DNA of 64,000 nucleotides from the NCBI RefSeq assembly GCF_004962245.1, contig NZ_SUHQ01000002.1, positions 186,001 through 250,000 on the forward strand, given 5' to 3'. This document shows, one piece after another, positions 1 through 64,000 of the stretch. This stretch comes from Mesorhizobium sp. Its GTDB lineage: Bacteria > Pseudomonadota > Alphaproteobacteria > Rhizobiales > Rhizobiaceae. The position numbers were made by a program, and so were the translations under genes. Within the stretch, counting starts at the first letter, position 1, and the number at the start of each line of letters is the position of its first letter. Under the pieces are notes generated by a model. It made no database searches. It was given only the letters and a program-made list of their open reading frames with translations, and was not told the DNA's origin.

Positions 1-11
1 GCGGCTTTCCC

Positions 12-1478
12 CTACAAATCGCTCCGATCGGGCATGAGACACGCGGGATTGAACAGGCCCGCCGGATCGAAGGCGGCCTTGATCGCGGTATGAATCTGCC
101 GCTCGTGCTGCGACAGACCGGCCCAGAACACGTGACTGCGACTGCGCCCCACGCCATGCTCGGCGCTGAACGAGCCGCCGAGCGCTCCAACCAGCTCATA
201 GAGTCGGGTCAAGACCGCCTGACCCACGGTCCTCGCTTCGCCGGGCTCGCAATCCGTGGGAGGCAGCACGTTGAAATGGATGTTGCCGTCGCCCGCATGG
301 CCGTAGGCCAGCGGTGTCCAGCCCGGCCACTCCCGCACGATGCACGCGCGGGCCTGCTCGATCAGCTTCGGCACCTCGCTGAGGCGAACCGAGAGGTCGG
401 TGCGGACATGAAAGCCACGCCGCGCCTGCCCCTCGACCAGGCCCTCCCGGATGGCCCAGAATGTGGCGGCCTGGGAGCGGCTTTGCGCGACGACACCGTC
501 CTTGATCAGGTCGGCCTCGAGGGCGCGCGCCAGCATCGTTTCAAGAAGTCCGCCGGCGTCTATGCCTGGCCCACAGGCGAGTTCGACGATCGCATGAACC
601 GGACACGCCTGCGTCAACGGCGAGCGCAGGTTCGGATCGATGAGATGGGCCAGCGGCAGGCACTCCTCCCCGATGACCTCAAATGCGCTGAGAAGGTCGG
701 AGCAGAGATGCCGCGCCATCCGGAAAAGTTCGCACGCCTGGCTGAAGCTGCCCAGCCCGACATAGGCGGTCTCGACCTGCGTTGGCCGGGGCGAGAGCCT
801 GACCTCGACGCCGGTGACGACCCCGAGCGTCCCCTCCGCGCCGATCAGCAATTGCTTCAGGCTGTAGCCGCGATTGTCCTTGCGCAGCCCGTTCATGCCA
901 TTCCACAGTGTGCCGTCCGGCAGGACCGTCTCAAGCCCGAGCACCAGGTCACGCGTCATGCCGTAGCGCAGCACATTGATGCCGCCCGCATTGGTCGCGA
1001 CGTTGCCGCCGATCGTGCACGAACCCTGCGCACCGAGCGCGAGAGGGAACGTCATGTCGGATGCTTCGGCGGCATCCTTGACGTCCTGCAGCACGGCACC
1101 GGCGTCGGCCTGCAGCGTGAAGTCCAGTGGATCGACGGAACGTATCCGGTTGAGACGCTCAAGCGACAGCACGGCGCAGTCCGAATTGTCCGGAAGCGCA
1201 CCGCCGACAAGTCCGGTATTGCCGCCTTGCACGACGATGGCGACACCGCTCTGCGAGCACCATCTCACAAACGCCTGGACGTCTTCCACCGATTTTGGAC
1301 GCGCGACGAAGCGGGCACTACCGCGCCGGTCGCGGCTCCAATCGACGAGGTAGCGCTCTGCCAGCGGCGACTGTCCGTCTATCAGCGCATCACCCGCCAA
1401 CGGCGCAGGCAGCTCGACAATTGCGCCAGAAGCTTCGCGTTGAAGAGATGGACGATCCGTGATCATGGGTCCGATCAT
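12..1478 (-). CDS. FAD-linked 2-hydroxyacid oxidase/dehydrogenase (GlcD / D-2-hydroxyglutarate dehydrogenase family)
   Basis: The 488-residue product has the two-domain layout of FAD-linked 2-hydroxyacid dehydrogenases. The N-terminal FAD-binding half carries VVQGGNTGLVGG (residues 82-93), the GSCTIGGNVATNAGG loop (152-166) and LIGAEGTLGV (211-220). The C-terminal FAD-oxidase half carries YGHAGDGNIHFNV (392-404), AEHGVG (439-444) and the closing DPAGLFNP (471-478). Family members oxidise D-lactate, glycolate or D-2-hydroxyglutarate and pass electrons to quinone or cytochrome. The substrate cannot be read from sequence. The ATG at 1478 follows an AGGA at about 7 nt; a second ATG lies four codons in. 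It lies downstream of, and on the same strand as, the cytochrome c and sorbosone-dehydrogenase-like genes, but a 250-bp gap makes cotranscription uncertain. Confidence 0.9.
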   Translation of the reverse strand: MIGPMITDRPSLQREASGAIVELPAPLAGDALIDGQSPLAERYLVDWSRDRRGSARFVARPKSVEDVQAFVRWCSQSGVAIVVQGGNTGLVGGALPDNSDCAVLSLERLNRIRSVDPLDFTLQADAGAVLQDVKDAAEASDMTFPLALGAQGSCTIGGNVATNAGGINVLRYGMTRDLVLGLETVLPDGTLWNGMNGLRKDNRGYSLKQLLIGAEGTLGVVTGVEVRLSPRPTQVETAYVGLGSFSQACELFRMARHLCSDLLSAFEVIGEECLPLAHLIDPNLRSPLTQACPVHAIVELACGPGIDAGGLLETMLARALEADLIKDGVVAQSRSQAATFWAIREGLVEGQARRGFHVRTDLSVRLSEVPKLIEQARACIVREWPGWTPLAYGHAGDGNIHFNVLPPTDCEPGEARTVGQAVLTRLYELVGALGGSFSAEHGVGRSRSHVFWAGLSQHERQIHTAIKAAFDPAGLFNPACLMPDRSDL

Positions 1479-1516
1479 ACGGTCATCCTACAACTTCGGC
1501 AAGTCTCCAGTTCGCC

Positions 1517-1668
1517 TCAGCGGACCGTCGACATCGCTTCCAGGATCTTCGCCGCCTTGATCGGGGGAAGTGCCGGATCGCGGCGAAATGATGTCAGCGG
1601 CGGGTGGAACCCGTGATCGCCCGGTGACGTAGCCAGGCGGCGAGAATGCGCAGCGGTTCGGGCGACAT
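1517..1668 (-). pseudogene. possible frameshifted small ORF (about 50 codons)
   Basis: Reading from ATG at 1668 gives a protein-like start (MSPEPLRILAAWLRHRA) that soon ends in a stop near 1596. Shifting frame once at about 1615 continues as HGFHPPLTSFRRDP and then IKAAKILEAMSTVR, stopping at 1517. The span is two bases more than a multiple of three, so one missing base would join the halves. No Shine-Dalgarno sequence is evident and no family is recognised. It may be a decayed gene, a sequencing error or chance. Confidence 0.3.
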
Positions 1669-1682
1669 AAAAACAGGAACTT

Positions 1683-1722
1683 AAAGCGCGTCGCATGGAT
1701 CCCTTCGGACGCGGCGCGCTTT
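1683..1722. repeat. intergenic palindrome with AAAGCGCGTCGC arm
   Basis: AAAGCGCGTCGC (1683-1694) faces GCGGCGCGCTTT (1711-1722), an inverted pair with one mismatch and a 16-nt loop. The same 12-nt arm starts another hairpin at 22056, which suggests a dispersed small repeat. It lies just downstream of the cytochrome c gene (minus strand), so it may also end that transcript. Confidence 0.6.
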
Positions 1723-1726
1723 GATC

Positions 1727-2050
1727 TCATGGCGGAACCTGAACGGTGATCTTGATCGATGAATAATAGGCGGCGACATTCGCTATATCCTCATCGCTCA
1801 AGCTCTTGGTCACGACAGTCATCTGCTCGTTCTTGCGCTCGCCTGCCTTGAAGGCCATCAACGCCTTGACAAGATAAGCCTCCTTTTGCCCGGCTATGTT
1901 CGGCGCCTCGGGCAGCTTGGCGATGCCATCCTTGCCATGGCAAACTTGGCACTTCAGCATGACCTTTTTGCCCGAAGCGGCGTCACCTCCGGCCTCAGCA
2001 AGAGACGAACAGGCAAGGAGCACAGCCAGACTTACGATCAAACCTCGCAC
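1727..2050 (-). CDS. periplasmic class I c-type cytochrome
   Basis: The 107-residue protein begins with a Sec signal peptide (about residues 1-21, ending AEAGG). The haem-attachment motif CQVCH is at 34-38 and Met77 in ERKNEQM is a likely distal haem ligand, the pattern of small monohaem cytochromes c553/c5. It would carry electrons in the periplasm. The start is GTG at 2050, chosen because AGGAG lies 7 nt upstream. It begins 71 bp after the sorbosone-dehydrogenase-like gene on the same strand, so it is probably the electron acceptor of that enzyme. Cytochrome identity is secure; the partnership is inferred from gene order. Confidence 0.9.
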   Translation of the reverse strand: MRGLIVSLAVLLACSSLAEAGGDAASGKKVMLKCQVCHGKDGIAKLPEAPNIAGQKEAYLVKALMAFKAGERKNEQMTVVTKSLSDEDIANVAAYYSSIKITVQVPP

Positions 2051-2121
2051 TGCGAACTCCTACGTCCGAGGGGAAACGAGCCAGGCAGCGGCAGCAAATG
2101 TCCGCCGCCTGGCGAAGGCGT

Positions 2122-3372
2122 TCAGTCGCCGTAGGAAATCCGCCAGACGGCCCCGGCCAGATCGTCGGATACCAGCAGCGAGCCGTCGTTGAGCACCTGA
2201 ACATCGACGGGACGGCCGAGATACTCGCCATTCTCGTTCAGCCAGCCTTCAGCGAACACTTCAGTTTTACCCGCCGTGCCGTCCTCCTTGAGCGAAGTGA
2301 ACATGACCCGCGCGCCCACTGGATCGACGCGGTTCCACGAACCGTGCTGGGTCGAGAAGATGCCGCCCCGGTATTTTTCGGGGAACTGTTTGCCGGTATA
2401 GAACGAGAGGCCGAGGTCGGCCGCGTGAGCCTCTTGCTCGACCTCCGGGAAGATCACGCCTTCGGGCACCGTGGCGTCCTTGTACTCAACCGTACGAATC
2501 TTGCCGCCGCCATACCAGGGGAAGCCAAAATTCTGATCCGGTCCGGTGACACGGTTCATTTCACCCGGAGGGATGGTGTCGCCCATGCCGTCGACCTGAT
2601 TGTCGTTCACCCAAAGTGTCTTGTCCTTCGGATTAAAATCGAGACCGAGGGGATTACGCATTCCGCGCGCATAAATTTTGCGATCGGTGCCGTCCTGCTT
2701 CATGCTTATGATGCCGCCGATGCCCAGTTTCTCGAATTCCGGGAGCACTTCGGGCGCTGGCACATTGAATGGCTGGCCGATGGTAATATAGAGGCGTTTA
2801 TCGGGTCCGATGCGGCAGGTTCGGGCCGTGTGATTGTAGCTCTCGTCGGATGCAGGTATCAGCTCGCCCTGCTTGACGATGGCGAAAGCCGCGACGTCGG
2901 GACCTTCGTAAAAAAACTCGGCGGCCGGGAACCACAATACGCGGTTCTGTTCGGCCAGGTAGAGGTGGCCATCCCTGGAGAAACAGACGCCGTTCGGGAC
3001 TGCCATCTTGATCGAAGGCGCGAAGACCTTCACATCATCGGCGACGCGATCCTTGTTGCGGTCGGTCATCGAATAGACAAGCTCCTTGCGGGTACCGACG
3101 AACGTCACCACACCCTGTGGTCCCACGGCCATATGACGCGCGTCGGGAACGATGGCATAGAGGTTGATCTTAAAGCCGTCCGGGACTTTGATTTTCGCTG
3201 CGATGGCCTTGAGGGCTTCGGCGTTTTCCCCCGTCTGCGGGATCGGTTCCATCATCGGTGTGCCGGTAGTCTTGAAGCCGCCGAGTTTCTCGAGATTGGT
3301 GTCCTGTGCAAAGGCGGACGTTACGCAAAAGGTGGCAGCGCATGTCAAAACGAAAGCGAGTTTCTTGATCAC
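2122..3372 (-). CDS. secreted PQQ-type sugar / L-sorbosone dehydrogenase family protein
   Basis: The product is 416 residues with a clear signal peptide (KKLAFVLTCAATFCVTSAFAQ). It resembles the glucose/sorbosone dehydrogenase family, periplasmic beta-propeller enzymes that use PQQ to oxidise aldoses or sorbosone. Segments such as GMRNPLGLDFNP, GFPWYGGG and STQHGSWNR are typical propeller stretches of this family. The reading frame extends upstream to 3426, but the GTG at 3372 is preferred: GGGAGGA lies a few bases upstream and the signal peptide starts there. The cytochrome c gene follows 71 bp downstream and probably takes the electrons. Substrate and PQQ dependence are not shown by the sequence. 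Confidence 0.85.
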   Translation of the reverse strand: MIKKLAFVLTCAATFCVTSAFAQDTNLEKLGGFKTTGTPMMEPIPQTGENAEALKAIAAKIKVPDGFKINLYAIVPDARHMAVGPQGVVTFVGTRKELVYSMTDRNKDRVADDVKVFAPSIKMAVPNGVCFSRDGHLYLAEQNRVLWFPAAEFFYEGPDVAAFAIVKQGELIPASDESYNHTARTCRIGPDKRLYITIGQPFNVPAPEVLPEFEKLGIGGIISMKQDGTDRKIYARGMRNPLGLDFNPKDKTLWVNDNQVDGMGDTIPPGEMNRVTGPDQNFGFPWYGGGKIRTVEYKDATVPEGVIFPEVEQEAHAADLGLSFYTGKQFPEKYRGGIFSTQHGSWNRVDPVGARVMFTSLKEDGTAGKTEVFAEGWLNENGEYLGRPVDVQVLNDGSLLVSDDLAGAVWRISYGD

Positions 3373-3841
3373 GATATCCTCCCACGTGGCCAGCTTTGCG
3401 GCATCTGTGGTAGCCAGATACAACATTGCGGGCGGTTGCTCTGTGCGAAATTACCAGCGCCGAGCATGATCTGCCGGTCGGACTTGACGACCGAAAACGT
3501 TGCATAACTCAACCCACCTGACGATCACTTGGGACGGCTGGTTGCCACCACAGCATAACATGTTGGCTCGCCGGGCACCAATGATGAACGCCAGGCTGGT
3601 CGCGACCCGATTGGATTGAGAGGCACCTGGGCCGAGGCTTGCAACCGCCCTCTCCCCTCGACCGACCGCGCTGGGAAGGCCGTGACCTCGCGCGGTCAGA
3701 AGCGCAGATTGGTCCTTCGCCGTTGGTTCGACAGCGGGCCTCGCGATGCACTTTGTCGGGCCCGTCGACTCGCCTTGCCGATCACCGCGCCTAGATAGAC
3801 TGTGCGCTGGGCGGGGAACTCCGTTGCAAAAGGACGTGAAT
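3373..3841. other. intergenic region, divergent promoters expected
   Basis: This 469-bp gap separates the minus-strand sorbosone-dehydrogenase-like gene from the plus-strand aldo/keto reductase. The short reading frames here have no recognisable protein character. No hairpin, repeat or RNA gene was seen. Confidence 0.5.
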
Positions 3842-4672
3842 ATGCCTGAACAGATACCATTGAACGACGGCTCCACCATTCCCCAACTCGGCCTTGGCGT
3901 GTGGCAAGTCGATCCGGCCATTACGGCCCAGGTCGTGAGTTGGGGGATCCAGACCGGCTACAGATTGATCGACACCGCCGAAGGCTACCAGAACGAGGAA
4001 GGCGTCGGGCAAGCGATCCGCACGGCTGGCGTCACGCGAAGCGAATTGTTCATCACCTCGAAACTGCGCAACGGCGCCCATCAGCGTGACGCCGCGCTTC
4101 GGGCCTTCGACGAGACGATGAACAAGCTCGGGATCGAACAGATCGACCTGTTTCTGATCCACTGGCCAGTGCCCAGCCAGGACAAATACGTCGAGGCATG
4201 GAAGACCCTGATCGAACTCAGGCAAGGCGGCCGGCTCAAATCAATCGGCGTTTCGAACTTCAATCGGGATCATCTGGAGCAGATCATCGGCGAGACCGGG
4301 GTCACGCCCGTCGTCAACCAGATCGAGCTCCATCCCCGGTTTCAGCAGCGCGACATCAGAGAATTCCATATCAAGCACGACATCCGCATCGAAAGCTGGA
4401 GCCCGCTGGGCAGTGGCCGGCTGTTGAGCGACCCGACCCTTGAAAAGATCGCCGCAAAACACCGCAAGTCCGTGGCGCAAACAATCATCCGGTGGCACCT
4501 TCAGGAAGGGCTGATCGTCATTCCAAAGTCGATCCACCAGGATCGGATCGCCGCCAACTTCGATGTCTTCGATTTCGAGCTGGACGCGGCGGACCTCGAG
4601 CTTATCCGAGGCATGGATTCATCAGACGGTCGTACGGGCGCGAACCCCGCCACGGCTACATTCCTGTTCTGA
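3842..4672 (+). CDS. aldo/keto reductase (2,5-diketo-D-gluconate reductase type)
   Basis: This 276-residue NADPH-dependent carbonyl reductase folds as an (alpha/beta)8 barrel. The catalytic tetrad is visible: Asp44 and Tyr49 in LIDTAEGYQNE, Lys74 in ITSKLRNG and His107 in FLIHWPVP. SIGVSNFN and the nicotinamide/phosphate-binding IPKSIHQDRIAAN near the end are also family signatures. The open frame reaches back to 3746, but ATG at 3842 is chosen because it matches the family N-terminus (PLNDGSTIPQLGLGVW) and has AGGA upstream. It appears to be a single-gene unit. The physiological substrate is unknown. Confidence 0.93.
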   Translation: MPEQIPLNDGSTIPQLGLGVWQVDPAITAQVVSWGIQTGYRLIDTAEGYQNEEGVGQAIRTAGVTRSELFITSKLRNGAHQRDAALRAFDETMNKLGIEQIDLFLIHWPVPSQDKYVEAWKTLIELRQGGRLKSIGVSNFNRDHLEQIIGETGVTPVVNQIELHPRFQQRDIREFHIKHDIRIESWSPLGSGRLLSDPTLEKIAAKHRKSVAQTIIRWHLQEGLIVIPKSIHQDRIAANFDVFDFELDAADLELIRGMDSSDGRTGANPATATFLF

Positions 4673-4710
4673 CGGACCTGCGGCTGGTCACGCGGCGACC
4701 AGCCTCGGCC

Positions 4711-5016
4711 TCATATCCCGGACCCATCCAGCAGCGGGACATCCTCCCCTTCCCAGGGACTGGGCATTGAACCCTTGCTCAGATTGGCTGCGGGAAGCGG
4801 CATCCAGCACTTCAACTCGGGTTCGGCGTATTCGACCACGCGTCCGGGCGACGAGTCGGAGGCGCGCCATCCTTCGCTGCCAAACTGATCGGCTCGAGAC
4901 CAGTAAGCCAGGTCGACTTCCGCCGGCCCCTGTTCGGACGGTCGAACCGTGACAAGGATCCTGCTGCCATCCCTTGGCGCACTCGACATGTGACGCCACC
5001 GATCGGGCTCGTCCAT
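4711..5016 (-). CDS. conserved hypothetical protein, 101 aa
   Basis: This short soluble protein begins MDEPDRWRHMSSAPRDG. It contains a VDLAYW segment in the middle and a CWMPLP segment late in the chain, a pattern I associate with small uncharacterised rhizobial proteins whose two ends pack together. No catalytic motif, signal peptide or membrane segment is seen. ATG at 5016 is selected over upstream starts because GGAGGAAA lies 6-7 nt before it. It has no close operon partner. Confidence 0.65.
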   Translation of the reverse strand: MDEPDRWRHMSSAPRDGSRILVTVRPSEQGPAEVDLAYWSRADQFGSEGWRASDSSPGRVVEYAEPELKCWMPLPAANLSKGSMPSPWEGEDVPLLDGSGI

Positions 5017-5156
5017 CGCATTTCCTCCTGCGCCGGCATGACGACCTCGGCTGTCCAGACGAATAGTCGCTTTGCATACAAGGCCGGTCAACCCGAACTT
5101 TGCGCAGGACAGCTATATCGTTGCGGCCGGCCGCCCTGGCGCGACGGGTATCCGGG

Positions 5157-5972
5157 TCATGACTGAACCTTGGCTTTGACTGCCCAGGCTCTCGTTTTCA
5201 GGGGAATGGACCCGTCCTGGCCGCGCGGCAGGCTATCGCGGAGCCTCTCCATCAACCTCTGGCGAGCTGCGGGGGCGAGGCTCATGCAATAGCCGGGCGC
5301 CGGCCCTGCACCCAGGGTGAAGGGGTGCCAGTAGTCTTCAAAATCCTTGAAAACAGCCGGCATTTCAATCCGGGTGCAGTCGATGGAAACGAAGCCGGCC
5401 TGCTTCGCAAGGCTGGTCAATCCGTCTTCGGTGCAAAATGGAAAGCGTCTGTCCTCGGTAAGGTCGATGGCGCCGGGGTCAAGCGCCGTCGCGGCGGTCC
5501 AGAAGGCCCGCATGAATTCCACCCCGCCGCCGGGATAATCCCACACATAGAATCCAATCGTCGCTCCGCGGCGGGCCACCCGCCCCATCTCCGCGAGCGC
5601 CTTTTCCTTGTCAGGGATGAAGTTGAGAACAAGCGCCGACACGACCATGTCCTTGCTGCTCGATTCGAAAGACAACACCTGCGCATCACCAGCGAGAAAC
5701 TCGACACGTTTGTCCGGCACGTTTGCACGCGCCTTGGCGAGAAAACCCTCCGATGGATCTACGGACACCAAGCTCCTGGGGTTGCAACGCGCCAGGATGG
5801 CTGCGGATAGCGCCCCGGTTCCGCAACCTACCTCCAGCCAGTCCAGCCCCTCGGCCGGATCGAGCCAATCCAGGAACAGTGGAGCGATCTGACGGCTCCA
5901 TCGCCCCATATAGAGGTCGTAGCTATCCCCGGCCTGCCAAGCATCGTGACGCGCTGCCTCAGCCATCGCCAT
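5157..5972 (-). CDS. class I SAM-dependent methyltransferase
   Basis: The 271-residue protein has SAM motif I as WLEVGCGTGAL (residues 45-55), an acidic end of strand 2 (LVSVDPSEG), FLAGDAQVL and the post-motif segment VVSALVLNFIPDKEKALAEM. This is the methyltransferase-11/25 (UbiE-like) fold acting on small molecules. The C-terminal third is specific to this protein and presumably forms the acceptor pocket. No neighbour suggests a pathway, so the substrate is unknown. ATG at 5972 fits the fold; GGGAGGAGATGG lies just upstream. Confidence 0.88.
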   Translation of the reverse strand: MAMAEAARHDAWQAGDSYDLYMGRWSRQIAPLFLDWLDPAEGLDWLEVGCGTGALSAAILARCNPRSLVSVDPSEGFLAKARANVPDKRVEFLAGDAQVLSFESSSKDMVVSALVLNFIPDKEKALAEMGRVARRGATIGFYVWDYPGGGVEFMRAFWTAATALDPGAIDLTEDRRFPFCTEDGLTSLAKQAGFVSIDCTRIEMPAVFKDFEDYWHPFTLGAGPAPGYCMSLAPAARQRLMERLRDSLPRGQDGSIPLKTRAWAVKAKVQS

Positions 5973-6290
5973 CTCCTCCCTGAGATAATTTCAGACCATT
6001 GGACCGCAGCAAGAATACGCCCGCCTCCCTCGCAGGAACAGAGGCACAGGAAGGTGTAACCCGGGTCGTACCCGGATGCCTCGACTGGTTCTTCTTCCGG
6101 CAAGGATATGGCAGCCGTCGCGCAGCGGCTGCGCCATGCCAACGTGCCCACAAGGCAGACGGAGCGGGCACCGGACATCTCCGATCCGGAAGGAAATCGA
6201 CTGCGGATGGTAGCCGCAGTCGATTGGCTGGTGACTCATCGGTCCGCTATAAGCGGCTTCCGGCAATCAGAGCTTTCTAAAACTCGCCGA
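5973..6290. other. intergenic region with a small palindrome
   Basis: These 318 bp separate two minus-strand genes. A short inverted repeat CCGGGT/ACCCGG lies at 6061-6075 with a 3-nt spacer. No T-run follows it and no credible coding frame was found. Confidence 0.4.
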
Positions 6291-6479
6291 CTATCGCCGC
6301 TTTGCCGTTCTGGGAAATTCCAAGACCTCTCCGGGCGGGCGCTTGTACTGGGCCGCGACAATTGCATCGATCAGAGGATCCAGGGCAGCACGGGTCTCGC
6401 TGCTTGTCTCGTCATCGCCGCGCAGATAGTGGCAGGCTCGTTCAAGATGAAGGTGTGCGGCGGCAAAGTCGCTTTTCAT
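6291..6479 (-). CDS. small conserved hypothetical protein, 62 aa
   Basis: A 62-residue, probably helical protein (MKSDFAAAHLHLERACHYL near the start, basic RTAKRR at the end). ATG at 6479 is preceded by a strong AAGGAG at about 6 nt, which is the main reason for calling it. No family is recognised; the size and helical pattern resemble small rhizobial accessory proteins. There is no signal peptide or membrane segment. Confidence 0.55.
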   Translation of the reverse strand: MKSDFAAAHLHLERACHYLRGDDETSSETRAALDPLIDAIVAAQYKRPPGEVLEFPRTAKRR

Positions 6480-6648
6480 AGCTTCTCCTTATTGCCCGCC
6501 GTTCGGCAAACATGGTCGGTTCGGCTTACCCGAAAGCCAATATCCACAGGCGCATTTAAATCAAATTTGCCGGTTAACCTGATCTTCATAGTGCCGCGGC
6601 GATCATCGCCATCGCGGCCATGTGTTGAGTTCCGCCTCAGGCAACAGA

Positions 6649-6680
6649 CCCGCTCCGGTAACAGGGGCGGGTTTTTGTTT
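6649..6680 (+). terminator. orphan intrinsic terminator (possible sRNA end)
   Basis: CCCGCTCC (6649-6656) pairs with GGGGCGGG (6664-6671) through a 7-nt loop, giving 8 pairs with one wobble, and is followed at once by TTTTTGTTT. This is a textbook plus-strand intrinsic terminator, yet no plus-strand protein gene lies upstream. A small RNA ending here is a reasonable inference. Confidence 0.65.
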
Positions 6681-6771
6681 GGAAGGCTTGCCCGAAGCGG
6701 CCGCCTCCTGAGCGGATCACCAAGCGCGGCACTTGGCTTGAGGCAAGCTTGGCATCGTGCGTTAACCCTCA

Positions 6772-6999
6772 TCACTCCAGCGGTTCATGCTGGTAGCGTT
6801 CATCCATGCCGAGCGTTGCCAGAGCGGCGATAGGCGCCTGCTCTTTCACACGGCCGTGGCTCAGGATCACCACGTCGTTACAGAACGAGATGGTGCTGTG
6901 GTGACGACTGTTGACTATGGTCGTGCTGCGGCCGGCAGGCTCTTGGCGGCGCGGCGCCAGTTGACCGGCTTGTTCAGTAAAGGCTAATAAGGCAGCGTT
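6772..6999 (-). pseudogene. C-terminal remnant of an ABC exporter ATPase domain
   Basis: The last 75 codons of this frame read like the end of a MsbA/HlyB-type ABC exporter. There is a helical stretch AALLAFTEQAGQLA, then STTIVNSRHHSTI in the place of the usual TTIVIAHRLSTI (H-loop), then NDVVILSHGRVKEQ matching the D-RIVVLDHGRIVEQG strand. The H-loop is degenerate. No Walker A, signature or Walker B sequence lies upstream; the frame beyond about 7000 loses similarity and runs into the divergent glycosyltransferase promoter. It is a truncated, decayed fragment, perhaps of an older polysaccharide or protein exporter at this locus. Confidence 0.55.
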
Positions 7000-7198
7000 A
7001 CGCGACGGATCCTTGTCTGTTTTTCGGATTTGGCGTTGCTTCGTCACGGTCCGCATCCGCCAGCTATGATAGGCCAGGCTGATAGAATGACCGACCTGAT
7101 TTGCCTCGAATTCGCCCCGATCGTAGAAGAGCGGTGCTGATTGCAATGCTGGCGGCATCCGTCGTTGACCAGTTTTTGCGGAGAAAACGAAGGCTCCA

Positions 7199-8191
7199 AT
7201 GATCCAGGACAATGCCACGGTCGGCGTGGTGGTGCCGATGTTCAACGCCGAGCGAACCATTCGCGCCACCTTGACCAGCATCTGCCAGCAGGACCATCAG
7301 GCGTTGGACGTTGTCGTGGTGGACGACGGGTCGACGGACCAGTCCGCCTCGATTGTGGCCTCCTGTGCTGAGAAAGACCGGCGTATTCGCCTTATGAGGC
7401 AGTCGAACGCCGGTGTTGCGCAGGCTCGCAACAGTGGCGCGGCCTCCACCGATGCGGAGTTTCTGGCGTTTGTCGACGCGGATGATCTCTGGGCGCCATC
7501 CAAGATCGCACTGCAACTGCGCGCCCTGCAGGAGGGCGGCTCTTCGGTGGGCCTGGCATATTGCTGGTTTGCACAGATCGACGAGGACGGCCGGGTATTC
7601 TCACTATACCGGCCCGATGCCGATGGCAGCGTTCTGCAACGGATGTGCAGAATGAATTTTGTCGGCAACGGAAGTTCGATGCTGGTGCGTCGCTCCGCAT
7701 TCGAGCAGGCGGGACAATTCGATCCTTCCCTGAGGGCCAGGAATGCGCAAGGTTGCGAGGATCTTCTGATGTGCCTCAGAATAGCGGAAAATTACGAATT
7801 CCGCGTCGTGCCTCAGCATCTCGTGGGTTACCGGATGACGAACGTCAACATGTCGAGCGATGTCAAGCAGATGCTTCGCTCTTGTGAGATTGTTCTTGCC
7901 GAGTTTCGCGAAAAATATCCGCAGTTCGGCAGCGATCTCGATGCCCATCTGGTCGACATGATTTGTTGGCTTGCGGTGAGAGCTTTGATCGGCGGGCAGC
8001 TTTACGCGGCCTGCGACCTATTGAAGAAACTCTTCGTCCTGGATCCGCGCACGGCGATTTCTCGCCTGCCCAACATGGTAGACGTTTACTGCAGGGCCAG
8101 GTTGGTTCCTCGCTGGATCAAGGTTGGAGTGAAACGGATGCGCAACAAGAACGCCAAGTTCCGTCCGCTTTATGAAGAGACCAGCTGGTGA
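7199..8191 (+). CDS. family 2 glycosyltransferase
   Basis: A 330-residue GT-A enzyme. The nucleotide-sugar region begins VVVPMFNAERTI (10-21), followed by VVVVDDGSTD (38-47) and the metal-binding FVDADDLW (91-98). Further on are GSSMLVRRSAFEQAG and CEDLLMCLRIA, the acceptor-side ED motif. It would transfer a sugar during assembly of the surface polysaccharide handled by the downstream ABC exporter. It is a paralogue of the convergent gene at 8366-9502, sharing the long C-terminal pattern VVPQHLVGYR. No membrane segment is present. Sugar and linkage are unknown. Confidence 0.92.
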   Translation: MIQDNATVGVVVPMFNAERTIRATLTSICQQDHQALDVVVVDDGSTDQSASIVASCAEKDRRIRLMRQSNAGVAQARNSGAASTDAEFLAFVDADDLWAPSKIALQLRALQEGGSSVGLAYCWFAQIDEDGRVFSLYRPDADGSVLQRMCRMNFVGNGSSMLVRRSAFEQAGQFDPSLRARNAQGCEDLLMCLRIAENYEFRVVPQHLVGYRMTNVNMSSDVKQMLRSCEIVLAEFREKYPQFGSDLDAHLVDMICWLAVRALIGGQLYAACDLLKKLFVLDPRTAISRLPNMVDVYCRARLVPRWIKVGVKRMRNKNAKFRPLYEETSW

Positions 8192-8338
8192 ATGTGAGCG
8201 CCTCACTGTTCGAACGGTTGCGGCGGCTCATCCGATTGGCGGCATGTCAGTTCTCTGCTGTCTGCCGAGATTGCGCCTCCTAGGCGGGGGCGTCGCTTGG
8301 CACCTGCCATTTCAGCCGGTCTCAGATCACGGGGGTCT

Positions 8339-8352
8339 AGGTGCCGGCACCT
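8339..8352. repeat. 14-bp perfect palindrome between convergent glycosyltransferase genes
   Basis: AGGTGCCGGCACCT is self-complementary and lies in the 174-bp gap between two convergent genes. There is no T-run, so a terminator role is only possible. Confidence 0.4.
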
Positions 8353-8365
8353 TGTGTTTAAGACC

Positions 8366-9502
8366 TTAAGCGCCGCCTTCGACGGGAGCGGACGGATCAA
8401 TACTCCTCGGACCTGACTCGCGAAGCTGGCGCGGCGTCGGCGTCTTGAGGGCCACCTGGACTCGCCTTCGAAGCCACTCCAGAGGAAATGGCTGGCATAT
8501 GAAGGTCGGATCGGCGTCGAAAAAACGCCCGGAGGTACAGATGGAATGCGGTGAGGTCGGAACCATGCGCTGTTTAACGGCGGGCAGTCTCGGCGCAAAG
8601 CGACGCAGCCGCCGCCACAGGTCTTGTGCAGACGGCTTTGCGAAGACATGAAACAGCGCGGCCGGATCGATCCGTGTTGCGTGGACAAGCGGAGCGATGG
8701 CCGCGCGTGGCGACGTGCGGGCGGCCTCGCTGCCATAATACGCTGAGGCCACGCCATCGGACCAACGAAACAAGAAAGACGCTAGCTCGGGATGTCGCGT
8801 GCGGACTGTTTCAAGGACGATCCGGTGCGATGTCAGCATGACGACATACCTGGTCGACATAGAAGATGGGGATCGCCGGTAACCAATCAGATACTCCGGA
8901 ACGACATCATAATCGCAGATCGCGGCAATGTTGAGCTGCATCTGCAAGTCTTCGGCTCCTTGGGCGCCTGCTGCTCTGAGCGACGGGTCGTATCCCCCGG
9001 TTGCCGTAAGAACTGATCGCCTGATTAGCGGTGAACTTGCATTGCCGATAAAGTTCTCAACCAGCAGCCAGTTGTGGACGTCGCCGCGAGCGAGAGTTGG
9101 CGGGGAGCATTCGATCACCCAATCATCATCATCGATGACCCGATACCATGCGTAGACAAGGCCGAGAGACGGCCGCGACTGAAAGAGGCGGTGCTGCTTT
9201 TCCAGCTTTGTCGGGTGCCACACATCATCCGCATCAAGTGGCGCTATAAATTCACCCTTCGCCGCATGAATTGCCAGGTTTCTGGCGACAGCAACCCCTT
9301 GGTTCTGCTGTCTCAGATGAGAAATACGCGGATCGCTGGTTGCAAATGCCTCGACGATCTCAGTGGTCCGGTCGGTCGACCCGTCATCGACCACTATGAT
9401 CTCTAGCTGTTTGAAAGTTTGCGAGACGGCCGACTGGAGGGTGTTTCGGATAGTCTTTTCCGCATTGTAAGCAGGAATGATGACGGAAACTGCGGGTTGC
9501 AT
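8366..9502 (-). CDS. family 2 glycosyltransferase
   Basis: A 378-residue GT-A enzyme starting PAVSVIIPAYNAEKTIRN (3-20), with IIVVDDGSTD (35-44) and PLDADDVW (88-95). A later AEDLQMQLNIA segment and VVPEYLIGYRR match the 7199-8191 product position by position, so the two are paralogues in tail-to-tail orientation. The extra C-terminal 70 residues are basic and have no known motif. It probably acts in the same polysaccharide pathway but is transcribed against the rest of the cluster. Confidence 0.92.
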   Translation of the reverse strand: MQPAVSVIIPAYNAEKTIRNTLQSAVSQTFKQLEIIVVDDGSTDRTTEIVEAFATSDPRISHLRQQNQGVAVARNLAIHAAKGEFIAPLDADDVWHPTKLEKQHRLFQSRPSLGLVYAWYRVIDDDDWVIECSPPTLARGDVHNWLLVENFIGNASSPLIRRSVLTATGGYDPSLRAAGAQGAEDLQMQLNIAAICDYDVVPEYLIGYRRSPSSMSTRYVVMLTSHRIVLETVRTRHPELASFLFRWSDGVASAYYGSEAARTSPRAAIAPLVHATRIDPAALFHVFAKPSAQDLWRRLRRFAPRLPAVKQRMVPTSPHSICTSGRFFDADPTFICQPFPLEWLRRRVQVALKTPTPRQLRESGPRSIDPSAPVEGGA

Positions 9503-9867
9503 ATCGAAAAACCTGCTTTTGATGAACGACGAAAGACGGGAGCGCCACCAGCCTAAAATACTAGCATGCTCGAGCGGGATAGCATCAAGCCGCGCCTCTC
9601 CCTACGGCTACTTCAACCTCTGAGAATTGCCCGGTCTTTCGCACTTACGGCGGTGACATGTGCTAATATGCTGGTTTCAATCCGCCCAAACTTGTGGATG
9701 CCTTCATGCTTCCTTTCATTTCGCTCCCATCCGTGCCCGTGGCCTCGTGGTCTTATTGCCATCAGCTATATGCTTGAACACTCACATGTATCGCGTTTCT
9801 GCCGATGGGGATGGCATCCGCGATCGGACATGAGCGTGGTTTTTACAGTTCCTGCGGCGGGAGACCG
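9503..9867. other. intergenic region, divergent promoters expected
   Basis: A 365-bp gap between the minus-strand glycosyltransferase and the plus-strand deacetylase. It is visibly richer in A+T than the flanking genes, in line with a promoter region. The frame at 9566-9874 does not look like a protein. No strong repeat or hairpin was found. Confidence 0.45.
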
Positions 9868-10839
9868 ATGGTGATCCCGCGCGTTCTCCTGCAGCTTGGT
9901 CGGCTGGTGCGGCGCCGACGCCTGCGCCATGCTCCCATCATACTGATGTACCATCGCGTTGCAGATATCGCCGTCGATCCGTGGGGGCTAGCCGTCCATC
10001 CGGCGAGGTTCGACGAACAAATCGAAGCGCTGACGCGGAGCCGGCGGGTGGTGCATTTGGATGAACTGTTTGATGTCATCGCACGGGGAAAGCCGGGCAA
10101 ACCGCTTGCGGTTGTCACGTTTGACGACGGTTATCACGACGTCTACAGCAACGCTCGCCCGATCCTACAGCGTCACGACTGCCCGATGACGCTGTTTGTT
10201 GCGACGGGAGCAATCGGAAGCGGCAGAGAATTCTGGTGGGATGCGCTCACGCGCATCTGTCTTGAGACGCCTGAACTGCCTGACCAACTCGACATCACGA
10301 TCGAGGGAGGCAGGCATCACTGGCTCATCCCGAAGATGGTGGATCAGGCCGGCCGTGACAAAGTCTACCGGGAGGTGTGGTCGGCGCTCCGAACGCTGCC
10401 GTATGAGCGACAGAACGCACACGTCGAAGACATTGCGAAATGGGCGGGCGTTGGTCTCGACGCCAGACCAGAGCACTGTATTATGACTCCCGAAGAGGTT
10501 GGTGATATCAGTGACGACCTGATAACGATCGGTGGTCATACTGTCAGTCATCCCACGCTTCCGGCCCATTCCTTCGCGACCCAGCTTCGCGAGATCGTCG
10601 ACGGCCGTTCGGCCTGTGAGCAAATGACCGGAAAACGCGTTCTCTCTTTTGCATATCCATTCGGAGACCATGACGCTGTGTCGGTATCTGCCGTCAGGGA
10701 AGCAGGATTTGAGTTCGCATGCACGACGCGCGCCGGGTGCGTTGCGCCCGAGGCAGACATGCTGCGGTTACCTCGATTGTATGTCGGCAACTGGTCAGGG
10801 GATGAACTCCTGCGAAAAATCGAGGATCATCTGTTCTGA
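9868..10839 (+). CDS. polysaccharide deacetylase (NodB homology domain)
   Basis: The 323-residue protein carries the NodB-type fold. TFDDGYHD (84-91) holds the catalytic base and metal Asp, TLFVATG marks motif-2 surroundings, GGHTVSHPTL supplies the two metal-binding His, and FAYPFGDHD is motif 3. Such enzymes remove N-acetyl groups from amino sugars; here an exopolysaccharide or LPS substrate is inferred. ATG at 9868 is chosen because GGCGGGAG lies just upstream. Its TGA overlaps the ATG of the exporter permease (TGATG at 10837-10841), so the two are translationally coupled. No signal peptide is seen, so it may act before export. Confidence 0.9.
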   Translation: MVIPRVLLQLGRLVRRRRLRHAPIILMYHRVADIAVDPWGLAVHPARFDEQIEALTRSRRVVHLDELFDVIARGKPGKPLAVVTFDDGYHDVYSNARPILQRHDCPMTLFVATGAIGSGREFWWDALTRICLETPELPDQLDITIEGGRHHWLIPKMVDQAGRDKVYREVWSALRTLPYERQNAHVEDIAKWAGVGLDARPEHCIMTPEEVGDISDDLITIGGHTVSHPTLPAHSFATQLREIVDGRSACEQMTGKRVLSFAYPFGDHDAVSVSAVREAGFEFACTTRAGCVAPEADMLRLPRLYVGNWSGDELLRKIEDHLF

Positions 10840-11684
10840 TGAACGCACAGCAGATTACCATTATCACCCCTCGACGCGGCTGGTTTGACCTCGATTTCTG
10901 GCACCTGTGGCGCTATCGCGATCTGCTGCTCCTGTTCGCGATGCGCGACATCAAAGTCCGCTACAAGCAGACCTTGCTTGGTCCGGCTTGGCTGATCCTG
11001 CAGCCCCTGGCGCTTACCGCAGCCTTGACCACCGTCATCAGCGGTATCGCGGGCATTTCAACCGGCGGCCATCCCGCGCCAATCTTTTATCTGACAGCGC
11101 TGGTGCTGTGGTCGTATTTTTCCCAAGTCGTCTCCACCGCGAGCCAAGTCTTCATTGCTAACGGTCATCTTTTCAGCAAGATCTACTTCCCGCGACTCGT
11201 CGTTCCCGTGTCGTCGCTGCTGTCGAACAGTGTGGCCCTGGCGATCCAGCTTGGCGTCGCATTGGCCTTCTTGCTCTGGTACCAGCTGACAGGAAAAGTG
11301 GACGGGCTATCGTGGCGCCTCGCGTTCTTTCCGCTGGTGATCATCCAGATCGCGGCATTCTCGTTGGCTGTTGGGCTTTGTCTAGGAGCGTCAACCGCGA
11401 AGTACCGCGATACGGCTCATATGACTCCGTTCTTCATTCAGATCTGGCTGTTCGTGACGCCGATCATCTTTCCTTTTTCGGCTATTCCCGAGCAGTACTG
11501 GACGCTGACCGGATTTCTGAATCCGCTCGCTGTCATAATTGATGAAGGGCGCTGGTGCTTCTTCGGCACCTCGGCAGTCGGTGCGCCACAAATCGCTGCA
11601 GCGCTTGTCACGACCTCGGTCGTGCTGTTCCTCGGCGTCGTGATCTTTCAACGCGTCGAACGAACGGCCATGGACATGCTGTGA
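10839..11684 (+). CDS. ABC-2 type polysaccharide exporter permease (Wzm-like)
   Basis: The 281-residue inner-membrane protein has the ABC-2 layout: an amphipathic N-terminus (FWHLWRYRDLLLLFAMRDIKVRYKQT region), then about six membrane helices. WLILQPLALTAALTTVISG and VTPIIFPFSAIPEQY are typical of KpsM/Wzm/TagG permeases. It would form the channel that exports a lipid-linked polysaccharide, with the ATPase at 14598-15833 as partner. Its ATG overlaps the deacetylase stop. Permease and ATPase are separated by two glycosyltransferase genes, an arrangement often seen in O-antigen loci. Confidence 0.92.
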   Translation: MNAQQITIITPRRGWFDLDFWHLWRYRDLLLLFAMRDIKVRYKQTLLGPAWLILQPLALTAALTTVISGIAGISTGGHPAPIFYLTALVLWSYFSQVVSTASQVFIANGHLFSKIYFPRLVVPVSSLLSNSVALAIQLGVALAFLLWYQLTGKVDGLSWRLAFFPLVIIQIAAFSLAVGLCLGASTAKYRDTAHMTPFFIQIWLFVTPIIFPFSAIPEQYWTLTGFLNPLAVIIDEGRWCFFGTSAVGAPQIAAALVTTSVVLFLGVVIFQRVERTAMDML

Positions 11685-11757
11685 AGAGAAATGACAACCC
11701 TTGCGGCCCCGTAGAGAGTGAAGGTCGCCTTTCGTCTGCCGCCGCGCATTCTGCACA

Positions 11758-12723
11758 ATGGGCACGACGCCGATGCCATTGATCTCCGTCATCACGCCTT
11801 TCCTCAATGTCGAGCGGTTTCTTCCGGCAGCGATCGAAAGCGTGCGCGCGCAAACCTTCACTGACTGGGAAATGCTTCTCATTGACGACGGATCATTCGA
11901 CGGGAGCGTTGCAATCGCGGCGGCTGCAGCAGCCGGCGATCCGCGAATCCGTTTCATTCGATCGAACGGCCAGCGTCGCGGCGCCGCCGCGGCGCGCAAT
12001 GCCGGAATCGCGGCCGCGTCGGGCATGTTCTTCACGTTCCTGGATGGCGACGATATATTTGAGCCGGAAAAATTCGAGAAGGAACTTGCGATCTTTGATG
12101 CGCATCCTAGCGCTAAGGTCCTTTACGGACCGACCCTGTGGTGGTTCCCCGATGAGCCGCACCGGAACTGGACCGACTTGATGCCACGCCAATCGGACCG
12201 TCTGCACATGCCGCCCGACCTGCTCGACCAGGTCATCGTACGCCAGCGGGCTCATGTGCCGTGCATCTGCTCGATCATGGTTCACCGCGAAGCTTTGGTA
12301 GCGGTGGGCGGCTTCGATGAGGCGTTCGAGCTCTACGAAGACCAGACCCTTCTAGTAAAGCTGCTGTTGCGCTATCCGGTATTCGTGACATCCACGCCCA
12401 CCAGCCGATACAGGCAGCACCTCGATTCGATATCGGCCAAGGCGACTGCTTCCGGCATCTACGATCGACTGCGCCCGCATGCTGCTCGCATTGGCTTCCT
12501 CGAATGGGTTGAGATGCATGCGGCGGCCTCGGGATTGATGACGCCGAAGTTGCAGCGGGCGCTCCGCTTCGCATTTGCGCGCTATCCGGCCCAGCGTCGG
12601 CCCCTGACACTTCGCGATAGGTTTGACCTCGCCATCGACGCCGGACGCCGGTTCGCTCGGCGGCTGACGCCACGCCGCGTCCTGTCGAAGGTGTTCAGGC
12701 TGCTGACGAGAGCACGGAAGTAG
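11758..12723 (+). CDS. family 2 glycosyltransferase
   Basis: A GT-A enzyme of 321 residues with PLISVITPFLNVERFLPAA at the start, MLLIDDGSFDGS and a metal motif FLDGDDIF in which the usual DADD is DGDD. CICSIMVHREALVAVGGFDE and YEDQTLLVKLL complete the acceptor side. The C-terminus is basic and rich in arginine. Two in-frame ATGs (11758 and 11773) are possible and neither has a good ribosome-binding site. It sits in the polysaccharide export locus, 73 bp after the permease gene. Confidence 0.9.
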   Translation: MGTTPMPLISVITPFLNVERFLPAAIESVRAQTFTDWEMLLIDDGSFDGSVAIAAAAAAGDPRIRFIRSNGQRRGAAAARNAGIAAASGMFFTFLDGDDIFEPEKFEKELAIFDAHPSAKVLYGPTLWWFPDEPHRNWTDLMPRQSDRLHMPPDLLDQVIVRQRAHVPCICSIMVHREALVAVGGFDEAFELYEDQTLLVKLLLRYPVFVTSTPTSRYRQHLDSISAKATASGIYDRLRPHAARIGFLEWVEMHAAASGLMTPKLQRALRFAFARYPAQRRPLTLRDRFDLAIDAGRRFARRLTPRRVLSKVFRLLTRARK

Positions 12724-12963
12724 TGGGCGGGACCGGTGGCGCGGATTGGATCGCGACCGAGCCTGAGATTTCTGATATTGACGATACCGTTTTACGGGAA
12801 TGACAAGTCGCATCGCCTCGCTAGGGGCGACGTGCTAAAATTGACGCGTGTCCATCATTTCTGTGCCAAAATTCTGTTTGTGATGCCTAAGATCGCGTTC
12901 GATTTCTGGCAACGAACACCAGCCCGTGCCTCTCTGCGAAGCTAAGGAGAATTTGGCCGTTTC

Positions 12964-14592
12964 ATGATCGCAGTCGTCATAACAACTTACAACCATACTC
13001 GCTTTCTTGAGGACGCCATTCAGAGCTGTCTTCGTCAAAGCCAGCCGATGGATGAAATTATTGTCGTCGACGACGGATCCACCGACAATCCGGCATCGGT
13101 TGTCGAGCGTCATCCAGGCGTGCGCCTGATCAGGCAGGACAATTGCGGGCTCGCGGCCGCCCGAAACGCCGGGCTGGCGGCTTCCAGATCCGATTACATC
13201 ACCTTTCTGGACGCGGATGATCGTCTCCTTCCGAATGCCATTGAGACGGGTGTGCGAATGCTGGTTGCGCATCCAGATGCGGTTCTCGCTTACGGAGCTC
13301 ATCGCTTCATCAATGGAAGCGGTGCGATCGAGTCAGACAAGCATCACGTCGCGCTTATTGAAGATCCTTATCTTCAGTTACTGCGGACGGGAAACTTCAT
13401 TGCAATGCATGCGACCGTGGTTTATCGGCGGGAGAGGCTCGCGGCCATGGGCGGGTTCGACGTTTCAATGCGGCTCTGCGAAGACTATGAGCTATTCTTG
13501 CGAATCGCCCGGCGCGGTTCGATCGTAACGCACGACGATGTCGTCGCCGAGTATCGCATGCACGGCGACAACATGTCGAATAATCGATCGATGATGCTCG
13601 CTGCAGCTTTGTCGGTGCTTGACAAGCAGTTGGCAGGTCCGGTTGACGACGATGTGCGTCTTGCAGTCCGCGATGGCAGGCGGTTCTGGAAGACCTACTA
13701 TACCGGAGAGTTGACGACTGAGGCCTTGGGCGCGATCCGCGCCGAACCCGCCAAAGCGATTCGCATGCTGCGGCAGGCTTTGCAGATGTCGCCGCCGATC
13801 ACGCTGCAAACGGCGGCATTTAGGATAAGGCGCAAGGTCGGCAGGCATGTGCAACGGCTGCTTGGAGCTTCCGGCGCCGATTGGCGGGCTCCGCGCGTCG
13901 GTTCGGTGCGGTTTGGGGATTTCGCACGCACGATGCCGATGAGCCGCTCGTTTGGATATGATCGCGGCAAGCCAATAGATCGATATTATATCGAGAATTT
14001 CCTACAATTGAATGCGGCCGACATACATGGCCGTGTGCTGGAAATCGGCGACAACAGCTACACGATGCATTTTGGCGGTGCTCATGTCGTCAAGAGCGAC
14101 GTGCTGCATGTTGATTCCGATAATCCAAACGCGACCATCATAGGCGACCTGTCGCAGCCCGGAGTCCTGCCGTCAAACGCCTTCGACTGCATCATCTTCA
14201 CGCAAACACTTCATCTGATCTTCGACATGTCGGCTGCGGTCGCTGCACTGGCCGACGCGCTCAAGCCCGGGGGCGTGCTGCTGCTAACTGTTCCTGGCAT
14301 CACCCCGGTCGATCGCGGCGAGTGGGGCAGCACGTGGTTCTGGTCATTGACGCAGGCGGCGTTGGCGAAGTTGCTTGCGAAATCCTTCAGCGCGGCGAAT
14401 ATGGCGCTCGAAACCCACGGCAACGTCTTCGCGGCAGTTTGTTTTCTCCAGGGACTCGCCAAGGAAGAAGTTTCTGACCAGAAGCTCGACGTCCGGGATA
14501 CCGCCTATCCCATCGTTGTAACGGCGCGCGTCGTGAAGGACGGGCTGACCGCGGATCAACCCGGCAGTCGAACCGCAGATGTTACGGCTTGA
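12964..14592 (+). CDS. fusion of family 2 glycosyltransferase and SAM-type methyltransferase
   Basis: This 542-residue protein joins two enzymes. Residues 1 to about 240 are a GT-A domain: VVITTYNHTRFLEDAI, EIIVVDDGSTDNP and FLDADDRLL (81-89). From about residue 320 a methyltransferase-like domain follows: GRVLEIGDNSYT (around 358-367) at motif I, HVDSDNPNATIIGDLS for motif II/III, FDCIIFTQTLHLIF and LKPGGVLLLTVPG. Motif I lacks the usual GxGxG glycines. The design suggests adding a sugar and then methylating the glycan, possibly capping the chain; that role is inferred. The stop is 5 bp before the ATPase ATG, implying coupling. Confidence 0.9.
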   Translation: MIAVVITTYNHTRFLEDAIQSCLRQSQPMDEIIVVDDGSTDNPASVVERHPGVRLIRQDNCGLAAARNAGLAASRSDYITFLDADDRLLPNAIETGVRMLVAHPDAVLAYGAHRFINGSGAIESDKHHVALIEDPYLQLLRTGNFIAMHATVVYRRERLAAMGGFDVSMRLCEDYELFLRIARRGSIVTHDDVVAEYRMHGDNMSNNRSMMLAAALSVLDKQLAGPVDDDVRLAVRDGRRFWKTYYTGELTTEALGAIRAEPAKAIRMLRQALQMSPPITLQTAAFRIRRKVGRHVQRLLGASGADWRAPRVGSVRFGDFARTMPMSRSFGYDRGKPIDRYYIENFLQLNAADIHGRVLEIGDNSYTMHFGGAHVVKSDVLHVDSDNPNATIIGDLSQPGVLPSNAFDCIIFTQTLHLIFDMSAAVAALADALKPGGVLLLTVPGITPVDRGEWGSTWFWSLTQAALAKLLAKSFSAANMALETHGNVFAAVCFLQGLAKEEVSDQKLDVRDTAYPIVVTARVVKDGLTADQPGSRTADVTA

Positions 14593-14597
14593 GATCG

Positions 14598-15833
14598 ATG
14601 ACAGAATTGCCAGCCGTTGAGGTCCGAGGACTTTCCAAGCGCTACCGGCGCGGCGCGATCGGCGTGCGCTCATTGCGTGAGGAGGTCGAACAACTTGTCG
14701 CGCGTTTGCGCTCGCGGGAAGCCGAAGCTTCCCTCAACGAATTCTTCGCCATCAAGGACATCACTTTTTCCGTTCCGACTGGCACCGTGTGCGGTATCAT
14801 CGGACGCAACGGCTCGGGAAAGACCACGCTGCTCAAGGTTTTGACCTCGATCACCGCTCCGGACGAGGGCGAGGCAGTGATGCGAGGCCGGATAGGAAGC
14901 TTGCTGGAGGTAGGGGCCGGATTCCATCCGGATCTCGACGGGATCGAGAACATCTACCTCAACGGCGCGATCCTCGGCATGAGCAAGGCCGAGATCACGC
15001 GTAAGCTGGACCGGATCATCAAATTTGCCGATATCGGCAGCTTTCTCGAAACGCCGGTCAAGCGTTATTCGTCCGGTATGTATGTTCGGCTTGCCTTCGC
15101 GATCGCTGCTCATCTGGAGCCGGAGATTCTCGTCGTCGACGAGGTGCTTGCTGTCGGCGATGCTGAATTTCAAAAGAAATGTCTCGGCACGATGAAGAAC
15201 GTCGCGGGTGAAGGTCGCACCGTGCTGTTCGTGAGCCACAACATGGCCATGGTTCGGCAGCATTGCACAAAAGCGGTTTATCTGGACCGAGGCCTTCTGA
15301 AGGACTTTGGCGAGGCATCATCGATCATCGATGCGTACCTGTCGAACACCGTCCCGAGCAGCGATGGAGCCGAGCGCGTTGGCAATGATGACCTCTGGAT
15401 GCAGGTGGCTATTGTGTATCCGGGTACGCGCGAGCGCTGCAACCAGCTCAAGTTTGGCGGCGATTACGATTTTGTGCTGAAACTGGGCGCGAGGGATTCG
15501 TTTCACCGAAGCGTGGTTCATATCCAGATTTTTGATCAGGAAGGCAACTTGATCTCTGTGCTCGAAAGCCTCGCGGAAGGTGTTGGTCAATTTGACATAG
15601 TTGGGGAGGCCGAGGTCGTATTCAGCGTGCGATCGTTGGGATTGTTGCCAGGCACTTATAGCGCTGGAGCGGCTCTCTATGCGTGGGGAGAGGATGAGCC
15701 GGACCTCGCAAGCGAGAACTTGCTAACGTTCGAGGTTGTTGCGGCAACAGTCAATGACTCCTATTGGCCATATCTGAAAGAGCACGGGATTGTGCGACTG
15801 TCGCATTCTGCCCAGTTGCTTAAGGTGGATTGA
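14598..15833 (+). CDS. polysaccharide ABC exporter ATPase with C-terminal glycan-binding domain (Wzt-like)
   Basis: The 411-residue protein has an ABC ATPase domain with Walker A GRNGSGKTT (69-77), the signature KRYSSGMYVRL, Walker B ILVVDEVLAVGD and the H-loop LFVSHNMAMV. After about residue 250 comes a beta-rich extension of the Wzt C-terminal type, which in O-antigen exporters recognises the terminal modification of the finished chain. This fits the methyltransferase fusion just upstream. ATG at 14598 is preferred; a TTG three codons earlier would overlap the previous stop. Partner permease is at 10839-11684. Confidence 0.93.
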   Translation: MTELPAVEVRGLSKRYRRGAIGVRSLREEVEQLVARLRSREAEASLNEFFAIKDITFSVPTGTVCGIIGRNGSGKTTLLKVLTSITAPDEGEAVMRGRIGSLLEVGAGFHPDLDGIENIYLNGAILGMSKAEITRKLDRIIKFADIGSFLETPVKRYSSGMYVRLAFAIAAHLEPEILVVDEVLAVGDAEFQKKCLGTMKNVAGEGRTVLFVSHNMAMVRQHCTKAVYLDRGLLKDFGEASSIIDAYLSNTVPSSDGAERVGNDDLWMQVAIVYPGTRERCNQLKFGGDYDFVLKLGARDSFHRSVVHIQIFDQEGNLISVLESLAEGVGQFDIVGEAEVVFSVRSLGLLPGTYSAGAALYAWGEDEPDLASENLLTFEVVAATVNDSYWPYLKEHGIVRLSHSAQLLKVD

Positions 15834-15861
15834 AGCACGTGGCGACACTGGCTTTCGGCGG

Positions 15862-15882
15862 GGTAGTGTCTCAGTTTGAAAT
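15862..15882 (+). repeat. left 21-bp terminal inverted repeat
   Basis: Identical, in reverse complement, to 16312-16332. It contains the last codons and the TGA stop of the minus-strand membrane-protein gene. Confidence 0.85.
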
Positions 15883-16155
15883 AAGCGGAATGGTCAGCAC
15901 GACGACGACTTCGATGAAGGGGATTACCACGTAGATGGCAAGAAAGCCGGCAATCCACATTCCGATTTTGACCAGCCAGGACGGATGAGGGGTCGCCCCC
16001 CAAGCGAAAAATGCGCTCGCGACGCCCAAACCCAACGCGACAATGCCGATAACCGGAGACCGCGTCATTGGAAGCATTAGATCATCAAAAACAAGAAAGA
16101 TCGCGCTAATGAAGATTAGCTGGGCCGTGAGCCCGAATAGAAACGCGCGTTTCAC
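15871..16155 (-). CDS. small integral membrane protein carried by the inverted-repeat element
   Basis: A 94-residue, very hydrophobic protein with membrane segments at about 4-22 (FLFGLTAQLIFISAIFLV), 34-52 and 62-91, separated by short polar loops. The start is GTG at 16155 with only a weak GGGCGGG upstream. The last codons and the stop codon lie inside the left terminal repeat, so the gene evolved with, or was captured by, the element. No family is recognised. Confidence 0.6.
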   Translation of the reverse strand: MKRAFLFGLTAQLIFISAIFLVFDDLMLPMTRSPVIGIVALGLGVASAFFAWGATPHPSWLVKIGMWIAGFLAIYVVIPFIEVVVVLTIPLISN

Positions 16156-16311
16156 GCGGCCCGCCCGGTGCTATCTTTTATCGGCATCAGGCGACTGCTT
16201 TCGTTTTGTACGGCCCGCGTTTGTCCAGTTTGGGCGCAACTGCGTCCATCATGTATGCATTACGCTAAGCATATAGGAGTTCGGGCAGGATCGCGACAAG
16301 CGACGCGTCAA

Positions 16312-16332
16312 ATTTCAAACTGAGACACTACC
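16312..16332 (-). repeat. right 21-bp terminal inverted repeat
   Basis: Exact reverse complement of 15862-15882. The truncated glycosyltransferase fragment begins at its outer edge. Confidence 0.85.
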
Positions 16333-16502
16333 TTGGCCTGATGGTTCGAAAGGCGGAAGAAATTGCGCATGCCCTGAAGCGCCTGAAGGACGATCCGCAC
16401 TTGCGGGAACGCCTGGGTCGGGCGGCGCGAAAGCGGATAGAGAAAAATTTCTCGCTTGTCGCAGTCGCCGCCGCTCTCGATTGCTTGTTGACCAAGCGGT
16501 AG
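16332..16502 (+). pseudogene. C-terminal fragment of a family 4 glycosyltransferase
   Basis: The frame from the element edge reads GLMVRKAEEIAHALKRL, then KDDPHLRERLGRAARKRIE and NFSLVAVAAALDCLL before a stop at 16502. This is the standard last 50 residues of GT4 enzymes (the alpha-helical DP-LR--LG-AAR segment). The rest of the gene is absent to the left of the element, where the Wzt-like gene ends intact. The upstream part was probably deleted when the element inserted or recombined. Confidence 0.7.
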
Positions 16503-16526
16503 GTAGGGCTCTTCCGCAAAGGATCG

Positions 16527-17501
16527 TCACAACCGGCTGCGATACCAGGCCAGCGCCGTTTCGACGATCTGGTCGATTCCGGATTGCTCGGGCATCCAGC
16601 CGAGTTCCCGGGCCGCCTTGCCGGCCGCGGCTACGAGCGCAGGCGGGTCACCTGCCCTGCGCGGACCGTAGGCCACCGGAAGGCGCGTTCCCGAAGCCCG
16701 GCTCACCGCATCGACCAACTCGTTCACCGTCGTTCCCGTTCCGGTGCCAAGATTGTAGACGTGGACCCCCGGATCGCGGAGAAGCTTCTCCCCTGCCAGA
16801 ACGTGCGCACGGGCGAGATCGGTGACGTGGACATAGTCCCGCACCGCGGTTCCGTCACGGGTGTCGAAGTCGGTGCCATTAATGGTAAAAACCCGGCCCG
16901 ATCCAACCGCCGCCTCGATAGCGAGCGGAATGACATGCGTTTCCGGTTCATGCCGCTCGCCGATCTCGCCGTCGGGATCACATCCGGCCGCGTTGAAATA
17001 CCGGAGCACAACTGCGTTGAGGCCATGGGCATCCGAAAGATTGTCCACCATTCGTTCCACGATGAATTTCGACCATCCATAGGGATTGATGGGCGATTGC
17101 GGATGCGTTTCGTCAATCGGAGAACGGATCGGAACGCCGTAAGACGCGCAGGTGCTCGACAAGATCAGCTTGTCGATGCCGATCTTCAGCATTTCCTCGA
17201 GCAAGACCAGCGTCCCAAAACTGTTATTTCGGTAGTAGAGTTCCGGGCGCTCGACAGACTCGCCGACATAGGCGTAGGCAGCGAAATGCGCCACCACATC
17301 CGGCCGATGCTGGTGCAGCGCTGCTGCTACCGCTGCGGCGTCGCAAACATCGCCCTCGACAAGCGGTCCCCATTTGACCGCGTCGCGCCAGCCGCGCGAG
17401 AGGTTGTCATACGCAATGACCGACCAGCCGGATTCGGCGAATGCCTTGCAACAGTGTGAGCCGATATAACCTGCCCCGCCAGTGACCAAGACTGTTTTCA
17501 T
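16527..17501 (-). CDS. galE: UDP-glucose 4-epimerase
   Basis: The 324-residue short-chain dehydrogenase/reductase interconverts UDP-glucose and UDP-galactose with bound NAD. The NAD fingerprint is [11 protein letters not shown] near the N-terminus, followed by [12 protein letters not shown], the Ser of LSSTCASYG and the catalytic Tyr/Lys of [23 protein letters not shown] is characteristic of GalE. ATG at 17501 is chosen; the frame extends upstream into the preceding gene. It overlaps the stop of the UDP-glucuronate decarboxylase gene by ATGA (17498-17501), so the two are coupled. It would supply UDP-galactose to the adjacent polysaccharide locus. Confidence 0.94.
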
Positions 17502-18472
17502 TCGGCTGCAGCGGACCCAGCATGTCCCGATGAGATCAAGTCGTCGAAATAGGCAATGGTCTTGGCGAGACCATCGCGCAATGCGATTCTTGGCTTCCAG
17601 TTGAGTTCGCGCAAGGCACACCCGATATCAGGCTGTCGCTGCCTTGGATCATCGACGGGCAAAGGTAAAAACTTGATCTTGGATCGGCTTCCGGTAAGTT
17701 CGATCACGAGATCGGCGAGTTCGAGCATCGTGAATTCGACCGGGTTGCCCAGATTGATTGGACCGGTAACATCGTCGCCCGTGTGCATCAGGCGAACCAG
17801 ACCGTCGATGAGATCGTTGACATAGCAAAATGAGCGTGTCTGCTGACCGTTGCCGTACACGGTTATCGGCTGGTTTTGCAGTGCCTGCACAATGAAGTTG
17901 GAAATGACGCGGCCGTCGTCCGGACGCATCCTCGGACCGTAGGTGTTGAAGATGCGCGCTACCTTGATCCGCAGCCTGTGCTGCCGCCAATAGTCGAAAA
18001 ACAGGGTTTCGGCACACCGCTTGCCTTCGTCGTAACAGGAACGGAGCCCTATCGGGTTTACCCTGCCCCAATAGTCCTCGGTCTGCGGGTGAACCTCGGG
18101 ATCGCCGTAGACTTCGGACGTGGACGCCTGAAGGATCTTTGCGCGAACCCGTTTGGCGAGCCCCAGCATGTTGATCGCCCCATGGACGCTGGTCTTTGTC
18201 GTCTGGACCGGATCGAACTGGTAGTGAACGGGGCTTGCCGGGCAGGCAAGATTGTATATCTCATCAACTTCTATGTAGAGCGGAAATGTCACGTCGTGGC
18301 GAATGATCTCAAAGGATTTGTCGTCGAGCAAATGCGAGACGTTTCTCCGACTTCCGGTGAAGAAATTGTCGACGCATACAACCTCGTGGCCTTCACCAAG
18401 CAACCGCTCGCATAAGAACGATCCCAGAAAACCTGCGCCCCCAGTCACCAAGACTCGCTTTGCCCGCTGCAT
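17498..18472 (-). CDS. UDP-glucuronate decarboxylase (UDP-xylose synthase type)
   Basis: The 324-residue extended SDR enzyme has the NAD motif [10 protein letters not shown], then [24 protein letters not shown] and the catalytic YDEGKR, all typical of UXS enzymes. [10 protein letters not shown] and [10 protein letters not shown] follow. The reaction is UDP-glucuronate to UDP-xylose plus CO2, giving pentose for surface glycan. ATG at 18472 has GAGG 11 nt upstream; a GTG at 18487 is the alternative. It is first in a two-gene operon with galE. Close relatives act as dTDP-glucose dehydratases, but the YDEGKR and NVSHL segments favour UXS. Confidence 0.88.
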
Positions 18473-18643
18473 TTTCGGGATCCTCACGCCAGTTTACCCC
18501 AACCTAATAAGCTAACCCGACGACACGGTGATTTACCAGAGGCCTGCCTTCACTTAGCGTTAACGATAGGAAACTGTCCTCGACAAGGCGGCCGCCTTCC
18601 ACCATCCGGTCCCGTCCCTCCCCCAGAAGAGGTATGGCGTTAG

Positions 18644-18718
18644 GATCCGATCCCGCTGCTCGTCGGCGGCATCGGCATCATGAACATCATGCTGGTTTCG
18701 GCGACCCAGCGGACGGAT
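18644..18718 (+). pseudogene. fragment of a MacB-type ABC permease
   Basis: After an in-frame stop at 18641 the sequence reads DPIPLLVGGIGIMNIMLVSATQRTD. The core LLVGGIGIMNIMLVS is the hallmark of the first C-terminal membrane helix of MacB/FtsX-like permeases. Nothing of the gene is seen on either side in the 350-bp gap, so this is a relic of about 25 codons. Confidence 0.6.
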
Positions 18719-18824
18719 ACGCCCGCGAGCGGACAACGCCCCACCCCGTTGATCCACGTCAACGACACGGGCCAGAGCAGCACAAATAACCGATCCCGAT
18801 CATTGGCTTGCGAGAAAGACCGCG

Positions 18825-20180
18825 ATGCGAAACATCAAACGCGCCTTCTGGGGCATGCTGGCATTGGTGAGTGTTCTGTGGGTCTTTGCAGAACCCCAGG
18901 TGTTTCAGCCGGCCAGTTTCCTCGCGCTTCGAGGAACGATGGTTCAGTACAGCGGCATCATAGCCATGGCAGCAATGAGCGTGGCCATGATCCTGGCGCT
19001 GCGGCCGCGTTGGCCGGAGCCGTGGTTTGGCGGGCTGGACAAGATGTATCGCCTGCACAAGTGGCTCGGCATAGCGGCCCTCGTCGTCTCCGTAGTCCAT
19101 TGGCTGTGGAGCCAGGGACCGAAATGGGCGACCGGCTGGGGCTGGCTCGAGCCGCCTGTACGCGGAGCGAGGCCGGTTCTGGAAAATCCGGTGCAGCAAT
19201 TCCTCTCGACCCTGCGCGGTTCTGCGGAGGGCTTGGGTGAATGGGCGTTCTATGCCGCCGTGCTGCTGATCGCGCTGGCGCTTATCAAGCAATTTCCCTA
19301 CCGCCTGTTCTACAAGACGCATCGCTTGTTGGCCGTCGCCTATCTGGTGCTGGTGTTCCATTCGGTGGTGCTGACCAGCTTCAGCTACTGGACTTCGCCG
19401 GTCGGCATGGGGATGGCGCTGCTCTTGGCGGCGGGCACCTACGCGGCGCTTGTCGTCCTGCTGCGTCGCGTCGGTGCGGCCCGGCAGGTTCAGGGCAAGA
19501 TCGCCTCGCTCCAGTATTATCCCGGCGTGCGGGCGCTCGAGACGGAGATCGAGGTGCCGCATGGCTGGCCCGGCCACAAGCCCGGCCAGTTCGCCTTCGC
19601 GACCTCGAACACGTCGGAAGGCGCTCACCCTTACACCATCGCCTCTGGGTGGAATGAAAAGGATCCGCGGATCACGTTCGTCACCAAGGCACTGGGCGAC
19701 CACACCAGCCGCCTGCGCGACAAATTGCACGTCGGGCAGGAGGTGAAGATCGAAGGGCCATACGGCTGTTTCACCTTCGATAACGGCCAGCCCCGGCAGA
19801 TCTGGATCGGCGGCGGCATCGGCATCACGCCGTTCATCGCCGGCATGAAGCATATCGCGCTGGAGCGGCATGCAAACCCGAACCAGCCTCGACCTCCGGT
19901 GATCGACCTGTTTCACACGACCACCGAGTATGACGAAACAGCCATCGCCAAGTTGAAGGCGGATGCCGCGGCCGCGGACATCCGCCTGCACGTCCTGGTT
20001 GACGCCCGCGACGGTCTCTTGACCGGCGAACGCATCCGCGCTGCGGTACCGGAATGGCGCGCGGCCAGCATCTGGTTCTGCGGTCCGGCAGGTTTCGGCG
20101 AGGCGTTGCGGCTGGATTTCGCCGCACAGGGGTTGCCGGTGACGGAGCGCTTCCATCAGGAACTCTTCGCCATGCGGTGA
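18825..20180 (+). CDS. ferric-reductase-like transmembrane flavohaem oxidoreductase
   Basis: The 451-residue protein has an N-terminal membrane domain of about six helices with paired His suited to haem (RLHKWLG, SVVHWLW, YKTHRLLA, LVFHSVV). A soluble ferredoxin-reductase domain follows: GQFAFATSNTSEG and HPYTIAS (the FAD HPFSIAS motif), and the NAD(P)H loop IWIGGGIGITPF, ending FCGPAGFGEAL and FHQELFAMR. It would move electrons from NAD(P)H through FAD and haem across the inner membrane to ferric iron or another acceptor. ATG at 18825 begins a hydrophobic helix. It has no operon partner; the MFS gene is convergent. Confidence 0.9.
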   Translation: MRNIKRAFWGMLALVSVLWVFAEPQVFQPASFLALRGTMVQYSGIIAMAAMSVAMILALRPRWPEPWFGGLDKMYRLHKWLGIAALVVSVVHWLWSQGPKWATGWGWLEPPVRGARPVLENPVQQFLSTLRGSAEGLGEWAFYAAVLLIALALIKQFPYRLFYKTHRLLAVAYLVLVFHSVVLTSFSYWTSPVGMGMALLLAAGTYAALVVLLRRVGAARQVQGKIASLQYYPGVRALETEIEVPHGWPGHKPGQFAFATSNTSEGAHPYTIASGWNEKDPRITFVTKALGDHTSRLRDKLHVGQEVKIEGPYGCFTFDNGQPRQIWIGGGIGITPFIAGMKHIALERHANPNQPRPPVIDLFHTTTEYDETAIAKLKADAAAADIRLHVLVDARDGLLTGERIRAAVPEWRAASIWFCGPAGFGEALRLDFAAQGLPVTERFHQELFAMR

Positions 20181-20218
20181 ATGCGGCTGCCGCCCCAAGC
20201 CGCCACCCCGGTCACATC

Positions 20219-21421
20219 TCACGCTGGCTGCAATTCCCTGCGTGGCAGTCGCGGGAAGGCGATCGCCACCGCCACCGCGCCGAGCCCGACAAGGGCCGAG
20301 CCGATGAACAGCCAGGAATAGCTGGCATAGGCATCGAACACCATGCCGCCGGCCAGCGGACCGAAGGCCATGCCGATGCTGGACAGCATGGTTGCGGCAC
20401 CAAACACCGTGCCGAGGATGCGCTGGCCAAAATACTCGCGCGCCAGCACCGCATAGAGCGGCATGACGCCGCCATAAGTGGCGCCGAAGATGACGGCGAG
20501 CGTGTAGAATTGACCCAACTGGCTCACAGTGAGATAGGCTGCGATGACCACGGCCTGTATCGCCAGCCCGGCGATCAGCACCAGCTTGACGCCCAGCCTG
20601 TCGGCAAGGACACCGTACAGAAGCCTGCCGCCCAGGCCGGCAAGGCCCTCGACGCTGTAGATGCTGACGGCCGCCATCGGCGCTATGCCGCATAGCATCG
20701 CATAGCTCACCATGTGGAAGATCGGCCCCGAATGCGCCGCGCAGCAGGCAAAGAAGGTGAGCGCCAGAACAATGAACTGTGGCGAGAGCAACGCTTGGCG
20801 CACCGACATGCCTGCACCCGCGGCGACCGGCTCTGCAGCGGCGTCGGCAGCGGCAGGCTCCGGCGGCTGACGCACCAGAAGGGCCGCCGGCAGGAGCAGC
20901 ACCCATGCCATGATGCCGATGTCGAACATGGCGATGCGCCAGTCATAGGCCGAAATCAGCCAGCCCGCGAAGGGCGAGATCGTCATTGGTGCCACGCCCA
21001 TGCCGGCCGAGACCAGCGAAACGGCAAGACTGCGGTTGGTGTCGAACCAGGCGGTGGTCAGCGCGATCATCGGCGCGAAGAAGGCGCTGGCCGCGAGGCC
21101 GACGAGCACGCCATAGGTTGCCTGGAAGACAAGCAGCGAGTTGGTGCGGCTCGCCAGAACCAGCGCCAGCCCGAGCAGCGCAGCACCAGTCATCACGACG
21201 ATGCGGGCGCCGAGGCGATCGTAAATGGCGCCCCAGGCGAAGCCGCCGACGCCCATCACCAGGAAGTTCAGCGTCATAGCGCTCGATATGCCGGCGCGCG
21301 ACCAGCCCGTGTCGAGCGTCATCGGTTCGAGGAATATCGCCAGCGAGAACATCGCCCCGAGGGCGACACAGGTCATCACAGCACCTGCCGCAACGATGAC
21401 CCAACGATAGGAAAGGTTCAT
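20219..21421 (-). CDS. MFS transporter (oxalate/formate antiporter-like subgroup)
   Basis: The 400-residue protein has 12 predicted membrane helices with a central cytoplasmic loop rich in Pro/Ala. The loop between helices 2 and 3 holds the MFS motif GAIYDRLGARIV. DTGWSRAGISSAMTLNF resembles the OFA subgroup, which exchanges organic anions. The frame reaches 21475, but ATG at 21421 is preceded by GGGAG and starts right before helix 1. It is divergent from the VOC gene (214 bp), so the two may be regulated together. Substrate unknown. Confidence 0.9.
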   Translation of the reverse strand: MNLSYRWVIVAAGAVMTCVALGAMFSLAIFLEPMTLDTGWSRAGISSAMTLNFLVMGVGGFAWGAIYDRLGARIVVMTGAALLGLALVLASRTNSLLVFQATYGVLVGLAASAFFAPMIALTTAWFDTNRSLAVSLVSAGMGVAPMTISPFAGWLISAYDWRIAMFDIGIMAWVLLLPAALLVRQPPEPAAADAAAEPVAAGAGMSVRQALLSPQFIVLALTFFACCAAHSGPIFHMVSYAMLCGIAPMAAVSIYSVEGLAGLGGRLLYGVLADRLGVKLVLIAGLAIQAVVIAAYLTVSQLGQFYTLAVIFGATYGGVMPLYAVLAREYFGQRILGTVFGAATMLSSIGMAFGPLAGGMVFDAYASYSWLFIGSALVGLGAVAVAIAFPRLPRRELQPA

Positions 21422-21634
21422 GCTTTTTCTCCCGAGATCGTTTGACACGGCGCGACCTCTTTCGAGCTTCGTCACACCGCTTGCGTCCGAAGGACGATGT
21501 CACAGCGTGAAATCCGACAATCCGGTTGCATTTTTTATCCAGTCTGGAAAAGCGCATCCCTGAATTGCTTCGTTGCATTGACGGTGCATCGTCCGAAGCT
21601 AGATTCCAACCTTTGCGATCAGGAGGCATCAGGC

Positions 21635-22057
21635 ATGGAACTTCATCGCGGCCGGCTCATCGACCACATCCAGCTGGTGGTCAGGGATCTCAAGGCCAGC
21701 CGACGCTTCTACGAGGCGGTTCTCAAGGTGCTCGATGTTCCCATAGGCGGTAGCGCCGAGGATTACTTCTGGGCCGACGAGCTGTTCGTCTCCAGCATCG
21801 ACAGCCGGGCGGCCAACGGACACCTGACCGGGCGCCATCACTTTGCCTTCCAGGCAAAGGACCGCGCGATGGTCGACGCCTTCTACCAGACCGGGCTCGA
21901 GGCCGGCGGCACGGACAATGGCGCACCGGGCGAGCGGCAGCACTACCATCCCGGTTACTATGCCGCCTTCCTGCTCGATCCCGACGGCAACAACATCGAG
22001 GCCGTCTTTCACGGGCCAGCCAACCGCAGCGCCGCTTCGGTGAAGATCACGTTCTAA
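21635..22057 (+). CDS. VOC (glyoxalase/bleomycin resistance/dioxygenase) family protein
   Basis: A 140-residue protein built from two beta-alpha-beta-beta-beta units. The first metal ligand is His in LIDHIQLVVRDL; the last is Glu in DGNNIEAVFHG, and HHFAFQAKD begins the second module. VOC proteins bind a divalent metal and act as isomerases, dioxygenases or sequestering proteins. ATG at 21635 is fixed by AGGAGG at 8 nt; the longer frame upstream lacks such a site. The AAAGCGCGTCGC hairpin starts at its stop codon and may end the transcript. Confidence 0.88.
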   Translation: MELHRGRLIDHIQLVVRDLKASRRFYEAVLKVLDVPIGGSAEDYFWADELFVSSIDSRAANGHLTGRHHFAFQAKDRAMVDAFYQTGLEAGGTDNGAPGERQHYHPGYYAAFLLDPDGNNIEAVFHGPANRSAASVKITF

Positions 22058-22091
22058 AGCGCGTCGCGTCTGAAAGGCGACGTGCTCTTTT
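22056..22091. repeat. intergenic palindrome with AAAGCGCGTCGC arm
   Basis: The arm AAAGCGCGTCGC (22056-22067) faces GGCGACGTGCTCTTT. The first arm is identical to that at 1683-1694. A short T-run follows (CTCTTTT), so it could serve as a terminator for the VOC gene. Confidence 0.6.
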
Positions 22092-22151
22092 GGGCGACAT
22101 GCATTGGCTTCGGCTGTTCGTTGTTTCGCTCGCGAGCCAGGGAGATCAAGG

Positions 22152-22535
22152 ATGACGGACGACGAAAGAGCAATCCGAAAACTGGTCGCAACGTGGATGG
22201 ATGCGAGCAAGCGTGGAGACACCGCGACCGTCCTTAGCTTGATGACGGACGACGCGATCTTCATGGTTCCCGGCCGGGATCCCTTCGACAAGGAGAGCTT
22301 CGCGACTGCCGCGCAGGAGATGGCCGGCGTTCATATCGACGGCACGAGCGATATCGTGGAACTACAGCTTCTCGGCAGTTGGGCCTTCATCCGCAGCCGC
22401 ATCGACATGACCGCGACCCCGCCGAATGGAGAGCCGGTCCATCGATCGGGATATGCGCTGACGCTCCTGCGCAAGGAGGCGGATGGTGAGTGGCGGCTCG
22501 CCCGCGACGCAAACCTGCTGACCCCGCAGGGCTAG
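22152..22535 (+). CDS. SnoaL/NTF2-like protein (SgcJ/EcaC type)
   Basis: The 127-residue protein fits the NTF2-like cone fold: an N-terminal helix (DDERAIRKLVATWMDASKRGD), then TVLSLMTDDAIFMVPGRDPF and strands ending ADGEWRLARDANLL. These proteins bind small ligands or act as isomerases; DUF4440-type members are mostly uncharacterised. ATG at 22152 has GGGAG about 9 nt upstream. It follows the VOC gene by 94 bp in the same direction and may share its promoter despite the hairpin. Confidence 0.85.
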   Translation: MTDDERAIRKLVATWMDASKRGDTATVLSLMTDDAIFMVPGRDPFDKESFATAAQEMAGVHIDGTSDIVELQLLGSWAFIRSRIDMTATPPNGEPVHRSGYALTLLRKEADGEWRLARDANLLTPQG

Positions 22536-22641
22536 AGCCGGTCGCCGCCCTCTCTGCACCGAAAGGCGCGCCAGGGGGAGCGATAACATGGCGGAGATGC
22601 GATGCAGGTCGCCCTGAACAGCGTTCCCCTCCTTCACCTCA

Positions 22642-23115
22642 TCACACCGGCAAGAGGGCGTTCGGCTTGACATCGGCGATGGAGGCGAAAGTGTGCGTTT
22701 CGCGCACGCCGGGCAGTGGCAGGATGACCCGCTGTAGGAAATCCTGGAACACCGCCATATCGGCGATCCGCGCCTTGACCAGATAATCGAAACCGCCAAC
22801 CACCATATGGCACTCCAGAATCTCCGGAGCTTTCGCCACGGCTTCGGCGAAGCGGTCAAAGACATGCGGCGCCGTGTGGTCAAGACGGACCTCGATGAAC
22901 ACTAGCGTTCCCCGGCCGACCTTGCGTGGATCGAGCATGGCCCTGACCGCGGTGATGAACCCATCGCGGAACAGGCGCTTCACCCGCTGGCTGGTTCCAG
23001 TCGGCGACAGCCCAACACGCCCGGCAAGATCAAGCGTCGTCCGGCGCCCGTCCTCCTGCAGCAGCCGGAGCAGGCTGCGGTCTATCTGGTCGAGATTTTC
23101 CATTTCATAATCCAC
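22642..23115 (-). CDS. Lrp/AsnC family transcriptional regulator
   Basis: The 157-residue protein has the AsnC winged helix-turn-helix (DQIDRSLLRLLQEDGRRT, then LAGRVGLSPTGTSQRVKRL) and the C-terminal RAM ligand-binding domain (ECHMVVGGFDYLVKARI). These regulators respond to amino acids. The start is GTG at 23115, with GGAG 5 nt upstream; ATG at 23103 is a weaker choice. It is divergent from the ornithine-cyclodeaminase-like gene with about 147 bp between them, so it probably controls that gene and senses its substrate or product. Confidence 0.92.
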   Translation of the reverse strand: MDYEMENLDQIDRSLLRLLQEDGRRTTLDLAGRVGLSPTGTSQRVKRLFRDGFITAVRAMLDPRKVGRGTLVFIEVRLDHTAPHVFDRFAEAVAKAPEILECHMVVGGFDYLVKARIADMAVFQDFLQRVILPLPGVRETHTFASIADVKPNALLPV

Positions 23116-23262
23116 GCTATCTCCAGGATTAATGCGCTGATCTCACGCAGAAATGCCAAAATTAGCGTATTTCATCACATAAAATCTCGCAATAGCCTGC
23201 GCTTCCCTCGCCCATTCAGAGTAAACGTGGTGAGCCGATTTCGACCAACACAGGAGTGCAGG

Positions 23263-24270
23263 ATGACCAAGGAAGCGTTCAGCCAGGCCGGCAAGAGTGC
23301 GGCGGAAATCAGCAAGGGAGCGGCCGAGATCCTGGTGCTGAGCGAAGCCGATGTGATGGCGTGCATCGACCTCAACCAGCTTCTCGATGTTCTGGAAGAC
23401 GGCTTCAAGGTGCTTTCACAAGGCAAGGTCGTCAATCCACCCCGACCACAACTCGACATCCCCGGGGCAGGCTACAGCCTCGCCATGCCGGCCTGGATGG
23501 AGGGGATGAATTTGACCGTCAAGATCGTCAATGTCTTCGAAGGCAACCTGGCAATCGGCCTGCCCAGCCACCTCGCCACCATCAGCCTGTTTGATCCGCT
23601 GTCCGGCCTGCCAGTCTGCATCATGGACGGCACCTTCATAACCGCTGTGCGAACCTCCGGCTCCGCCGTGCTGTCGGTGCGCGCGCTTGCGCGCCGGGAT
23701 GCCAGGATAGCGACGGTGGTCGGCGCCGGCGTGCAGGCGAACCAGCACCTGCATCTGTTGCCGCTGGTGCGCGACTTTGCCGAAATCCGCGTCGCTTCGA
23801 AGAGTTTCGACGATGCGGCAGCGCTTGCCCGGCTGCATCCGTCGGTGGTGGCAGTCGCCGACCTCGAGGCGGCAGTGCGCAGTTCCGACGTGGTGTGCCT
23901 GGCGACCCACTCCTACCAGCCGGTGATCGACGCAGGCTGGGTCCAGCCGGGCACGCATGTCTCGTCGGTCGGGGTGGCGCCGCCCGGCGGTGAAATGCCG
24001 ATCGAGCTCATCGGCAAATCCAGTCTTTTCATCGAGACCAAGGATGCATTCAAACCAACCCCGGTCGGTTCTTGCGAGCTTGCCGGCTTCGACCCGGATT
24101 TCGGCACCGAGCTTGGCGCCATGCTGCTCGACCGCGCGCCGGGCCGCGTTTCGGATCAACAGATCACCACCTACAAGGCGATGGGCATTGCGATGGAAGA
24201 CATGGTCGCCGCCGACCTCGCCTATCGTTGCGCCCGGCGTCTGCGCAAGGGAAAGCTCATCGTGCTGTAG
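23263..24270 (+). CDS. ornithine cyclodeaminase / mu-crystallin family protein
   Basis: This 335-residue protein has the ornithine-cyclodeaminase fold. The N-terminal half contributes the substrate site (FKVLSQGKVVNPPRPQLDIP, and FITAVRTSGSAVLSVRAL), and the Rossmann half binds NAD through VVGAGVQANQHL. HVSSVGVAPPGGEMP is the usual GSHV/GADxPGKxE loop but diverged, so the substrate may be a different imino or amino acid; related enzymes include alanine dehydrogenase and ketimine reductases. ATG at 23263 has AGGAG at 6 nt. A divergent Lrp gene is the likely regulator. Confidence 0.88.
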   Translation: MTKEAFSQAGKSAAEISKGAAEILVLSEADVMACIDLNQLLDVLEDGFKVLSQGKVVNPPRPQLDIPGAGYSLAMPAWMEGMNLTVKIVNVFEGNLAIGLPSHLATISLFDPLSGLPVCIMDGTFITAVRTSGSAVLSVRALARRDARIATVVGAGVQANQHLHLLPLVRDFAEIRVASKSFDDAAALARLHPSVVAVADLEAAVRSSDVVCLATHSYQPVIDAGWVQPGTHVSSVGVAPPGGEMPIELIGKSSLFIETKDAFKPTPVGSCELAGFDPDFGTELGAMLLDRAPGRVSDQQITTYKAMGIAMEDMVAADLAYRCARRLRKGKLIVL

Positions 24271-24342
24271 GCGCGTGCCGCGAGTAGGTGGGATCGACGT
24301 TGCTGACGCTTTCGCGGAAGCGGCCGGGCTAAAGGCCGGCCC

Positions 24343-25275
24343 TCAGGCCGGCTCGCGCTTCAGCGCCTGCGCCATGCAGTGGATGCCGCCGCCGGTCTTC
24401 GAGATCTCGCTCATGTCGACCGCCGCCACCTCGAAACCGCGCGCCTTGAGTTGGCCGATCAGCGTCTGGCTCGAGGTCGGCGCGATTACCCGGTCCTTAC
24501 CCAACGACATGAAGTTGCAGCCGAGCGCCATCGTGTCCTGGAACGGCACGTCGATGATCTCGTGGCCCTTGCCCTTTAGCCAATCAACGATGCCCGGCTC
24601 CGTACAGGCCAGGCAGACGGCGGTCAGCTTTTCGGCGATCGGCACCACCATCAGGTCGATATGGACATAGTACTCGTCGATGAAGGCGATGCGGGTCTCC
24701 CAGCCCTCCTTGTCGAACCAGGCCTGGACCTGACGCGCGCCTTCCTCTTGAGTGCGGGCGCCGCCGCAGCCGATCAGCACCACGCCATCCTCGATGACGT
24801 TGAAGTCGCCGCCCTCGAACGTGCCTGCGGTGACCATGTCGTAGATCGGGATGCCGAGCTTCTCATAGGTGCGGATCGCCGCATAATTCTCGCCGCGCCG
24901 CCACCAATTGGCCATCGCTGTGATGATGGCGCCGTACGGCGTCATGACGCTGGAATCGCGCGAATAGACCTGCATCGGCAGTTCCGGCGTCGGCTCGTGC
25001 CAGTGGATGTTGACGCCGAAATGCTCGTAGGCGGCGACCAGATCCTTGTGCTGCGCCTGCGCGATCTGGACGTTGCAAGGCGCCTCGCGCAGATGTTTTC
25101 GCGAGAGCGAGCTGGTCGAGAGGTGGCGCAGGAAATTGGGCGAGCCGAGCAGCACGTCGGTCAAGACGTCGGTTTCGTTGGCGAAGCCCCAGGCGGTCAG
25201 CGGCTTGGTGCCGCCGGCCGGGTTGCGGCGCTGCAGTGAAAACGGTTCTGCTACGATGCGGTCATGAACGGTCAT
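24343..25275 (-). CDS. DDAH / arginine deiminase-like guanidino-modifying enzyme
   Basis: The 310-residue product belongs to the pentein superfamily. Expected active-site elements are present: SRDSSVMTPYG near the middle, EGGDFNVIEDG (Glu/Asp guanidino contacts), the catalytic His in YYVHIDLMV and the nucleophilic Cys in TGGGIHCM close to the C-terminus. Family members hydrolyse arginine, dimethylarginine or agmatine, or transfer amidino groups. Length matches the amidinotransferase/ADI-like bacterial group. ATG at 25275 has AGGAGA upstream. The start overlaps the end of the M20 amidohydrolase gene by 14 bp, so the two form one operon. Confidence 0.88.
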   Translation of the reverse strand: MTVHDRIVAEPFSLQRRNPAGGTKPLTAWGFANETDVLTDVLLGSPNFLRHLSTSSLSRKHLREAPCNVQIAQAQHKDLVAAYEHFGVNIHWHEPTPELPMQVYSRDSSVMTPYGAIITAMANWWRRGENYAAIRTYEKLGIPIYDMVTAGTFEGGDFNVIEDGVVLIGCGGARTQEEGARQVQAWFDKEGWETRIAFIDEYYVHIDLMVVPIAEKLTAVCLACTEPGIVDWLKGKGHEIIDVPFQDTMALGCNFMSLGKDRVIAPTSSQTLIGQLKARGFEVAAVDMSEISKTGGGIHCMAQALKREPA

Positions 25276-26884
25276 GGGGTTCTCCTGATGCGGGTGATGA
25301 TGTGGCTTGGCAGGTGCTTGGTATCCACCAGTCCCGTCCGCGCGGGGTGGTGACATATTCCGGCCAGCGGAAATGGATCGGCGGTTCGTAGTCGCAGAGC
25401 GGCGCCAGCCAGTTCGAGCCGCCAATGCCACCGCCGGTGCGGGTGACGAATTCATCCATCGCCGCATCGCGGGCGGCCTTGTCTTCCAGCAGGCGCAATG
25501 CCGCGAGCGCGATCGTCTTCGCGGCGCAGATGACCATCGGGTCGATGGTGGCGGGAATGCCGCCCAGCGCGTTCATCGCCCAGGATGGATAGGCGTGGCC
25601 GCTCTCGGAGCGCAGCGCCGGCCGGGCGACGTAGAACCGCGCCGTCGGCGTGTGCCACGACATGTCGGTGTAATCGTCGGAGGTCGAATTGAGCTGCGAC
25701 GGCGGCAGGTCGCGACGCAGCAGAGCCTCCGCTTCCTGCGGCGCGATCAGCCGCTCCAGCTCGGCGATGAAAGGTTCGTCGCTCGCCATGCCACCGGCAT
25801 TAACCTGGATTTCGCGCGCGACCGCCTTGGCCGCCTCGTTCCAGCGCGGCGGCCCGACCGTCGACAGCGCCTCATAGGCAATACCGGCCATGGCGTGATT
25901 GGCCAGCCCCGGCCGCGACTTCGACACCCAGTGCCGCTCGTACCGGCAACCGCTCATTTTTGCGGCCGCTTCGGCATTGCGATCGAGCATGGCGGTGACC
26001 TGCTCGGCCATCGCTAAAGTCGGCACGCGGATCATGTACTGGATCTCGGCCAGACCCGCCGGCAGATTGTCCGCTGTCGCCTGCCCCGCCGTCAGGATCG
26101 CCTCGCTGATCGACCAGCCGCCCTGATGCGGCAGCATGGAATCTCGCAGCCCCTTGGAGGCCATGTACATCATCATGAGCGCGTCGTTGGCGCCGGGCGC
26201 CCTGACCGCCGAATGCGCCTGCGGGATGGGCGCTGCGTCGCCTGCCGCCCTCGCCCAGTGTTCCGGTTCGTCGCAAATGAAACGGTAGATCATCGCATAG
26301 GCCGCGCCGCAATGCGTGTCCCAGCGCGCCGTGTTGCAGAGCGGCAGCATGTAGAAGGGATGGAAGGAGATCATGCCGGCGAGCCCGTCATAATAGCCCT
26401 TCGCCGCATGGATCGGCTTTGATCCCCGCACCTTCTCCGCCGGCTCGCCGGTGAAGCGCAGCGTGCCCGGTATGCCGTGGCGCTGCATTGCCGCCTTGGT
26501 AGCCAGCAGCCCGCCGAGGCTGGCAATGCCGAGGCCGGAATGCGGATCGGTGTGGCCGCCGGCCTGTTCGCCGAGACCCGGACGCGGTCGCTTGACGGTC
26601 GCAGCATCCTGGCAATTGCCGGGCACCGCGTCGTATTCGGCGTACATGCCGATCGTCGGGCCGACGCCATTGGTCCAGTGGGCGCAAAAGGCGGTTGGCA
26701 TGCCGCCGGAGCCTTCCTCGACGGAAAAACCCTCGTGCTTCAGATGCTCGACATACCAGGCGGCCGACTGGTATTCGCGCCAGGCGGTCTCGCCGAAATC
26801 GAAGATCGTCCGCGTCCATGCCGACAGTGACGACTGGATGTCGTCCAGACAGGCAAGCGCGGTTGCTTGAGCCGAGTTCGTCAC
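25262..26884 (-). CDS. M20 family amidohydrolase (AbgB-like)
   Basis: A 540-residue zinc-dependent amidohydrolase resembling AbgB (p-aminobenzoyl-glutamate hydrolase subunit B). Visible are MYAEYDAVPGNCQDA, the metal-site stretch GGHTDPHSGLG, FTGEPAEKVRGSKP (Glu general base) and a dimerisation insert. The C-terminal metal residues lie in SDDYTDMSWHTPTARF. It would cleave an N-acyl or amide bond. The frame extends far upstream, but GTG at 26884 follows GGAGGA by about 4 nt and begins the homologous region; ATG at 26896 is possible. It is first in the operon with the DDAH-like gene, opposite a LysR regulator. Confidence 0.87.
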   Translation of the reverse strand: MTNSAQATALACLDDIQSSLSAWTRTIFDFGETAWREYQSAAWYVEHLKHEGFSVEEGSGGMPTAFCAHWTNGVGPTIGMYAEYDAVPGNCQDAATVKRPRPGLGEQAGGHTDPHSGLGIASLGGLLATKAAMQRHGIPGTLRFTGEPAEKVRGSKPIHAAKGYYDGLAGMISFHPFYMLPLCNTARWDTHCGAAYAMIYRFICDEPEHWARAAGDAAPIPQAHSAVRAPGANDALMMMYMASKGLRDSMLPHQGGWSISEAILTAGQATADNLPAGLAEIQYMIRVPTLAMAEQVTAMLDRNAEAAAKMSGCRYERHWVSKSRPGLANHAMAGIAYEALSTVGPPRWNEAAKAVAREIQVNAGGMASDEPFIAELERLIAPQEAEALLRRDLPPSQLNSTSDDYTDMSWHTPTARFYVARPALRSESGHAYPSWAMNALGGIPATIDPMVICAAKTIALAALRLLEDKAARDAAMDEFVTRTGGGIGGSNWLAPLCDYEPPIHFRWPEYVTTPRGRDWWIPSTCQATSSPASGEPHDRS

Positions 26885-26936
26885 CGGTTCCTCCATGGGA
26901 CGAGAAGAAAGCAGTGAAGCGCCTCGCCAAAAAGTG

Positions 26937-26955
26937 ATATGTTTTCCCGGCATAT
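26937..26955. promoter_or_regulatory. candidate LysR-type operator
   Basis: ATATG (26937-26941) and CATAT (26951-26955) form an inverted repeat with a 9-nt spacer, which gives the T-N11-A pattern of LysR boxes. It sits between the divergent amidohydrolase and LysR genes. Confidence 0.5.
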
Positions 26956-26980
26956 GCAAATTCGGTTCACCTGAGGCCTC

Positions 26981-27868
26981 TTGCGAATACCTTCCACTCA
27001 GGCGCTGCGCGCCCTCGACAGTTTTGCCCGACATGGCAGCGTATGGCGCGCCGCCGACGAACTGCATCTGACCCGCAGCGCTGTCAGCCATCAGCTTCGC
27101 CTGCTCGAACGCGATCTCGGCTTCGACCTGCTCGAACGCATCGGCAAGGGCGTGGCGCTGACGCCGCGCGGCCAGCGCTACGCCAGTGACGTGCGCAAGG
27201 CGCTGACGGTGCTGGGCGACGCGGTGAGCCGCCATGCCGGCACCGGCGTCGGCGGCTCGTTCAGCGTCAGCTGCACGCCGGGCTTCGCCTCGCTGTTTCT
27301 GTGTACTCACATTGGCGAATTCCGGCAGATGTACCCCGATGTCGCGCTGCGCATCCTGACGCCGCGGCGGCTGGACGACGTCAGCAATGCCGAGGCCGAC
27401 GCCTTCATCGCCTTCGGCGTCGGCAACTGGCCGAACCGGGCGGTCGAGCTCCTATGCGAGATTTCGTTTACACCGCTGTGCAGCCCGACGCTGCTCAACA
27501 AGATCGGTGGGTTTTCCAAGCCGGCCGACGTGCTGCGCGCCAATCTCCTGCATCTCGGCGACACCGAGGACTGGGCGCGCTGGCTGGCGCTGTCGAAGGT
27601 CGAGAATCCCGACGTCGAGGGCGGTATCTTCTTTTCCGACATGAACCTGGTTTTCTCGGCGGCGATCGCCGGCCAGGGCATCGCCATGGGCGACGAGCTG
27701 ACCAGTCGTCGGGCGCTCAGCGAAGGCCGGCTGGTGCGCCCCTTCGACATCGCGATCAAATCGCCGCGCTCCTACTTCCTGGTTTCCGAGCATGCCAAGG
27801 CGTCACATCCGGTGCTCGACGCATTCGGGGGGTGGCTAAGGTCGAAGCTGTCGGAGAACCAGCGCTAA
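26981..27868 (+). CDS. LysR family transcriptional regulator (GcvA-like)
   Basis: The 295-residue regulator starts with the LysR helix-turn-helix: TQALRALDSFARHGSVWRAA, LHLTRSAVSHQLRLLERDLG and LLERIGKGVALTPRGQRY. The remaining 200 residues form the two-lobed effector domain (FSVSCTPGFASLFL, then MNLVFSAAIAGQGIAMGDE). Its sequence style matches the GcvA subgroup. The start appears to be TTG at 26981 with GAGG 5 nt upstream. It is divergent from the amidohydrolase/DDAH-like operon and probably controls it through the inverted repeat at 26937. Confidence 0.9.
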   Translation: MRIPSTQALRALDSFARHGSVWRAADELHLTRSAVSHQLRLLERDLGFDLLERIGKGVALTPRGQRYASDVRKALTVLGDAVSRHAGTGVGGSFSVSCTPGFASLFLCTHIGEFRQMYPDVALRILTPRRLDDVSNAEADAFIAFGVGNWPNRAVELLCEISFTPLCSPTLLNKIGGFSKPADVLRANLLHLGDTEDWARWLALSKVENPDVEGGIFFSDMNLVFSAAIAGQGIAMGDELTSRRALSEGRLVRPFDIAIKSPRSYFLVSEHAKASHPVLDAFGGWLRSKLSENQR

Positions 27869-28017
27869 TCTCCCCCCTCGAGGGCGAGATGGCCGCGAAG
27901 CGGCCAGAGGGGGTCGGTCCGACGGGGCCCGGCCTTCTGCTGCAGAGATGGTTGGCGCTCTACGCGAGACGACCCCCTCTGTCGCCTTCGGCGACATCTC
28001 CCCCGCAAGGGGGAGAT
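27868..28017. repeat. composite palindromic intergenic mosaic element
   Basis: Four nested or adjacent inverted repeats fill the gap after the LysR gene. GGCCGC/GCGGCC lies at 27891-27905. AGAGGGGGTCG (27906-27916) pairs perfectly with CGACCCCCTCT (27970-27980). GTCGCC/GGCGAC lies at 27981-27995. ATCTCCCCC/GGGGGAGAT (27996-28017) closes with a GCAA loop. This is the structure of rhizobial REP/BIME-like mosaics. Confidence 0.75.
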
Positions 28018-28122
28018 TGGCGCCATAGATGAATCAAATTTGCCGATCAGGCGAAAACTATTCGGTTGCGGTGAGCGGCCGCCCTGCCTACGATTTCGAT
28101 CAGCATTGAGGACAAAGGCAGG

Positions 28123-29217
28123 ATGCAGCAACCCGGCCGGGCCGCAGAGATCAAGGCAATCGGGATCGGCAAGAGCTTCGGCTCGTTCCGTGCGCTGGAC
28201 GATCTGACGCTCGATATCGGCCGCGGCGAGTTCCTGACCCTGCTCGGACCCTCCGGTTCGGGCAAGACCACCTTCCTGATGATTCTTGCCGGTTTCGTGC
28301 AGCCGACCGACGGTCGCCTTTACAGCGACGGCGTCGACATCACCGAGCGGCCGGCCGAGCAACGCGCCGCCGGCATGGTGTTCCAGGGCTACGCGCTGTT
28401 CCCGCACATGTCAGTCGAGGCCAACATCGCCTTCCCGCTCAAGGTGCGCAAGAAATCGTCGGCCGAGATCAAGCGACGTGTCGGCGAGATGATCGAGCGC
28501 GTCGGGCTGAAGGGCCACGAAAAGAAACTGCCGTCGCAATTGTCCGGCGGCCAGCAGCAGCGCGTGGCGCTGGCGCGTGCCTTGGTGTTCGAGCCGGGCG
28601 TGCTTTTGCTCGACGAGCCGTTCTCGGCGCTCGACAAGGGCCTGCGCGGCCAGATGCAGGCCGAGATGAAGCGACTGCACCAGGAGACCGGCACCACCTT
28701 CGTCTTCGTCACCCATGACCAGAGCGAGGCGCTGGCGCTGTCGTCGCGCGTCGCCATCTTCAACCATGGAAAACTGCTGCAAGTGGGTAAGCCGGACGAG
28801 GTCTACGACCGGCCGGCCAACCGGTTCGTCGCCGAGTTCCTCGGCGAGATCAACATGCTGCCGCTGAAGGGCGTGCGCAATGCCGACAATGGCGCCATCG
28901 GGCTGTGCGAGGACCGCACTGTGAGCCTGCGTGGCAATGCCGGCGCCGTCGGCAGCAATGCCATCCTGGCGATCCGGCCAGAATACATGTCGATCGCGGC
29001 CGAAGCGGCAGCGGGCGAGAACGGCATCGCCGCGACGGCGACCGCCTCGACCTATCTTGGTGCCGCCACGCGGCTGGATCTCACGACGCGCCAGGGCGCC
29101 AAGGTGACGGTCTCGGTACCGAACGAGGTCGCCGCCTCGGCACTCAGCAAGGGCAATTCCGTATGGCTGACATGGCCGGCGGAAAAAGGTTTCCTCCTTC
29201 CGGACGGAGGACAATGA
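28123..29217 (+). CDS. ABC importer ATPase, polyamine type (PotA-like)
   Basis: The 364-residue ATPase has Walker A LGPSGSGKTT, the Q-loop VFQGYALFPHM, signature LSGGQQQR, Walker B VLLLDEPFSALDK and the H-loop VFVTHDQSEAL. The C-terminal TOBE domain (INMLPLKGVRN, then ILAIRPEYMSI) is typical of importers for spermidine, putrescine or related cations. It heads a four-gene operon with binding protein and two permeases. ATG at 28123 follows an AAAGGCAGG stretch. Upstream lies the palindromic mosaic. Confidence 0.92.
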   Translation: MQQPGRAAEIKAIGIGKSFGSFRALDDLTLDIGRGEFLTLLGPSGSGKTTFLMILAGFVQPTDGRLYSDGVDITERPAEQRAAGMVFQGYALFPHMSVEANIAFPLKVRKKSSAEIKRRVGEMIERVGLKGHEKKLPSQLSGGQQQRVALARALVFEPGVLLLDEPFSALDKGLRGQMQAEMKRLHQETGTTFVFVTHDQSEALALSSRVAIFNHGKLLQVGKPDEVYDRPANRFVAEFLGEINMLPLKGVRNADNGAIGLCEDRTVSLRGNAGAVGSNAILAIRPEYMSIAAEAAAGENGIAATATASTYLGAATRLDLTTRQGAKVTVSVPNEVAASALSKGNSVWLTWPAEKGFLLPDGGQ

Positions 29218-29290
29218 CGATCGGCGTGGCGGAGCGAAATCCGCCAGGCTGACTTTCGCCGAAACACCAACAACAAAAAGGGGAACTGAG

Positions 29291-30421
29291 ATGACAAGCA
29301 ATTCAAAGATGAGCGAAACCAAGAAACACTCCATCGAAACCCTGTCCGCCAGGGCGGCGCGCGGCGAGATCTCGCGCCGGCAGTTCACGCAGCTGGCCGC
29401 ACTCGTGCTGGCCGGCACGCCGATGCTGCTGCGCTCGACCGGTGCCTTCGCGCAGGCCAAGGAGCTGGTGCTGGTGAACTGGGGCGGCGACGCCATCACC
29501 GCCTATGACGCGGCCTATGGCCAAGCCTTCACCAAGGAGACCGGCATCACCGTCAAGATGGACGGCTCCGGCCCGACCGAAGGCGCGATCGCCGCACAGT
29601 TCAAGAGCGGCGCCCCGACCTGGGACCTCGTCGACGTCGATCCGTTCTCGGCCATCACGCTCGGCGCGCAGGGCATGCTGGAGCCGATCGATTATGCGAT
29701 CGTCGACAAGAAGAAGATGCGCGAGGGCTTCGGCTGGGAACATGCCGCTTCGACCTACTTCTTCTCCTATGTCATCGCTTATGATTCCGAGAAATATGGC
29801 AGCGAAGCACCGACCGGCATGGCCGATTTCTTCGACGTGGCAAAATTCCCCGGTAAGCGCTCGCTCTACAAATGGGGCGTGTCGAGCTGGGAAGCGGCAT
29901 TGCTTGCCGACGGCATCGCGCCGGCGGAGCTCTATCCGCTCGACCTCAAGCGCGCGCATGACAAGGTCGCCGCCTTCAAGGAGAACGTCGTGGCGTATTG
30001 GGGCGGCGGCGCCGAGAGCCAGAGCGTTCTGCTTAACGGCGAGGCCTCGATGGCAATCGTCTGGTCGACCCGCGCCTCGCTGATCGAGCAGGATTCCGGC
30101 GGCCAGATCAAGTTCATCTGGGACCAGGGCCTGATCTCGCCCGGCGCGCTCGCCGTGCTCAAGGGCAATCCCGGCGGCAAGGAGGCGGCGATGAAGTTCA
30201 TCGCCAGCGCCCAGGATCCGCAAAAGCAGCTGGTCATGTTCGACAAGCTCGGCCAGGGCCCGGCCAATCCGGCCGCCGATGCGCTGATCCCCGCCGACAA
30301 GAAGCGCATCAACCCTGTCGACCCCGAAAACATGAAGAAGCAGATCGCGCTCGACATGGAGTGGTACGCCAAGAACTACGGGGCAGCGCTCGACGAGTAC
30401 ACGAAGATCATCTCCGCCTGA
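29291..30421 (+). CDS. periplasmic substrate-binding protein of polyamine-type ABC importer
   Basis: The 376-residue protein has a twin-arginine type leader (ISRRQFTQLAALVLAG followed by a cleavage region ending AFAQA). The mature part is a family 1 solute-binding protein like PotD: LVLVNWGGDAITAYDAAYG at the start, TWDLVDVDPFSA, and SKWGV-type lobe sequence KRSLYKWGVSSWEAAL. It would deliver the ligand to the two permeases encoded next. AAGGGGAACTG lies before the ATG. The ligand is not certain; the neighbouring amidine and ornithine enzymes suggest a nitrogen-rich organic cation. Confidence 0.9.
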   Translation: MTSNSKMSETKKHSIETLSARAARGEISRRQFTQLAALVLAGTPMLLRSTGAFAQAKELVLVNWGGDAITAYDAAYGQAFTKETGITVKMDGSGPTEGAIAAQFKSGAPTWDLVDVDPFSAITLGAQGMLEPIDYAIVDKKKMREGFGWEHAASTYFFSYVIAYDSEKYGSEAPTGMADFFDVAKFPGKRSLYKWGVSSWEAALLADGIAPAELYPLDLKRAHDKVAAFKENVVAYWGGGAESQSVLLNGEASMAIVWSTRASLIEQDSGGQIKFIWDQGLISPGALAVLKGNPGGKEAAMKFIASAQDPQKQLVMFDKLGQGPANPAADALIPADKKRINPVDPENMKKQIALDMEWYAKNYGAALDEYTKIISA

Positions 30422-30445
30422 TAAGCCGGGATAACCGGGGTCGAG

Positions 30446-31279
30446 ATGAAAGCATACCTTTCCGACAGGATGGGCGCGGCGCTGTTGATGGCGCCGCTGC
30501 TCCTGTTCCTTGGTGCCGCCTATGCCTGGCCGTTCCTCGGCGTCGTCAATTGGAGCTTCACCCTGCCCGAACCGGGGCTCGGGCAGTACGGCGCGCTGGC
30601 CACCGATCCGCTTGTGCAGTCGGTGTTCATCCGCACCCTGCGCATCGCGGCAATCGTTACCCTGCTATCCGTCACTGCCGCCTATGCCATCACTGTGGTC
30701 TGGGTGCGCGGCACGCCGATGCAGCGCGTGGTCGCCGAGTTCTGCATCCTGGTGCCGTTCTGGATCTCGGTGCTGACGCGCGCCTTCGGCTGGGTGGCGC
30801 TCTTATCCAATCGTGGCCTGATCAACACCTGGCTGCAAGCGATCGGCTTCATCTCGGAACCGCTGACGCTGGTGCGCAATGAGTTCGGCGTCATCGTCGG
30901 CATGACGCATTTCCTCATTCCCTTCGCCGTATTTCCGCTGGCGTCGTCGATGCGCAGCCTCGACGACCGCGTGCTGCTGGCGGCGCGCGGGCTCGGCTCC
31001 AGCCGCATGCGCACCTTCTGGTCTGTCTTCGTGCCGATGACACGATCCGGCATCATCGGCTCGGCGCTTATCGTGTTCGTCTTTTCGCTGGGCTTCTTCG
31101 TGACGCCGGCGATCCTCGGCGGCGGCCGCAGCGTGATGATCGCCGAGCTGATCTATCTCCGCATCTTCCAGAGCCCGGACTGGGGATTGGGGGCTGCGAT
31201 CAGCGTCGTGCTGGTGCTGTTCGTCGGCGCGCTGATGGCGCTGCTGTTCCGCTATGTCAGACCGAAGCAGATGATCTGA
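30446..31279 (+). CDS. ABC importer permease (PotB-like)
   Basis: A 277-residue inner-membrane protein with six predicted helices. The cytoplasmic coupling (EAA) loop reads AARGLGSSRMRTFWSVFVPM, followed by TRSGIIGSALIVFVFSLGFF. It lies 24 bp after the binding-protein gene, and its stop overlaps the next ATG (TGATG at 31277-31281), so the two permeases are made together as the heterodimeric channel. Confidence 0.91.
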   Translation: MKAYLSDRMGAALLMAPLLLFLGAAYAWPFLGVVNWSFTLPEPGLGQYGALATDPLVQSVFIRTLRIAAIVTLLSVTAAYAITVVWVRGTPMQRVVAEFCILVPFWISVLTRAFGWVALLSNRGLINTWLQAIGFISEPLTLVRNEFGVIVGMTHFLIPFAVFPLASSMRSLDDRVLLAARGLGSSRMRTFWSVFVPMTRSGIIGSALIVFVFSLGFFVTPAILGGGRSVMIAELIYLRIFQSPDWGLGAAISVVLVLFVGALMALLFRYVRPKQMI

Positions 31280-32085
31280 TGCCGACCTACCGCCCCGGCC
31301 CCGTCTCGCTGATCCTCGCCGCACTCGTCGCGCTGTTCCTGCTGTTGCCGCTGCTTGCCGTTATCCCGGTGTCGCTGACGCCGAGCCGCATGCTGGCGAT
31401 GCCGTCCGGCGAATTGTCGCTGCGCCACTACCGGGCGCTGATCGAGGATCCGCGCTGGATCAACTCGATCCTGCTCTCGATCAGGATCGGCGTCGTCAGC
31501 AGCGCCTTCTCCACCGTGCTGGCGCTGTGCTTCAGCCTTGGTGTGTGGATGTTCCAGCCGCGCTTTACCGCCGTACTGGTCGGCTTCGTGCTGCTGCCGA
31601 TGGTGGTGCCGCCGGTCGTCTCGGCGATCACGCTCTACTTTCTGCTGACCTCGATCTCGGGTGTCAGTTCGTTCTTCGGCTACGACACCTGGCTCGGTGT
31701 CGCCATGGCGCATGCCGTGATGACGGTGCCCTTCGCCACGGTGCTGATCCTCGTCTCGCTCAGCCAGCTCGACCGCCGCATCGACCTTGCCGCGCGCGGC
31801 CTCGGCGCCACGGTGTGGGAGCGCGCCACCCGCATCATCATGCCCAACATCAAGTTCGGCATCGTCACCGCGGCCTTGCTGTCCTTCGTGCTGTCCTGGG
31901 AAGAGATCGGCGTCACCCTGTTCATCACCTCGGTTAACGCCATCACGCTGCCAAGGCTGATGTGGATGGGCCTGCGCGACAACATCGACCCGGCGATCGC
32001 CGCCCTCTCGGTGATCCTGATCATCATCACGGTTTTGGTGCTGGCGGTACGCAGCTTGGTGGGCAGGCTGCGCGGCGCGCACTAA
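31279..32085 (+). CDS. ABC importer permease (PotC-like)
   Basis: The 268-residue second permease has six membrane helices and the coupling loop AARGLGATVWERATRIIMPN. The N-terminal helix (LILAALVALFLLLPLLAVIP) and the SWEEIGVTLFIT segment before the last helices are usual for PotC. It is the last gene of the importer operon. The start overlaps the previous stop by one base. Confidence 0.91.
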   Translation: MPTYRPGPVSLILAALVALFLLLPLLAVIPVSLTPSRMLAMPSGELSLRHYRALIEDPRWINSILLSIRIGVVSSAFSTVLALCFSLGVWMFQPRFTAVLVGFVLLPMVVPPVVSAITLYFLLTSISGVSSFFGYDTWLGVAMAHAVMTVPFATVLILVSLSQLDRRIDLAARGLGATVWERATRIIMPNIKFGIVTAALLSFVLSWEEIGVTLFITSVNAITLPRLMWMGLRDNIDPAIAALSVILIIITVLVLAVRSLVGRLRGAH

Positions 32086-32193
32086 GAGCGAGGCAAGCCG
32101 GATCTAAAGCCGAAATTCGTCGGAACAAGTTGCGCCGATCCGTGTTGACTAGGGCCTCCGACAGCGGATGGCTCACCAACGGGAGATCGGAAA

Positions 32194-32721
32194 ATGGCGA
32201 CAACGAAAAAGGCCTCAACGTCGAAGACCAAAAGCCTCGAGGATCTGTTCCTCGACGGCCTGAAGGACCTCTACTACGCGGAAAAAAAGATACTGAAGGC
32301 CCTGCCCAAAATGGCCAGGGGCGCAGAAGCGAAGGAGGTCATGGCCGCGTTCGAAAAGCATCAAATGGAAACCGAGGGTCAGGTCGATCGCCTCGAGCAG
32401 GTGTTCGACCTTCTCGGAAAGCCGGCCCGCGGCAAGACCTGCCCCGCCATCGACGGCATTCTCGAAGAAGGCTCGGAAATACTCGAAGAGTATAAGGGAA
32501 TTCCGGCGTTGGATGCAGGCCTCGTTGCCGCGGCACAGGCTGTGGAACACTATGAAATAGCCCGCTATGGCACGCTTATCGCGTGGGCCGAACAGCTGGG
32601 CATGAAGGATGCCCTGCAGCTTCTCAGGACCACGCTGCAGGAAGAGGTGGCGACAGACGAAGCTCTCACAAAGCTGGGCGAATCCGGCGTGAATGAACGC
32701 GCCCTCGCAGAGGCCGCATGA
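32194..32721 (+). CDS. DUF892 ferritin-like protein (YciE/YciF family)
   Basis: The 175-residue protein is all-helical. After a Lys/Ser/Thr-rich tail it reads LEDLFLDGLKDLYYAEKKIL, then MAAFEKHQMETEGQVDRLEQ and AAAQAVEHYEIARYG, with Glu and His spaced like a four-helix ferritin-type di-iron site. DUF892 proteins are linked to stress and stationary phase but their reaction is unknown. ATG at 32194 has GGGAG upstream. It stands alone; the next gene is convergent across a hairpin. Confidence 0.9.
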   Translation: MATTKKASTSKTKSLEDLFLDGLKDLYYAEKKILKALPKMARGAEAKEVMAAFEKHQMETEGQVDRLEQVFDLLGKPARGKTCPAIDGILEEGSEILEEYKGIPALDAGLVAAAQAVEHYEIARYGTLIAWAEQLGMKDALQLLRTTLQEEVATDEALTKLGESGVNERALAEAA

Positions 32722-32735
32722 TCCCTTGCTATTCC

Positions 32736-32766
32736 CTGGGCCCTGGTGTTTGCCATCAGGGCTCAG
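32736..32766. terminator. hairpin between convergent genes
   Basis: CTGGGCCCTGGTG (32736-32748) pairs with CATCAGGGCTCAG (32754-32766), 13 pairs including two G-T, around a 5-nt loop. It lies 15 nt after the DUF892 stop. There is no long T-run, so strength is uncertain. Confidence 0.5.
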
Positions 32767-32855
32767 CCCCTTCCTCAGCGAATGACATTCCGCTGCCTGC
32801 CTAGCGCCGCTGTTGCGCATCATTGATGGGCTTCAAAAACCACATCCCGTCAAGG

Positions 32856-33920
32856 CTATCCCATGGCATGGCGGATGGTCTTGGACAGACGGCTAAGGAA
32901 TGCCGGTCTCGACGAGGCGTCAAGCTTCCACGACAGGACCGCCATCGCCATCTTCCGCGGCAGCATGCCCACCGACAGGAACCAGGCGGCAAGGACGGCG
33001 CGCCGTCGCAGGGACGCCGTCATTTCGAGGCTGGCTACGGCGCCGGCCGCCCCGAGCGCCAGCCGGGAATCGTTGGCCACGGGATGCCGGCGCCTGTCCA
33101 CGCACAGCGACGCCAGCCGCTCTTCCAGGTGGACCGGGTCGTGGCGGACGGTATCCGACGGCACGATGGTCAGGCCGATCCCGGCGGCCTGCTCCGACAG
33201 CGCCTCCATCCGCTGGAAATCGTGCCTGACCCGCCAGCGGGCCCGCTCGGCGAGCTTTTCGCCGAACACCGAATGGTTCGCGCCGTGGATCCGGTAGGCA
33301 CCGACGCATTCGTCGATGGATTGGACGTGTCCGTAAAGCGGCGCCAGCGTTGCAAGATAGCCATCGGCGCCCTGGCGGAACTCCGGCTCGGGAATCGGCA
33401 TGATCGCTTCCAGGGTTGCGCGATCAAAGGCCAGCCCGCTGGTCACGGTTGTCTGGTAACGGCCCTTGTGCAGCAGTTTCGGCATGACGTCACCGCTGTC
33501 GAAGGGCAGTTCAGGCGGCGGAAAGACGTCCTTGACGCGTTGCCGCTCGTCGACGATGTGCAGCCTGGACTGCACCTGGGCCGTTGCCGCATCCCAGATG
33601 TCGACGATCGTGGAAACGGCGGTCGGATAAAGGTAGTCGTCGGCGTCGAGAAAGAGAACGATCCTGCCGGAGCTTGCCGCAAAGCCGGTGTTGAACGCCG
33701 CCGCATGCCCGCCATTTTGCGCTCGCGGGCATGCGAGGATTTCGTCGCGATATGATTCTATGATTGTCGTGGAGTTGTCCTGCGATGCATCGTCGACGAC
33801 GATGACTTCGACATCCGCGTAGTCCTGCTCCAGGGCGCTATCGATGCTGCGTTTGAGGAAACGCGCGTAATTGTAGTTCGGGATGATGATGGATACCGGA
33901 ATTCTCGGCACGGGTTGCAT
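32856..33920 (-). CDS. family 2 glycosyltransferase
   Basis: A 354-residue GT-A enzyme: PVSIIIPNYNYARFLKRSID at the start, VIVVDDASQDNS and LFLDADDYLYP (metal motif). EFRQGADGYLATLAPLYG takes the place of the usual ED motif region. The open frame starts at 34076 and its first 52 residues are basic and without motif; ATG at 33920 is chosen since GAGG lies 9 nt upstream and the domain begins there, but the longer form is possible. It is away from the main polysaccharide locus and has no sugar-gene neighbour. Confidence 0.88.
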   Translation of the reverse strand: MQPVPRIPVSIIIPNYNYARFLKRSIDSALEQDYADVEVIVVDDASQDNSTTIIESYRDEILACPRAQNGGHAAAFNTGFAASSGRIVLFLDADDYLYPTAVSTIVDIWDAATAQVQSRLHIVDERQRVKDVFPPPELPFDSGDVMPKLLHKGRYQTTVTSGLAFDRATLEAIMPIPEPEFRQGADGYLATLAPLYGHVQSIDECVGAYRIHGANHSVFGEKLAERARWRVRHDFQRMEALSEQAAGIGLTIVPSDTVRHDPVHLEERLASLCVDRRRHPVANDSRLALGAAGAVASLEMTASLRRRAVLAAWFLSVGMLPRKMAMAVLSWKLDASSRPAFLSRLSKTIRHAMG

Positions 33921-34391
33921 CGCATTTGACCTCGCATCTTGCTTTGGTTTCGGCAAATCCGCTCGTGGGTCTGCCCCCCTCTTCAAGTGCCCGACGAGTT
34001 TCCTGAGGAAAGGCCCGCGGCTTTCCATCAGGAGACGGGTCACGTCTTGCGTGCGACTTCGCAATGAGGCCGCCATTGCCTTCGACGCTGGCCACCCGGG
34101 TCAAGAGTATGGTCGGCGGCAGCAAAGGCTCCGACGGTTTCGGCCAAGACGATCCCGCAACCGAGTCCGACGGAAATGGTGCCGCCTTCGGTCACGATCA
34201 GGTCGGATCGAAACGGACGGGCACCATGAAGGTATGGCAGATAGTGATCTTTAAATACGGCCGGAACAAGCCCCGCGCGCCGAAAACAGGGCCGGCATTG
34301 CGTTCAGGCGGCATGCGGCAGCGGCCCACATGCTGGGCCAGAGCCGGCGACGAGCCGGCTCCGGGCTTTTACAGTCTGGTCGCCTGAACGG
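33921..34391. other. intergenic region with a GC-rich hairpin
   Basis: The gap before dctA's 3' end holds the hairpin GAGCCGGC/GCCGGCTC (34341-34361, 5-nt loop), followed on the plus strand by CGGGCTTTT. It lies about 30 nt past the dctA stop on the minus strand and may stop that transcript. The left part could code the N-terminus of the neighbouring glycosyltransferase. Nothing else was recognised. Confidence 0.4.
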
Positions 34392-35726
34392 TCAGGCGGC
34401 CTGCAACCCTGGCAGCGGCAGGTCGGCTTGCTCCTCCGGCAAGTCACCGGCCATCGCGGCGGCAAACTTCGTCTGGTCGATTTCCCCTTCCCAGCGCGCC
34501 ACGACCACTGTTGCCACCGCGTTGCCGACGAAGTTGGTCAACGCCCGGCATTCCGACATGAAGCGGTCGACGCCGAGGATCAGCGCCATGCCGGCGACCG
34601 GCACGGTGGGAACCACCGAGAGCGTCGCCGCCAGCGTGATGAAGCCGGCGCCGGTGATGCCGGCGGCGCCCTTGGAACTCAGCATGGCGACGGCGAGCAG
34701 CAGGATCTGGTCACCGAAGGTGAGCGGCGTGTCGGTCGCCTGCGCGATGAACAAAGCGGCAAGCGTCATGTAGATGTTGGTGCCGTCGAGGTTGAAGGAA
34801 TAGCCGGTCGGGATGACCAGCCCGACCACCGAGCGGTTGCAGCCGGCGCGCTCCATCTTAGCCATCAGGCCGGGCAGTGCTGCTTCCGAGGACGAAGTTC
34901 CGAGCACCAGCAGCAGGTCTTCCTTGATGTAGCGGATCAGCGCCAGGATCGAGAAGCCGTTGTAGCGGGCGACGGCGCCAAGCACGACCAGCACGAACAG
35001 CAGCGCAGTCAGATAGAATGTGCCGATCAGCATGGCGAGATTGGCGATCGAGCCGATGCCGTATTTGCCGATGGTGAAGGCCATGGCGCCGAAGGCGCCG
35101 ATCGGCGCGGCCTTCATCAGGATGGCGACGAGGCGGAAGATCGGCGTGGTCAGCGCCTGCAGGAAATCAACGACCGGACGGCCGCGATCGCCGACCATGG
35201 CCAAAGCAACACCGAACAGCACCGAAAAGAACAGCACCTGCAGGATGTCGCCTTTCGCGAAAGCGCCGGTGATCGTGTCGGGGATGATGTTCATCAGGAA
35301 GCCGACGATGCTGGTGTCATGCGCCTTTTCGGCGTAGGTCGCCACCTTGGTAGGGTCGAGCGTGGCCGGGTTGATGTGCATGCCGGCGCCCGGCTGGACG
35401 ACGTTGGAGACGACGAGGCCGACGACCAGCGCCAGCGTCGAAAACACCAGGAAGTAGATCATCGCCTTACCGGCGACGCGGCCGACCTTGTGCAGGTCGG
35501 AAACGCCGGCAATGCCGGTCGCCACCGTCAGGAAGATCACCGGCGCGATCACCATCTTGACCAGCTTGATGAAGGCGTCGCCGAGCGGCTTCAGCGCCTC
35601 ACCGGTTTCGGGGTAGAAATGACCGAGCAGCACGCCGGCGGCGATCGCCGCCAGCACCTGCACATAAAGATGCCGGTAGAACGGAAGTTTGCCGCGCGGC
35701 TCGGCGGCAGCGAATGCTGTCTGCAT
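34392..35726 (-). CDS. dctA: C4-dicarboxylate/H+ symporter
   Basis: The 444-residue carrier belongs to the dicarboxylate/amino acid:cation symporter family. It has eight helices and two hairpin loops. Hallmarks are [12 protein letters not shown] (hairpin 1), [20 protein letters not shown] (helix 7) and [18 protein letters not shown] (hairpin 2). It takes up succinate, malate and fumarate, the carbon source of nodule bacteroids. ATG at 35726 is preferred over the longer frame because GGAGG lies 5 nt upstream. A sigma-54 promoter at 35817-35832 and the divergent dctBD genes show the classical regulatory circuit. Confidence 0.96.
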
Positions 35727-35816
35727 GACGTCCTCCATGACGCCCCGATCGAAAGCTCGACCTCCCGGGGCAATTGCATTGACCTCCAGCAGCCTCGCGA
35801 CTGCTGAGTTTGTGCT

Positions 35817-35832
35817 TGCAACTGCCGTGCCA
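35817..35832 (-). promoter_or_regulatory. sigma-54 promoter of dctA
   Basis: Read on the minus strand the sequence is TGGCACG, four bases, TTGCA. This matches the -24/-12 consensus exactly. It lies about 90 bp before the dctA ATG, giving a leader of roughly 80 nt, and agrees with control by the sigma-54 activator DctD. Confidence 0.88.
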
Positions 35833-35895
35833 CATTGCGCGAAAGAGACCATCAATTTGATTTTATTGAATATTCTCGTATTCAAGATTTCGTTT

Positions 35896-35912
35896 CGCAC
35901 ACAGGAAGTGCG
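35896..35912. promoter_or_regulatory. candidate DctD binding site 1
   Basis: CGCAC and GTGCG arms flank a 7-nt spacer. The site lies about 65-80 bp upstream of the sigma-54 promoter, the place expected for a DctD upstream activating sequence. Confidence 0.6.
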
Positions 35913-35936
35913 GATATTCGCATAGCCGAATTGTAC

Positions 35937-35958
35937 TTTGTGCGAAATCATGCACAAA
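35937..35958. promoter_or_regulatory. candidate DctD binding site 2
   Basis: TTTGTGC and GCACAAA form a perfect inverted repeat with an 8-nt spacer. It shares the GTGC core with site 1 and overlaps the region just before dctB, so DctD bound here could also affect dctBD expression. Confidence 0.6.
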
Positions 35959-35964
35959 TGGGTA

Positions 35965-37824
35965 ATGCTGCAACGCCCCGCCGCTGCCTTGTCGTCGACG
36001 CCCGAGCAACTCGGCAGGCGGGCGCGCCGTGCCTGGCTGCTGTTTGCGGCCATCGCCCTTGCGATCGCCACGGCCGCACTTTACGGCGCCGGTCTCTATG
36101 GCCGCACCACGGAGGTCGGGTCACTGGCGGCGCAAGGCCGCACCGACGCCAATCTGAAGATCGCGCTACTGCGCGCTGTGTTGGAAAGTCCGCGGGCGCT
36201 CCCCCTGCTTTTGTCCGAAGACCAGCAGGTGCGTGATGCGCTGTCCCAGAAAAACGCTGCTGCAAGCGATGTCCTGAACCGCAAGCTCGAAGGGCTGGTC
36301 TCCGGCACCAAGGCCTCGGTGCTCTATGTCATCGGTGCCGACGGCTTCGCGATCGCCTCCAGCAACTGGCGCGAGCCGATCAGCTTCGTCGGCAACGACT
36401 ACCGGTTCCGCGACTATTTCTCCGGGGCGATGCAATCCGGAACCGCCGAATATTTCGCGCTCGGCAATGTCAGCAAGCGCCCCGGCCTCTACATCTCGCG
36501 CCGCGTCGGCGATGCCGCCGCACCGCTCGGCGTCGTCGTCGTCAAGGCGGAGTTCGATCAGCTCGAGGCCGACTGGCACGAGGCGAACCGCCCGGCCTAT
36601 GTCAGCGACGAGAATGGCGTCGTCCTGATCACCAGCGTGCCGTCCTGGCGCTTCATGACGGTGGCGCCGCTCGCCGGCCCGGAGCTCGCCGCCATCCGTG
36701 ACAGCCAGCAATTCGGCAACGCACCGTTGATGCCGTTGCCGATCACGCGCCCGCAGGCGCTGAGCCCGGACGTATCGATCGTCCATGCGGTGACGCCCGG
36801 CGGCAGCGACGCAGAATATCTCAGGCTTTCCACGCCAGTCCCTTCGACTCCCTGGCGGCTCGACTATCTCATCCCGGCTGAGGCGCCGATCGCCGCCGCA
36901 GCCCGCGAAATGCGGTTGCTGGCGCTGGGTGTCGTCGTCCCACTGCTCGGCCTCGCCGCGTATCTTTTGTGGCGCCGGCAATCAGCGCAAATGCGCATCG
37001 CCGCCGAACAGGCGGCGCGCACCGAGCTCGAACGCCGCGTCGTTGAACGCACCGAGGATCTGAGCCGCGCCCGCGACCGGCTGCAGGCCGAGATATCAGA
37101 CCACCGCAGCACGGAGGCAAAACTCCAGATCGTGCAGCAGGATCTGGTCCAGGCCAACCGCCTCGCCATCCTCGGCCAGGTCGCCGCCGGCGTCGCCCAT
37201 GAGATCAACCAACCCGTCGCCACCATCCGTGCCTATGCCGACAACGCCCGCACCTTCCTCGACCGCAAGCAGACGGCGCCCGCCGAGGAAAACCTCGGCG
37301 CTATCGCCGCACTGACCGAACGCATTGGCACCATCACCGAGGAATTGAAGGCCTTTGCCCGCAAGGGCCGCACCGCCGCCGAACCTGTCGAACTCAGCGC
37401 CGTTATCGAGGGTGCCGTCATGCTCCTGAAGAGCCGCTTTGCCGGCCGGCTCGACGCGCTGACCCTCAACCTGCCACCACCGACGCTCAAGGTCCTGGGC
37501 AACCGGATCCGGCTCGAACAGGTGCTGATCAATCTCTTCCAGAACGCGCTGGAAGCGCTGGACGGCCGCGACGACGCTCATGTGCAGGTCTCGGTCGAGG
37601 AGACGGCGGACGGCGTGACCATCAACGTCTCCGACAACGGACCGGGCATCCCGCCGGCGATCCTGAAGTCGCTGTTCACGCCGTTCAACACTTCGAAGGA
37701 AAAAGGCCTGGGCCTCGGCCTCGTCATCTCGAAGGACATCGTCACCGACTATGGCGGACGCATCGAGGTTTCGAGCGACGACAGCGGCACCCGCTTCACC
37801 ATCCATCTTCCAAGAGCAGCGTAA
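35965..37824 (+). CDS. dctB: C4-dicarboxylate sensor histidine kinase
   Basis: The 619-residue kinase has a membrane helix at about 23-44 and a second at about 315-336, enclosing a periplasmic double-Cache sensor. A coiled coil ([18 protein letters not shown]) leads to the H-box [17 protein letters not shown] with the phospho-His near 412. Then come [10 protein letters not shown] and [12 protein letters not shown] of the ATPase. It senses dicarboxylates and phosphorylates DctD. The frame reaches back to a TTG at 35938; ATG at 35965 is chosen because it follows the second DctD site and leaves a normal tail before helix 1, though no clear ribosome site is seen. Confidence 0.94.
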
Positions 37825-37837
37825 TGGCTAAGGCAGC

Positions 37838-39193
37838 ATGACGAACGACGACGCAGCGCCGGTCATCCTGATCGACGACGACAGCGATCTTCTCAGGGCC
37901 ACCGCGCAGACGCTGGAGCTTGCCGGCTTTTCGGTCTCCGCCTTTTCGGTCGCGGCCGAGGCACTGGCCAGGCTCGACGCCGGTTTTGCCGGCGTGGTGG
38001 TGTCCGATATCAGAATGCCTGAGATCGACGGCCTGCAGCTTTTCGACCGCGTCCTGCGCCTGGACGAAGACATTCCGGTCATCCTCGTCACCGGGCACGG
38101 CGACATCGCGGTTGCCGTCAAGGCGATCAAGGACGGCGCCTACGACTTCATCACCAAACCCTTCGCCGCCGACCGGCTGGTGCAGAGCGTGCGGCGGGCA
38201 GCCGAAAAGCGCCGGCTGGTGATGGAGAACCGGGCTTTGCGCGAGGCGGCCGGAGAGGCGCAGGACGGCCTGCCGCTGATCGGCCAGACGCCGGCCATGG
38301 AGCGGCTGCGCCGCACGCTGCGGCAGATCGCCGACACCGATGTCGACGTGCTGGTGACCGGCGAGACCGGCTCCGGCAAGGAGGTGGTGGCGAGCCTGCT
38401 GCATCGCTGGAGCCGCCGCGCCAGCGGTAATTTCGTCGCGCTGAATTGCGGCACGCTGCCGGAAACCGTCATCGAGAGCGAGTTGTTCGGCCATGAGGCA
38501 GGCGCCTTCACCGGCGCGCAGAAGAAGCGCATCGGCCGCATAGAACATGCCAGCGGCGGCACGCTGTTCCTTGACGAAATCGAAAGCATGCCGGTCTCGA
38601 CACAGGTGCAGATGCTGCGCGTGCTGGAAATGCGCGAGGTCACCCCGCTCGGCACCAACGAAGTGCGGCCGGTGGATTTGCGCGTCGTCGCCGCCGCCAA
38701 GGTCGATCTTAGCGATGCGCGCCAGCGTGGCTCGTTCCGCGAGGATCTCTACTACCGGCTGAACGTGGTGACGATTTCGATCCCGCCATTGCGCGAACGC
38801 CGCGACGACGTCGCCTTGCTGTTCTTCTACTTCGCCGAGCGCGCCGCCGCCCGTTTCCGGCGCCCGGTGCCTTCTGTTCCCGCCTCGGTGCATCGCCATC
38901 TCAGGGAGCATGACTGGCCGGGCAATGTGCGCGAGCTCGCGCATTTCGCCGAGCGTTTCGTGCTTGGACTGGAAGAAGAAACGCAGGCGCCATCCCCTGC
39001 CCCGGCCGAGACGGATACCGCCATGAAGCTGCCGGAGCGGCTGGAGCGCTACGAGGCCGATATCATTCGCGAGACGCTCGGCCGCAATGAGGGCGATGTC
39101 AGGCGCACGATCGAAGCGCTGGGGATTCCACGCAAGACCTTCTATGACAAGCTCCAGCGCCACGGCATCGTGCGCAGCGAGTTTTCCCGGTAG
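37838..39193 (+). CDS. dctD: sigma-54 dependent response regulator
   Basis: The 451-residue activator has three domains. The receiver carries the phospho-Asp57 in [13 protein letters not shown] and Lys107 in ITKPFA. The AAA+ domain has Walker A GETGSGKE (175-182), GAFTGA (222-227), the sigma-54 contact loop, and Walker [10 protein letters not shown]. The C-terminal Fis-type helix-turn-helix is [20 protein letters not shown]. When phosphorylated by DctB it drives the dctA promoter. It starts 13 bp after dctB, so the two are one operon. Confidence 0.96.
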
Positions 39194-39349
39194 CAATACT
39201 GATCGCTCGGCGCCGCCCTCGGCATCGATCGCCGCCGGCGCCATAAGGTCTGGGCCGTGGTACTTGCCCCTTGGGCCTGTTGCAGCTAATTGACGTTACG
39301 ACCGCGTTTCTGCAATGTCTTTCCGCTGCACTGCTTCGAGGTTCAGCCC

Positions 39350-40012
39350 ATGAAGCGCGGTCTTGCTTTCGGTGCGATTGCCGGCGTTGCCCTGCTTTGC
39401 GGTGGCGCATTCCTGCTTGCCGGTCAGTCAACCGTCTCGCCAGATGCAATCCAGTCATCCGTGACCCGTACCCCTGAATTGATAAACACCGCCTGGAAGC
39501 TGCCCGTGGCCGCCACTTTCAATGCCGACATCAAATGGCAATCGAACGGGTCACGGTGCGGTCCGGCAAGCGTCGCCAACACATTCCGCTCGATCGGCGA
39601 AGAGGAAACAACCGAAGCGGAAGTCCTCGAGGGGACGGGAAAGTGCTGGACCGGCTTTTGCATCATCGGTCTCACGCTCGACGAGGTTGCCGAGGTCGCT
39701 CGAACGAAGACCAGCCGGAAAGTCACCGTGCTGCGGAACCTGACCGCCGAGGAATTCCGCGAGCATATGAAACGAGCCAACGATCCCGGTCGCCGTTACA
39801 TCATCAACTTTACCCGTAACAAGATCTTCGGCGCCGGCGTTGGCCATTTTTCGCCGATCGGCGGATATCTGGAGGCGCAGGACATGGTTTTCGTCCTCGA
39901 TGTCAACGAACGCTACAAGCCATGGCTGATCGAGAGCGAACGCCTGTTCTCTGCCATGGACACAATCGATAGCGATGGCGATAAAAAGCGCGGCCTGCTG
40001 CTGATCGAATGA
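39350..40012 (+). CDS. phytochelatin-synthase-like cysteine peptidase, exported
   Basis: The 220-residue protein has an N-terminal signal or anchor (FGAIAGVALLCGGAFLLAG). The core matches the papain-like phytochelatin synthase family. The triad is Cys70 in GSRCGPASVANTF, His166 in GVGHFSPIGGY and Asp184 in FVLDVNERYKPWL. Short bacterial members lack the C-terminal metal-sensing domain and mainly hydrolyse glutathione to gamma-glutamylcysteine. This copy probably works outside the cytoplasm. ATG at 39350 has GAGG 9 nt upstream. It is not in an obvious metal operon, so the role is open. Confidence 0.85.
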   Translation: MKRGLAFGAIAGVALLCGGAFLLAGQSTVSPDAIQSSVTRTPELINTAWKLPVAATFNADIKWQSNGSRCGPASVANTFRSIGEEETTEAEVLEGTGKCWTGFCIIGLTLDEVAEVARTKTSRKVTVLRNLTAEEFREHMKRANDPGRRYIINFTRNKIFGAGVGHFSPIGGYLEAQDMVFVLDVNERYKPWLIESERLFSAMDTIDSDGDKKRGLLLIE

Positions 40013-40151
40013 AAACGAGCATGATGCGAGGGACAGGTCAGCACCAAACAAGGGAACAGCGGCCCATCTGTCAGGATGATTGCGCGTGCCGATTCCGGTT
40101 TTCGCGACCCTGCGCTAAACTGTGGCAACCGCAGCCAGGCTGCCCAACCCC

Positions 40152-40877
40152 ATGATCGTCCAGACCTGCATCAATGGCGCGCGCAGCGCCGACTTCCACC
40201 CTCGACTGCCGCTCGACGCGGAAGCCATGGCGCTCGACGGTGCGGCCTGCGTGGCCGCAGGTGCGGCCGAACTGCATGTCCACGCGCGCGGGCTCGACGG
40301 GCGCGAAAGCCTCGCGCCTGAGACGATGGATCGGACTATGTTGGCCTTGCGCCGCGCCTGCCCGGGAACGCTGATCGGTGTCTCCACCGGCGCCTGGATC
40401 GAGAATGACGACGAGCGGACGCTGGCGGCGATCGCCGGCTGGGGCGAGCTGCCCGACTACGCCTCGGTGAATCTCTCGGAACAGGCCGCCCCCGAGGTCA
40501 TGGATCGCCTGCGGCAGCGCGGCATCGGCATCGAAGCCGGGCTTGCTTCTGTCACCGACGCCGAGCACCTGGTCCGCCTCGACCATGGCAAACATGTGCT
40601 GCGCATCCTGATCGAGATTTCGGAACAGAACCTCGATGAGGCGTGGGCGGTCAGCGACGACATCGCGGCCGTGCTCGACCGCGCCGGAACGCGGCGGGCC
40701 ATCCTGCTGCATGGCGAAAACGCCACCGTCTGGCAGTTCGTGCACAGGGCCGCCGAGCGCAACTGGTCAACGCGTGTCGGGCTGGAGGACGGCAAGGAGC
40801 TTCCGGACGGAACGATTGCGTCCGGCAATGCCGCGCTCACGGCCGCGGCGGTGGCGATCTCCCGGGTCGGCCGCTGA
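40152..40877 (+). CDS. BKACE / DUF849 family (3-keto-5-aminohexanoate cleavage enzyme-like)
   Basis: The 241-residue TIM-barrel protein has QTCINGARS at the first strand and ELHVHARGLDG, whose two His bind the zinc ion. IGVSTGAWIE and PDYASVNLSEQ are further barrel strands, and VGLEDGKELPDG closes the site. Family members cleave beta-keto acids with acetyl-CoA. The N-terminal part is shorter than the usual 270-300 residues. A GTG at 40122 could add ten residues; ATG at 40152 matches the usual start. A fragment of a second copy lies at 50598-50732. The substrate is unknown. Confidence 0.87.
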   Translation: MIVQTCINGARSADFHPRLPLDAEAMALDGAACVAAGAAELHVHARGLDGRESLAPETMDRTMLALRRACPGTLIGVSTGAWIENDDERTLAAIAGWGELPDYASVNLSEQAAPEVMDRLRQRGIGIEAGLASVTDAEHLVRLDHGKHVLRILIEISEQNLDEAWAVSDDIAAVLDRAGTRRAILLHGENATVWQFVHRAAERNWSTRVGLEDGKELPDGTIASGNAALTAAAVAISRVGR

Positions 40878-40916
40878 TTCATCCCATAGGTTTCGGGCGC
40901 CTGGCCTCGCCCTGCG

Positions 40917-41753
40917 TCAGGCCACGTCCCGCAAAGTCGAACGCGGCGTCGCCGACTTGGCGGTTGCGCCGGCGCGATCCTCGTGAAGCGCGAACCCCAT
41001 GGCGCCCGGATCGCCCAGTTCGGGGCGGAGCTGCATGCTCGGGATGTGGTAGTCCCCGCCATTCTGCTGCCGATAGGGAATGGGCCGGATTGTTTCGAGC
41101 GACCGCATCCTTTCGCGCAACCGCTCGGCGACAGGTTCGAAATCGGCCTCGCCGAAACGATCCACTCTGTAGACCACGAACGGCGGAAGCACATCGTAGC
41201 CCGGATAATAGAGGATGCCGTGATTGATCGGGAACAGCAGGTCGTCGATCGGGCCGTTGACGCCGCGGGCGGAATAATGCTCTTCCCAGCCGCCGGTGGT
41301 CACGATCAGCATCGCGCGCTTGCCGGCGAGCGTTCCCTCACCAAAGCGGTCGCCCCATCGCTTGTCGCTGTGCTCGCCGACGCCATAGGCAAAGCCGTAG
41401 GCGTACACCCGGTCGACCCAGCCCTTGAGGATCGCCGGCATGGCGTACCACCACAGCGGGAACTGGAGGATCAGGGTGTCGGCCCACAGCAGCTTGTCGA
41501 TCTCCGCCTTGACGTCGTCGGTTAGTGTGTTGGTCGCGAAAGCCTTTTTGGACGCCCCAGCCGGCAGGAAGCGCGCTTCGGGCGGCCACGACGGAAAGTC
41601 GGCACGGTCCACCTCGGCTTTCCAGCCATCGGCGTAAAGGTCCGACACCCGCACCTCATGGCCCTGGGCCTCGAGTTCCCTGATGGCGACGTCACGCAGC
41701 GCGCCGTTGAGCGAACGCGGTTCGGGATGCGCAAAAACAAGCAGGACTTTCAT
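40917..41753 (-). CDS. NAD(P)H:quinone oxidoreductase, flavodoxin fold
   Basis: The 278-residue protein is of the NQO/YwrO/MdaB type: VLLVFAHPEPRSLNGALRD binds FMN or FAD phosphate, then VSDLYADGWKAEVDRADF, LILQFPLWWYAMPAILKGW and IVTTGGWEEHYSARG. These enzymes reduce quinones by two electrons and protect against redox stress. ATG at 41753 has GGAG 8 nt upstream. A LysR gene is divergent across a 93-bp gap, an arrangement common for quinone- or electrophile-inducible reductases. Confidence 0.92.
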   Translation of the reverse strand: MKVLLVFAHPEPRSLNGALRDVAIRELEAQGHEVRVSDLYADGWKAEVDRADFPSWPPEARFLPAGASKKAFATNTLTDDVKAEIDKLLWADTLILQFPLWWYAMPAILKGWVDRVYAYGFAYGVGEHSDKRWGDRFGEGTLAGKRAMLIVTTGGWEEHYSARGVNGPIDDLLFPINHGILYYPGYDVLPPFVVYRVDRFGEADFEPVAERLRERMRSLETIRPIPYRQQNGGDYHIPSMQLRPELGDPGAMGFALHEDRAGATAKSATPRSTLRDVA

Positions 41754-41811
41754 GGGTCAACTCCGAAGAAGGACGATGGACGCTGAAGGTAGCCAGCCCC
41801 AGAATGATCCG

Positions 41812-41821
41812 CTACATGTAG
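41812..41821. promoter_or_regulatory. candidate LysR operator
   Basis: The perfect palindrome CTACATGTAG lies midway between the divergent quinone reductase and LysR genes. Position and symmetry suit a regulator site. Confidence 0.4.
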
Positions 41822-41846
41822 ACAATGCATAAGATTGTGCCGAATA

Positions 41847-42770
41847 ATGGATAGGTCTGATGTGACGCTCGAGCGCATGCGCACCTTCGTTCGCGTCGCC
41901 GAGCGCGGCAGCCTGTCGGCGGTGGCGCGCGAACTCGGCGTTGGGCAGTCGACGATCACCCGACATTTGCGCGAGCTCGAGGAGGCCGTCGGCGTGCCCT
42001 TGCTCAGCAGGACCACCCGGCGTGTCACGATGACCGATGAAGGCAGCCGTTACTATGCCGACAGCGTCCAGATCCTGCGCCTCGTCGAGCAGGCCAGCGA
42101 CGAGGCGCGGGGCACGCGCGGCGCGTCGGCTGGCACGATCCGGATCTCCTGCACGGCGGCACTCGGGGTCTTGCACGTCAGCCGCCTGATCTTCGCCTTT
42201 CAGGATCGCTATCCCGACATCGGGACCGATCTCAGCCTCACTGACGAGCGCATCGACCTTGTGCGGGAGGGCGTCGACATCGCGCTTCGCCTGGGTCCGC
42301 TCACCGACAGCTCGATGAAGCTGCGGGCGCTCGGCCAGTCGCGGCGTCTGCTGGTGGCAGCGCCGGCCTATCTGGCGGCACGGGGCAGACCCGCTGCCCC
42401 GCAGGATCTGCCCAGCCATGAGGGCATCCGAATGTCGAACATCGCGGGAAGCGACACGCTCGTCCTGCAGGGGCCGGGCGGCGAACGCCACGCGGTGCCC
42501 TTCGGCGGCCGATTTCGGGTCGACCATGGGCTTGCCGCGCGCGAAGCCCTCGTCGCCGGGCGCGGTATCGCACCGGCCCATCACTGGCTTGTCGACGACC
42601 TCCTCGCGGCCGGCCGGCTGGAGGTGATCCTGCCGGACTACGCCCCGCCTCCCGTACCGCTGAGCATGCTGATCGTCCCGGAACGTGCCGGCATTGCCCG
42701 GGTCCGGCTGCTGGTCGATTTTCTCGCCGAGCGGATCGGCGGCATTCCGGGGATCGAGAAATCGCGCTAG
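41847..42770 (+). CDS. LysR family transcriptional regulator
   Basis: The 307-residue protein starts with the helix-turn-helix LERMRTFVRVAERGSLSAVA, then LGVGQSTITRHLRELEEAVG and LLSRTTRRVTMTDEGSRYY. The effector domain (GTIRISCTAALGVLHVSRLI, DIALRLGPLTDSSMKLRAL) places it in the large CrgA/AaeR-like subgroup. It likely controls the divergent quinone reductase and itself. A TTG at 41835 would add four residues; ATG at 41847 is chosen. Confidence 0.91.
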   Translation: MDRSDVTLERMRTFVRVAERGSLSAVARELGVGQSTITRHLRELEEAVGVPLLSRTTRRVTMTDEGSRYYADSVQILRLVEQASDEARGTRGASAGTIRISCTAALGVLHVSRLIFAFQDRYPDIGTDLSLTDERIDLVREGVDIALRLGPLTDSSMKLRALGQSRRLLVAAPAYLAARGRPAAPQDLPSHEGIRMSNIAGSDTLVLQGPGGERHAVPFGGRFRVDHGLAAREALVAGRGIAPAHHWLVDDLLAAGRLEVILPDYAPPPVPLSMLIVPERAGIARVRLLVDFLAERIGGIPGIEKSR

Positions 42771-42940
42771 CCGGCATGCCCTCGGTCGGCCACGACACCG
42801 GCAAAGCTCCCCGTCTTCCGGGAACGGCCTTGTTGACAGGCCGTTGAACGCTCTTGCGGTTTCAAAAAATACGCCATAAGATATTTTCATATCAGAAAGA
42901 AAACTCCGTTAATTCTTTCAATTTATGAAAGCCTGAGCGT

Positions 42941-43441
42941 TTGCGGGAACATCTCGATCAGACCGACCGGCGACTGGTCAAGCTGCTGTCGCAGGATGCG
43001 CAGCTTGGCGTCAACCGCCTCGCCGAGAAGATGGCCGTCTCGGTGCCGACCGTGCGTATGCGGCTGCGCAACCTGCTCGACCGCAACCTGCTCAAGATCG
43101 TCGGGCTGCTCAATCTCACCGAGCGCCCCGAACTGATCTCGGCCATCGTCGGCATCAATGCGCAGGGGCGCGGCCGTGCCCGCGAACTGGCGCAGCGCAT
43201 CGCCGAACTGCCTTTCGTGAATTCGGCCTCCGTCGTCACCGGGCGCTTCGACATCATCGTCGACGTGACCGTGGCCGGCGATGTCGCCGATCTCTACCGT
43301 GTCACCAGCGAGCTGATCCCCGGTGCCGGCGAGCCGGGCGAAGTCGTGCGCAGCGAGACGTTCGTCGTCATGGCCTCCTGCAACAAATGGGTCAGCCTGC
43401 CGGAAGGCTGCTGGTCGGACGAACGAAAGGAAATGCCATGA
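42941..43441 (+). CDS. Lrp/AsnC family transcriptional regulator
   Basis: A 166-residue regulator with the winged helix-turn-helix LDQTDRRLVKLLSQDAQLG, LAEKMAVSVPTVRMRLRNLL and the RAM domain (INAQGRGRARELAQ, then SVVTGRFDIIVDVTV). Start is TTG at 42941, since an in-frame ATG is absent and a stop lies shortly upstream. The stop overlaps the ATG of the dehydrogenase gene (ATGA at 43438-43441), so the regulator leads the catabolic and transport string and probably senses its amino acid. Confidence 0.9.
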   Translation: MREHLDQTDRRLVKLLSQDAQLGVNRLAEKMAVSVPTVRMRLRNLLDRNLLKIVGLLNLTERPELISAIVGINAQGRGRARELAQRIAELPFVNSASVVTGRFDIIVDVTVAGDVADLYRVTSELIPGAGEPGEVVRSETFVVMASCNKWVSLPEGCWSDERKEMP

Positions 43442-44601
43442 AGATCGCGGTTCTCGGCGGCCTCGGCCTGCAAGGCCGGGCGGCGATCGCCGATCTCGTC
43501 GCCAGCGCCGATGTCGAAGAGGTCGTCTGCGTCGATACCGCGCCGAATGGGGCAGCCCGGCTTGGCGGCCTGACCGACCTCGCTCGCGTGCGTTTCGTCG
43601 TGCCTGAGGGCGCCATCGCCTCAGTGCTGGCGAATGTGCTGACCGGTGTCGACGCCGCCATCGATCTGTTGCCGCAACCGCTGATGCGCGAGGCGGTGCA
43701 GGCCGCGATCGCGACGCGCACGCCGCTGGTCACCACCAACTACGGCAAGACGATCGCCGACCTTGCCCCGGCAGCGGAAGCAGCCGGCGTCTCGATCATG
43801 ACCGAATGCGGGCTCGACCCCGGCATCGACCTTGTGCTCTACGCGCGCGCCGCAAGGCAGTTCGACGCCATCACGGCGATCGATTCCTATTGCGGCGGCA
43901 TCCCCGAGCCGAAAGCGATGGCCAAGCCGCTGTGCTACAAGGTGAGCTGGAACTTCGACATGGTTCTGATGAGCCAGAACCGCGACAGCGTGATGGTCGA
44001 GGACGGCCAACGGGTCGATGTACCGGCCGGCCAGCAACACGACAATCCGTTCATCCATCAGATCGAGGTCGAGGGGCTGGGCAGACTGGAAGCCTTCCCC
44101 AATGGCGATGCGCCGCACTATGCCGGCATGCTCGCCGCCGCCAGGGGGCTGCAGCGCTCAGGCCGCTATTCACTGCGCTGGCCGGGTTGGTCGGCGTTCT
44201 GGGCGCCGCTGAAGGAGCTTGGCTTCCTTTCCGAAGACAAGGTGCCCGGCGTTGGCGCCAGCCCGCGCGAATTTCTCGGCCGGCTGCTCGGCCCGCAACT
44301 GCAATATGGCGCCGACGAAAAGGACCTCTGCGTGATGCGCAACGTCTTTGTCGGCACGCAGGGCGGCCGTCGCAAGACGGTGACGTCGGACCTGGTCATC
44401 GAACGCGACCTCGCCTCCGGCCTGTTCGGCATGAGCCTCGGCGTCGGTTATCCCGCCAGCATCGTGGCGCAGATGCTGGCGCGGGGCGAAATCGCCACGC
44501 CCGGCCTGCTCAACCCGCTGCTGCATGTGCCCGACGGCCGCTTTCTCGACGAACTGGCCAGGCGCGGGATACGGGTATCCGAAACGATCAGCTGGGATTG
44601 A
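43438..44601 (+). CDS. saccharopine dehydrogenase-family enzyme, lysine 6-dehydrogenase-like
   Basis: The 387-residue protein begins with an NAD(P) Rossmann motif VLGGLGLQGRAAIADL, then VVCVDTAPNG. The catalytic-side segments CGLDPGIDLVLYA and CGGIPEPKA match lysine 6-dehydrogenases and related saccharopine-dehydrogenase-fold oxidoreductases. Lysine 6-dehydrogenase deaminates L-lysine at the epsilon position; the exact amino acid used here is uncertain. ATG at 43438 has AGGAA 6 nt upstream and overlaps the Lrp stop. A polar amino-acid importer follows 110 bp downstream, suggesting uptake and oxidation of one amino acid. Confidence 0.8.
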   Translation: MKIAVLGGLGLQGRAAIADLVASADVEEVVCVDTAPNGAARLGGLTDLARVRFVVPEGAIASVLANVLTGVDAAIDLLPQPLMREAVQAAIATRTPLVTTNYGKTIADLAPAAEAAGVSIMTECGLDPGIDLVLYARAARQFDAITAIDSYCGGIPEPKAMAKPLCYKVSWNFDMVLMSQNRDSVMVEDGQRVDVPAGQQHDNPFIHQIEVEGLGRLEAFPNGDAPHYAGMLAAARGLQRSGRYSLRWPGWSAFWAPLKELGFLSEDKVPGVGASPREFLGRLLGPQLQYGADEKDLCVMRNVFVGTQGGRRKTVTSDLVIERDLASGLFGMSLGVGYPASIVAQMLARGEIATPGLLNPLLHVPDGRFLDELARRGIRVSETISWD

Positions 44602-44710
44602 GGAGTTTCGAACGGTGGTCGCCGCCGGCAACGGCGCCGCCGCTCAAAAAGCACCCCCAAAGGGTGGAACAACAAAGTGGAACAACAACGACAACAAGGA
44701 GGAATGCCCA

Positions 44711-45499
44711 ATGAAGATTGCCAAGCTTTTCATCGCAGGACTTGCGCTCGCCGGCCTCACCACTGCTGCCAGCGCCGGAACGCTCGACGACATCACCAAG
44801 CGCGGCGAATTGCGCGTCGCCGTGCAGACGCAAGGACCCCCCTTCTCGCTGGTCGGTGCGGCCGGCGAACGCACCGGCAGTTCGGTGGAACTCGCCGAGC
44901 TGATGGCCAAGGAAATGGGCGTCAAGATCACCTTCCTCGATTTCGACTGGGACGGACTGATCCCGGCGTTGCTCTCCGGCAAGGCCGATCTTCTGGTCGC
45001 CGACATGACGCCGACGCTGGCGCGTGGCATGAAGGTCGCCTTCACCAAACCTTATATGTATACGGGCAGCACCGTCTTCACCAAAGCCGACAGCAAGTTC
45101 AAGACCACCGAAGACTGCAAGGCCAAGGGCACCAAGATTGCCGTGCTGCTCGGCGCCACCGGCGAGAAGGAGGCCAAGAACGCCTTCCCGGACGCCGACA
45201 TCAAGAGCTACAAGGGCGGTGGGCCACTGCTGCTCGACGCCGTCAACAACGGCCAGGCTGATTGCGGCGTCAACGACGTCTCGGCGGTCAAAGGCCAGTC
45301 GACCGCCTATCCGGCCGGCACCTTCACCATCATGCCGGAGCTGCTGTCGAAGGAGCCGCTGGCTTTCGCCACCCGCTATGACGAGCCGGACCTGCTGGTC
45401 TGGATGAACCTGTTCCTCGATCAGGTCAGCGTCGACGGCCGCCTGCAGAAGAACCTCGACTATTGGGTCAATTCCGACGCCTGGAAGAAGGATCACTGA
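44711..45499 (+). CDS. amino-acid ABC importer periplasmic binding protein (family 3)
   Basis: The 262-residue protein has a signal peptide (KLFIAGLALAGLTTAASAG) and the family 3 solute-binding fold: LDDITKRGELRVAVQTQGPP, FLDFDWDGLIPALLSGKADL and VADMTPTLARGMKVAFTKPY. It binds a polar amino acid in the periplasm. AAGGAGG lies upstream of ATG 44711. The leader just before it holds two TGGAACAACAA copies. The genes for both permeases and the ATPase follow. Confidence 0.93.
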   Translation: MKIAKLFIAGLALAGLTTAASAGTLDDITKRGELRVAVQTQGPPFSLVGAAGERTGSSVELAELMAKEMGVKITFLDFDWDGLIPALLSGKADLLVADMTPTLARGMKVAFTKPYMYTGSTVFTKADSKFKTTEDCKAKGTKIAVLLGATGEKEAKNAFPDADIKSYKGGGPLLLDAVNNGQADCGVNDVSAVKGQSTAYPAGTFTIMPELLSKEPLAFATRYDEPDLLVWMNLFLDQVSVDGRLQKNLDYWVNSDAWKKDH

Positions 45500-45503
45500 C
45501 GAA

Positions 45504-45600
45504 TAGGAGGTAGGCAGTAGGAAGTAGAAATTAGGGAGCATGGAGTGGCTGATGGCCATTCCTGACACCTCCCACTACTGCCTACTCACTACTGCCTACT
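45504..45600. repeat. inverted/direct repeats of CTACTGCCT
   Basis: AGGCAGTAG (45512-45520) can pair with either of two CTACTGCCT copies (45575-45583 and 45589-45597), which are direct repeats 14 bp apart. The element separates the binding-protein gene from the permease genes and replaces the permease ribosome-binding site region. An mRNA hairpin here could lower permease expression relative to the binding protein. Confidence 0.6.
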
Positions 45601-45608
45601 CACTCACC

Positions 45609-46280
45609 ATGCTCGAAAATTTCAGCTTCCGCACCATCGTCGAATATCTGCCCCTGTTCGGGCAGGGCCTCGTCACGACCGTCTGGCTGTCCCTCCTCTC
45701 CTTTGCCGGCGCGCTCGCCGTCGGCATCGTGCTCGCCGCCATGAACCTGCAGCGCGGCTGGCTGTTTCGCGTGCCGGCCAAGGCCTATATCGACGCGGTG
45801 CGCGCCACGCCCTTGCTGGCGCAGCTCTACTTCCTCTATTTCGGCCTGCCCCGGCTCGGCATCATCCTGCCTGAGCTCGTCGTCGGCATTCTCGCTTTGT
45901 CGCTGAACAGCGGCGCCTATGTCGCCGAGATCATCCGCGCCGGCATCCTGTCGATCCCGCGCGGCCAGGTCGAGGCCGGCGTCGCTTCGGGGATGACCTA
46001 TGTCCAGCGCATGCGACTGGTCATCCTGCCGCAGGCGTTCAAGGTGACGATCCCGCCGCTGCTCGGCCAGGCGATCGTGCTGGTCAAGGATTCCGCGTTG
46101 CTGTCGCTGATCGCGGTCGCCGAGCTGACGCGTGCCGGACAATTGCTCGCCTCCGACCGCTTCATGCCGGCGGAAGGTTTTGTCACCATCGCCGCCTTCT
46201 ACCTGCTGCTCTACTACGGGCTGAAGGGACTGGCGGCACTGTCCGGGCGCTGGCTCGGCCTCGCGGGGGCACGAACATGA
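45609..46280 (+). CDS. amino-acid ABC importer permease (HisM/GlnP family)
   Basis: The 223-residue membrane protein starts MLENFSFRTIVEYLPLFGQG and has five predicted helices. AYIDAVRATPLLAQLYFLYF and the coupling loop VEAGVASGMTYVQRMRLVIL are diagnostic of polar amino-acid permeases. The open frame begins at 45540 inside the repeat, but ATG at 45609 matches the family start; there is no clear Shine-Dalgarno before it. It overlaps the next gene by ATGA (46277-46280). Confidence 0.92.
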   Translation: MLENFSFRTIVEYLPLFGQGLVTTVWLSLLSFAGALAVGIVLAAMNLQRGWLFRVPAKAYIDAVRATPLLAQLYFLYFGLPRLGIILPELVVGILALSLNSGAYVAEIIRAGILSIPRGQVEAGVASGMTYVQRMRLVILPQAFKVTIPPLLGQAIVLVKDSALLSLIAVAELTRAGQLLASDRFMPAEGFVTIAAFYLLLYYGLKGLAALSGRWLGLAGART

Positions 46281-46951
46281 TCTGGCAGCAGCTGCAAAGC
46301 CTCGTCGGCAGCTACCCCCTCGCCCTGCGCGGCCTTGGCATGACCGTGATGCTGTCTCTGATCAGCCTGGTGCTGGGCACGCTGATCGGCTTTGGCCTCG
46401 GCATCCTGCGCACCGGCGGTAACCGGCTGGTCAGCGGCGCGATCGGCGCCTGGGTCGACCTGATCCGCGGCACGCCGTTCCTGGTGCAGATTTTCTTGAT
46501 CTTCTTCATCCTGCCGGAGTTCGGCATCGAACTCGACGCCTTCACCGCCGGCATCATCGCGCTGACCAATCTGGCCGCCTGCTTCATCTGCGAAATCGTC
46601 GTCGCCGGCATCCGCTCGGTGCCGACCGGACAGGTCGAGGCGGCGCTGGCGTCCGGCCTGTCGCGCTGGCAGCGCATGCGCCAGGTGGTGCTGCCGCAGG
46701 CGATGCGCATCGTGCTGCCGCCGCTGGTCGGGCAATATGTGCTGCTGATCAAGGATTCTTCCGTCGTCTCGGCCATCGGGCTGACCGACCTCACCCGCGT
46801 CGGCTGGCTGGTGGTGCAGCGTGTGCCGAACGGCCTGCTGGTCTTCTTCCTCGTCGGCGTCGGCTATTTCATCGTCTGTTATCCGCTGATCCTGCTGGCC
46901 CGCCGGCTGGAGCAGCGCATGGGTGCGGCCCATGGCGAGGTGCAGTTATGA
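46277..46951 (+). CDS. amino-acid ABC importer permease (HisQ/GlnP family)
   Basis: The 224-residue second permease has five helices, [20 protein letters not shown] and the coupling loop [20 protein letters not shown]. It should pair with the preceding permease as a heterodimer. ATGA overlaps at both ends (46277-46280 and 46948-46951) show tight translational coupling. Confidence 0.92.
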
Positions 46952-47709
46952 CGTCGAACCGCAGCAAAAATGGTGCCGGCATGATCGAGTTTCGCGGCGT
47001 CAACAAATGGTTCGGCGCGCTCAATGTGCTGAAGGACATCACGCTGAGCGTCGAGCCGCGCGAGGTGGTCGTTGTCTGCGGGCCGAGCGGCTCGGGCAAG
47101 AGCACCTTGATCCGCTGCATCAACGGTCTGGAGACGATCCGCGACGGCGATCTGGTGGTCGACGGCCAGCGCCTCGGCGACCCCGCCACCAACATGACCC
47201 GGCTGCGCACCGAGATCGGCTTCGTCTTCCAGTCGTTCAACCTCTATCCCCACAAGACCGCGCTTGAGAACGTCACGCTGGCGCCGATCCATGTGCGCAA
47301 GATCCCGCGCGCTGAAGCCGAGAAGGCCGGGCGCGAACTGCTCGCCAAGGTCGGCCTTGCCGACAAGGTGAACGCCTATCCGGCGCAGCTGTCCGGCGGC
47401 CAGCAGCAGCGCGTGGCGATCGCCCGCTGCCTCGGTATGCGCCCCAAGATCATGCTGTTCGACGAGCCGACCTCGGCACTCGACCCCGAGATGATCTCGG
47501 AAGTGCTCGACGTCATGGTCGCGGTCGCCGAGGAGGGCATGACCATGATGGTGGTGACGCACGAGATGGGCTTTGCCCGCAAGGTCGCGCAGCGCGTGGT
47601 GTTCATGGACGCCGGCGCCATCGTCGAGAGCGGCACGCCGGAGGAATTCTTCTCGCACCCCAAGACTGACCGCAGCCGCGCCTTCCTGAGCAAGATCCTG
47701 CGGCATTAG
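46948..47709 (+). CDS. amino-acid ABC importer ATPase (GlnQ/HisP family)
   Basis: The 253-residue ATPase has Walker [11 protein letters not shown], the Q-loop [17 protein letters not shown], signature LSGGQQQR, Walker [15 protein letters not shown] and the H-loop [13 protein letters not shown]. This is the standard energising subunit for polar amino-acid uptake. ATG at 46948 overlaps the permease stop; an ATG 11 codons in (46981) matches the usual family start more closely. It ends the operon, and a short inverted-repeat element follows. Confidence 0.93.
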
Positions 47710-47756
47710 GGCTCAAGCTCAACTCAGTTGGCTGCGCCAATGGCCGAGATGGGTGG

Positions 47757-47923
47757 ATATTGTTGAAAAAGTCCGGCGCATCCCTAAGCGAACGCCGCCA
47801 GCAGAATCCCATTTCCTTTGTCAGACTTCACGCGGAATCTGGATTCGCAATACGTCTCCTTTCGGAACGACATTCTAATCAAGTGCGTCAAGCACTTGGG
47901 TCAGCGACTTTTTCAACAATATC
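47757..47923. mobile_element. about 167-bp inverted-repeat element (MITE-like)
   Basis: ATATTGTTGAAAAAGTC (47757-47773) and its exact reverse complement (47906-47922) bound the element, with one more complementary base pair just outside. GGTGG occurs directly outside both ends (47752-47756 and 47924-47928) and may be a target duplication. GTTGAAAAAGTC-type ends are common on insertion sequences. The interior holds a minus-strand 28-codon frame (MSFRKETYCESRFRVKSDKG onward) that may be a transposon remnant. No transposase is present. The rest of the 47710-48076 gap shows nothing. Confidence 0.6.
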
Positions 47924-48076
47924 GGTGGTGAGCGGACGTTCAGTAAGCGGCAGGACGCCAATATCGCGCGATGTGCGGAAATTTGCCGAGATTGATATTG
48001 CCCATCGGCCATGCGGATGCGCGAGCGGCCGTCGCCAGTCGGGGCGTATTCCTCAAATTGGCCTCCAGCCGCCCGG

Positions 48077-49174
48077 CTATCCGCGCCGGCCGTCGCGCCA
48101 CCCAGCCGGCGAGACGCCCGCGAGCTTCTTGAAGCTCCGGCTGAAGGCCGCTTCGGACTCGTAGCCGACATCACGCCCGACCGCCGAGACTTTGGCCAGC
48201 CCATCAGTGAGCAGTCGTGCGGCCAGTTGCACGCGCCATCGCGTGAGATATTGCATCGGTGGGCAGCCGACGAGACGCGTGAAGCGGGCCGCAAGGACGG
48301 ACCGCGAGACGCCGGTTTCGCGTGCTAGTTCTTCAATTGTCCAGCCATGCGCCGGGTTCTCGTGGACGAGCGCAACAGCCCGGCCGACGGCGGGGTCGCG
48401 CAAGCCGGCCAGCCAGCCGGTCTGCTCCGGCGGCAATGCCTCAAGATAGCGGCGAACGACCTCAACGAACATCAGCTCGCTGAGGCGCAGGCGGATGCAT
48501 TCAGCGCCAGGCCGTTGAGCGGACACCTCTGCCAGCGTTAGCTCGATCAGCCGGTCGAGCAGATCGCTCGGTGCGCCGGCCGCGCGCCGGATGCGTATCA
48601 GCGGAGGAAGGGCCCCGAGCAGAGGATTGAACGGCCGTGCATCGCAACCAAGAAAACCGCAGACATATCTGGTCAGGAGGGGGCCGTCGCCGCCTTCGTT
48701 GACCACAAAGGGCAGTTGTCCGGCCGCCATGGCGCGAAAGAAATCGAGCGAATCTTCCAGGCTCAAACCTGATCGCACTCCGGGCGCACTGCACATCGCG
48801 TACGAATCCTCATGCGGGATCACAAGTATGTCGCCTTCGGCAAACTCCATCGGCGGACCGTCACCGATGCTGACCGAGCCCGATCCTTGGGTGATGATGT
48901 GGTAGGAAATCACGTGTTGGGCGCGCGGCAGGATGAGATGGGCAAATGAACCCGCCCGCGGCACTTCCACACTCCAGGGCGAAGAGGCATCGACCCAGAA
49001 GAAAAGCGCGCCGGTGAGCTTTATCACGCGCAACACATCCGAAAGCACATCCTTGTCCGGCGCGGCCGAAGGTGCGGCATCGGGAACGACATCTTCCGGT
49101 GGGCGTCCAGGCGATGGCGCCAGAACGGACGCTACGGCAAGCGATTGAGACGCTGGGTCATGGAGCGTGCCCAT
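48077..49174 (-). CDS. AraC family regulator with N-terminal cupin
   Basis: The 365-residue protein has an N-terminal sugar/small-molecule cupin domain (LTGALFFWVDASSPWSVEVP, YHIITQGSGSVSIGDG, FAEGDILVIPHED) and a C-terminal pair of helix-turn-helices (WTIEELARETGVSRSVLAAR, then KVSAVGRDVGYESEAAFSRS). This is the cupin_6 AraC subgroup. The gene is divergent from the DUF1330-methyltransferase fusion and may control it. ATG at 49174 is used; the frame allows ATG at 49216 and neither has a clear ribosome-binding site. Confidence 0.88.
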   Translation of the reverse strand: MGTLHDPASQSLAVASVLAPSPGRPPEDVVPDAAPSAAPDKDVLSDVLRVIKLTGALFFWVDASSPWSVEVPRAGSFAHLILPRAQHVISYHIITQGSGSVSIGDGPPMEFAEGDILVIPHEDSYAMCSAPGVRSGLSLEDSLDFFRAMAAGQLPFVVNEGGDGPLLTRYVCGFLGCDARPFNPLLGALPPLIRIRRAAGAPSDLLDRLIELTLAEVSAQRPGAECIRLRLSELMFVEVVRRYLEALPPEQTGWLAGLRDPAVGRAVALVHENPAHGWTIEELARETGVSRSVLAARFTRLVGCPPMQYLTRWRVQLAARLLTDGLAKVSAVGRDVGYESEAAFSRSFKKLAGVSPAGWRDGRRG

Positions 49175-49250
49175 GGCCAAGTCTACTATGCGCCGAACAG
49201 CATATCCACCGCGCATCCCGTGGAGTCCATGCGATCAACGGAGGTCGGCC

Positions 49251-50363
49251 ATGCCTACTTATTGCTTCTTCGACGTGCGTGAAATCACTGACCAAGCCAA
49301 GGTCGAGCAGTATCTGGCAGGGGTCTTTGCAACGGTTGAACAGTACGGAGGGCGCTATTTGGTGCTGGGCGGGAAATCCGACCTTGTCGAAGGAGACTGG
49401 CAGCCGGTCTATCCAGTCATCGTCGAATTTGCCGACGGCGAGCATGCCCAACGTTGGTACTCATCGCCCGAATACGAGCCGCTGAAGGCGCTTCGCGTCG
49501 CCGGAACCCGATCCAACGCAGTGTTCCTTGAAGGTGCAACGCCGGGATCGGAGGAAGCGGCGGTCCAAACCCGCCGGGGGAGGACATCGAAAACTCCGGC
49601 TGAAATCTACGACGCACTGTTCGTTCCAGCGCTGTTCCGACAATGGGGGCCTATCGTCGCCGCCGAGGCGCGAATAGGGAGGGGCGACCGCGTGATCGAC
49701 ATCGCCTGCGGTACGGGTGTGCTGGCGCTCGCGGCCCTCGATCGCGTTCACACGGAGGGCAAGGTGGTCGGGCTTGACCCCAATCCCGACATGCTTTGCG
49801 TTGCCCGCCGCAAAAGCACTCGCATCGATTGGCGAGAAGGGCGCGCCGAGCAGATTCCTTTCCCGGATGAAAGCTTCGACGCCGCAGTCAGCCAGTTCGG
49901 CCTGATGTTCTTCGAGGACCGAGCAGCCGGACTGTGGGAAATGATGCGCGTGCTTAAGACCGGCGGCCGGCTCGCCGTCGCGGTCTGCGACTCGCTCGAC
50001 CAGTCGCCCGGCTATGCCGCAGTGGCGGATATGCTTGAACGGCTGTTTGGGAGCGACGTTGCGAATGCGTTCCGCGCGCCCTTTGTGCTCGGCAATGCGG
50101 AGCTACTGCGCTCGCTCTGCGCGAAGGCAGGCATAGAGCGTGCCGAGGTGAAGCGGCACCGCGGAATGGTCCGTTTTGCCTCGATCGAGTCGCTGATCTC
50201 GACTGAAAGAGCCTGCATCTGGACGTTGGGCGGGCTTTTGGACAACGAGCAGTTCAAGCGGCTTCTGGAGGAGGCCGAGCGGGCACTTATGCCTTTCGTG
50301 ACGGCGGTCGGTGCCGTCGCTTTCGACATGCCTGCGCTCGTCATCACGGCATCCAAGGAATGA
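49251..50363 (+). CDS. DUF1330 domain fused to SAM-dependent methyltransferase
   Basis: The 370-residue protein joins a small ferredoxin-like DUF1330 domain (residues 1-95: TYCFFDVREITDQAKVEQYL, YLVLGGKSDLVEG, VIVEFADGEHAQRWYSSPEY) to a methyltransferase (about 125-370) with motif I VIDIACGTGVLALAAL and VGLDPNPDML, FPDESFDAAVSQFGLMFF. DUF1330 domains may bind or breakdown small molecules; here the domain could deliver substrate. ATG at 49251 has GGAGG 6 nt upstream. The AraC gene is divergent across 76 bp. Confidence 0.88.
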   Translation: MPTYCFFDVREITDQAKVEQYLAGVFATVEQYGGRYLVLGGKSDLVEGDWQPVYPVIVEFADGEHAQRWYSSPEYEPLKALRVAGTRSNAVFLEGATPGSEEAAVQTRRGRTSKTPAEIYDALFVPALFRQWGPIVAAEARIGRGDRVIDIACGTGVLALAALDRVHTEGKVVGLDPNPDMLCVARRKSTRIDWREGRAEQIPFPDESFDAAVSQFGLMFFEDRAAGLWEMMRVLKTGGRLAVAVCDSLDQSPGYAAVADMLERLFGSDVANAFRAPFVLGNAELLRSLCAKAGIERAEVKRHRGMVRFASIESLISTERACIWTLGGLLDNEQFKRLLEEAERALMPFVTAVGAVAFDMPALVITASKE

Positions 50364-50597
50364 CGCTGGGGACCGATTTCCAGTTATTCCGGCCGTCCGC
50401 GGTTCAATAAGCGAACCTGCCGAAGGTCCGAGAAGGGTCCGAACTCGGTCGTTCAGAGTGATTGGATTTTGACCCTAGAGCGTCAGCCGAAGGCGGCCGG
50501 CGTCTTCAGCCGAACGTCGCCAGAGGCTCAGTGCTGACCTCGGCCCACCGACAGCGCCGGCTGTCGCGGTAGAAGGACTGAAAGGGCGGCGGGAACG

Positions 50598-50732
50598 ATG
50601 GGGCGGCGAAGGCACCCACATGGATGGCGCCAGACCGGGCTGGAGGACGGTAAGGAACTACCGGACGGAACGATTGCGTCCGGCAACGCCGCGTTGACGG
50701 CCGCCGCGGTGGCGATCTTCCTGCAGGGGTAG
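50598..50732 (+). pseudogene. 3' fragment of a second BKACE (DUF849) gene
   Basis: Bases 50636-50718 match 40778-40860, the 3' end of the DUF849 gene, at about 92% by eye with mostly silent changes. The frame reads GLEDGKELPDGTIASGNAA, then LTAAAVAIFLQG and stops at 50732. Upstream codons back to ATG 50598 show no DUF849 similarity. It is the residue of a duplicated or exchanged copy. The rest of the 50364-50798 gap has no gene. Confidence 0.75.
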
Positions 50733-50754
50733 CCGACGAAGACTCCGCAGGACC

Positions 50755-50795
50755 TGGGTTCCTCGCCGGGCCGCTTCGCGGGGGCGAGGAACCCA
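50755..50795 (-). terminator. hairpin after the Gfo/Idh oxidoreductase gene
   Basis: TGGGTTCCTCGCC (50755-50767) pairs perfectly with GGCGAGGAACCCA (50783-50795), a 13-bp stem, starting 4 bp past the minus-strand gene's stop. No T-run follows, so it may be a REP-like hairpin or a weak terminator. Confidence 0.55.
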
Positions 50796-50798
50796 AGC

Positions 50799-51857
50799 TT
50801 ATTGCGTATCCGCGTGGGCCCTCAGCTCTGCCCGTTTCGCATCCGAGACGACCGCGAGGTCGAGCACCTTCTGCAACTCGGCGGCATGGTGGAATGACGG
50901 TTCGGCCTGCGCGCCGGTGCGCACGGCATCGACAAAGCGCTGGTAGTTGGTCGGCATCGTTCCGGCATCGAGCGCCTGCCATTTGGCGTTCTCGATGTCC
51001 TCGCCGATGCACGCTTTCAGCTCCGAGCCGTTCAGATTGTGCACGACTTCGATGCCGCCTCTGTCGCCATAGATGCGCAGCCGCAATTCATTGAGATGGC
51101 CGGTTGCCCAGCGGCTGGCATGGACGACGCCGAAAGCGCCGTTGCTGAAATCCAGCGCCATGGTGAAGCTGTCATTGGCGTCGAGCTCGTACTCGCCGAT
51201 CCGGTTGCCGGGCGCCTTGTCGAATGACCTGAGGCGGCAGAACACATGGTCGATGTCGAGCGCTGCGCCATAGCTGGCGAAATCGAGGATGTGGATGCCG
51301 ACATCGCCCAGCACGCCATTGGAGCCGTGGCCGCGCGACAGGCGCCAGAGCCATTTCGGGTCGGTGCGCCAGTCGCCCCAGAATTTGGATACCAGCCAGC
51401 TCTGCAGATAGGACGCCTCGACATGCCTGATCTGGCCGATCTCGCCGGCCAGCACCATGGTGCGCGCCTTCTGCAGCGCGGCGACGTTGCGATAGGTCAG
51501 GTTGACCATGTTGATGATGCCGGCCTGCTCGGCGGCATCAGCCATTTCACTGGCCCTCTGGTAATTTTCGGCCAGCGGTTTTTCGCATAGCACCGGCTTG
51601 CCCGCCGCGATCAGCATCATGGTGGTCGGATGGTGGATGCGATCCGGCGTCACGTTCGCCACCGCGTCGAACTTGTTCCATGCGAGCGCGTCTTCCAGCG
51701 ACGTGAACCGGTTGGGAATACCGTAGCTGTCCGAAAACTTGTCGACGCGTGCGCGGTCGACATCGACGGCGCCGACCAGTTCGACGCCCTCGATCTTGCT
51801 GAACTGCCTGGCGTGCTCCTCCGCCATCCAGCCGGTGCCGAGTATCAAGAGACGCAT
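50799..51857 (-). CDS. Gfo/Idh/MocA family oxidoreductase (ThuB-like)
   Basis: The 352-residue enzyme has the NAD(P) motif LILGTGWMAEEHARQF, then VGAVDVDRARVDKFS and the family EKP motif in PVLCEKPLAENY (Lys contacts the cofactor and substrate). GVLGDVGIHILDF supplies the catalytic Asp/His. These enzymes oxidise sugar hydroxyls or inositols. AAGGA lies 7 nt before ATG 51857. It follows the ThuA-like gene by 75 bp, the same order as thuA-thuB in rhizobial trehalose and disaccharide catabolism, but no sugar transporter is adjacent. Confidence 0.91.
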   Translation of the reverse strand: MRLLILGTGWMAEEHARQFSKIEGVELVGAVDVDRARVDKFSDSYGIPNRFTSLEDALAWNKFDAVANVTPDRIHHPTTMMLIAAGKPVLCEKPLAENYQRASEMADAAEQAGIINMVNLTYRNVAALQKARTMVLAGEIGQIRHVEASYLQSWLVSKFWGDWRTDPKWLWRLSRGHGSNGVLGDVGIHILDFASYGAALDIDHVFCRLRSFDKAPGNRIGEYELDANDSFTMALDFSNGAFGVVHASRWATGHLNELRLRIYGDRGGIEVVHNLNGSELKACIGEDIENAKWQALDAGTMPTNYQRFVDAVRTGAQAEPSFHHAAELQKVLDLAVVSDAKRAELRAHADTQ

Positions 51858-51932
51858 GATTCTTATCCTTAGGATGAGGCGTTATCTTCTTGTTTGATCA
51901 TGGATTTCCCGAACCTAGGTTCGGGATCATAG

Positions 51933-52718
51933 TTAGCGATAGCCGGCTTCGCCCGCGGCATGGAGTTTTCCGCCGCGCTCGACGATCGGCTCGAGCGCCT
52001 TTTCCACCGGCACGTTCGGCGCGTCGAGGATGGCTGGATTTGAGCCGAGCGGGTTGTGCGCCCATTTCACCGCATTGCGCAGCACCTTCTGCACGTTGCT
52101 GTCGTGATAGGTCGGATAGGTCTCGTGGCCGGGCCTGAAATAGAAGATGTTGCCGGCGCCCCGGCGCCAGGTCAGCCCCGACCGAAACACTTCGCCGCCC
52201 TGGAACCAGGAGATGAAAACCGTTTCCAGCGGCTCCGGCACGGCGAACTGCTCGCCATACATCTCTTCGTTCTCGAGCTCGAAATACTCGCCGATCCCGG
52301 CGGCGATCGGGTGGTTGGGGCTCGTCACCCAAAGCCGCTCGCGCTCACCCGCCTCGCGCCATTTCAGCGTGCAGGGCGTGCCCATCAGCGCCTTGAAAAT
52401 CTTCGAGAAATGGCCGGAATGAAGGACGATCAGCCCCATGCCTTCCCAGACGCGGCGCGCCACGCGCTCGACGACTTCGTCGGCGACGGCGCCATGGTCC
52501 TTGTGTCCCCACCACACAAGGACATCGGTTTGCGCCAAACGGTCGACCGGCAGGCCGTGGTCCGGCTGCTCAAGCGTCGCCCACGACACGGAAATGCCGG
52601 GGTCGAGCTTCAGCGCGTCGGCGATGGTCGGGTGCATGCCCTCGGGGTAGATCCCCGCGACCACCTCATTGGTCCGCTCATGGATATTCTCGCCCCAAAC
52701 GACAGCGCGTATAGTCAT
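51933..52718 (-). CDS. ThuA-like trehalose-utilisation domain protein
   Basis: The 261-residue protein has a flavodoxin/glutamine-amidotransferase-like fold. [20 protein letters not shown] opens the domain; [28 protein letters not shown] and [18 protein letters not shown] contain the conserved His and Asp of ThuA proteins. ThuA with ThuB oxidises disaccharides to their 3-keto forms in rhizobia. AGAGG lies 5 nt before the ATG at 52718. The ThuB-like gene follows on the same strand. Confidence 0.9.
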
Positions 52719-52820
52719 GACATCCTCTTGATTGCTTGAGCCGCCGCCCGGTACCGGTCAGTCATAGTATCCCTGGACAGGATTGAAAACCTTCGAGATT
52801 GGCCGAAATCTCCCCAGCCT

Positions 52821-52876
52821 CGTCATCCCAGGGCGGAGCAGGAGCGAAGCGACGTCGCGAAGACCCTGGGATGACG
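52821..52876. repeat. palindromic intergenic repeat (CGTCATCCCAGGG arms)
   Basis: CGTCATCCCAGGG (52821-52833) and CCCTGGGATGACG (52864-52876) form a perfect 13-bp inverted repeat around a core with GGAGCGAAGCGACG. This layout is typical of dispersed rhizobial intergenic repeats and stands between a DUF2778 gene end and the ThuA-like gene start. Confidence 0.7.
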
Positions 52877-52949
52877 AAGCCATGAAGGACCGCCGTGAGA
52901 ACGACCTACGCGCCGCGTCCTTCCGACGCGACCTGCGTCAGCGGCTTGG

Positions 52950-54482
52950 TTAGCCGCGCACGACGAGGCGCTTGATCTTGCCCTTCTTGAAGGCGGCGAG
53001 GAAGCGGGCGTAGTCCTTGAAGACGACGCAGCCGTTCGATTCCGCGCGGCCGCCGCGCAGCAGATAGGTGTGCGCAAGAAAGCCGTCGCGGCCATATTTG
53101 TTTTTGCCGTCGACGGGAGTGAGACGCAGAGCCTCCACCCCGTGGAAGCGCGATTCGCGCAGCCTCAAATCGTAGGTGTGGGGCGGCGTCGGGCCGCCAT
53201 TCTTCCGGTTGGCGTAGCGTGGCTGGTCAACCATCGAGCCAAGTCCCGAATGCGCCTCGAGCCGCGAGCCGTCCGGCATGTAGACGGTTTTCGCCGAGAT
53301 GTCGTAGACGGCGACGCCGTTGCCCATGCCGGGCGTGGTGAACAGGTTACGGAAGACCCCGCCCGCGGGGCTGTCGGGTTTGGCATAGGCCAGCGTGTCT
53401 GCGGCCTGGGCCTTCGAGCGCCTGGCCGGCTTGCCCCGGCTGCCCTGCATACCCGGGCTGCCCTGGCTGCCTTGCATGCCCGGTACGGCCGCGGGCGACG
53501 AGCTCCTCGGCGACAGGGCCGCTGGCGCCTGTTCGACCGCCGGAGCCTCGGCCGTCTGGATCTTGCTTGCCTGCGCCTTGGCTGCACGCGTCGTGGCCGG
53601 CTGGGTCTTCGCTGCCTGGGCCTTGGGTGACTGAACCTTGGACGGCGCCTCGGCTGACTGGTCGATTTCCGCCCGCGGGCGCCAGGTCGGCAAGGGAATG
53701 CTGTCAGGCATCTCGTCCTGCGGCGGAAGCGAGGCCACCTGAACCTCAGCCTCTTGCGGCTGCTGTGAAGCGGAAGGCTCGCTTGCCTTAACAGCTACCG
53801 GCAGCACGTCGATCATCTCTTCCGGCGACACGTTCGCCAGCGCCAGCGCCAGACGGGAGGAGCGTTCGATCTCCGCGACATCCGGCCCGAAGCGCACCGA
53901 GGCCGGGCCATTCTGGTCGGGCAGGCGTACCGGCTCCGCAAAGCGCGCCTCCGTTGGCAGACTGGCAAGCGTAAGGGGCGTTGCGGTGACGTGGGCAAAG
54001 GCAGCAGCCAGTTTTTCAGGCGACAGCGCGGCTTTCGCCACCACGTCGTGGAAGCGGGCGTGATGCGAGGTGAAAGGCGCAATACTGTCCGGCTGCGCTA
54101 ACGGCTTGAGACGCGCCATCTTGCCTTCATGCCCGAAGCGTGCGGCAGCGTGCACGCAACCGGCATCGCATCGATTGAGCAGCGACGCCTGACGCTGCCG
54201 GCTTGCCAGTGACGGCGCCCACGAATTGGCCGATGAATTGGCAAGCGTGCGCCGGTGATCGGCGAGCGCGATGGTGCGCGGCGAGAGCAGGCTTTGCGGA
54301 AGACTGTTGGAGGCAGCGGTGAGCGAAGTCCCCACCGAATAGAGGCCGGCCATAGTCGCCACCGACCACAGAGCGATCGCAACGCCAACGGCCGGAACCG
54401 CGACCCAGCGCAGGCCGGGCCTCATCGAAGTCAATCCAGAATCAGGATTGTCACCCCGGTTTTTCAAACGCACAAACGCCAT
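52950..54482 (-). CDS. DUF2778 (Tlde1/L,D-transpeptidase-like) membrane-anchored protein
   Basis: The 510-residue protein has one N-terminal membrane helix (WVAVPAVGVAIALWSVATMA) and a long periplasmic linker rich in Ala, Lys, Gln and Pro. The linker includes GMQGSQGSPGMQGSRGKP, a short collagen-like Gly-X-Y run. The C-terminal 130 residues match DUF2778: YDISAKTVYMPDGSRLEAHS, DLRLRESRFHGVEALRL, and the His/Ser/Cys site in GRAESNGCVVFKDY. Such domains cut or exchange peptidoglycan peptides. ATG at 54482 precedes the helix; the ribosome site is weak. It is either a cell-wall enzyme or a secreted effector relative. Confidence 0.86.
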   Translation of the reverse strand: MAFVRLKNRGDNPDSGLTSMRPGLRWVAVPAVGVAIALWSVATMAGLYSVGTSLTAASNSLPQSLLSPRTIALADHRRTLANSSANSWAPSLASRQRQASLLNRCDAGCVHAAARFGHEGKMARLKPLAQPDSIAPFTSHHARFHDVVAKAALSPEKLAAAFAHVTATPLTLASLPTEARFAEPVRLPDQNGPASVRFGPDVAEIERSSRLALALANVSPEEMIDVLPVAVKASEPSASQQPQEAEVQVASLPPQDEMPDSIPLPTWRPRAEIDQSAEAPSKVQSPKAQAAKTQPATTRAAKAQASKIQTAEAPAVEQAPAALSPRSSSPAAVPGMQGSQGSPGMQGSRGKPARRSKAQAADTLAYAKPDSPAGGVFRNLFTTPGMGNGVAVYDISAKTVYMPDGSRLEAHSGLGSMVDQPRYANRKNGGPTPPHTYDLRLRESRFHGVEALRLTPVDGKNKYGRDGFLAHTYLLRGGRAESNGCVVFKDYARFLAAFKKGKIKRLVVRG

Positions 54483-54883
54483 ACAACCACTCTCAATCGG
54501 CTTGCCGGCTTGCGCCCTCGCATCCGTTACGATCACAGTTCGCCTGGTGCCCCCTGCACGCTTTGCGTCTGTTGCCGATTGAATCAAAAGATGGACAAAC
54601 TTGGTTAACCAATCCCTCTACCGATCGCCGATTGGGCGAAGGTCGATATCAAAAAAGCTCCCTCCACGACTATGAAAATGGCGGAAATGCCCTCCGTATC
54701 AGGCTTTGCTGCCCGTTTTTGCCGGCCGAGTCAATAAAACGAAATGACTAGACCTTGCCTAGGCGGGTGTCAGTTGAAGGCTGTTTCGGGATCAAAAGCG
54801 CCGCCTTACCCATGATGGGTCCGCGCGCAGGCTGCGCTTCCGGCGCTGCTTTGCATACATGTAAATTCGTTTGTGCTAATATA
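54483..54883. other. intergenic region between divergent genes
   Basis: About 400 bp with no credible coding frame. The last part is rich in A and T (GTGCTAATATATG) and probably holds the cupin promoter. Confidence 0.4.
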
Positions 54884-54915
54884 TGTTGGTCATGCACATT
54901 TGTGCGCGACCAACA
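54884..54915. promoter_or_regulatory. nested inverted repeat in the cupin-gene leader
   Basis: TGTTGGTC (54884-54891) pairs with GACCAACA (54908-54915), and GCACA (54894-54898) with TGTGC (54901-54905) inside it. It ends 5 nt before the GAGAGG ribosome site, so it may be an operator or an mRNA hairpin that limits translation. Confidence 0.55.
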
Positions 54916-54929
54916 AATGAGAGGACCCG

Positions 54930-55358
54930 ATGAAAACCATGAATCGCAGGTCTGCAATTGCTCTTGGTGTGACAGCCGCCGCGGTAACGCCTTTGTTTAC
55001 CTTGGCGGCATCTGCAAAGACCAAGGAATACGGCCCGACTGAAGGCAAGGAGATTGCGCCCGGCGTCAGGTTGGTGGAGGTCGGCACCGGGAACGCCGAC
55101 ATTCCCGCCTACAAGAGCATCTCGATTGTCGACATAGTCTTTCAACCCGGTGCAGTCGTTCCTGAAACGGTGATGGACAACGACATGGTATGCACGATCG
55201 CTGCCGGCGAATTCACCATCAAGAAAGCGGACAAGGAATTCAAGCTCAAGGAAGGCGACATGTACACCTGCGCCAAGGGCAAGACCGACGCGGCGACGAA
55301 TACAAGTGCCGTGGTCGGCATCCATCGCATCGCGATCTTGATACCTGCCGGCGCATGA
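54930..55358 (+). CDS. secreted single-domain cupin protein
   Basis: The 142-residue protein has a leader with RR and a hydrophobic core (NRRSAIALGVTAAAVTPLFT, cut after ASAK), probably exported by Sec or Tat. The mature part is one cupin barrel: YKSISIVDIVFQPGAVVPET, AAGEFTIKKADKEFKLKEGD and MYTCAKG. The usual His-rich metal motif is missing; Met/Asp replaces it, so metal binding is doubtful. GAGAGG precedes ATG 54930. It is a lone gene with the nested hairpin in its leader. Confidence 0.85.
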   Translation: MKTMNRRSAIALGVTAAAVTPLFTLAASAKTKEYGPTEGKEIAPGVRLVEVGTGNADIPAYKSISIVDIVFQPGAVVPETVMDNDMVCTIAAGEFTIKKADKEFKLKEGDMYTCAKGKTDAATNTSAVVGIHRIAILIPAGA

Positions 55359-55368
55359 CCCGAAAATG

Positions 55369-55400
55369 AGGCCCGCGTCCTGCGCTGGAGACGCGGGCCT
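55369..55400. terminator. bidirectional hairpin between convergent genes
   Basis: AGGCCCGCGTC (55369-55379) and GACGCGGGCCT (55390-55400) form a perfect 11-bp stem with a 10-nt loop, 11 nt after the cupin stop and 19 nt from the oxidase stop. It likely ends both transcripts although the T-runs are short. Confidence 0.7.
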
Positions 55401-55418
55401 TGTCATTGCGTGCGTGTC

Positions 55419-56858
55419 CTATGCGGCGCGCAGGTTTTCCGCCGGCCGCAAGTTCTGGTTCATGCGGAACAGGTTCAGCGGGTCGTAACGCTGCTTGATT
55501 TCCAGCAGCCGCCGATAGTTGTCGCCATAGGCTGCTTCGACCCGGTCGACCTCGTCCTCGGGCATGAAGTTCACATAGGCCGTGCCGGCGGCATAGGGCT
55601 TGGCTGCCTCGTAAATACCGCGCGCCCAGTCGATGCAGGCGCGGTCCATTTCCGGTTCGCGCCAGCGGGCGTGAACATTCATGATGTAATGCGCGCTGCG
55701 CTGCGGAAACGCCGTCGCATCGGCTGTCACGCGGCCCGCGGCACCGCCGACATGGCCGAAGAATACTTCGCATTCGGGGCCGGGAAGCCTGGATACCGCC
55801 GCCGTGACGACATCTACCGCGCTGTCGGAAAGCGCGGTGAAGTCATGGCTCTTCCAGTAGTTGCGGGCGCCAGGCGCAAGCAACGGATCGAAAGCCTTCT
55901 GCCAGCCGGTGAACGGGTTGGGACCGACGACATCGGCGATCGGCGTTCCGATGGCGCGAAGCCTTTGCGTCGCCTTTTCCCCCTCCTGGAGATCACCGCA
56001 ATAGCACATGGCCAGAACCAGCACCTCCTTGCCATGCCATTCGGCCGGCAGGAATGGCAGCGGCGGTGCCTGCCGCATGACCACCCAGCAGGTCAGCTCG
56101 TCGGAGGCCACCTCGAGCGCTGCCCGATACTCCCGCAACACGTTTTCGGCATCGGCGAACGGATGAACGACAAGCCCCGACAGCACCTGCGGGCCGACAT
56201 GGTGGAGCTTGAACTCGAAAGCCGTGACGATGCCGAAATTGCCGCCGCCGCCGCGCAGTGCCCAGAACAGGTCCGGATTTTCCGTTTGGCTGGCGCGCAG
56301 CAGCTTGCCGTCGGCGGTAACCACATCCATGCAAAGAAGATTGTCGATGGTCAGGCCGAACTTCCGCGTGATCCAGCCGAAGCCGCCGCCCAGCGTCAGA
56401 CCCGATATGCCTGTGGTCGAGTTGATGCCGGTCGGCACCGCCAGTTCGAAGGCCTGTGTTTCCGCGTCGACATCGGCGAGCGTCGCGCCAGGTTCCACCC
56501 ATGCCCGCCGCGTCGCCGGATCAACCCGCACCGACTTCATCGGCGACAGGTCGATCATCAGGCCGCCGTCGCAGACGGCACTGCCGGCAATGTTGTGGCC
56601 ACCGCCGCGAACCGCGACGAGAAGCCTGTTTTCCCTGGCAAAATTGACGGCAGCGATAACGTCGGCGGCACCGGCGCAGCGCACGATCAGCCCGGGCCGC
56701 CGGTCGATCATGGCATTCCAGATGCTGCGTGCGTCGTCATAGCCGGCGTCGCCTTCCGTCAGCACGGTGCCGCGCAACTGTGCCGAAAGCGCCTCCAGGG
56801 CCGCCGCATCGACCGTCGTCTTGCCGCGTTCAAGCGTGGTGAGGCTCATGCTGTTCAT
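55419..56858 (-). CDS. berberine-bridge-type FAD-linked oxidoreductase
   Basis: The 479-residue flavoprotein has the PCMH FAD domain: VAVRGGGHNIAGSAVCDGGL, whose His forms the covalent 8-alpha-histidyl FAD bond, then TTGISGLTLGGGFGWITRKF and WALRGGGGNFGIVTAFEFKL. The C-terminal BBE segment is YGDNYRRLLEIKQRYDPLNL followed by FRMNQNL. No Cys is seen in the second linkage position. These enzymes oxidise sugars, alkaloids or phenolics with O2. ATG at 56858 has GGGAGGAAA 6 nt upstream. No pathway partners are adjacent. Confidence 0.92.
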   Translation of the reverse strand: MNSMSLTTLERGKTTVDAAALEALSAQLRGTVLTEGDAGYDDARSIWNAMIDRRPGLIVRCAGAADVIAAVNFARENRLLVAVRGGGHNIAGSAVCDGGLMIDLSPMKSVRVDPATRRAWVEPGATLADVDAETQAFELAVPTGINSTTGISGLTLGGGFGWITRKFGLTIDNLLCMDVVTADGKLLRASQTENPDLFWALRGGGGNFGIVTAFEFKLHHVGPQVLSGLVVHPFADAENVLREYRAALEVASDELTCWVVMRQAPPLPFLPAEWHGKEVLVLAMCYCGDLQEGEKATQRLRAIGTPIADVVGPNPFTGWQKAFDPLLAPGARNYWKSHDFTALSDSAVDVVTAAVSRLPGPECEVFFGHVGGAAGRVTADATAFPQRSAHYIMNVHARWREPEMDRACIDWARGIYEAAKPYAAGTAYVNFMPEDEVDRVEAAYGDNYRRLLEIKQRYDPLNLFRMNQNLRPAENLRAA

Positions 56859-57163
56859 GGCTTTCCTCCCGATTGCTTTTTTGAGCCGTTTTCCCTCCAC
56901 CTGTTTCGAAGTGTGCTCTCATATTAGAGGTCACGCAAGTTCGTAGTCGCTTGCTGCCCGGTGTATTGCCGCTCGCGTCGGCGGTTGGACGGCTGCGTGG
57001 TTCGCGAGAAATGCGGGAGAATACCGTCTGCGGCTTTGCTCACCGGCATGCCTGCGGCCGTTACCGGCACGATGTCGCTCATGTCGAGGGCGCACGGACC
57101 AAATTCTCAATCCGCCGCGCTGATGGGCTCACACCATCGCTTCTGCGTTGGCGAGAATGGAGA
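56859..57163. other. intergenic region, nothing recognised
   Basis: These 305 bp between two minus-strand genes contain only short frames without protein character. A promoter for the oxidase is expected here. Confidence 0.4.
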
Positions 57164-57192
57164 GCCACAGGCCGGCAATTCCGGCCTGTGGC
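57164..57192 (-). terminator. hairpin after small secreted-protein gene
   Basis: GCCACAGGCCGG (57164-57175) pairs perfectly with CCGGCCTGTGGC (57181-57192), a 12-bp stem with 5-nt loop, 10 nt past the stop of the minus-strand gene. The T-run on the minus strand is poor. Confidence 0.6.
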
Positions 57193-57202
57193 GATATGCC
57201 GA

Positions 57203-57502
57203 TCAACAACCTTCGGTGGTCTTCTTCATTTGACCGGGAGCTGCGGTCTTGGCGTCCGTGTCCTGCTGACCAGGAGCGGCCTCTTGCGCGCTGCCGGCCT
57301 GCTGGCCAGGTGCGCAATCCTTGGCCGAATTCGGATTGGTGCCGCTGGTGGTGGTCGAGTCAGTTTCCTGATCGGTGGTGGTGGAACTGGTTCCCTGATC
57401 GGTGGTGCTGGGCATGGTCGTCGAGGTTCCGGTCGTCGTCTGGGCCAGTGAAAGCCCGGCCGATGCCGCCAGCATGACCGACGCCAAAAGGATGCGTTTC
57501 AT
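57203..57502 (-). CDS. small secreted Thr/Ser/Gln-rich protein
   Basis: The 99-residue product has a signal peptide (KRILLASVMLAASAGLSLAQ). The mature chain is low in complexity: runs of TTT, STT and TDQ, then three APGQ units (CAPGQQ, AAPGQQ, AAPGQM) and two Cys, one near the middle and one at the very end, that could pair. Start ATG 57502 has GAGGAG about 8 nt upstream. No function is known; small rhizobial secreted proteins of this style are often stress-related. Confidence 0.75.
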   Translation of the reverse strand: MKRILLASVMLAASAGLSLAQTTTGTSTTMPSTTDQGTSSTTTDQETDSTTTSGTNPNSAKDCAPGQQAGSAQEAAPGQQDTDAKTAAPGQMKKTTEGC

Positions 57503-57774
57503 CGTTTCTTCTCCTCTTCCGAATGCGCGGGGATGCGCTGGCAAACCAACAGCAAGACAGAAGGGAGCGTTCCCCGATCATGTTCAACTTTTGTAACCCC
57601 CGCCTAACGGTCAGTTCTCCTTTAGACCAAAGACCCGGGTAAAAAGTCCCGCCGGCGGGCAAAACCGCGATGGTGCTGGATCGACGTAAGAATGATCTCG
57701 CTGGTTTGATCGAGGAACTACGCGGCAGTTCGAAGAGTTAGGCATATGACCGACCAATGCATAGGAGAGCTCTG

Positions 57775-58038
57775 ATGGCACCACGCAGAAAACCTGACGA
57801 TCCGCCCGAAGGCCCGACAATCGAACAGCAGGATTGGGACGCGATCAAGGGCGGCAAGATTCTACCGGACAGCGTGCCGGGAAACGGCGACATCCGTTAT
57901 GGCCTCGAGAAGGAAACTGAACTGCCCGAGGAAGACGACGACAATCCCTACCAGGACAGCGACGAGGCCCTGCCGGACGACGAAGAGGAGCGCGCAATCT
58001 CGCGTAAACTCTCGAAGCAAGATATCGACGAGCCATGA
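57775..58038 (+). CDS. small acidic hypothetical protein, 87 aa
   Basis: A hydrophilic protein with a basic start (MAPRRKPDDPP) and a strongly acidic centre (ELPEEDDDNPYQDSDEALPD then DEEER). It is likely disordered in part. ATG at 57775 has AGGAGA 8 nt upstream, which supports it. No family recognised; composition suggests a nucleic-acid- or protein-binding modulator, but this is a guess. Confidence 0.65.
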   Translation: MAPRRKPDDPPEGPTIEQQDWDAIKGGKILPDSVPGNGDIRYGLEKETELPEEDDDNPYQDSDEALPDDEEERAISRKLSKQDIDEP

Positions 58039-58170
58039 ACGGCAGCACTCCGTGGCGCGGCTATGTCGCCAGTGGCAACTTCGGACATGGAGAATTGCCC
58101 CAAGTGACGGAGCTAGCGCTTGTTGAGGACACTGGTGCCTCGGTTTGCGCATGACGCGCCGCACCACCGG

Positions 58171-59391
58171 TTAGACAAAGCCGGGAATCGGCTTTGCCTT
58201 GCCGCTCAGTTGCGCGCCTAATGTTAGTGCCTGCGGGAAATTCCGGACAATTGCCGCCATCAAGGTGGCGCCACCGGGGCGAAGGGCAATTCCGGCAATG
58301 GCTGCAGCGGCGTAGACCCGCGTCGAGAACAGTCTTTTCCAGGCCGCCTCATAGCGTTTGCCGGCAGCCTCGCGCCCTGCGCGGCCGTCCGACGCGCATG
58401 CGAGTTCCGAAGCCAGCAGCCAGCCGGACTGAAGGGCCATCGAGATGCCCTCGGCAATAACAGGATGAGACTCTCCGGCTGCATTGCCGACGCGGAAGAT
58501 GTCCCGTTCGTAGCAGGAGCGAATTCCTGGCCGGATCGGACCTGCGGCAAGCCACGGGCCGTCGGGGTGAGCTGACTCCAGGGTATCCCTGACACCCCGG
58601 CACGATTCCATCAGATGGCGGGAAACCGCATCGGCGGCCGACGCGTGGCTCTGGTGGTTTGGGCCGCCGTGCTTGCGCAACCGCGCGAGCATATCGCGCC
58701 GAATGCAGCACGAGATCGACAACCGGCCATGATCCGCTGAGACCATGCCGCCATAACCGCCCGGGAATGCCAGCAGAGGCATCAAATCAGGCGCCAGCGA
58801 CGACCCGGTGAAGTGCGCCTTGAAGCCGAGCAGGTCCGAAGGGAGGTTGGTCTTTCCCTGCTGGCTGGGCAGCGGTCCCGGTTCCCAGGAGCCATGTGCG
58901 GCTACAATCACCGGCGCACGCAACATCGTCGTTTCGTCTCCGGCTTGAATTCGCACCATTTGCATCTCGCCATCCCGATCGATGGCGACGGCGCGGCAAG
59001 GCTGAAAGATTTCGACGCCCGCCGATCGCGCCGCCTGCAAAAGCAGACAGTCGAGAATGTCCCGGCCGAGCGCCCGGCCGAAACCATCTTTTGCGCAGCG
59101 CCCATCGTTTGCACCAGGCATTGGCGCCTCGACGCGGGTCTCGCCGGAAAAGAAGCCGACACGGCGGATTTCGGGGCCGGCATTGGCACGCCACGCTTCG
59201 CCGATCTCCAACTGGTCCAGAAGCGCAAGATTGCTTGCCGACATGTATTCGCCGCAAACCTTGTGGCGCGGAAACGCGCTCTTTTCCACAATAGCCACGG
59301 CCCATGCGCGCCGCGCCAGCGTAAGCGCGACGGATGTGCCCGCCGGGCCGGCGCCTATGATGATCGCGTCATGGGTCGATAATCGCGTCAT
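58171..59391 (-). CDS. FAD-dependent oxidoreductase (geranylgeranyl reductase-like) of the type III PKS operon
   Basis: The 406-residue flavoprotein has the dinucleotide motif AIIIGAGPAGTSVALTLARR (9-28), VEKSAFPRHKVCGEYMS, which is typical of geranylgeranyl-reductase/halogenase-like enzymes, and the late FAD motif RVGNAAGESHPVIAEGISMA. It would oxidise, hydroxylate or reduce the polyketide product. The start overlaps the methyltransferase stop by ATGA (59388-59391). It is the third gene of the coupled operon. No membrane anchor is obvious. Confidence 0.88.
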   Translation of the reverse strand: MTRLSTHDAIIIGAGPAGTSVALTLARRAWAVAIVEKSAFPRHKVCGEYMSASNLALLDQLEIGEAWRANAGPEIRRVGFFSGETRVEAPMPGANDGRCAKDGFGRALGRDILDCLLLQAARSAGVEIFQPCRAVAIDRDGEMQMVRIQAGDETTMLRAPVIVAAHGSWEPGPLPSQQGKTNLPSDLLGFKAHFTGSSLAPDLMPLLAFPGGYGGMVSADHGRLSISCCIRRDMLARLRKHGGPNHQSHASAADAVSRHLMESCRGVRDTLESAHPDGPWLAAGPIRPGIRSCYERDIFRVGNAAGESHPVIAEGISMALQSGWLLASELACASDGRAGREAAGKRYEAAWKRLFSTRVYAAAAIAGIALRPGGATLMAAIVRNFPQALTLGAQLSGKAKPIPGFV

Positions 59392-60101
59392 AGGTCATCA
59401 CCGACGCTGGCGCCGACGAAAATGTGGGAAAAAAGGCTGGCGCGCCGTTCCGCGACCGGTTTGCCGTTTGCCGCAAGCCAGAGACCGGAAAGCTCGCTGC
59501 CGCGAAAGCCGGCACGCACGCTTTGAGCCGCATCATTTCGTGTGACGTCATTGGCGCCGATTGCCGGGAGAAGACGGGTCGCGGCCAACGCCAGTTTCGT
59601 CCGCGACGGCTCTGTCGCCAACAGCAACGGGGCCTTCGGCGCCATCAGCGAAAACAGACGCACGAGCTTGGCATCGTCGAAATGATGCAGAAACAGATTG
59701 ACGGTGATCGCGTCGAACCGCGTGCCCTCATTCTTTCTTGCCCAGTCAAAGACATCGGCGGTGACGCCTTCGACCGTCCATCCCAGCCTGTCAAAATCAC
59801 CACGCAATTGCGCGGTGATGAGGTCGACGCGGTCGAGCATTGCCAGTTCGACCTCAGGCCAATGCCCGGCTACGCGCCGCGCTACCGCCAGCATAAAGCT
59901 GCCATCGCCGGCGCCGATCTCCAGAATCCGGCGTGGCGGGGTTGGCACAAATTTCCTGAGCAGCGACGCCATGATCTTCGCCTGAAACATCAGCGCGTTG
60001 ATCCGACGGAGGTCGCGGCGCGCGGCAAGCGCTCGCGGATCGTCGGCCGCAAGTCCGTCGAGGATTTCCGGCTCAAGCTGCCGGCGCTCCAGGCCGCTCA
60101 T
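59388..60101 (-). CDS. SAM-dependent methyltransferase of the type III PKS operon
   Basis: The 237-residue enzyme has motif I RILEIGAGDGSFMLAVARRV (58-77), VELAMLDRVDLI, TADVFDWA and DAITVNLFLHHFDDAKLVRL, a methyltransferase-12/25-like set. It most likely methylates the polyketide made by the preceding gene product, on oxygen or carbon. It overlaps the PKS stop by ATGA (60098-60101) and the oxidoreductase start by the same pattern, so the three proteins are made in step. Confidence 0.9.
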   Translation of the reverse strand: MSGLERRQLEPEILDGLAADDPRALAARRDLRRINALMFQAKIMASLLRKFVPTPPRRILEIGAGDGSFMLAVARRVAGHWPEVELAMLDRVDLITAQLRGDFDRLGWTVEGVTADVFDWARKNEGTRFDAITVNLFLHHFDDAKLVRLFSLMAPKAPLLLATEPSRTKLALAATRLLPAIGANDVTRNDAAQSVRAGFRGSELSGLWLAANGKPVAERRASLFSHIFVGASVGDDL

Positions 60102-61165
60102 GACACCGTTCGAAAAAGCATGGTTTCGGCCGTCAGCCCGGGTCCGAACGACATGCCGCAGCCGAGCAGGCCTGGTGGCGCCTTCAACATCTCTTTCATC
60201 ACGAACATGACGGTCGCGGACGACATGTTTCCATATCGGCGCAACACCTCGCGCGATGGCGCCAGAGCGGTGGGTGCAAGCCTCAGGGCCCTTTCGACGG
60301 CGTCCAGAACCGAACGTCCACCCGGGTGCACGGCCCAGAGGTCGATCGCCTCGGTCGGCCGGTCGCCGATGATAGCGTCGTGGTTGCTCCGCAACGCTTC
60401 ATGGATCGCTGCCGGGACCTGGCCGGAAAGAACCATGTCGAAGCCGTGGTCGCGAATGTTCCAGCTCATCAGATCCCGCCGCTCGTTCGCCACGATACAG
60501 TAAAAGCTATCGAGCTCGATGCCGGCAGGCTCGGCGGTGACGAGCGCGGCCGCACAGCCGTCGCCCCAGAGGCAGAACGACAGCAGCTTTTCCAGCTCGG
60601 TGGTTTCGCACAGATGCGTCGTGCAGAGTTCGATATTGACCAGGAGGACCTTGGCCTGCGGGTCGGAGCGGACGATATGGCGGGCAAGCTTGAGGCCGTT
60701 GATCGCCGCGTAACAACCCATGAAACCAATCATCGTGCGTTCGACCCTGTTGGGCAGGCCGCATTGCGCAACCAGCTCGAGGTCGATGCCCGGCGCGGAG
60801 AAACCGGTGCAGGTGGTAACGATGAGATGGGTGATGCGGGAAGCGTCATCGCCGAGCTGCAATCCGTCAACGCCTTTTTGCGCCAGGACAGGTGCAGCAT
60901 CTCTGAACATTGCCATTCTCTCGGCCGTTCCAGGAAACGCGCCCCGGATGAACCTCCCGGCCAGATCTGCTGATGGTCCTTCGGGGTTGCCGGCAGGAGC
61001 AAAGCAGGAATAGCGGTGCTCGATGCCGGCAACATCAGCCATGCGTTTGAAAATTCTTCGGCGATCGGCCGCAAGCATGGAGGCCGCGAAACGCAGATAG
61101 AATTGATGAACCTCGTACTCCGGCACCGCTGTCGCGATCCGGTTGATATAGGCTTTGGCAGGCAT
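60098..61165 (-). CDS. type III polyketide synthase (chalcone/stilbene synthase family)
   Basis: The 355-residue enzyme has the full catalytic triad of type III PKSs: Cys119 in VTTCTGFSAPGID, His280 in LWAVHPGGRS and Asn313 in RYGNMSSATVMF. The signature loop GMSFGPGLTAE (337-347) and MIGFMGCYAAINGLKLA also match. It condenses an acyl-CoA starter with malonyl-CoA into pyrones, resorcinols or phloroglucinols; the starter cannot be told. GAGGAG lies 7 nt before ATG 61165. It is first in a three-gene operon with methyltransferase and FAD oxidoreductase. Confidence 0.94.
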   Translation of the reverse strand: MPAKAYINRIATAVPEYEVHQFYLRFAASMLAADRRRIFKRMADVAGIEHRYSCFAPAGNPEGPSADLAGRFIRGAFPGTAERMAMFRDAAPVLAQKGVDGLQLGDDASRITHLIVTTCTGFSAPGIDLELVAQCGLPNRVERTMIGFMGCYAAINGLKLARHIVRSDPQAKVLLVNIELCTTHLCETTELEKLLSFCLWGDGCAAALVTAEPAGIELDSFYCIVANERRDLMSWNIRDHGFDMVLSGQVPAAIHEALRSNHDAIIGDRPTEAIDLWAVHPGGRSVLDAVERALRLAPTALAPSREVLRRYGNMSSATVMFVMKEMLKAPPGLLGCGMSFGPGLTAETMLFRTVS

Positions 61166-61563
61166 ATTCTGTCTCCTCGGCGTCGTGCAAGTGGGCCACC
61201 GCCGGAGGTTGTTTGCTCATCGGCACCAGATGTTGGACATCAGGTTTTGAGTGTTATTCGATGAACGTTTCTGAAAACTGATTTCATCCCGAGATCCAGC
61301 ATGCGCTGTTGCCAGCTATGCTGCGGCTCGCGGGCACCGGGAACATAGGCTCCACCACCGAGGCGGCCCCGGTCGGCCCGCGCTTCTGGCACAAGATGCG
61401 GGCCGAGGCGCCGTTGCGAGCACTTGCGTCGCGTCGGTCTGCTGGGGGCTGCGAACTCTCGAAGCCGGTCGGCAAATCGCGCGAGCGGTATAAGAGCCGA
61501 GGCTCTCCTCGTCTTGACGTCACGGCATTGGGACTTGCAAATGCCGCACTTTGAGGCCAGCCT
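61166..61563. other. intergenic region, divergent promoters expected
   Basis: A 398-bp gap between the type III PKS operon and the copper-related genes, both reading outward. Short frames here do not resemble proteins. No hairpin or repeat was noted. Confidence 0.4.
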
Positions 61564-61965
61564 ATGCGGATGATGGCACGCTGGTCGCCAAGGCAATTCC
61601 TTATCATGCTGCTCGCGGTCTTCCTGACCGCGGGGTTCAGCCTTTCCGGTGCACAGGCGAGTGTCATGTCGGCCGAGATGATGACGACGATGTCGGACAA
61701 CGCCATGGCCATGCACCCCGACGCTGATATGACCATGTCCTCCGGCATGGCTGACGACTGCAAGGCATGCCCCGAGAGCGCGGGCGACGACGACAACCCG
61801 ATGCAATGTCCGCAGACCTGTATCGCGCCGGTGCTCGCGGTGCTGCCGCAAGACCTCGCCGTGACGACGGCGCCGCGGGTGCAGCAGCCGTCGGCGCTAC
61901 CGACCCCGCTTCTTCACGGGCGAAGCCCCCTGCCCGACCCATCCCCTCCAAGACCAGCGATCTGA
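61564..61965 (+). CDS. secreted Met/Cys-rich protein, probably copper-related
   Basis: The 133-residue protein has a signal peptide (RQFLIMLLAVFLTAGFSLSG, then AQAS). The mature part has many Met in MSAEMMTTMS, NAMAMHPDADMTMSSGMADD and two paired Cys motifs (CKAC and CPQTC), then a Pro-rich tail. Met clusters and Cys pairs suit periplasmic copper binding, like DUF2946-type proteins. GAGG lies 7 nt before the ATG. A multicopper oxidase gene follows on the same strand, supporting a copper role. No enzyme motif is present. Confidence 0.75.
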   Translation: MRMMARWSPRQFLIMLLAVFLTAGFSLSGAQASVMSAEMMTTMSDNAMAMHPDADMTMSSGMADDCKACPESAGDDDNPMQCPQTCIAPVLAVLPQDLAVTTAPRVQQPSALPTPLLHGRSPLPDPSPPRPAI

Positions 61966-62107
61966 TCTGACGCCGTTTCAGCCGTCCTGCGGCTGAGTGC
62001 CGGCGCGTGATCGCCCACCACGCTCATTGTGGCGTGGCGGGCGCGGACACGGGTTCAATCGATGTCGAGATGCTCGCCGTCGATCGAGATCGCAAAGGCC
62101 AATAAGG

Positions 62108-63544
62108 GTGAATTCCGATTTCCATCATTTGATTTCACGCCGCGGGTTTCTCGTTGCGGCGGCGGGCGTTGCCGCGTCCGCATCGATGCGTCCCGTGCGG
62201 GCATCCGCCATGGCGGAACGCCGGATCGGGGTTGCGCCGAGCCAGGCCCGGTTCACCGGCCCCGATGGTCCGCATACCCCGGTGTGGACCTATGACCGGA
62301 CAGTTCCCGGCCCAGCGCTGCGCCTGCTGCAAAGAGAGCCGATCCGCATCGTTGTCGACAACAGGCTCGACGAGGACACGACGGTCCATTGGCATGGCAT
62401 ACGATTGCCGAACGCCATGGACGGCGTGCCGGGCTTGACCCAGCCGCCGATCAAGCCGGGCGAGAGCTTCGTCTATGAGTTCACGCCGCCCGATGCCGGC
62501 ACCTTCTGGTATCATCCGCATGCCGACAGCCTCGTGCAGCTCGGCCGCGGACTTGCCGGCGCCCTCATCGTCGAGGAGACCGAGCCGGTCGCCGTCGACC
62601 GCGATCTCTTGTGGCTGCTGCAGGACTGGCGGCTTGCCAAGGATGGGCAGATCGCCGCCGGCTTCGGCAACATGATGGATGCGGCTATGTCGGGCCGCGT
62701 CGGCAATGTCGTCACCATCAACGGGACAGTGCCGGTCGATCAATCGGTGAAAGCAGGCGCGCGGGTCAGGCTGCGGCTCGCCAATGCGTCGCTCGCCCGC
62801 ATCATGGCTTTGCGCTTCGAAGGTCATCGCCCGGTTGTCGTCGCGATCGACGGCCAGCCCTGTGACCCGCATGAGCCGGAGGACGGTCGCCTTGTGCTCG
62901 CACCGGCCATGCGCATCGACATCATGCTCGACATGCAGGGCGACCCAGGCAAGCGCTACGCCGTGATCGACGATTTCTACGATGGCCTTGCCTACACACT
63001 GACCACGCTCGCCTATGACGAAGCGCCGCCGCTGCGCGCGCATCCTCTCGACGCGCCTGTCGGCCTGCCGCGCAATCCGCTGCCCGAACCCGACCTCGTC
63101 AGGGCCGAGCGCCAGGAGATCGTGCTGCAAGGCGGCATGATGGGTGGCGGCAAGCTGGCCGGCGTCGGCGGCATGATGGGGATGGCGGCGCACGGCATGA
63201 ACGGCGGTGCTGCCTGGGCGATCAACGACATGTCGATGACCGGCGATGGCCACGCCGGCATGGCGCCGCAGTTCACGCTGAAGCGCGGAACGACCTGTCA
63301 TCTCACCATGCGCAACGAAACCGCTTGGTGGCATCCGATGCACATCCATGGCTTCAGCATGTCGGTGCTTTCGCGCAACGGTTCACCGGTGCCGCATCGG
63401 CAATGGCAGGACACGGTGCTGATGGCCCCCAAGGATACGATCGAATGCGCCTTCGTCGCCGACAATCCCGGCGACTGGATGCTGCATTGCCATGTCGCCG
63501 ACCACCAGATGGCCGGCCTCATGACCGTGTTTCGCGTGACGTAA
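62108..63544 (+). CDS. periplasmic multicopper oxidase (CopA/CueO-like)
   Basis: The 478-residue enzyme has a twin-arginine leader (SRRGFLVAAAGVAASA) and three cupredoxin domains. The copper ligands are in TVHWHGIRLP, FWYHPHADS, HPMHIHGFSM and MLHCHVADHQMAGLM, giving one type 1 and a trinuclear centre. A Met/Gly/His-rich insert (GMMGGGKLAG, GMMGMAAHGMNGG) before the last domain may be a Cu(I)-binding region as in CueO. It would oxidise Cu(I) or phenols in the periplasm. GTG at 62108 starts just before the leader with AAGG upstream; the longer frame from 61997 gives an unlikely Arg-rich N-terminus. Confidence 0.93.
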   Translation: MNSDFHHLISRRGFLVAAAGVAASASMRPVRASAMAERRIGVAPSQARFTGPDGPHTPVWTYDRTVPGPALRLLQREPIRIVVDNRLDEDTTVHWHGIRLPNAMDGVPGLTQPPIKPGESFVYEFTPPDAGTFWYHPHADSLVQLGRGLAGALIVEETEPVAVDRDLLWLLQDWRLAKDGQIAAGFGNMMDAAMSGRVGNVVTINGTVPVDQSVKAGARVRLRLANASLARIMALRFEGHRPVVVAIDGQPCDPHEPEDGRLVLAPAMRIDIMLDMQGDPGKRYAVIDDFYDGLAYTLTTLAYDEAPPLRAHPLDAPVGLPRNPLPEPDLVRAERQEIVLQGGMMGGGKLAGVGGMMGMAAHGMNGGAAWAINDMSMTGDGHAGMAPQFTLKRGTTCHLTMRNETAWWHPMHIHGFSMSVLSRNGSPVPHRQWQDTVLMAPKDTIECAFVADNPGDWMLHCHVADHQMAGLMTVFRVT

Positions 63545-63575
63545 AGCTCTTTTCATTCAACCAAGGAGAACTGCA

Positions 63576-64000
63576 ATGAAACCGACCTACGCCTTCGCCG
63601 CCTTCGCCCTGGCAATCGCAACGCCAATGCCCGCGCTCGCCGCGACGATCAACGCCATCATGTACAAGAACCCGCAATGCAGCTGTTGCGAGGCCTATGC
63701 CGCCTATCTCGAGCAGAACGGCTTCAAGGTCGACATCAAGTCAGTCCACAATCTGTCCCAGATCAGCAGCGATGCCGGCGTGCCTGCCGACCTCGAAGGC
63801 TGTCATACGCTGATGGTCGACGGCTACGTCGTCGACGGCCTGGTGCCGGTCGATATCGTCAAGAAGCTCTTGACCGAACGACCCGCCATAACAGGCATCA
63901 CGCTGGCCGGCATGCCGACCGGCGCGCCGGGCATGGGCGGCGAGAAGGCCGAGACCTGGACGATCTACGCCTTCACCAAGGATGGCAAGGCGCCCACTGT
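63576..64000 (+). CDS. DUF411 metal-binding protein (partial, runs off the window)
   Basis: The first 141 codons are present. A signal peptide (KPTYAFAAFALAIATPMPAL) precedes the DUF411 domain: INAIMYKNPQCSCCEAYAAY with the CxCC site, then DLEGCHTLMVDGYVVDG and GMPTGAPGMGGEKAETW. DUF411 proteins are small periplasmic proteins often found beside copper or silver resistance genes. AAGGAGAA lies 6 nt before the ATG at 63576, 31 bp after the oxidase stop, so the two are one operon. The C-terminus is outside the window. Confidence 0.9.
   Translation, partial: MKPTYAFAAFALAIATPMPALAATINAIMYKNPQCSCCEAYAAYLEQNGFKVDIKSVHNLSQISSDAGVPADLEGCHTLMVDGYVVDGLVPVDIVKKLLTERPAITGITLAGMPTGAPGMGGEKAETWTIYAFTKDGKAPT

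Follow-up and report, generated by a model that had tools for sequence, protein, structure and literature searches.

A 471-bp inverted-repeat element of Mesorhizobium as a probable mobile insertion cassette of IS1-like origin

How does an element of only 471 bp, with perfect inverted ends and no transposase gene, come to carry a reading frame that terminates inside one of its own ends? The question is raised by positions 15862-16332 of a 64,000-nucleotide stretch of Mesorhizobium sp. DNA (hereafter, the window), for which a sequence-only reading had offered two accounts: an element lacking a transposase and spreading a membrane protein, or a MITE that had captured a gene with its ends. The left terminal inverted repeat, GGTAGTGTCTCAGTTTGAAAT (15862-15882), and the right one (16312-16332) are complementary at 21 of 21 positions, just as had been described, and when as many as 3 mismatches are allowed, the terminal 21-mer occurs twice in the 64 kb, versus zero times in 100 dinucleotide shuffles. 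Read on the minus strand, the left repeat yields I-S-N-stop and closes the passenger gene (15871-16155, minus strand), which begins with GTG and encodes 94 amino acids with three predicted helices; the multi-span membrane ORF whose final codons and TGA lie in the left end (...ISN-TGA) was thus correctly recognized. Upstream of it are the remnant of an IS1-like transposase C-terminus, amounting to about the last 20 codons and lying in frame as a short ORF of its own (16177-16242, minus strand; coordinates set by hand), and a conserved right-end module comprising the repeat and some 65 bp, with the end ..GAACTCCTATATGCTTAGCGTAATGCAT (16245-16332, minus strand; inner limit set by eye). The element is present as a single copy in its source genome (G000). 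An Rfam scan gave no match, a promoter scan found none in the element, and the titles and abstract beginnings searched in the literature do not describe it; part of the repeat sequence did appear in one paper, on zinc-finger nucleases. Taken as a whole, with its directly visible and its inferred parts, the locus is very probably occupied by a mobile insertion cassette of IS1-like origin.

That the element arrived by insertion is indicated by comparison with related genomes. The same insertion is found in G091, where the element is 96% identical, the left flank is the same, and TTCGGCGG is present on both sides as an 8-bp duplication. In G207 (L113), by comparison, the glycosyltransferase gene continues uninterrupted across the site, with a single TTCGGCGG and no element, providing the empty site whose existence had been proposed as a check. 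The window retains the left copy of the duplication (15854-15861); its right copy is absent because about 143 bp next to the right repeat, beginning at most 1 bp from it, are gone relative to G091, and the 3' glycosyltransferase fragment that follows (16333-16502, plus strand) consequently lacks its element-proximal part. In G091, a different stretch of the same fragment is missing. M. tianshanense (L069, taken as G224) shares the left flank and the insertion point with the window, such that a single insertion with its 8-bp duplication is common to G000, G091, and M. tianshanense; in the latter, the cassette is broken at element position ~316 by other sequence. This break precedes the first codon of the passenger by roughly 22 bp, and the contig pieces concerned (L069/L124) apparently overlap by 7 bp. 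These alignments show that the element is a real insertion, and that the broken glycosyltransferase gene, at whose break point the element had been placed from the outset, is the product of insertion plus decay on both sides. The position of the element inside a broken gene might also suggest that its ends captured the passenger from the flanking glycosyltransferase/ABC locus in this lineage, an account rendered hardly credible by seven further, unrelated Mesorhizobium sites that have the same gene with the same end, and by an empty site that does not contain the gene.

The origin of the element is apparent from its relatives. The earlier statement that there is no transposase holds insofar as no transposase gene lies within the element, and fails insofar as tblastn revealed an 18-residue C-terminal remnant (residues 290-307) just upstream of the membrane gene. 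Relatives with the same ends and a full transposase do exist, as had been anticipated in the call for full-length parents. The parent transposase scores 29.3 bits against the Pfam IS1 family PF03400, above the cut-off of 24.1, and 70.3 bits against the NCBIfam IS1 model NF033558, below the cut-off of 100, and among 11 plasmid relatives four bear the annotation IS1 family; these matches place the parent, on sequence criteria, in the IS1-type transposase family. A first guess based on the ends, IS1595, was dropped, as the transposase scores far better with IS1. IS1 is itself much shorter than these relatives, which differ from it in being far longer and cargo-bearing, as well as in their NCBIfam score. 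A candidate relative from Aureimonas (L078) was discarded: its match covered 41 residues at 44%, lay in a phage-like region, and corresponded to none of the ORFs listed.

The family is widespread in the genus. The repeat (at most 2 mismatches, with a GGG variant counted) has at least one match in 110 of 144 genomes, and a transposase match with an E-value of 1e-10 or better is present in 67 of 144, often as fragments. G000 itself has only a transposase fragment with 147 residues matched in a draft assembly, and the cassette's present mobility is therefore doubtful. The two-ended elements examined were hand-picked regions among the matches listed, not a census; in these, perfect 8-bp target duplications flank 18 of 31, and a transposase is matched over 290 residues or more in 9, as a remnant only in 13, and not at all in 9. 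Three pairs within the 31 (L046/L047, window/L038, and L080/L084) resemble a single insertion represented in two genomes each, L056 was kept despite a doubtful pairing of its ends, and L032, the same element as L096, was left out; the ORF survey and the 30-element sets used below for the terminal-ORF counts and the right-end module omit L032 and L047. Statements on element contents refer to the ORFs listed, and family scans covered a manual selection of cargo proteins. Gene order in the relatives runs from the right-end module through cargo and transposase to an optional terminal gene and the left repeat. Of 30 elements, 21 have the module, 78-88 bp in length, at one of their ends (z above 5), although their cargo differs widely. 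These modules, including that of the window (16245-16332), contain a conserved CCGAACTCCTATATGCTTAGCGGAAAGCAT with inverted ATGCTT/AAGCAT, and in many a GGGAG-like stretch and then a start codon follow. By its appearance, the module is a possible promoter/operator, a suggestion to be set against the negative promoter scan of the window. Taken together, shared ends and the retained transposase C-terminus identify the 471-bp element as an IS1-like transposon reduced by internal deletion.

The passenger gene is not confined to this locus. It was found in 10 of 146 genomes of the genus, at 8 sites that have no left-flank match to one another, and in 7 of 394 genomes, including G000, by a family-wide profile search; the absence of any second copy, which had been named as grounds for abandoning the initial interpretation, is thus not what was observed. 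Neither is decay of the ORF in the other copies, since it is intact in all 15 of the copies judged (nine from the genus, four from the genus g98, G256, and G278; the gene of G069, split across two contigs, is outside this count and the dN/dS counts). The start codon is limited to GTG, ATG, and TTG across copies, with ATG in G108 at the place of the window's GTG. The suggested dN/dS comparison was carried out with the NG86 method, and of 33 pairs with dS above 0.4, 25 gave ratios of 0.11-0.24 and eight gave 0.29-0.49, seven of the latter involving G278. Counting against constraint, omega among the eight closest Mesorhizobium copies was 0.29-0.89 for 24 pairs out of 28, and the other four, all with dS of 0.05 or less, exceeded 1. 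On the whole there is good evidence for selection on the passenger gene beyond mobility. The ratios also bear on the prospect that the frame is a chance one in a young element, with its stop falling in the repeat by coincidence. Such an explanation would accommodate the omega values above 1 in recent pairs and the failure of the protein to match anything in Pfam, NCBIfam, PADLOC, the PDB, or phages; it is nonetheless highly improbable in the face of a frame that stays intact to dS above 1, of low ratios in most of the divergent pairs, of a restricted set of start codons, and of a gene that is kept where the repeats have decayed. The AlphaFold model of the protein (mean pLDDT 74) consists of three helices, and a Foldseek search of it against the PDB returned 0 matches at an E-value of 0.001 or below; therefore, no function could be assigned from the fold.

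A decayed cassette is found in a different genus, g98, in which 4 of 7 genomes have the passenger. By blastn, G519 matches positions 15870-16320 of the window at 82%, and G418 matches 15871-16298 at 74%. The region upstream of the gene, including the right-end module, matches in G519 with an E-value of 3e-28; in G418, the module matches over 44 bp at 82% (E-value 3e-8), and in G473 its match is without significance. All three genomes carry the passenger at one common locus; in a sister genome, G353, the flanks are the same but enclose 21 bp in place of 484 bp and no gene. The window flanks do not match this locus, and no terminal repeats were recognized there with up to 5 mismatches, yet omega among G519, G473, and G418 is 0.11-0.22. 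In two genera, at loci unrelated to each other, the short architecture is the same, and this is the best evidence here for the transposase-less form having moved. With an unrelated site, decayed ends, and a constrained gene, it is probable that the short form moved by means of a transposase supplied in trans and that the gene has been kept for its own sake. An added idea, that the 21-codon transposase remnant serves as a functional leader, was dropped, its start region being lost in G519.

The short forms of Mesorhizobium and g98 might instead be separate internal deletions, the gene having been delivered to each site by longer copies with a transposase. This scenario draws on the transposase remnants beside the passenger, which tblastn shows to range from 18 residues in the window and G091 to 128 in G069: seven Mesorhizobium copies (G001, G053, G060, G069, G104, G108, and G222) and that of G558 (L074 was taken as this genome) have longer remnants of 32-128 residues with differing breakpoints. 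It draws also on weak tree support (14-52) for the nodes grouping the short forms. Conversely, G418 aligns with the window across the deletion junction with gaps of just 1-2 bases, the spacing from module to start codon is similar (94 versus 99 nt), a single uninterrupted blastn match extends over the junction, and no well-supported node in the tree separates the g98 copies from that of the window. Independent deletion is accordingly considered rather unlikely. A further proposal is that the gene serves the element, for example by aiding transposition or protecting the element, and not the host. All nine Mesorhizobium copies in which the whole gene is visible do keep a recognizable left repeat, some with mismatches, as this proposal would predict; against it stand the g98 copies, where the gene is still constrained beside decayed repeats, and the finding that no intact transposase accompanies the gene in any copy examined, all of which makes it improbable.

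We therefore favor movement of the short cassette itself. The sequences show that an IS1-like transposon lost nearly all of its transposase, leaving both repeats, the right-end module, the last ~20 codons, and the membrane gene. The transposase of a related full-length element, as found in other Mesorhizobium, would act on both repeats in trans and thereby move the cassette. The shared insertion in the glycosyltransferase gene came first, with the window's loss beside the right end following later. The membrane gene would probably be transcribed from the right-end module and end in the left repeat, and it may benefit the host enough to persist after the cassette has become immobile. Of the two initial accounts, the transposase-less element spreading a membrane protein is well supported by the 8-bp duplication, the empty site, the unrelated sites, and the intact ORFs; the MITE with a captured gene finds no support as worded, the element being an IS1-like deletion derivative with a transposase C-terminus beside its gene.

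MITEs typically arise from insertion sequences by internal deletion, have no coding capacity, and are present in many copies. The window element is likewise short, with two inverted ends and a target duplication, in keeping with a published MITE account (PMC10969869), and it differs in having a conserved gene under purifying selection and one copy in its genome; ORF-bearing enterobacterial units offer a further MITE comparison (PMC2759123). A closer likeness is to mobile insertion cassettes, such as MIC231 of Bacillus cereus and the mic element of qnrD plasmids, which are described as having two IS-type inverted repeats, a target duplication, a gene, and no transposase, and as being mobilized in trans (PMC3913671). 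In the window element, IS repeats are present at both ends and are the same as those of relatives with a full transposase, there is an intact, constrained gene in place of a transposase gene, and the target duplication is a perfect 8 bp in the orthologous G091, the window having the left copy only. It differs from those cassettes through its IS1-like, as opposed to IS231-type, ends, its retained transposase C-terminal remnant, and a passenger that encodes a membrane protein and has its stop within the repeat (PMC3913671). The element thus fits a known kind, the mobile insertion cassette, built on an IS1-like parent and with mobilization in trans as a putative trait. The full-length relatives (2.8-4.1 kb), which hold a transposase and passengers between their repeats, resemble transporter IS (tIS), described as IS derivatives with passenger genes (PMC9330008). 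L048, L081, and L083 are of this type, unlike the transposase-free window element.

Less familiar are the terminal genes that end in the repeat or within 1 nt of it, and the defence-type cargo of the full-transposase relatives. The stop in the terminal repeat is a family feature. Read outward, the repeat contains ATT TCA AAC TGA in one frame, giving I-S-N-stop; the transposase of L081 itself terminates in this manner, as does an ABM-domain protein of L046. This last relative (L046:5951-6652, L047:6755-7456) is a 702-bp element with the same ends that encodes zinc-ribbon-like and ABM-domain proteins. A survey of 30 elements for outward ORFs of 90 or more codons ending at most 60 nt from an element end yielded 22, of which 12 use the repeat's stop, six have their own stop at most 1 base from its inner edge, and the remaining four stop 12-18 nt short of it. 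The first figure is partly expected, because any frame open to that point must end there, and it includes some ORFs that are homologous or probably spurious. The six with stops at the edge include HEC-09-like and Abi-like genes, and three are homologous NYN genes; they are located at L048:2101, L051:7041, L083:6761, L088:2410, L089:6108, and L090:5668 and are of at least three unrelated kinds. Terminal genes joined so tightly to the repeat point to gene capture as a testable step.

The company that the ends keep may give some indication of what the membrane protein does. In all nine examined elements with a long transposase (L048, L052, L081, L083, L088, L089, L090, L091, and L095), one match or more is of the toxin-antitoxin, Abi-like, or PADLOC candidate-defence type, a figure that covers these elements alone and refers to family names, not functions. 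The matches comprise HEC-09, HEC-04, RmrA-like M78/HTH proteins, Abi_2/PD-T4-5, Gp49-like, HigB-like, and PD-Lambda-2_B; that of L081 is to a helix-turn-helix model only (4.9e-8), and the Abi_2 score of L083 is just under Pfam's cut-off. HEC-09 is also matched by cargo of L051. Against the theme, short elements also carry ABM-domain and zinc-ribbon-like proteins (L046) or a GYD protein (L096), and no PADLOC family was matched by the window protein or by the cargo of L084, L087, L094, and L096. From where it lies and what its relatives carry, the membrane gene may also belong to the defence type; given the toxin-antitoxin, Abi-like, and candidate-defence genes of the relatives, the leading, if unproven, guess for its role is phage defence or exclusion. 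It is tempting to go further and to regard this IS1-like family as tiny vehicles for single defence-type genes, with a repeat that doubles as a stop, and the 94-residue protein as a new defence or exclusion protein, borne by a 471-bp cassette and domesticated in another genus; this broader view is speculative and, on balance, unlikely to be right in full. Were the gene a defence gene, single defence genes would be able to travel in elements of less than 500 bp with no transposase to flag them. Whatever its role, the natural series formed by a perfect-ended cassette, cassettes with longer remnants, and a dead cassette with a constrained gene separates selection on the passenger gene from selection on mobility.

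Two minor observations concern the relatives. In L079 (G222; 5531-5543), the outer 12-13 bases of the repeat are fused to the transposase gene at about codon 272-276, and at this fusion point the transposase gene of L089 has a repeat-like core, GTGTCTCAG; G222 is the only exact fusion case. That this internal core causes deletion breakpoints is offered as an idea, with about one near-match expected by chance on a hand estimate. A small protein that starts with MPTGPKGQ(K/R)RPADVIGNAVRVMRIATG, with no Pfam family matched by two of its representatives and no NCBIfam family by one, recurs toward the right-end module of many elements, at L048:5045-5281, L050:5973-6224, L081:3159-3398, L083:3041-3280, L088:5199-5432, and L089:2997-3254.
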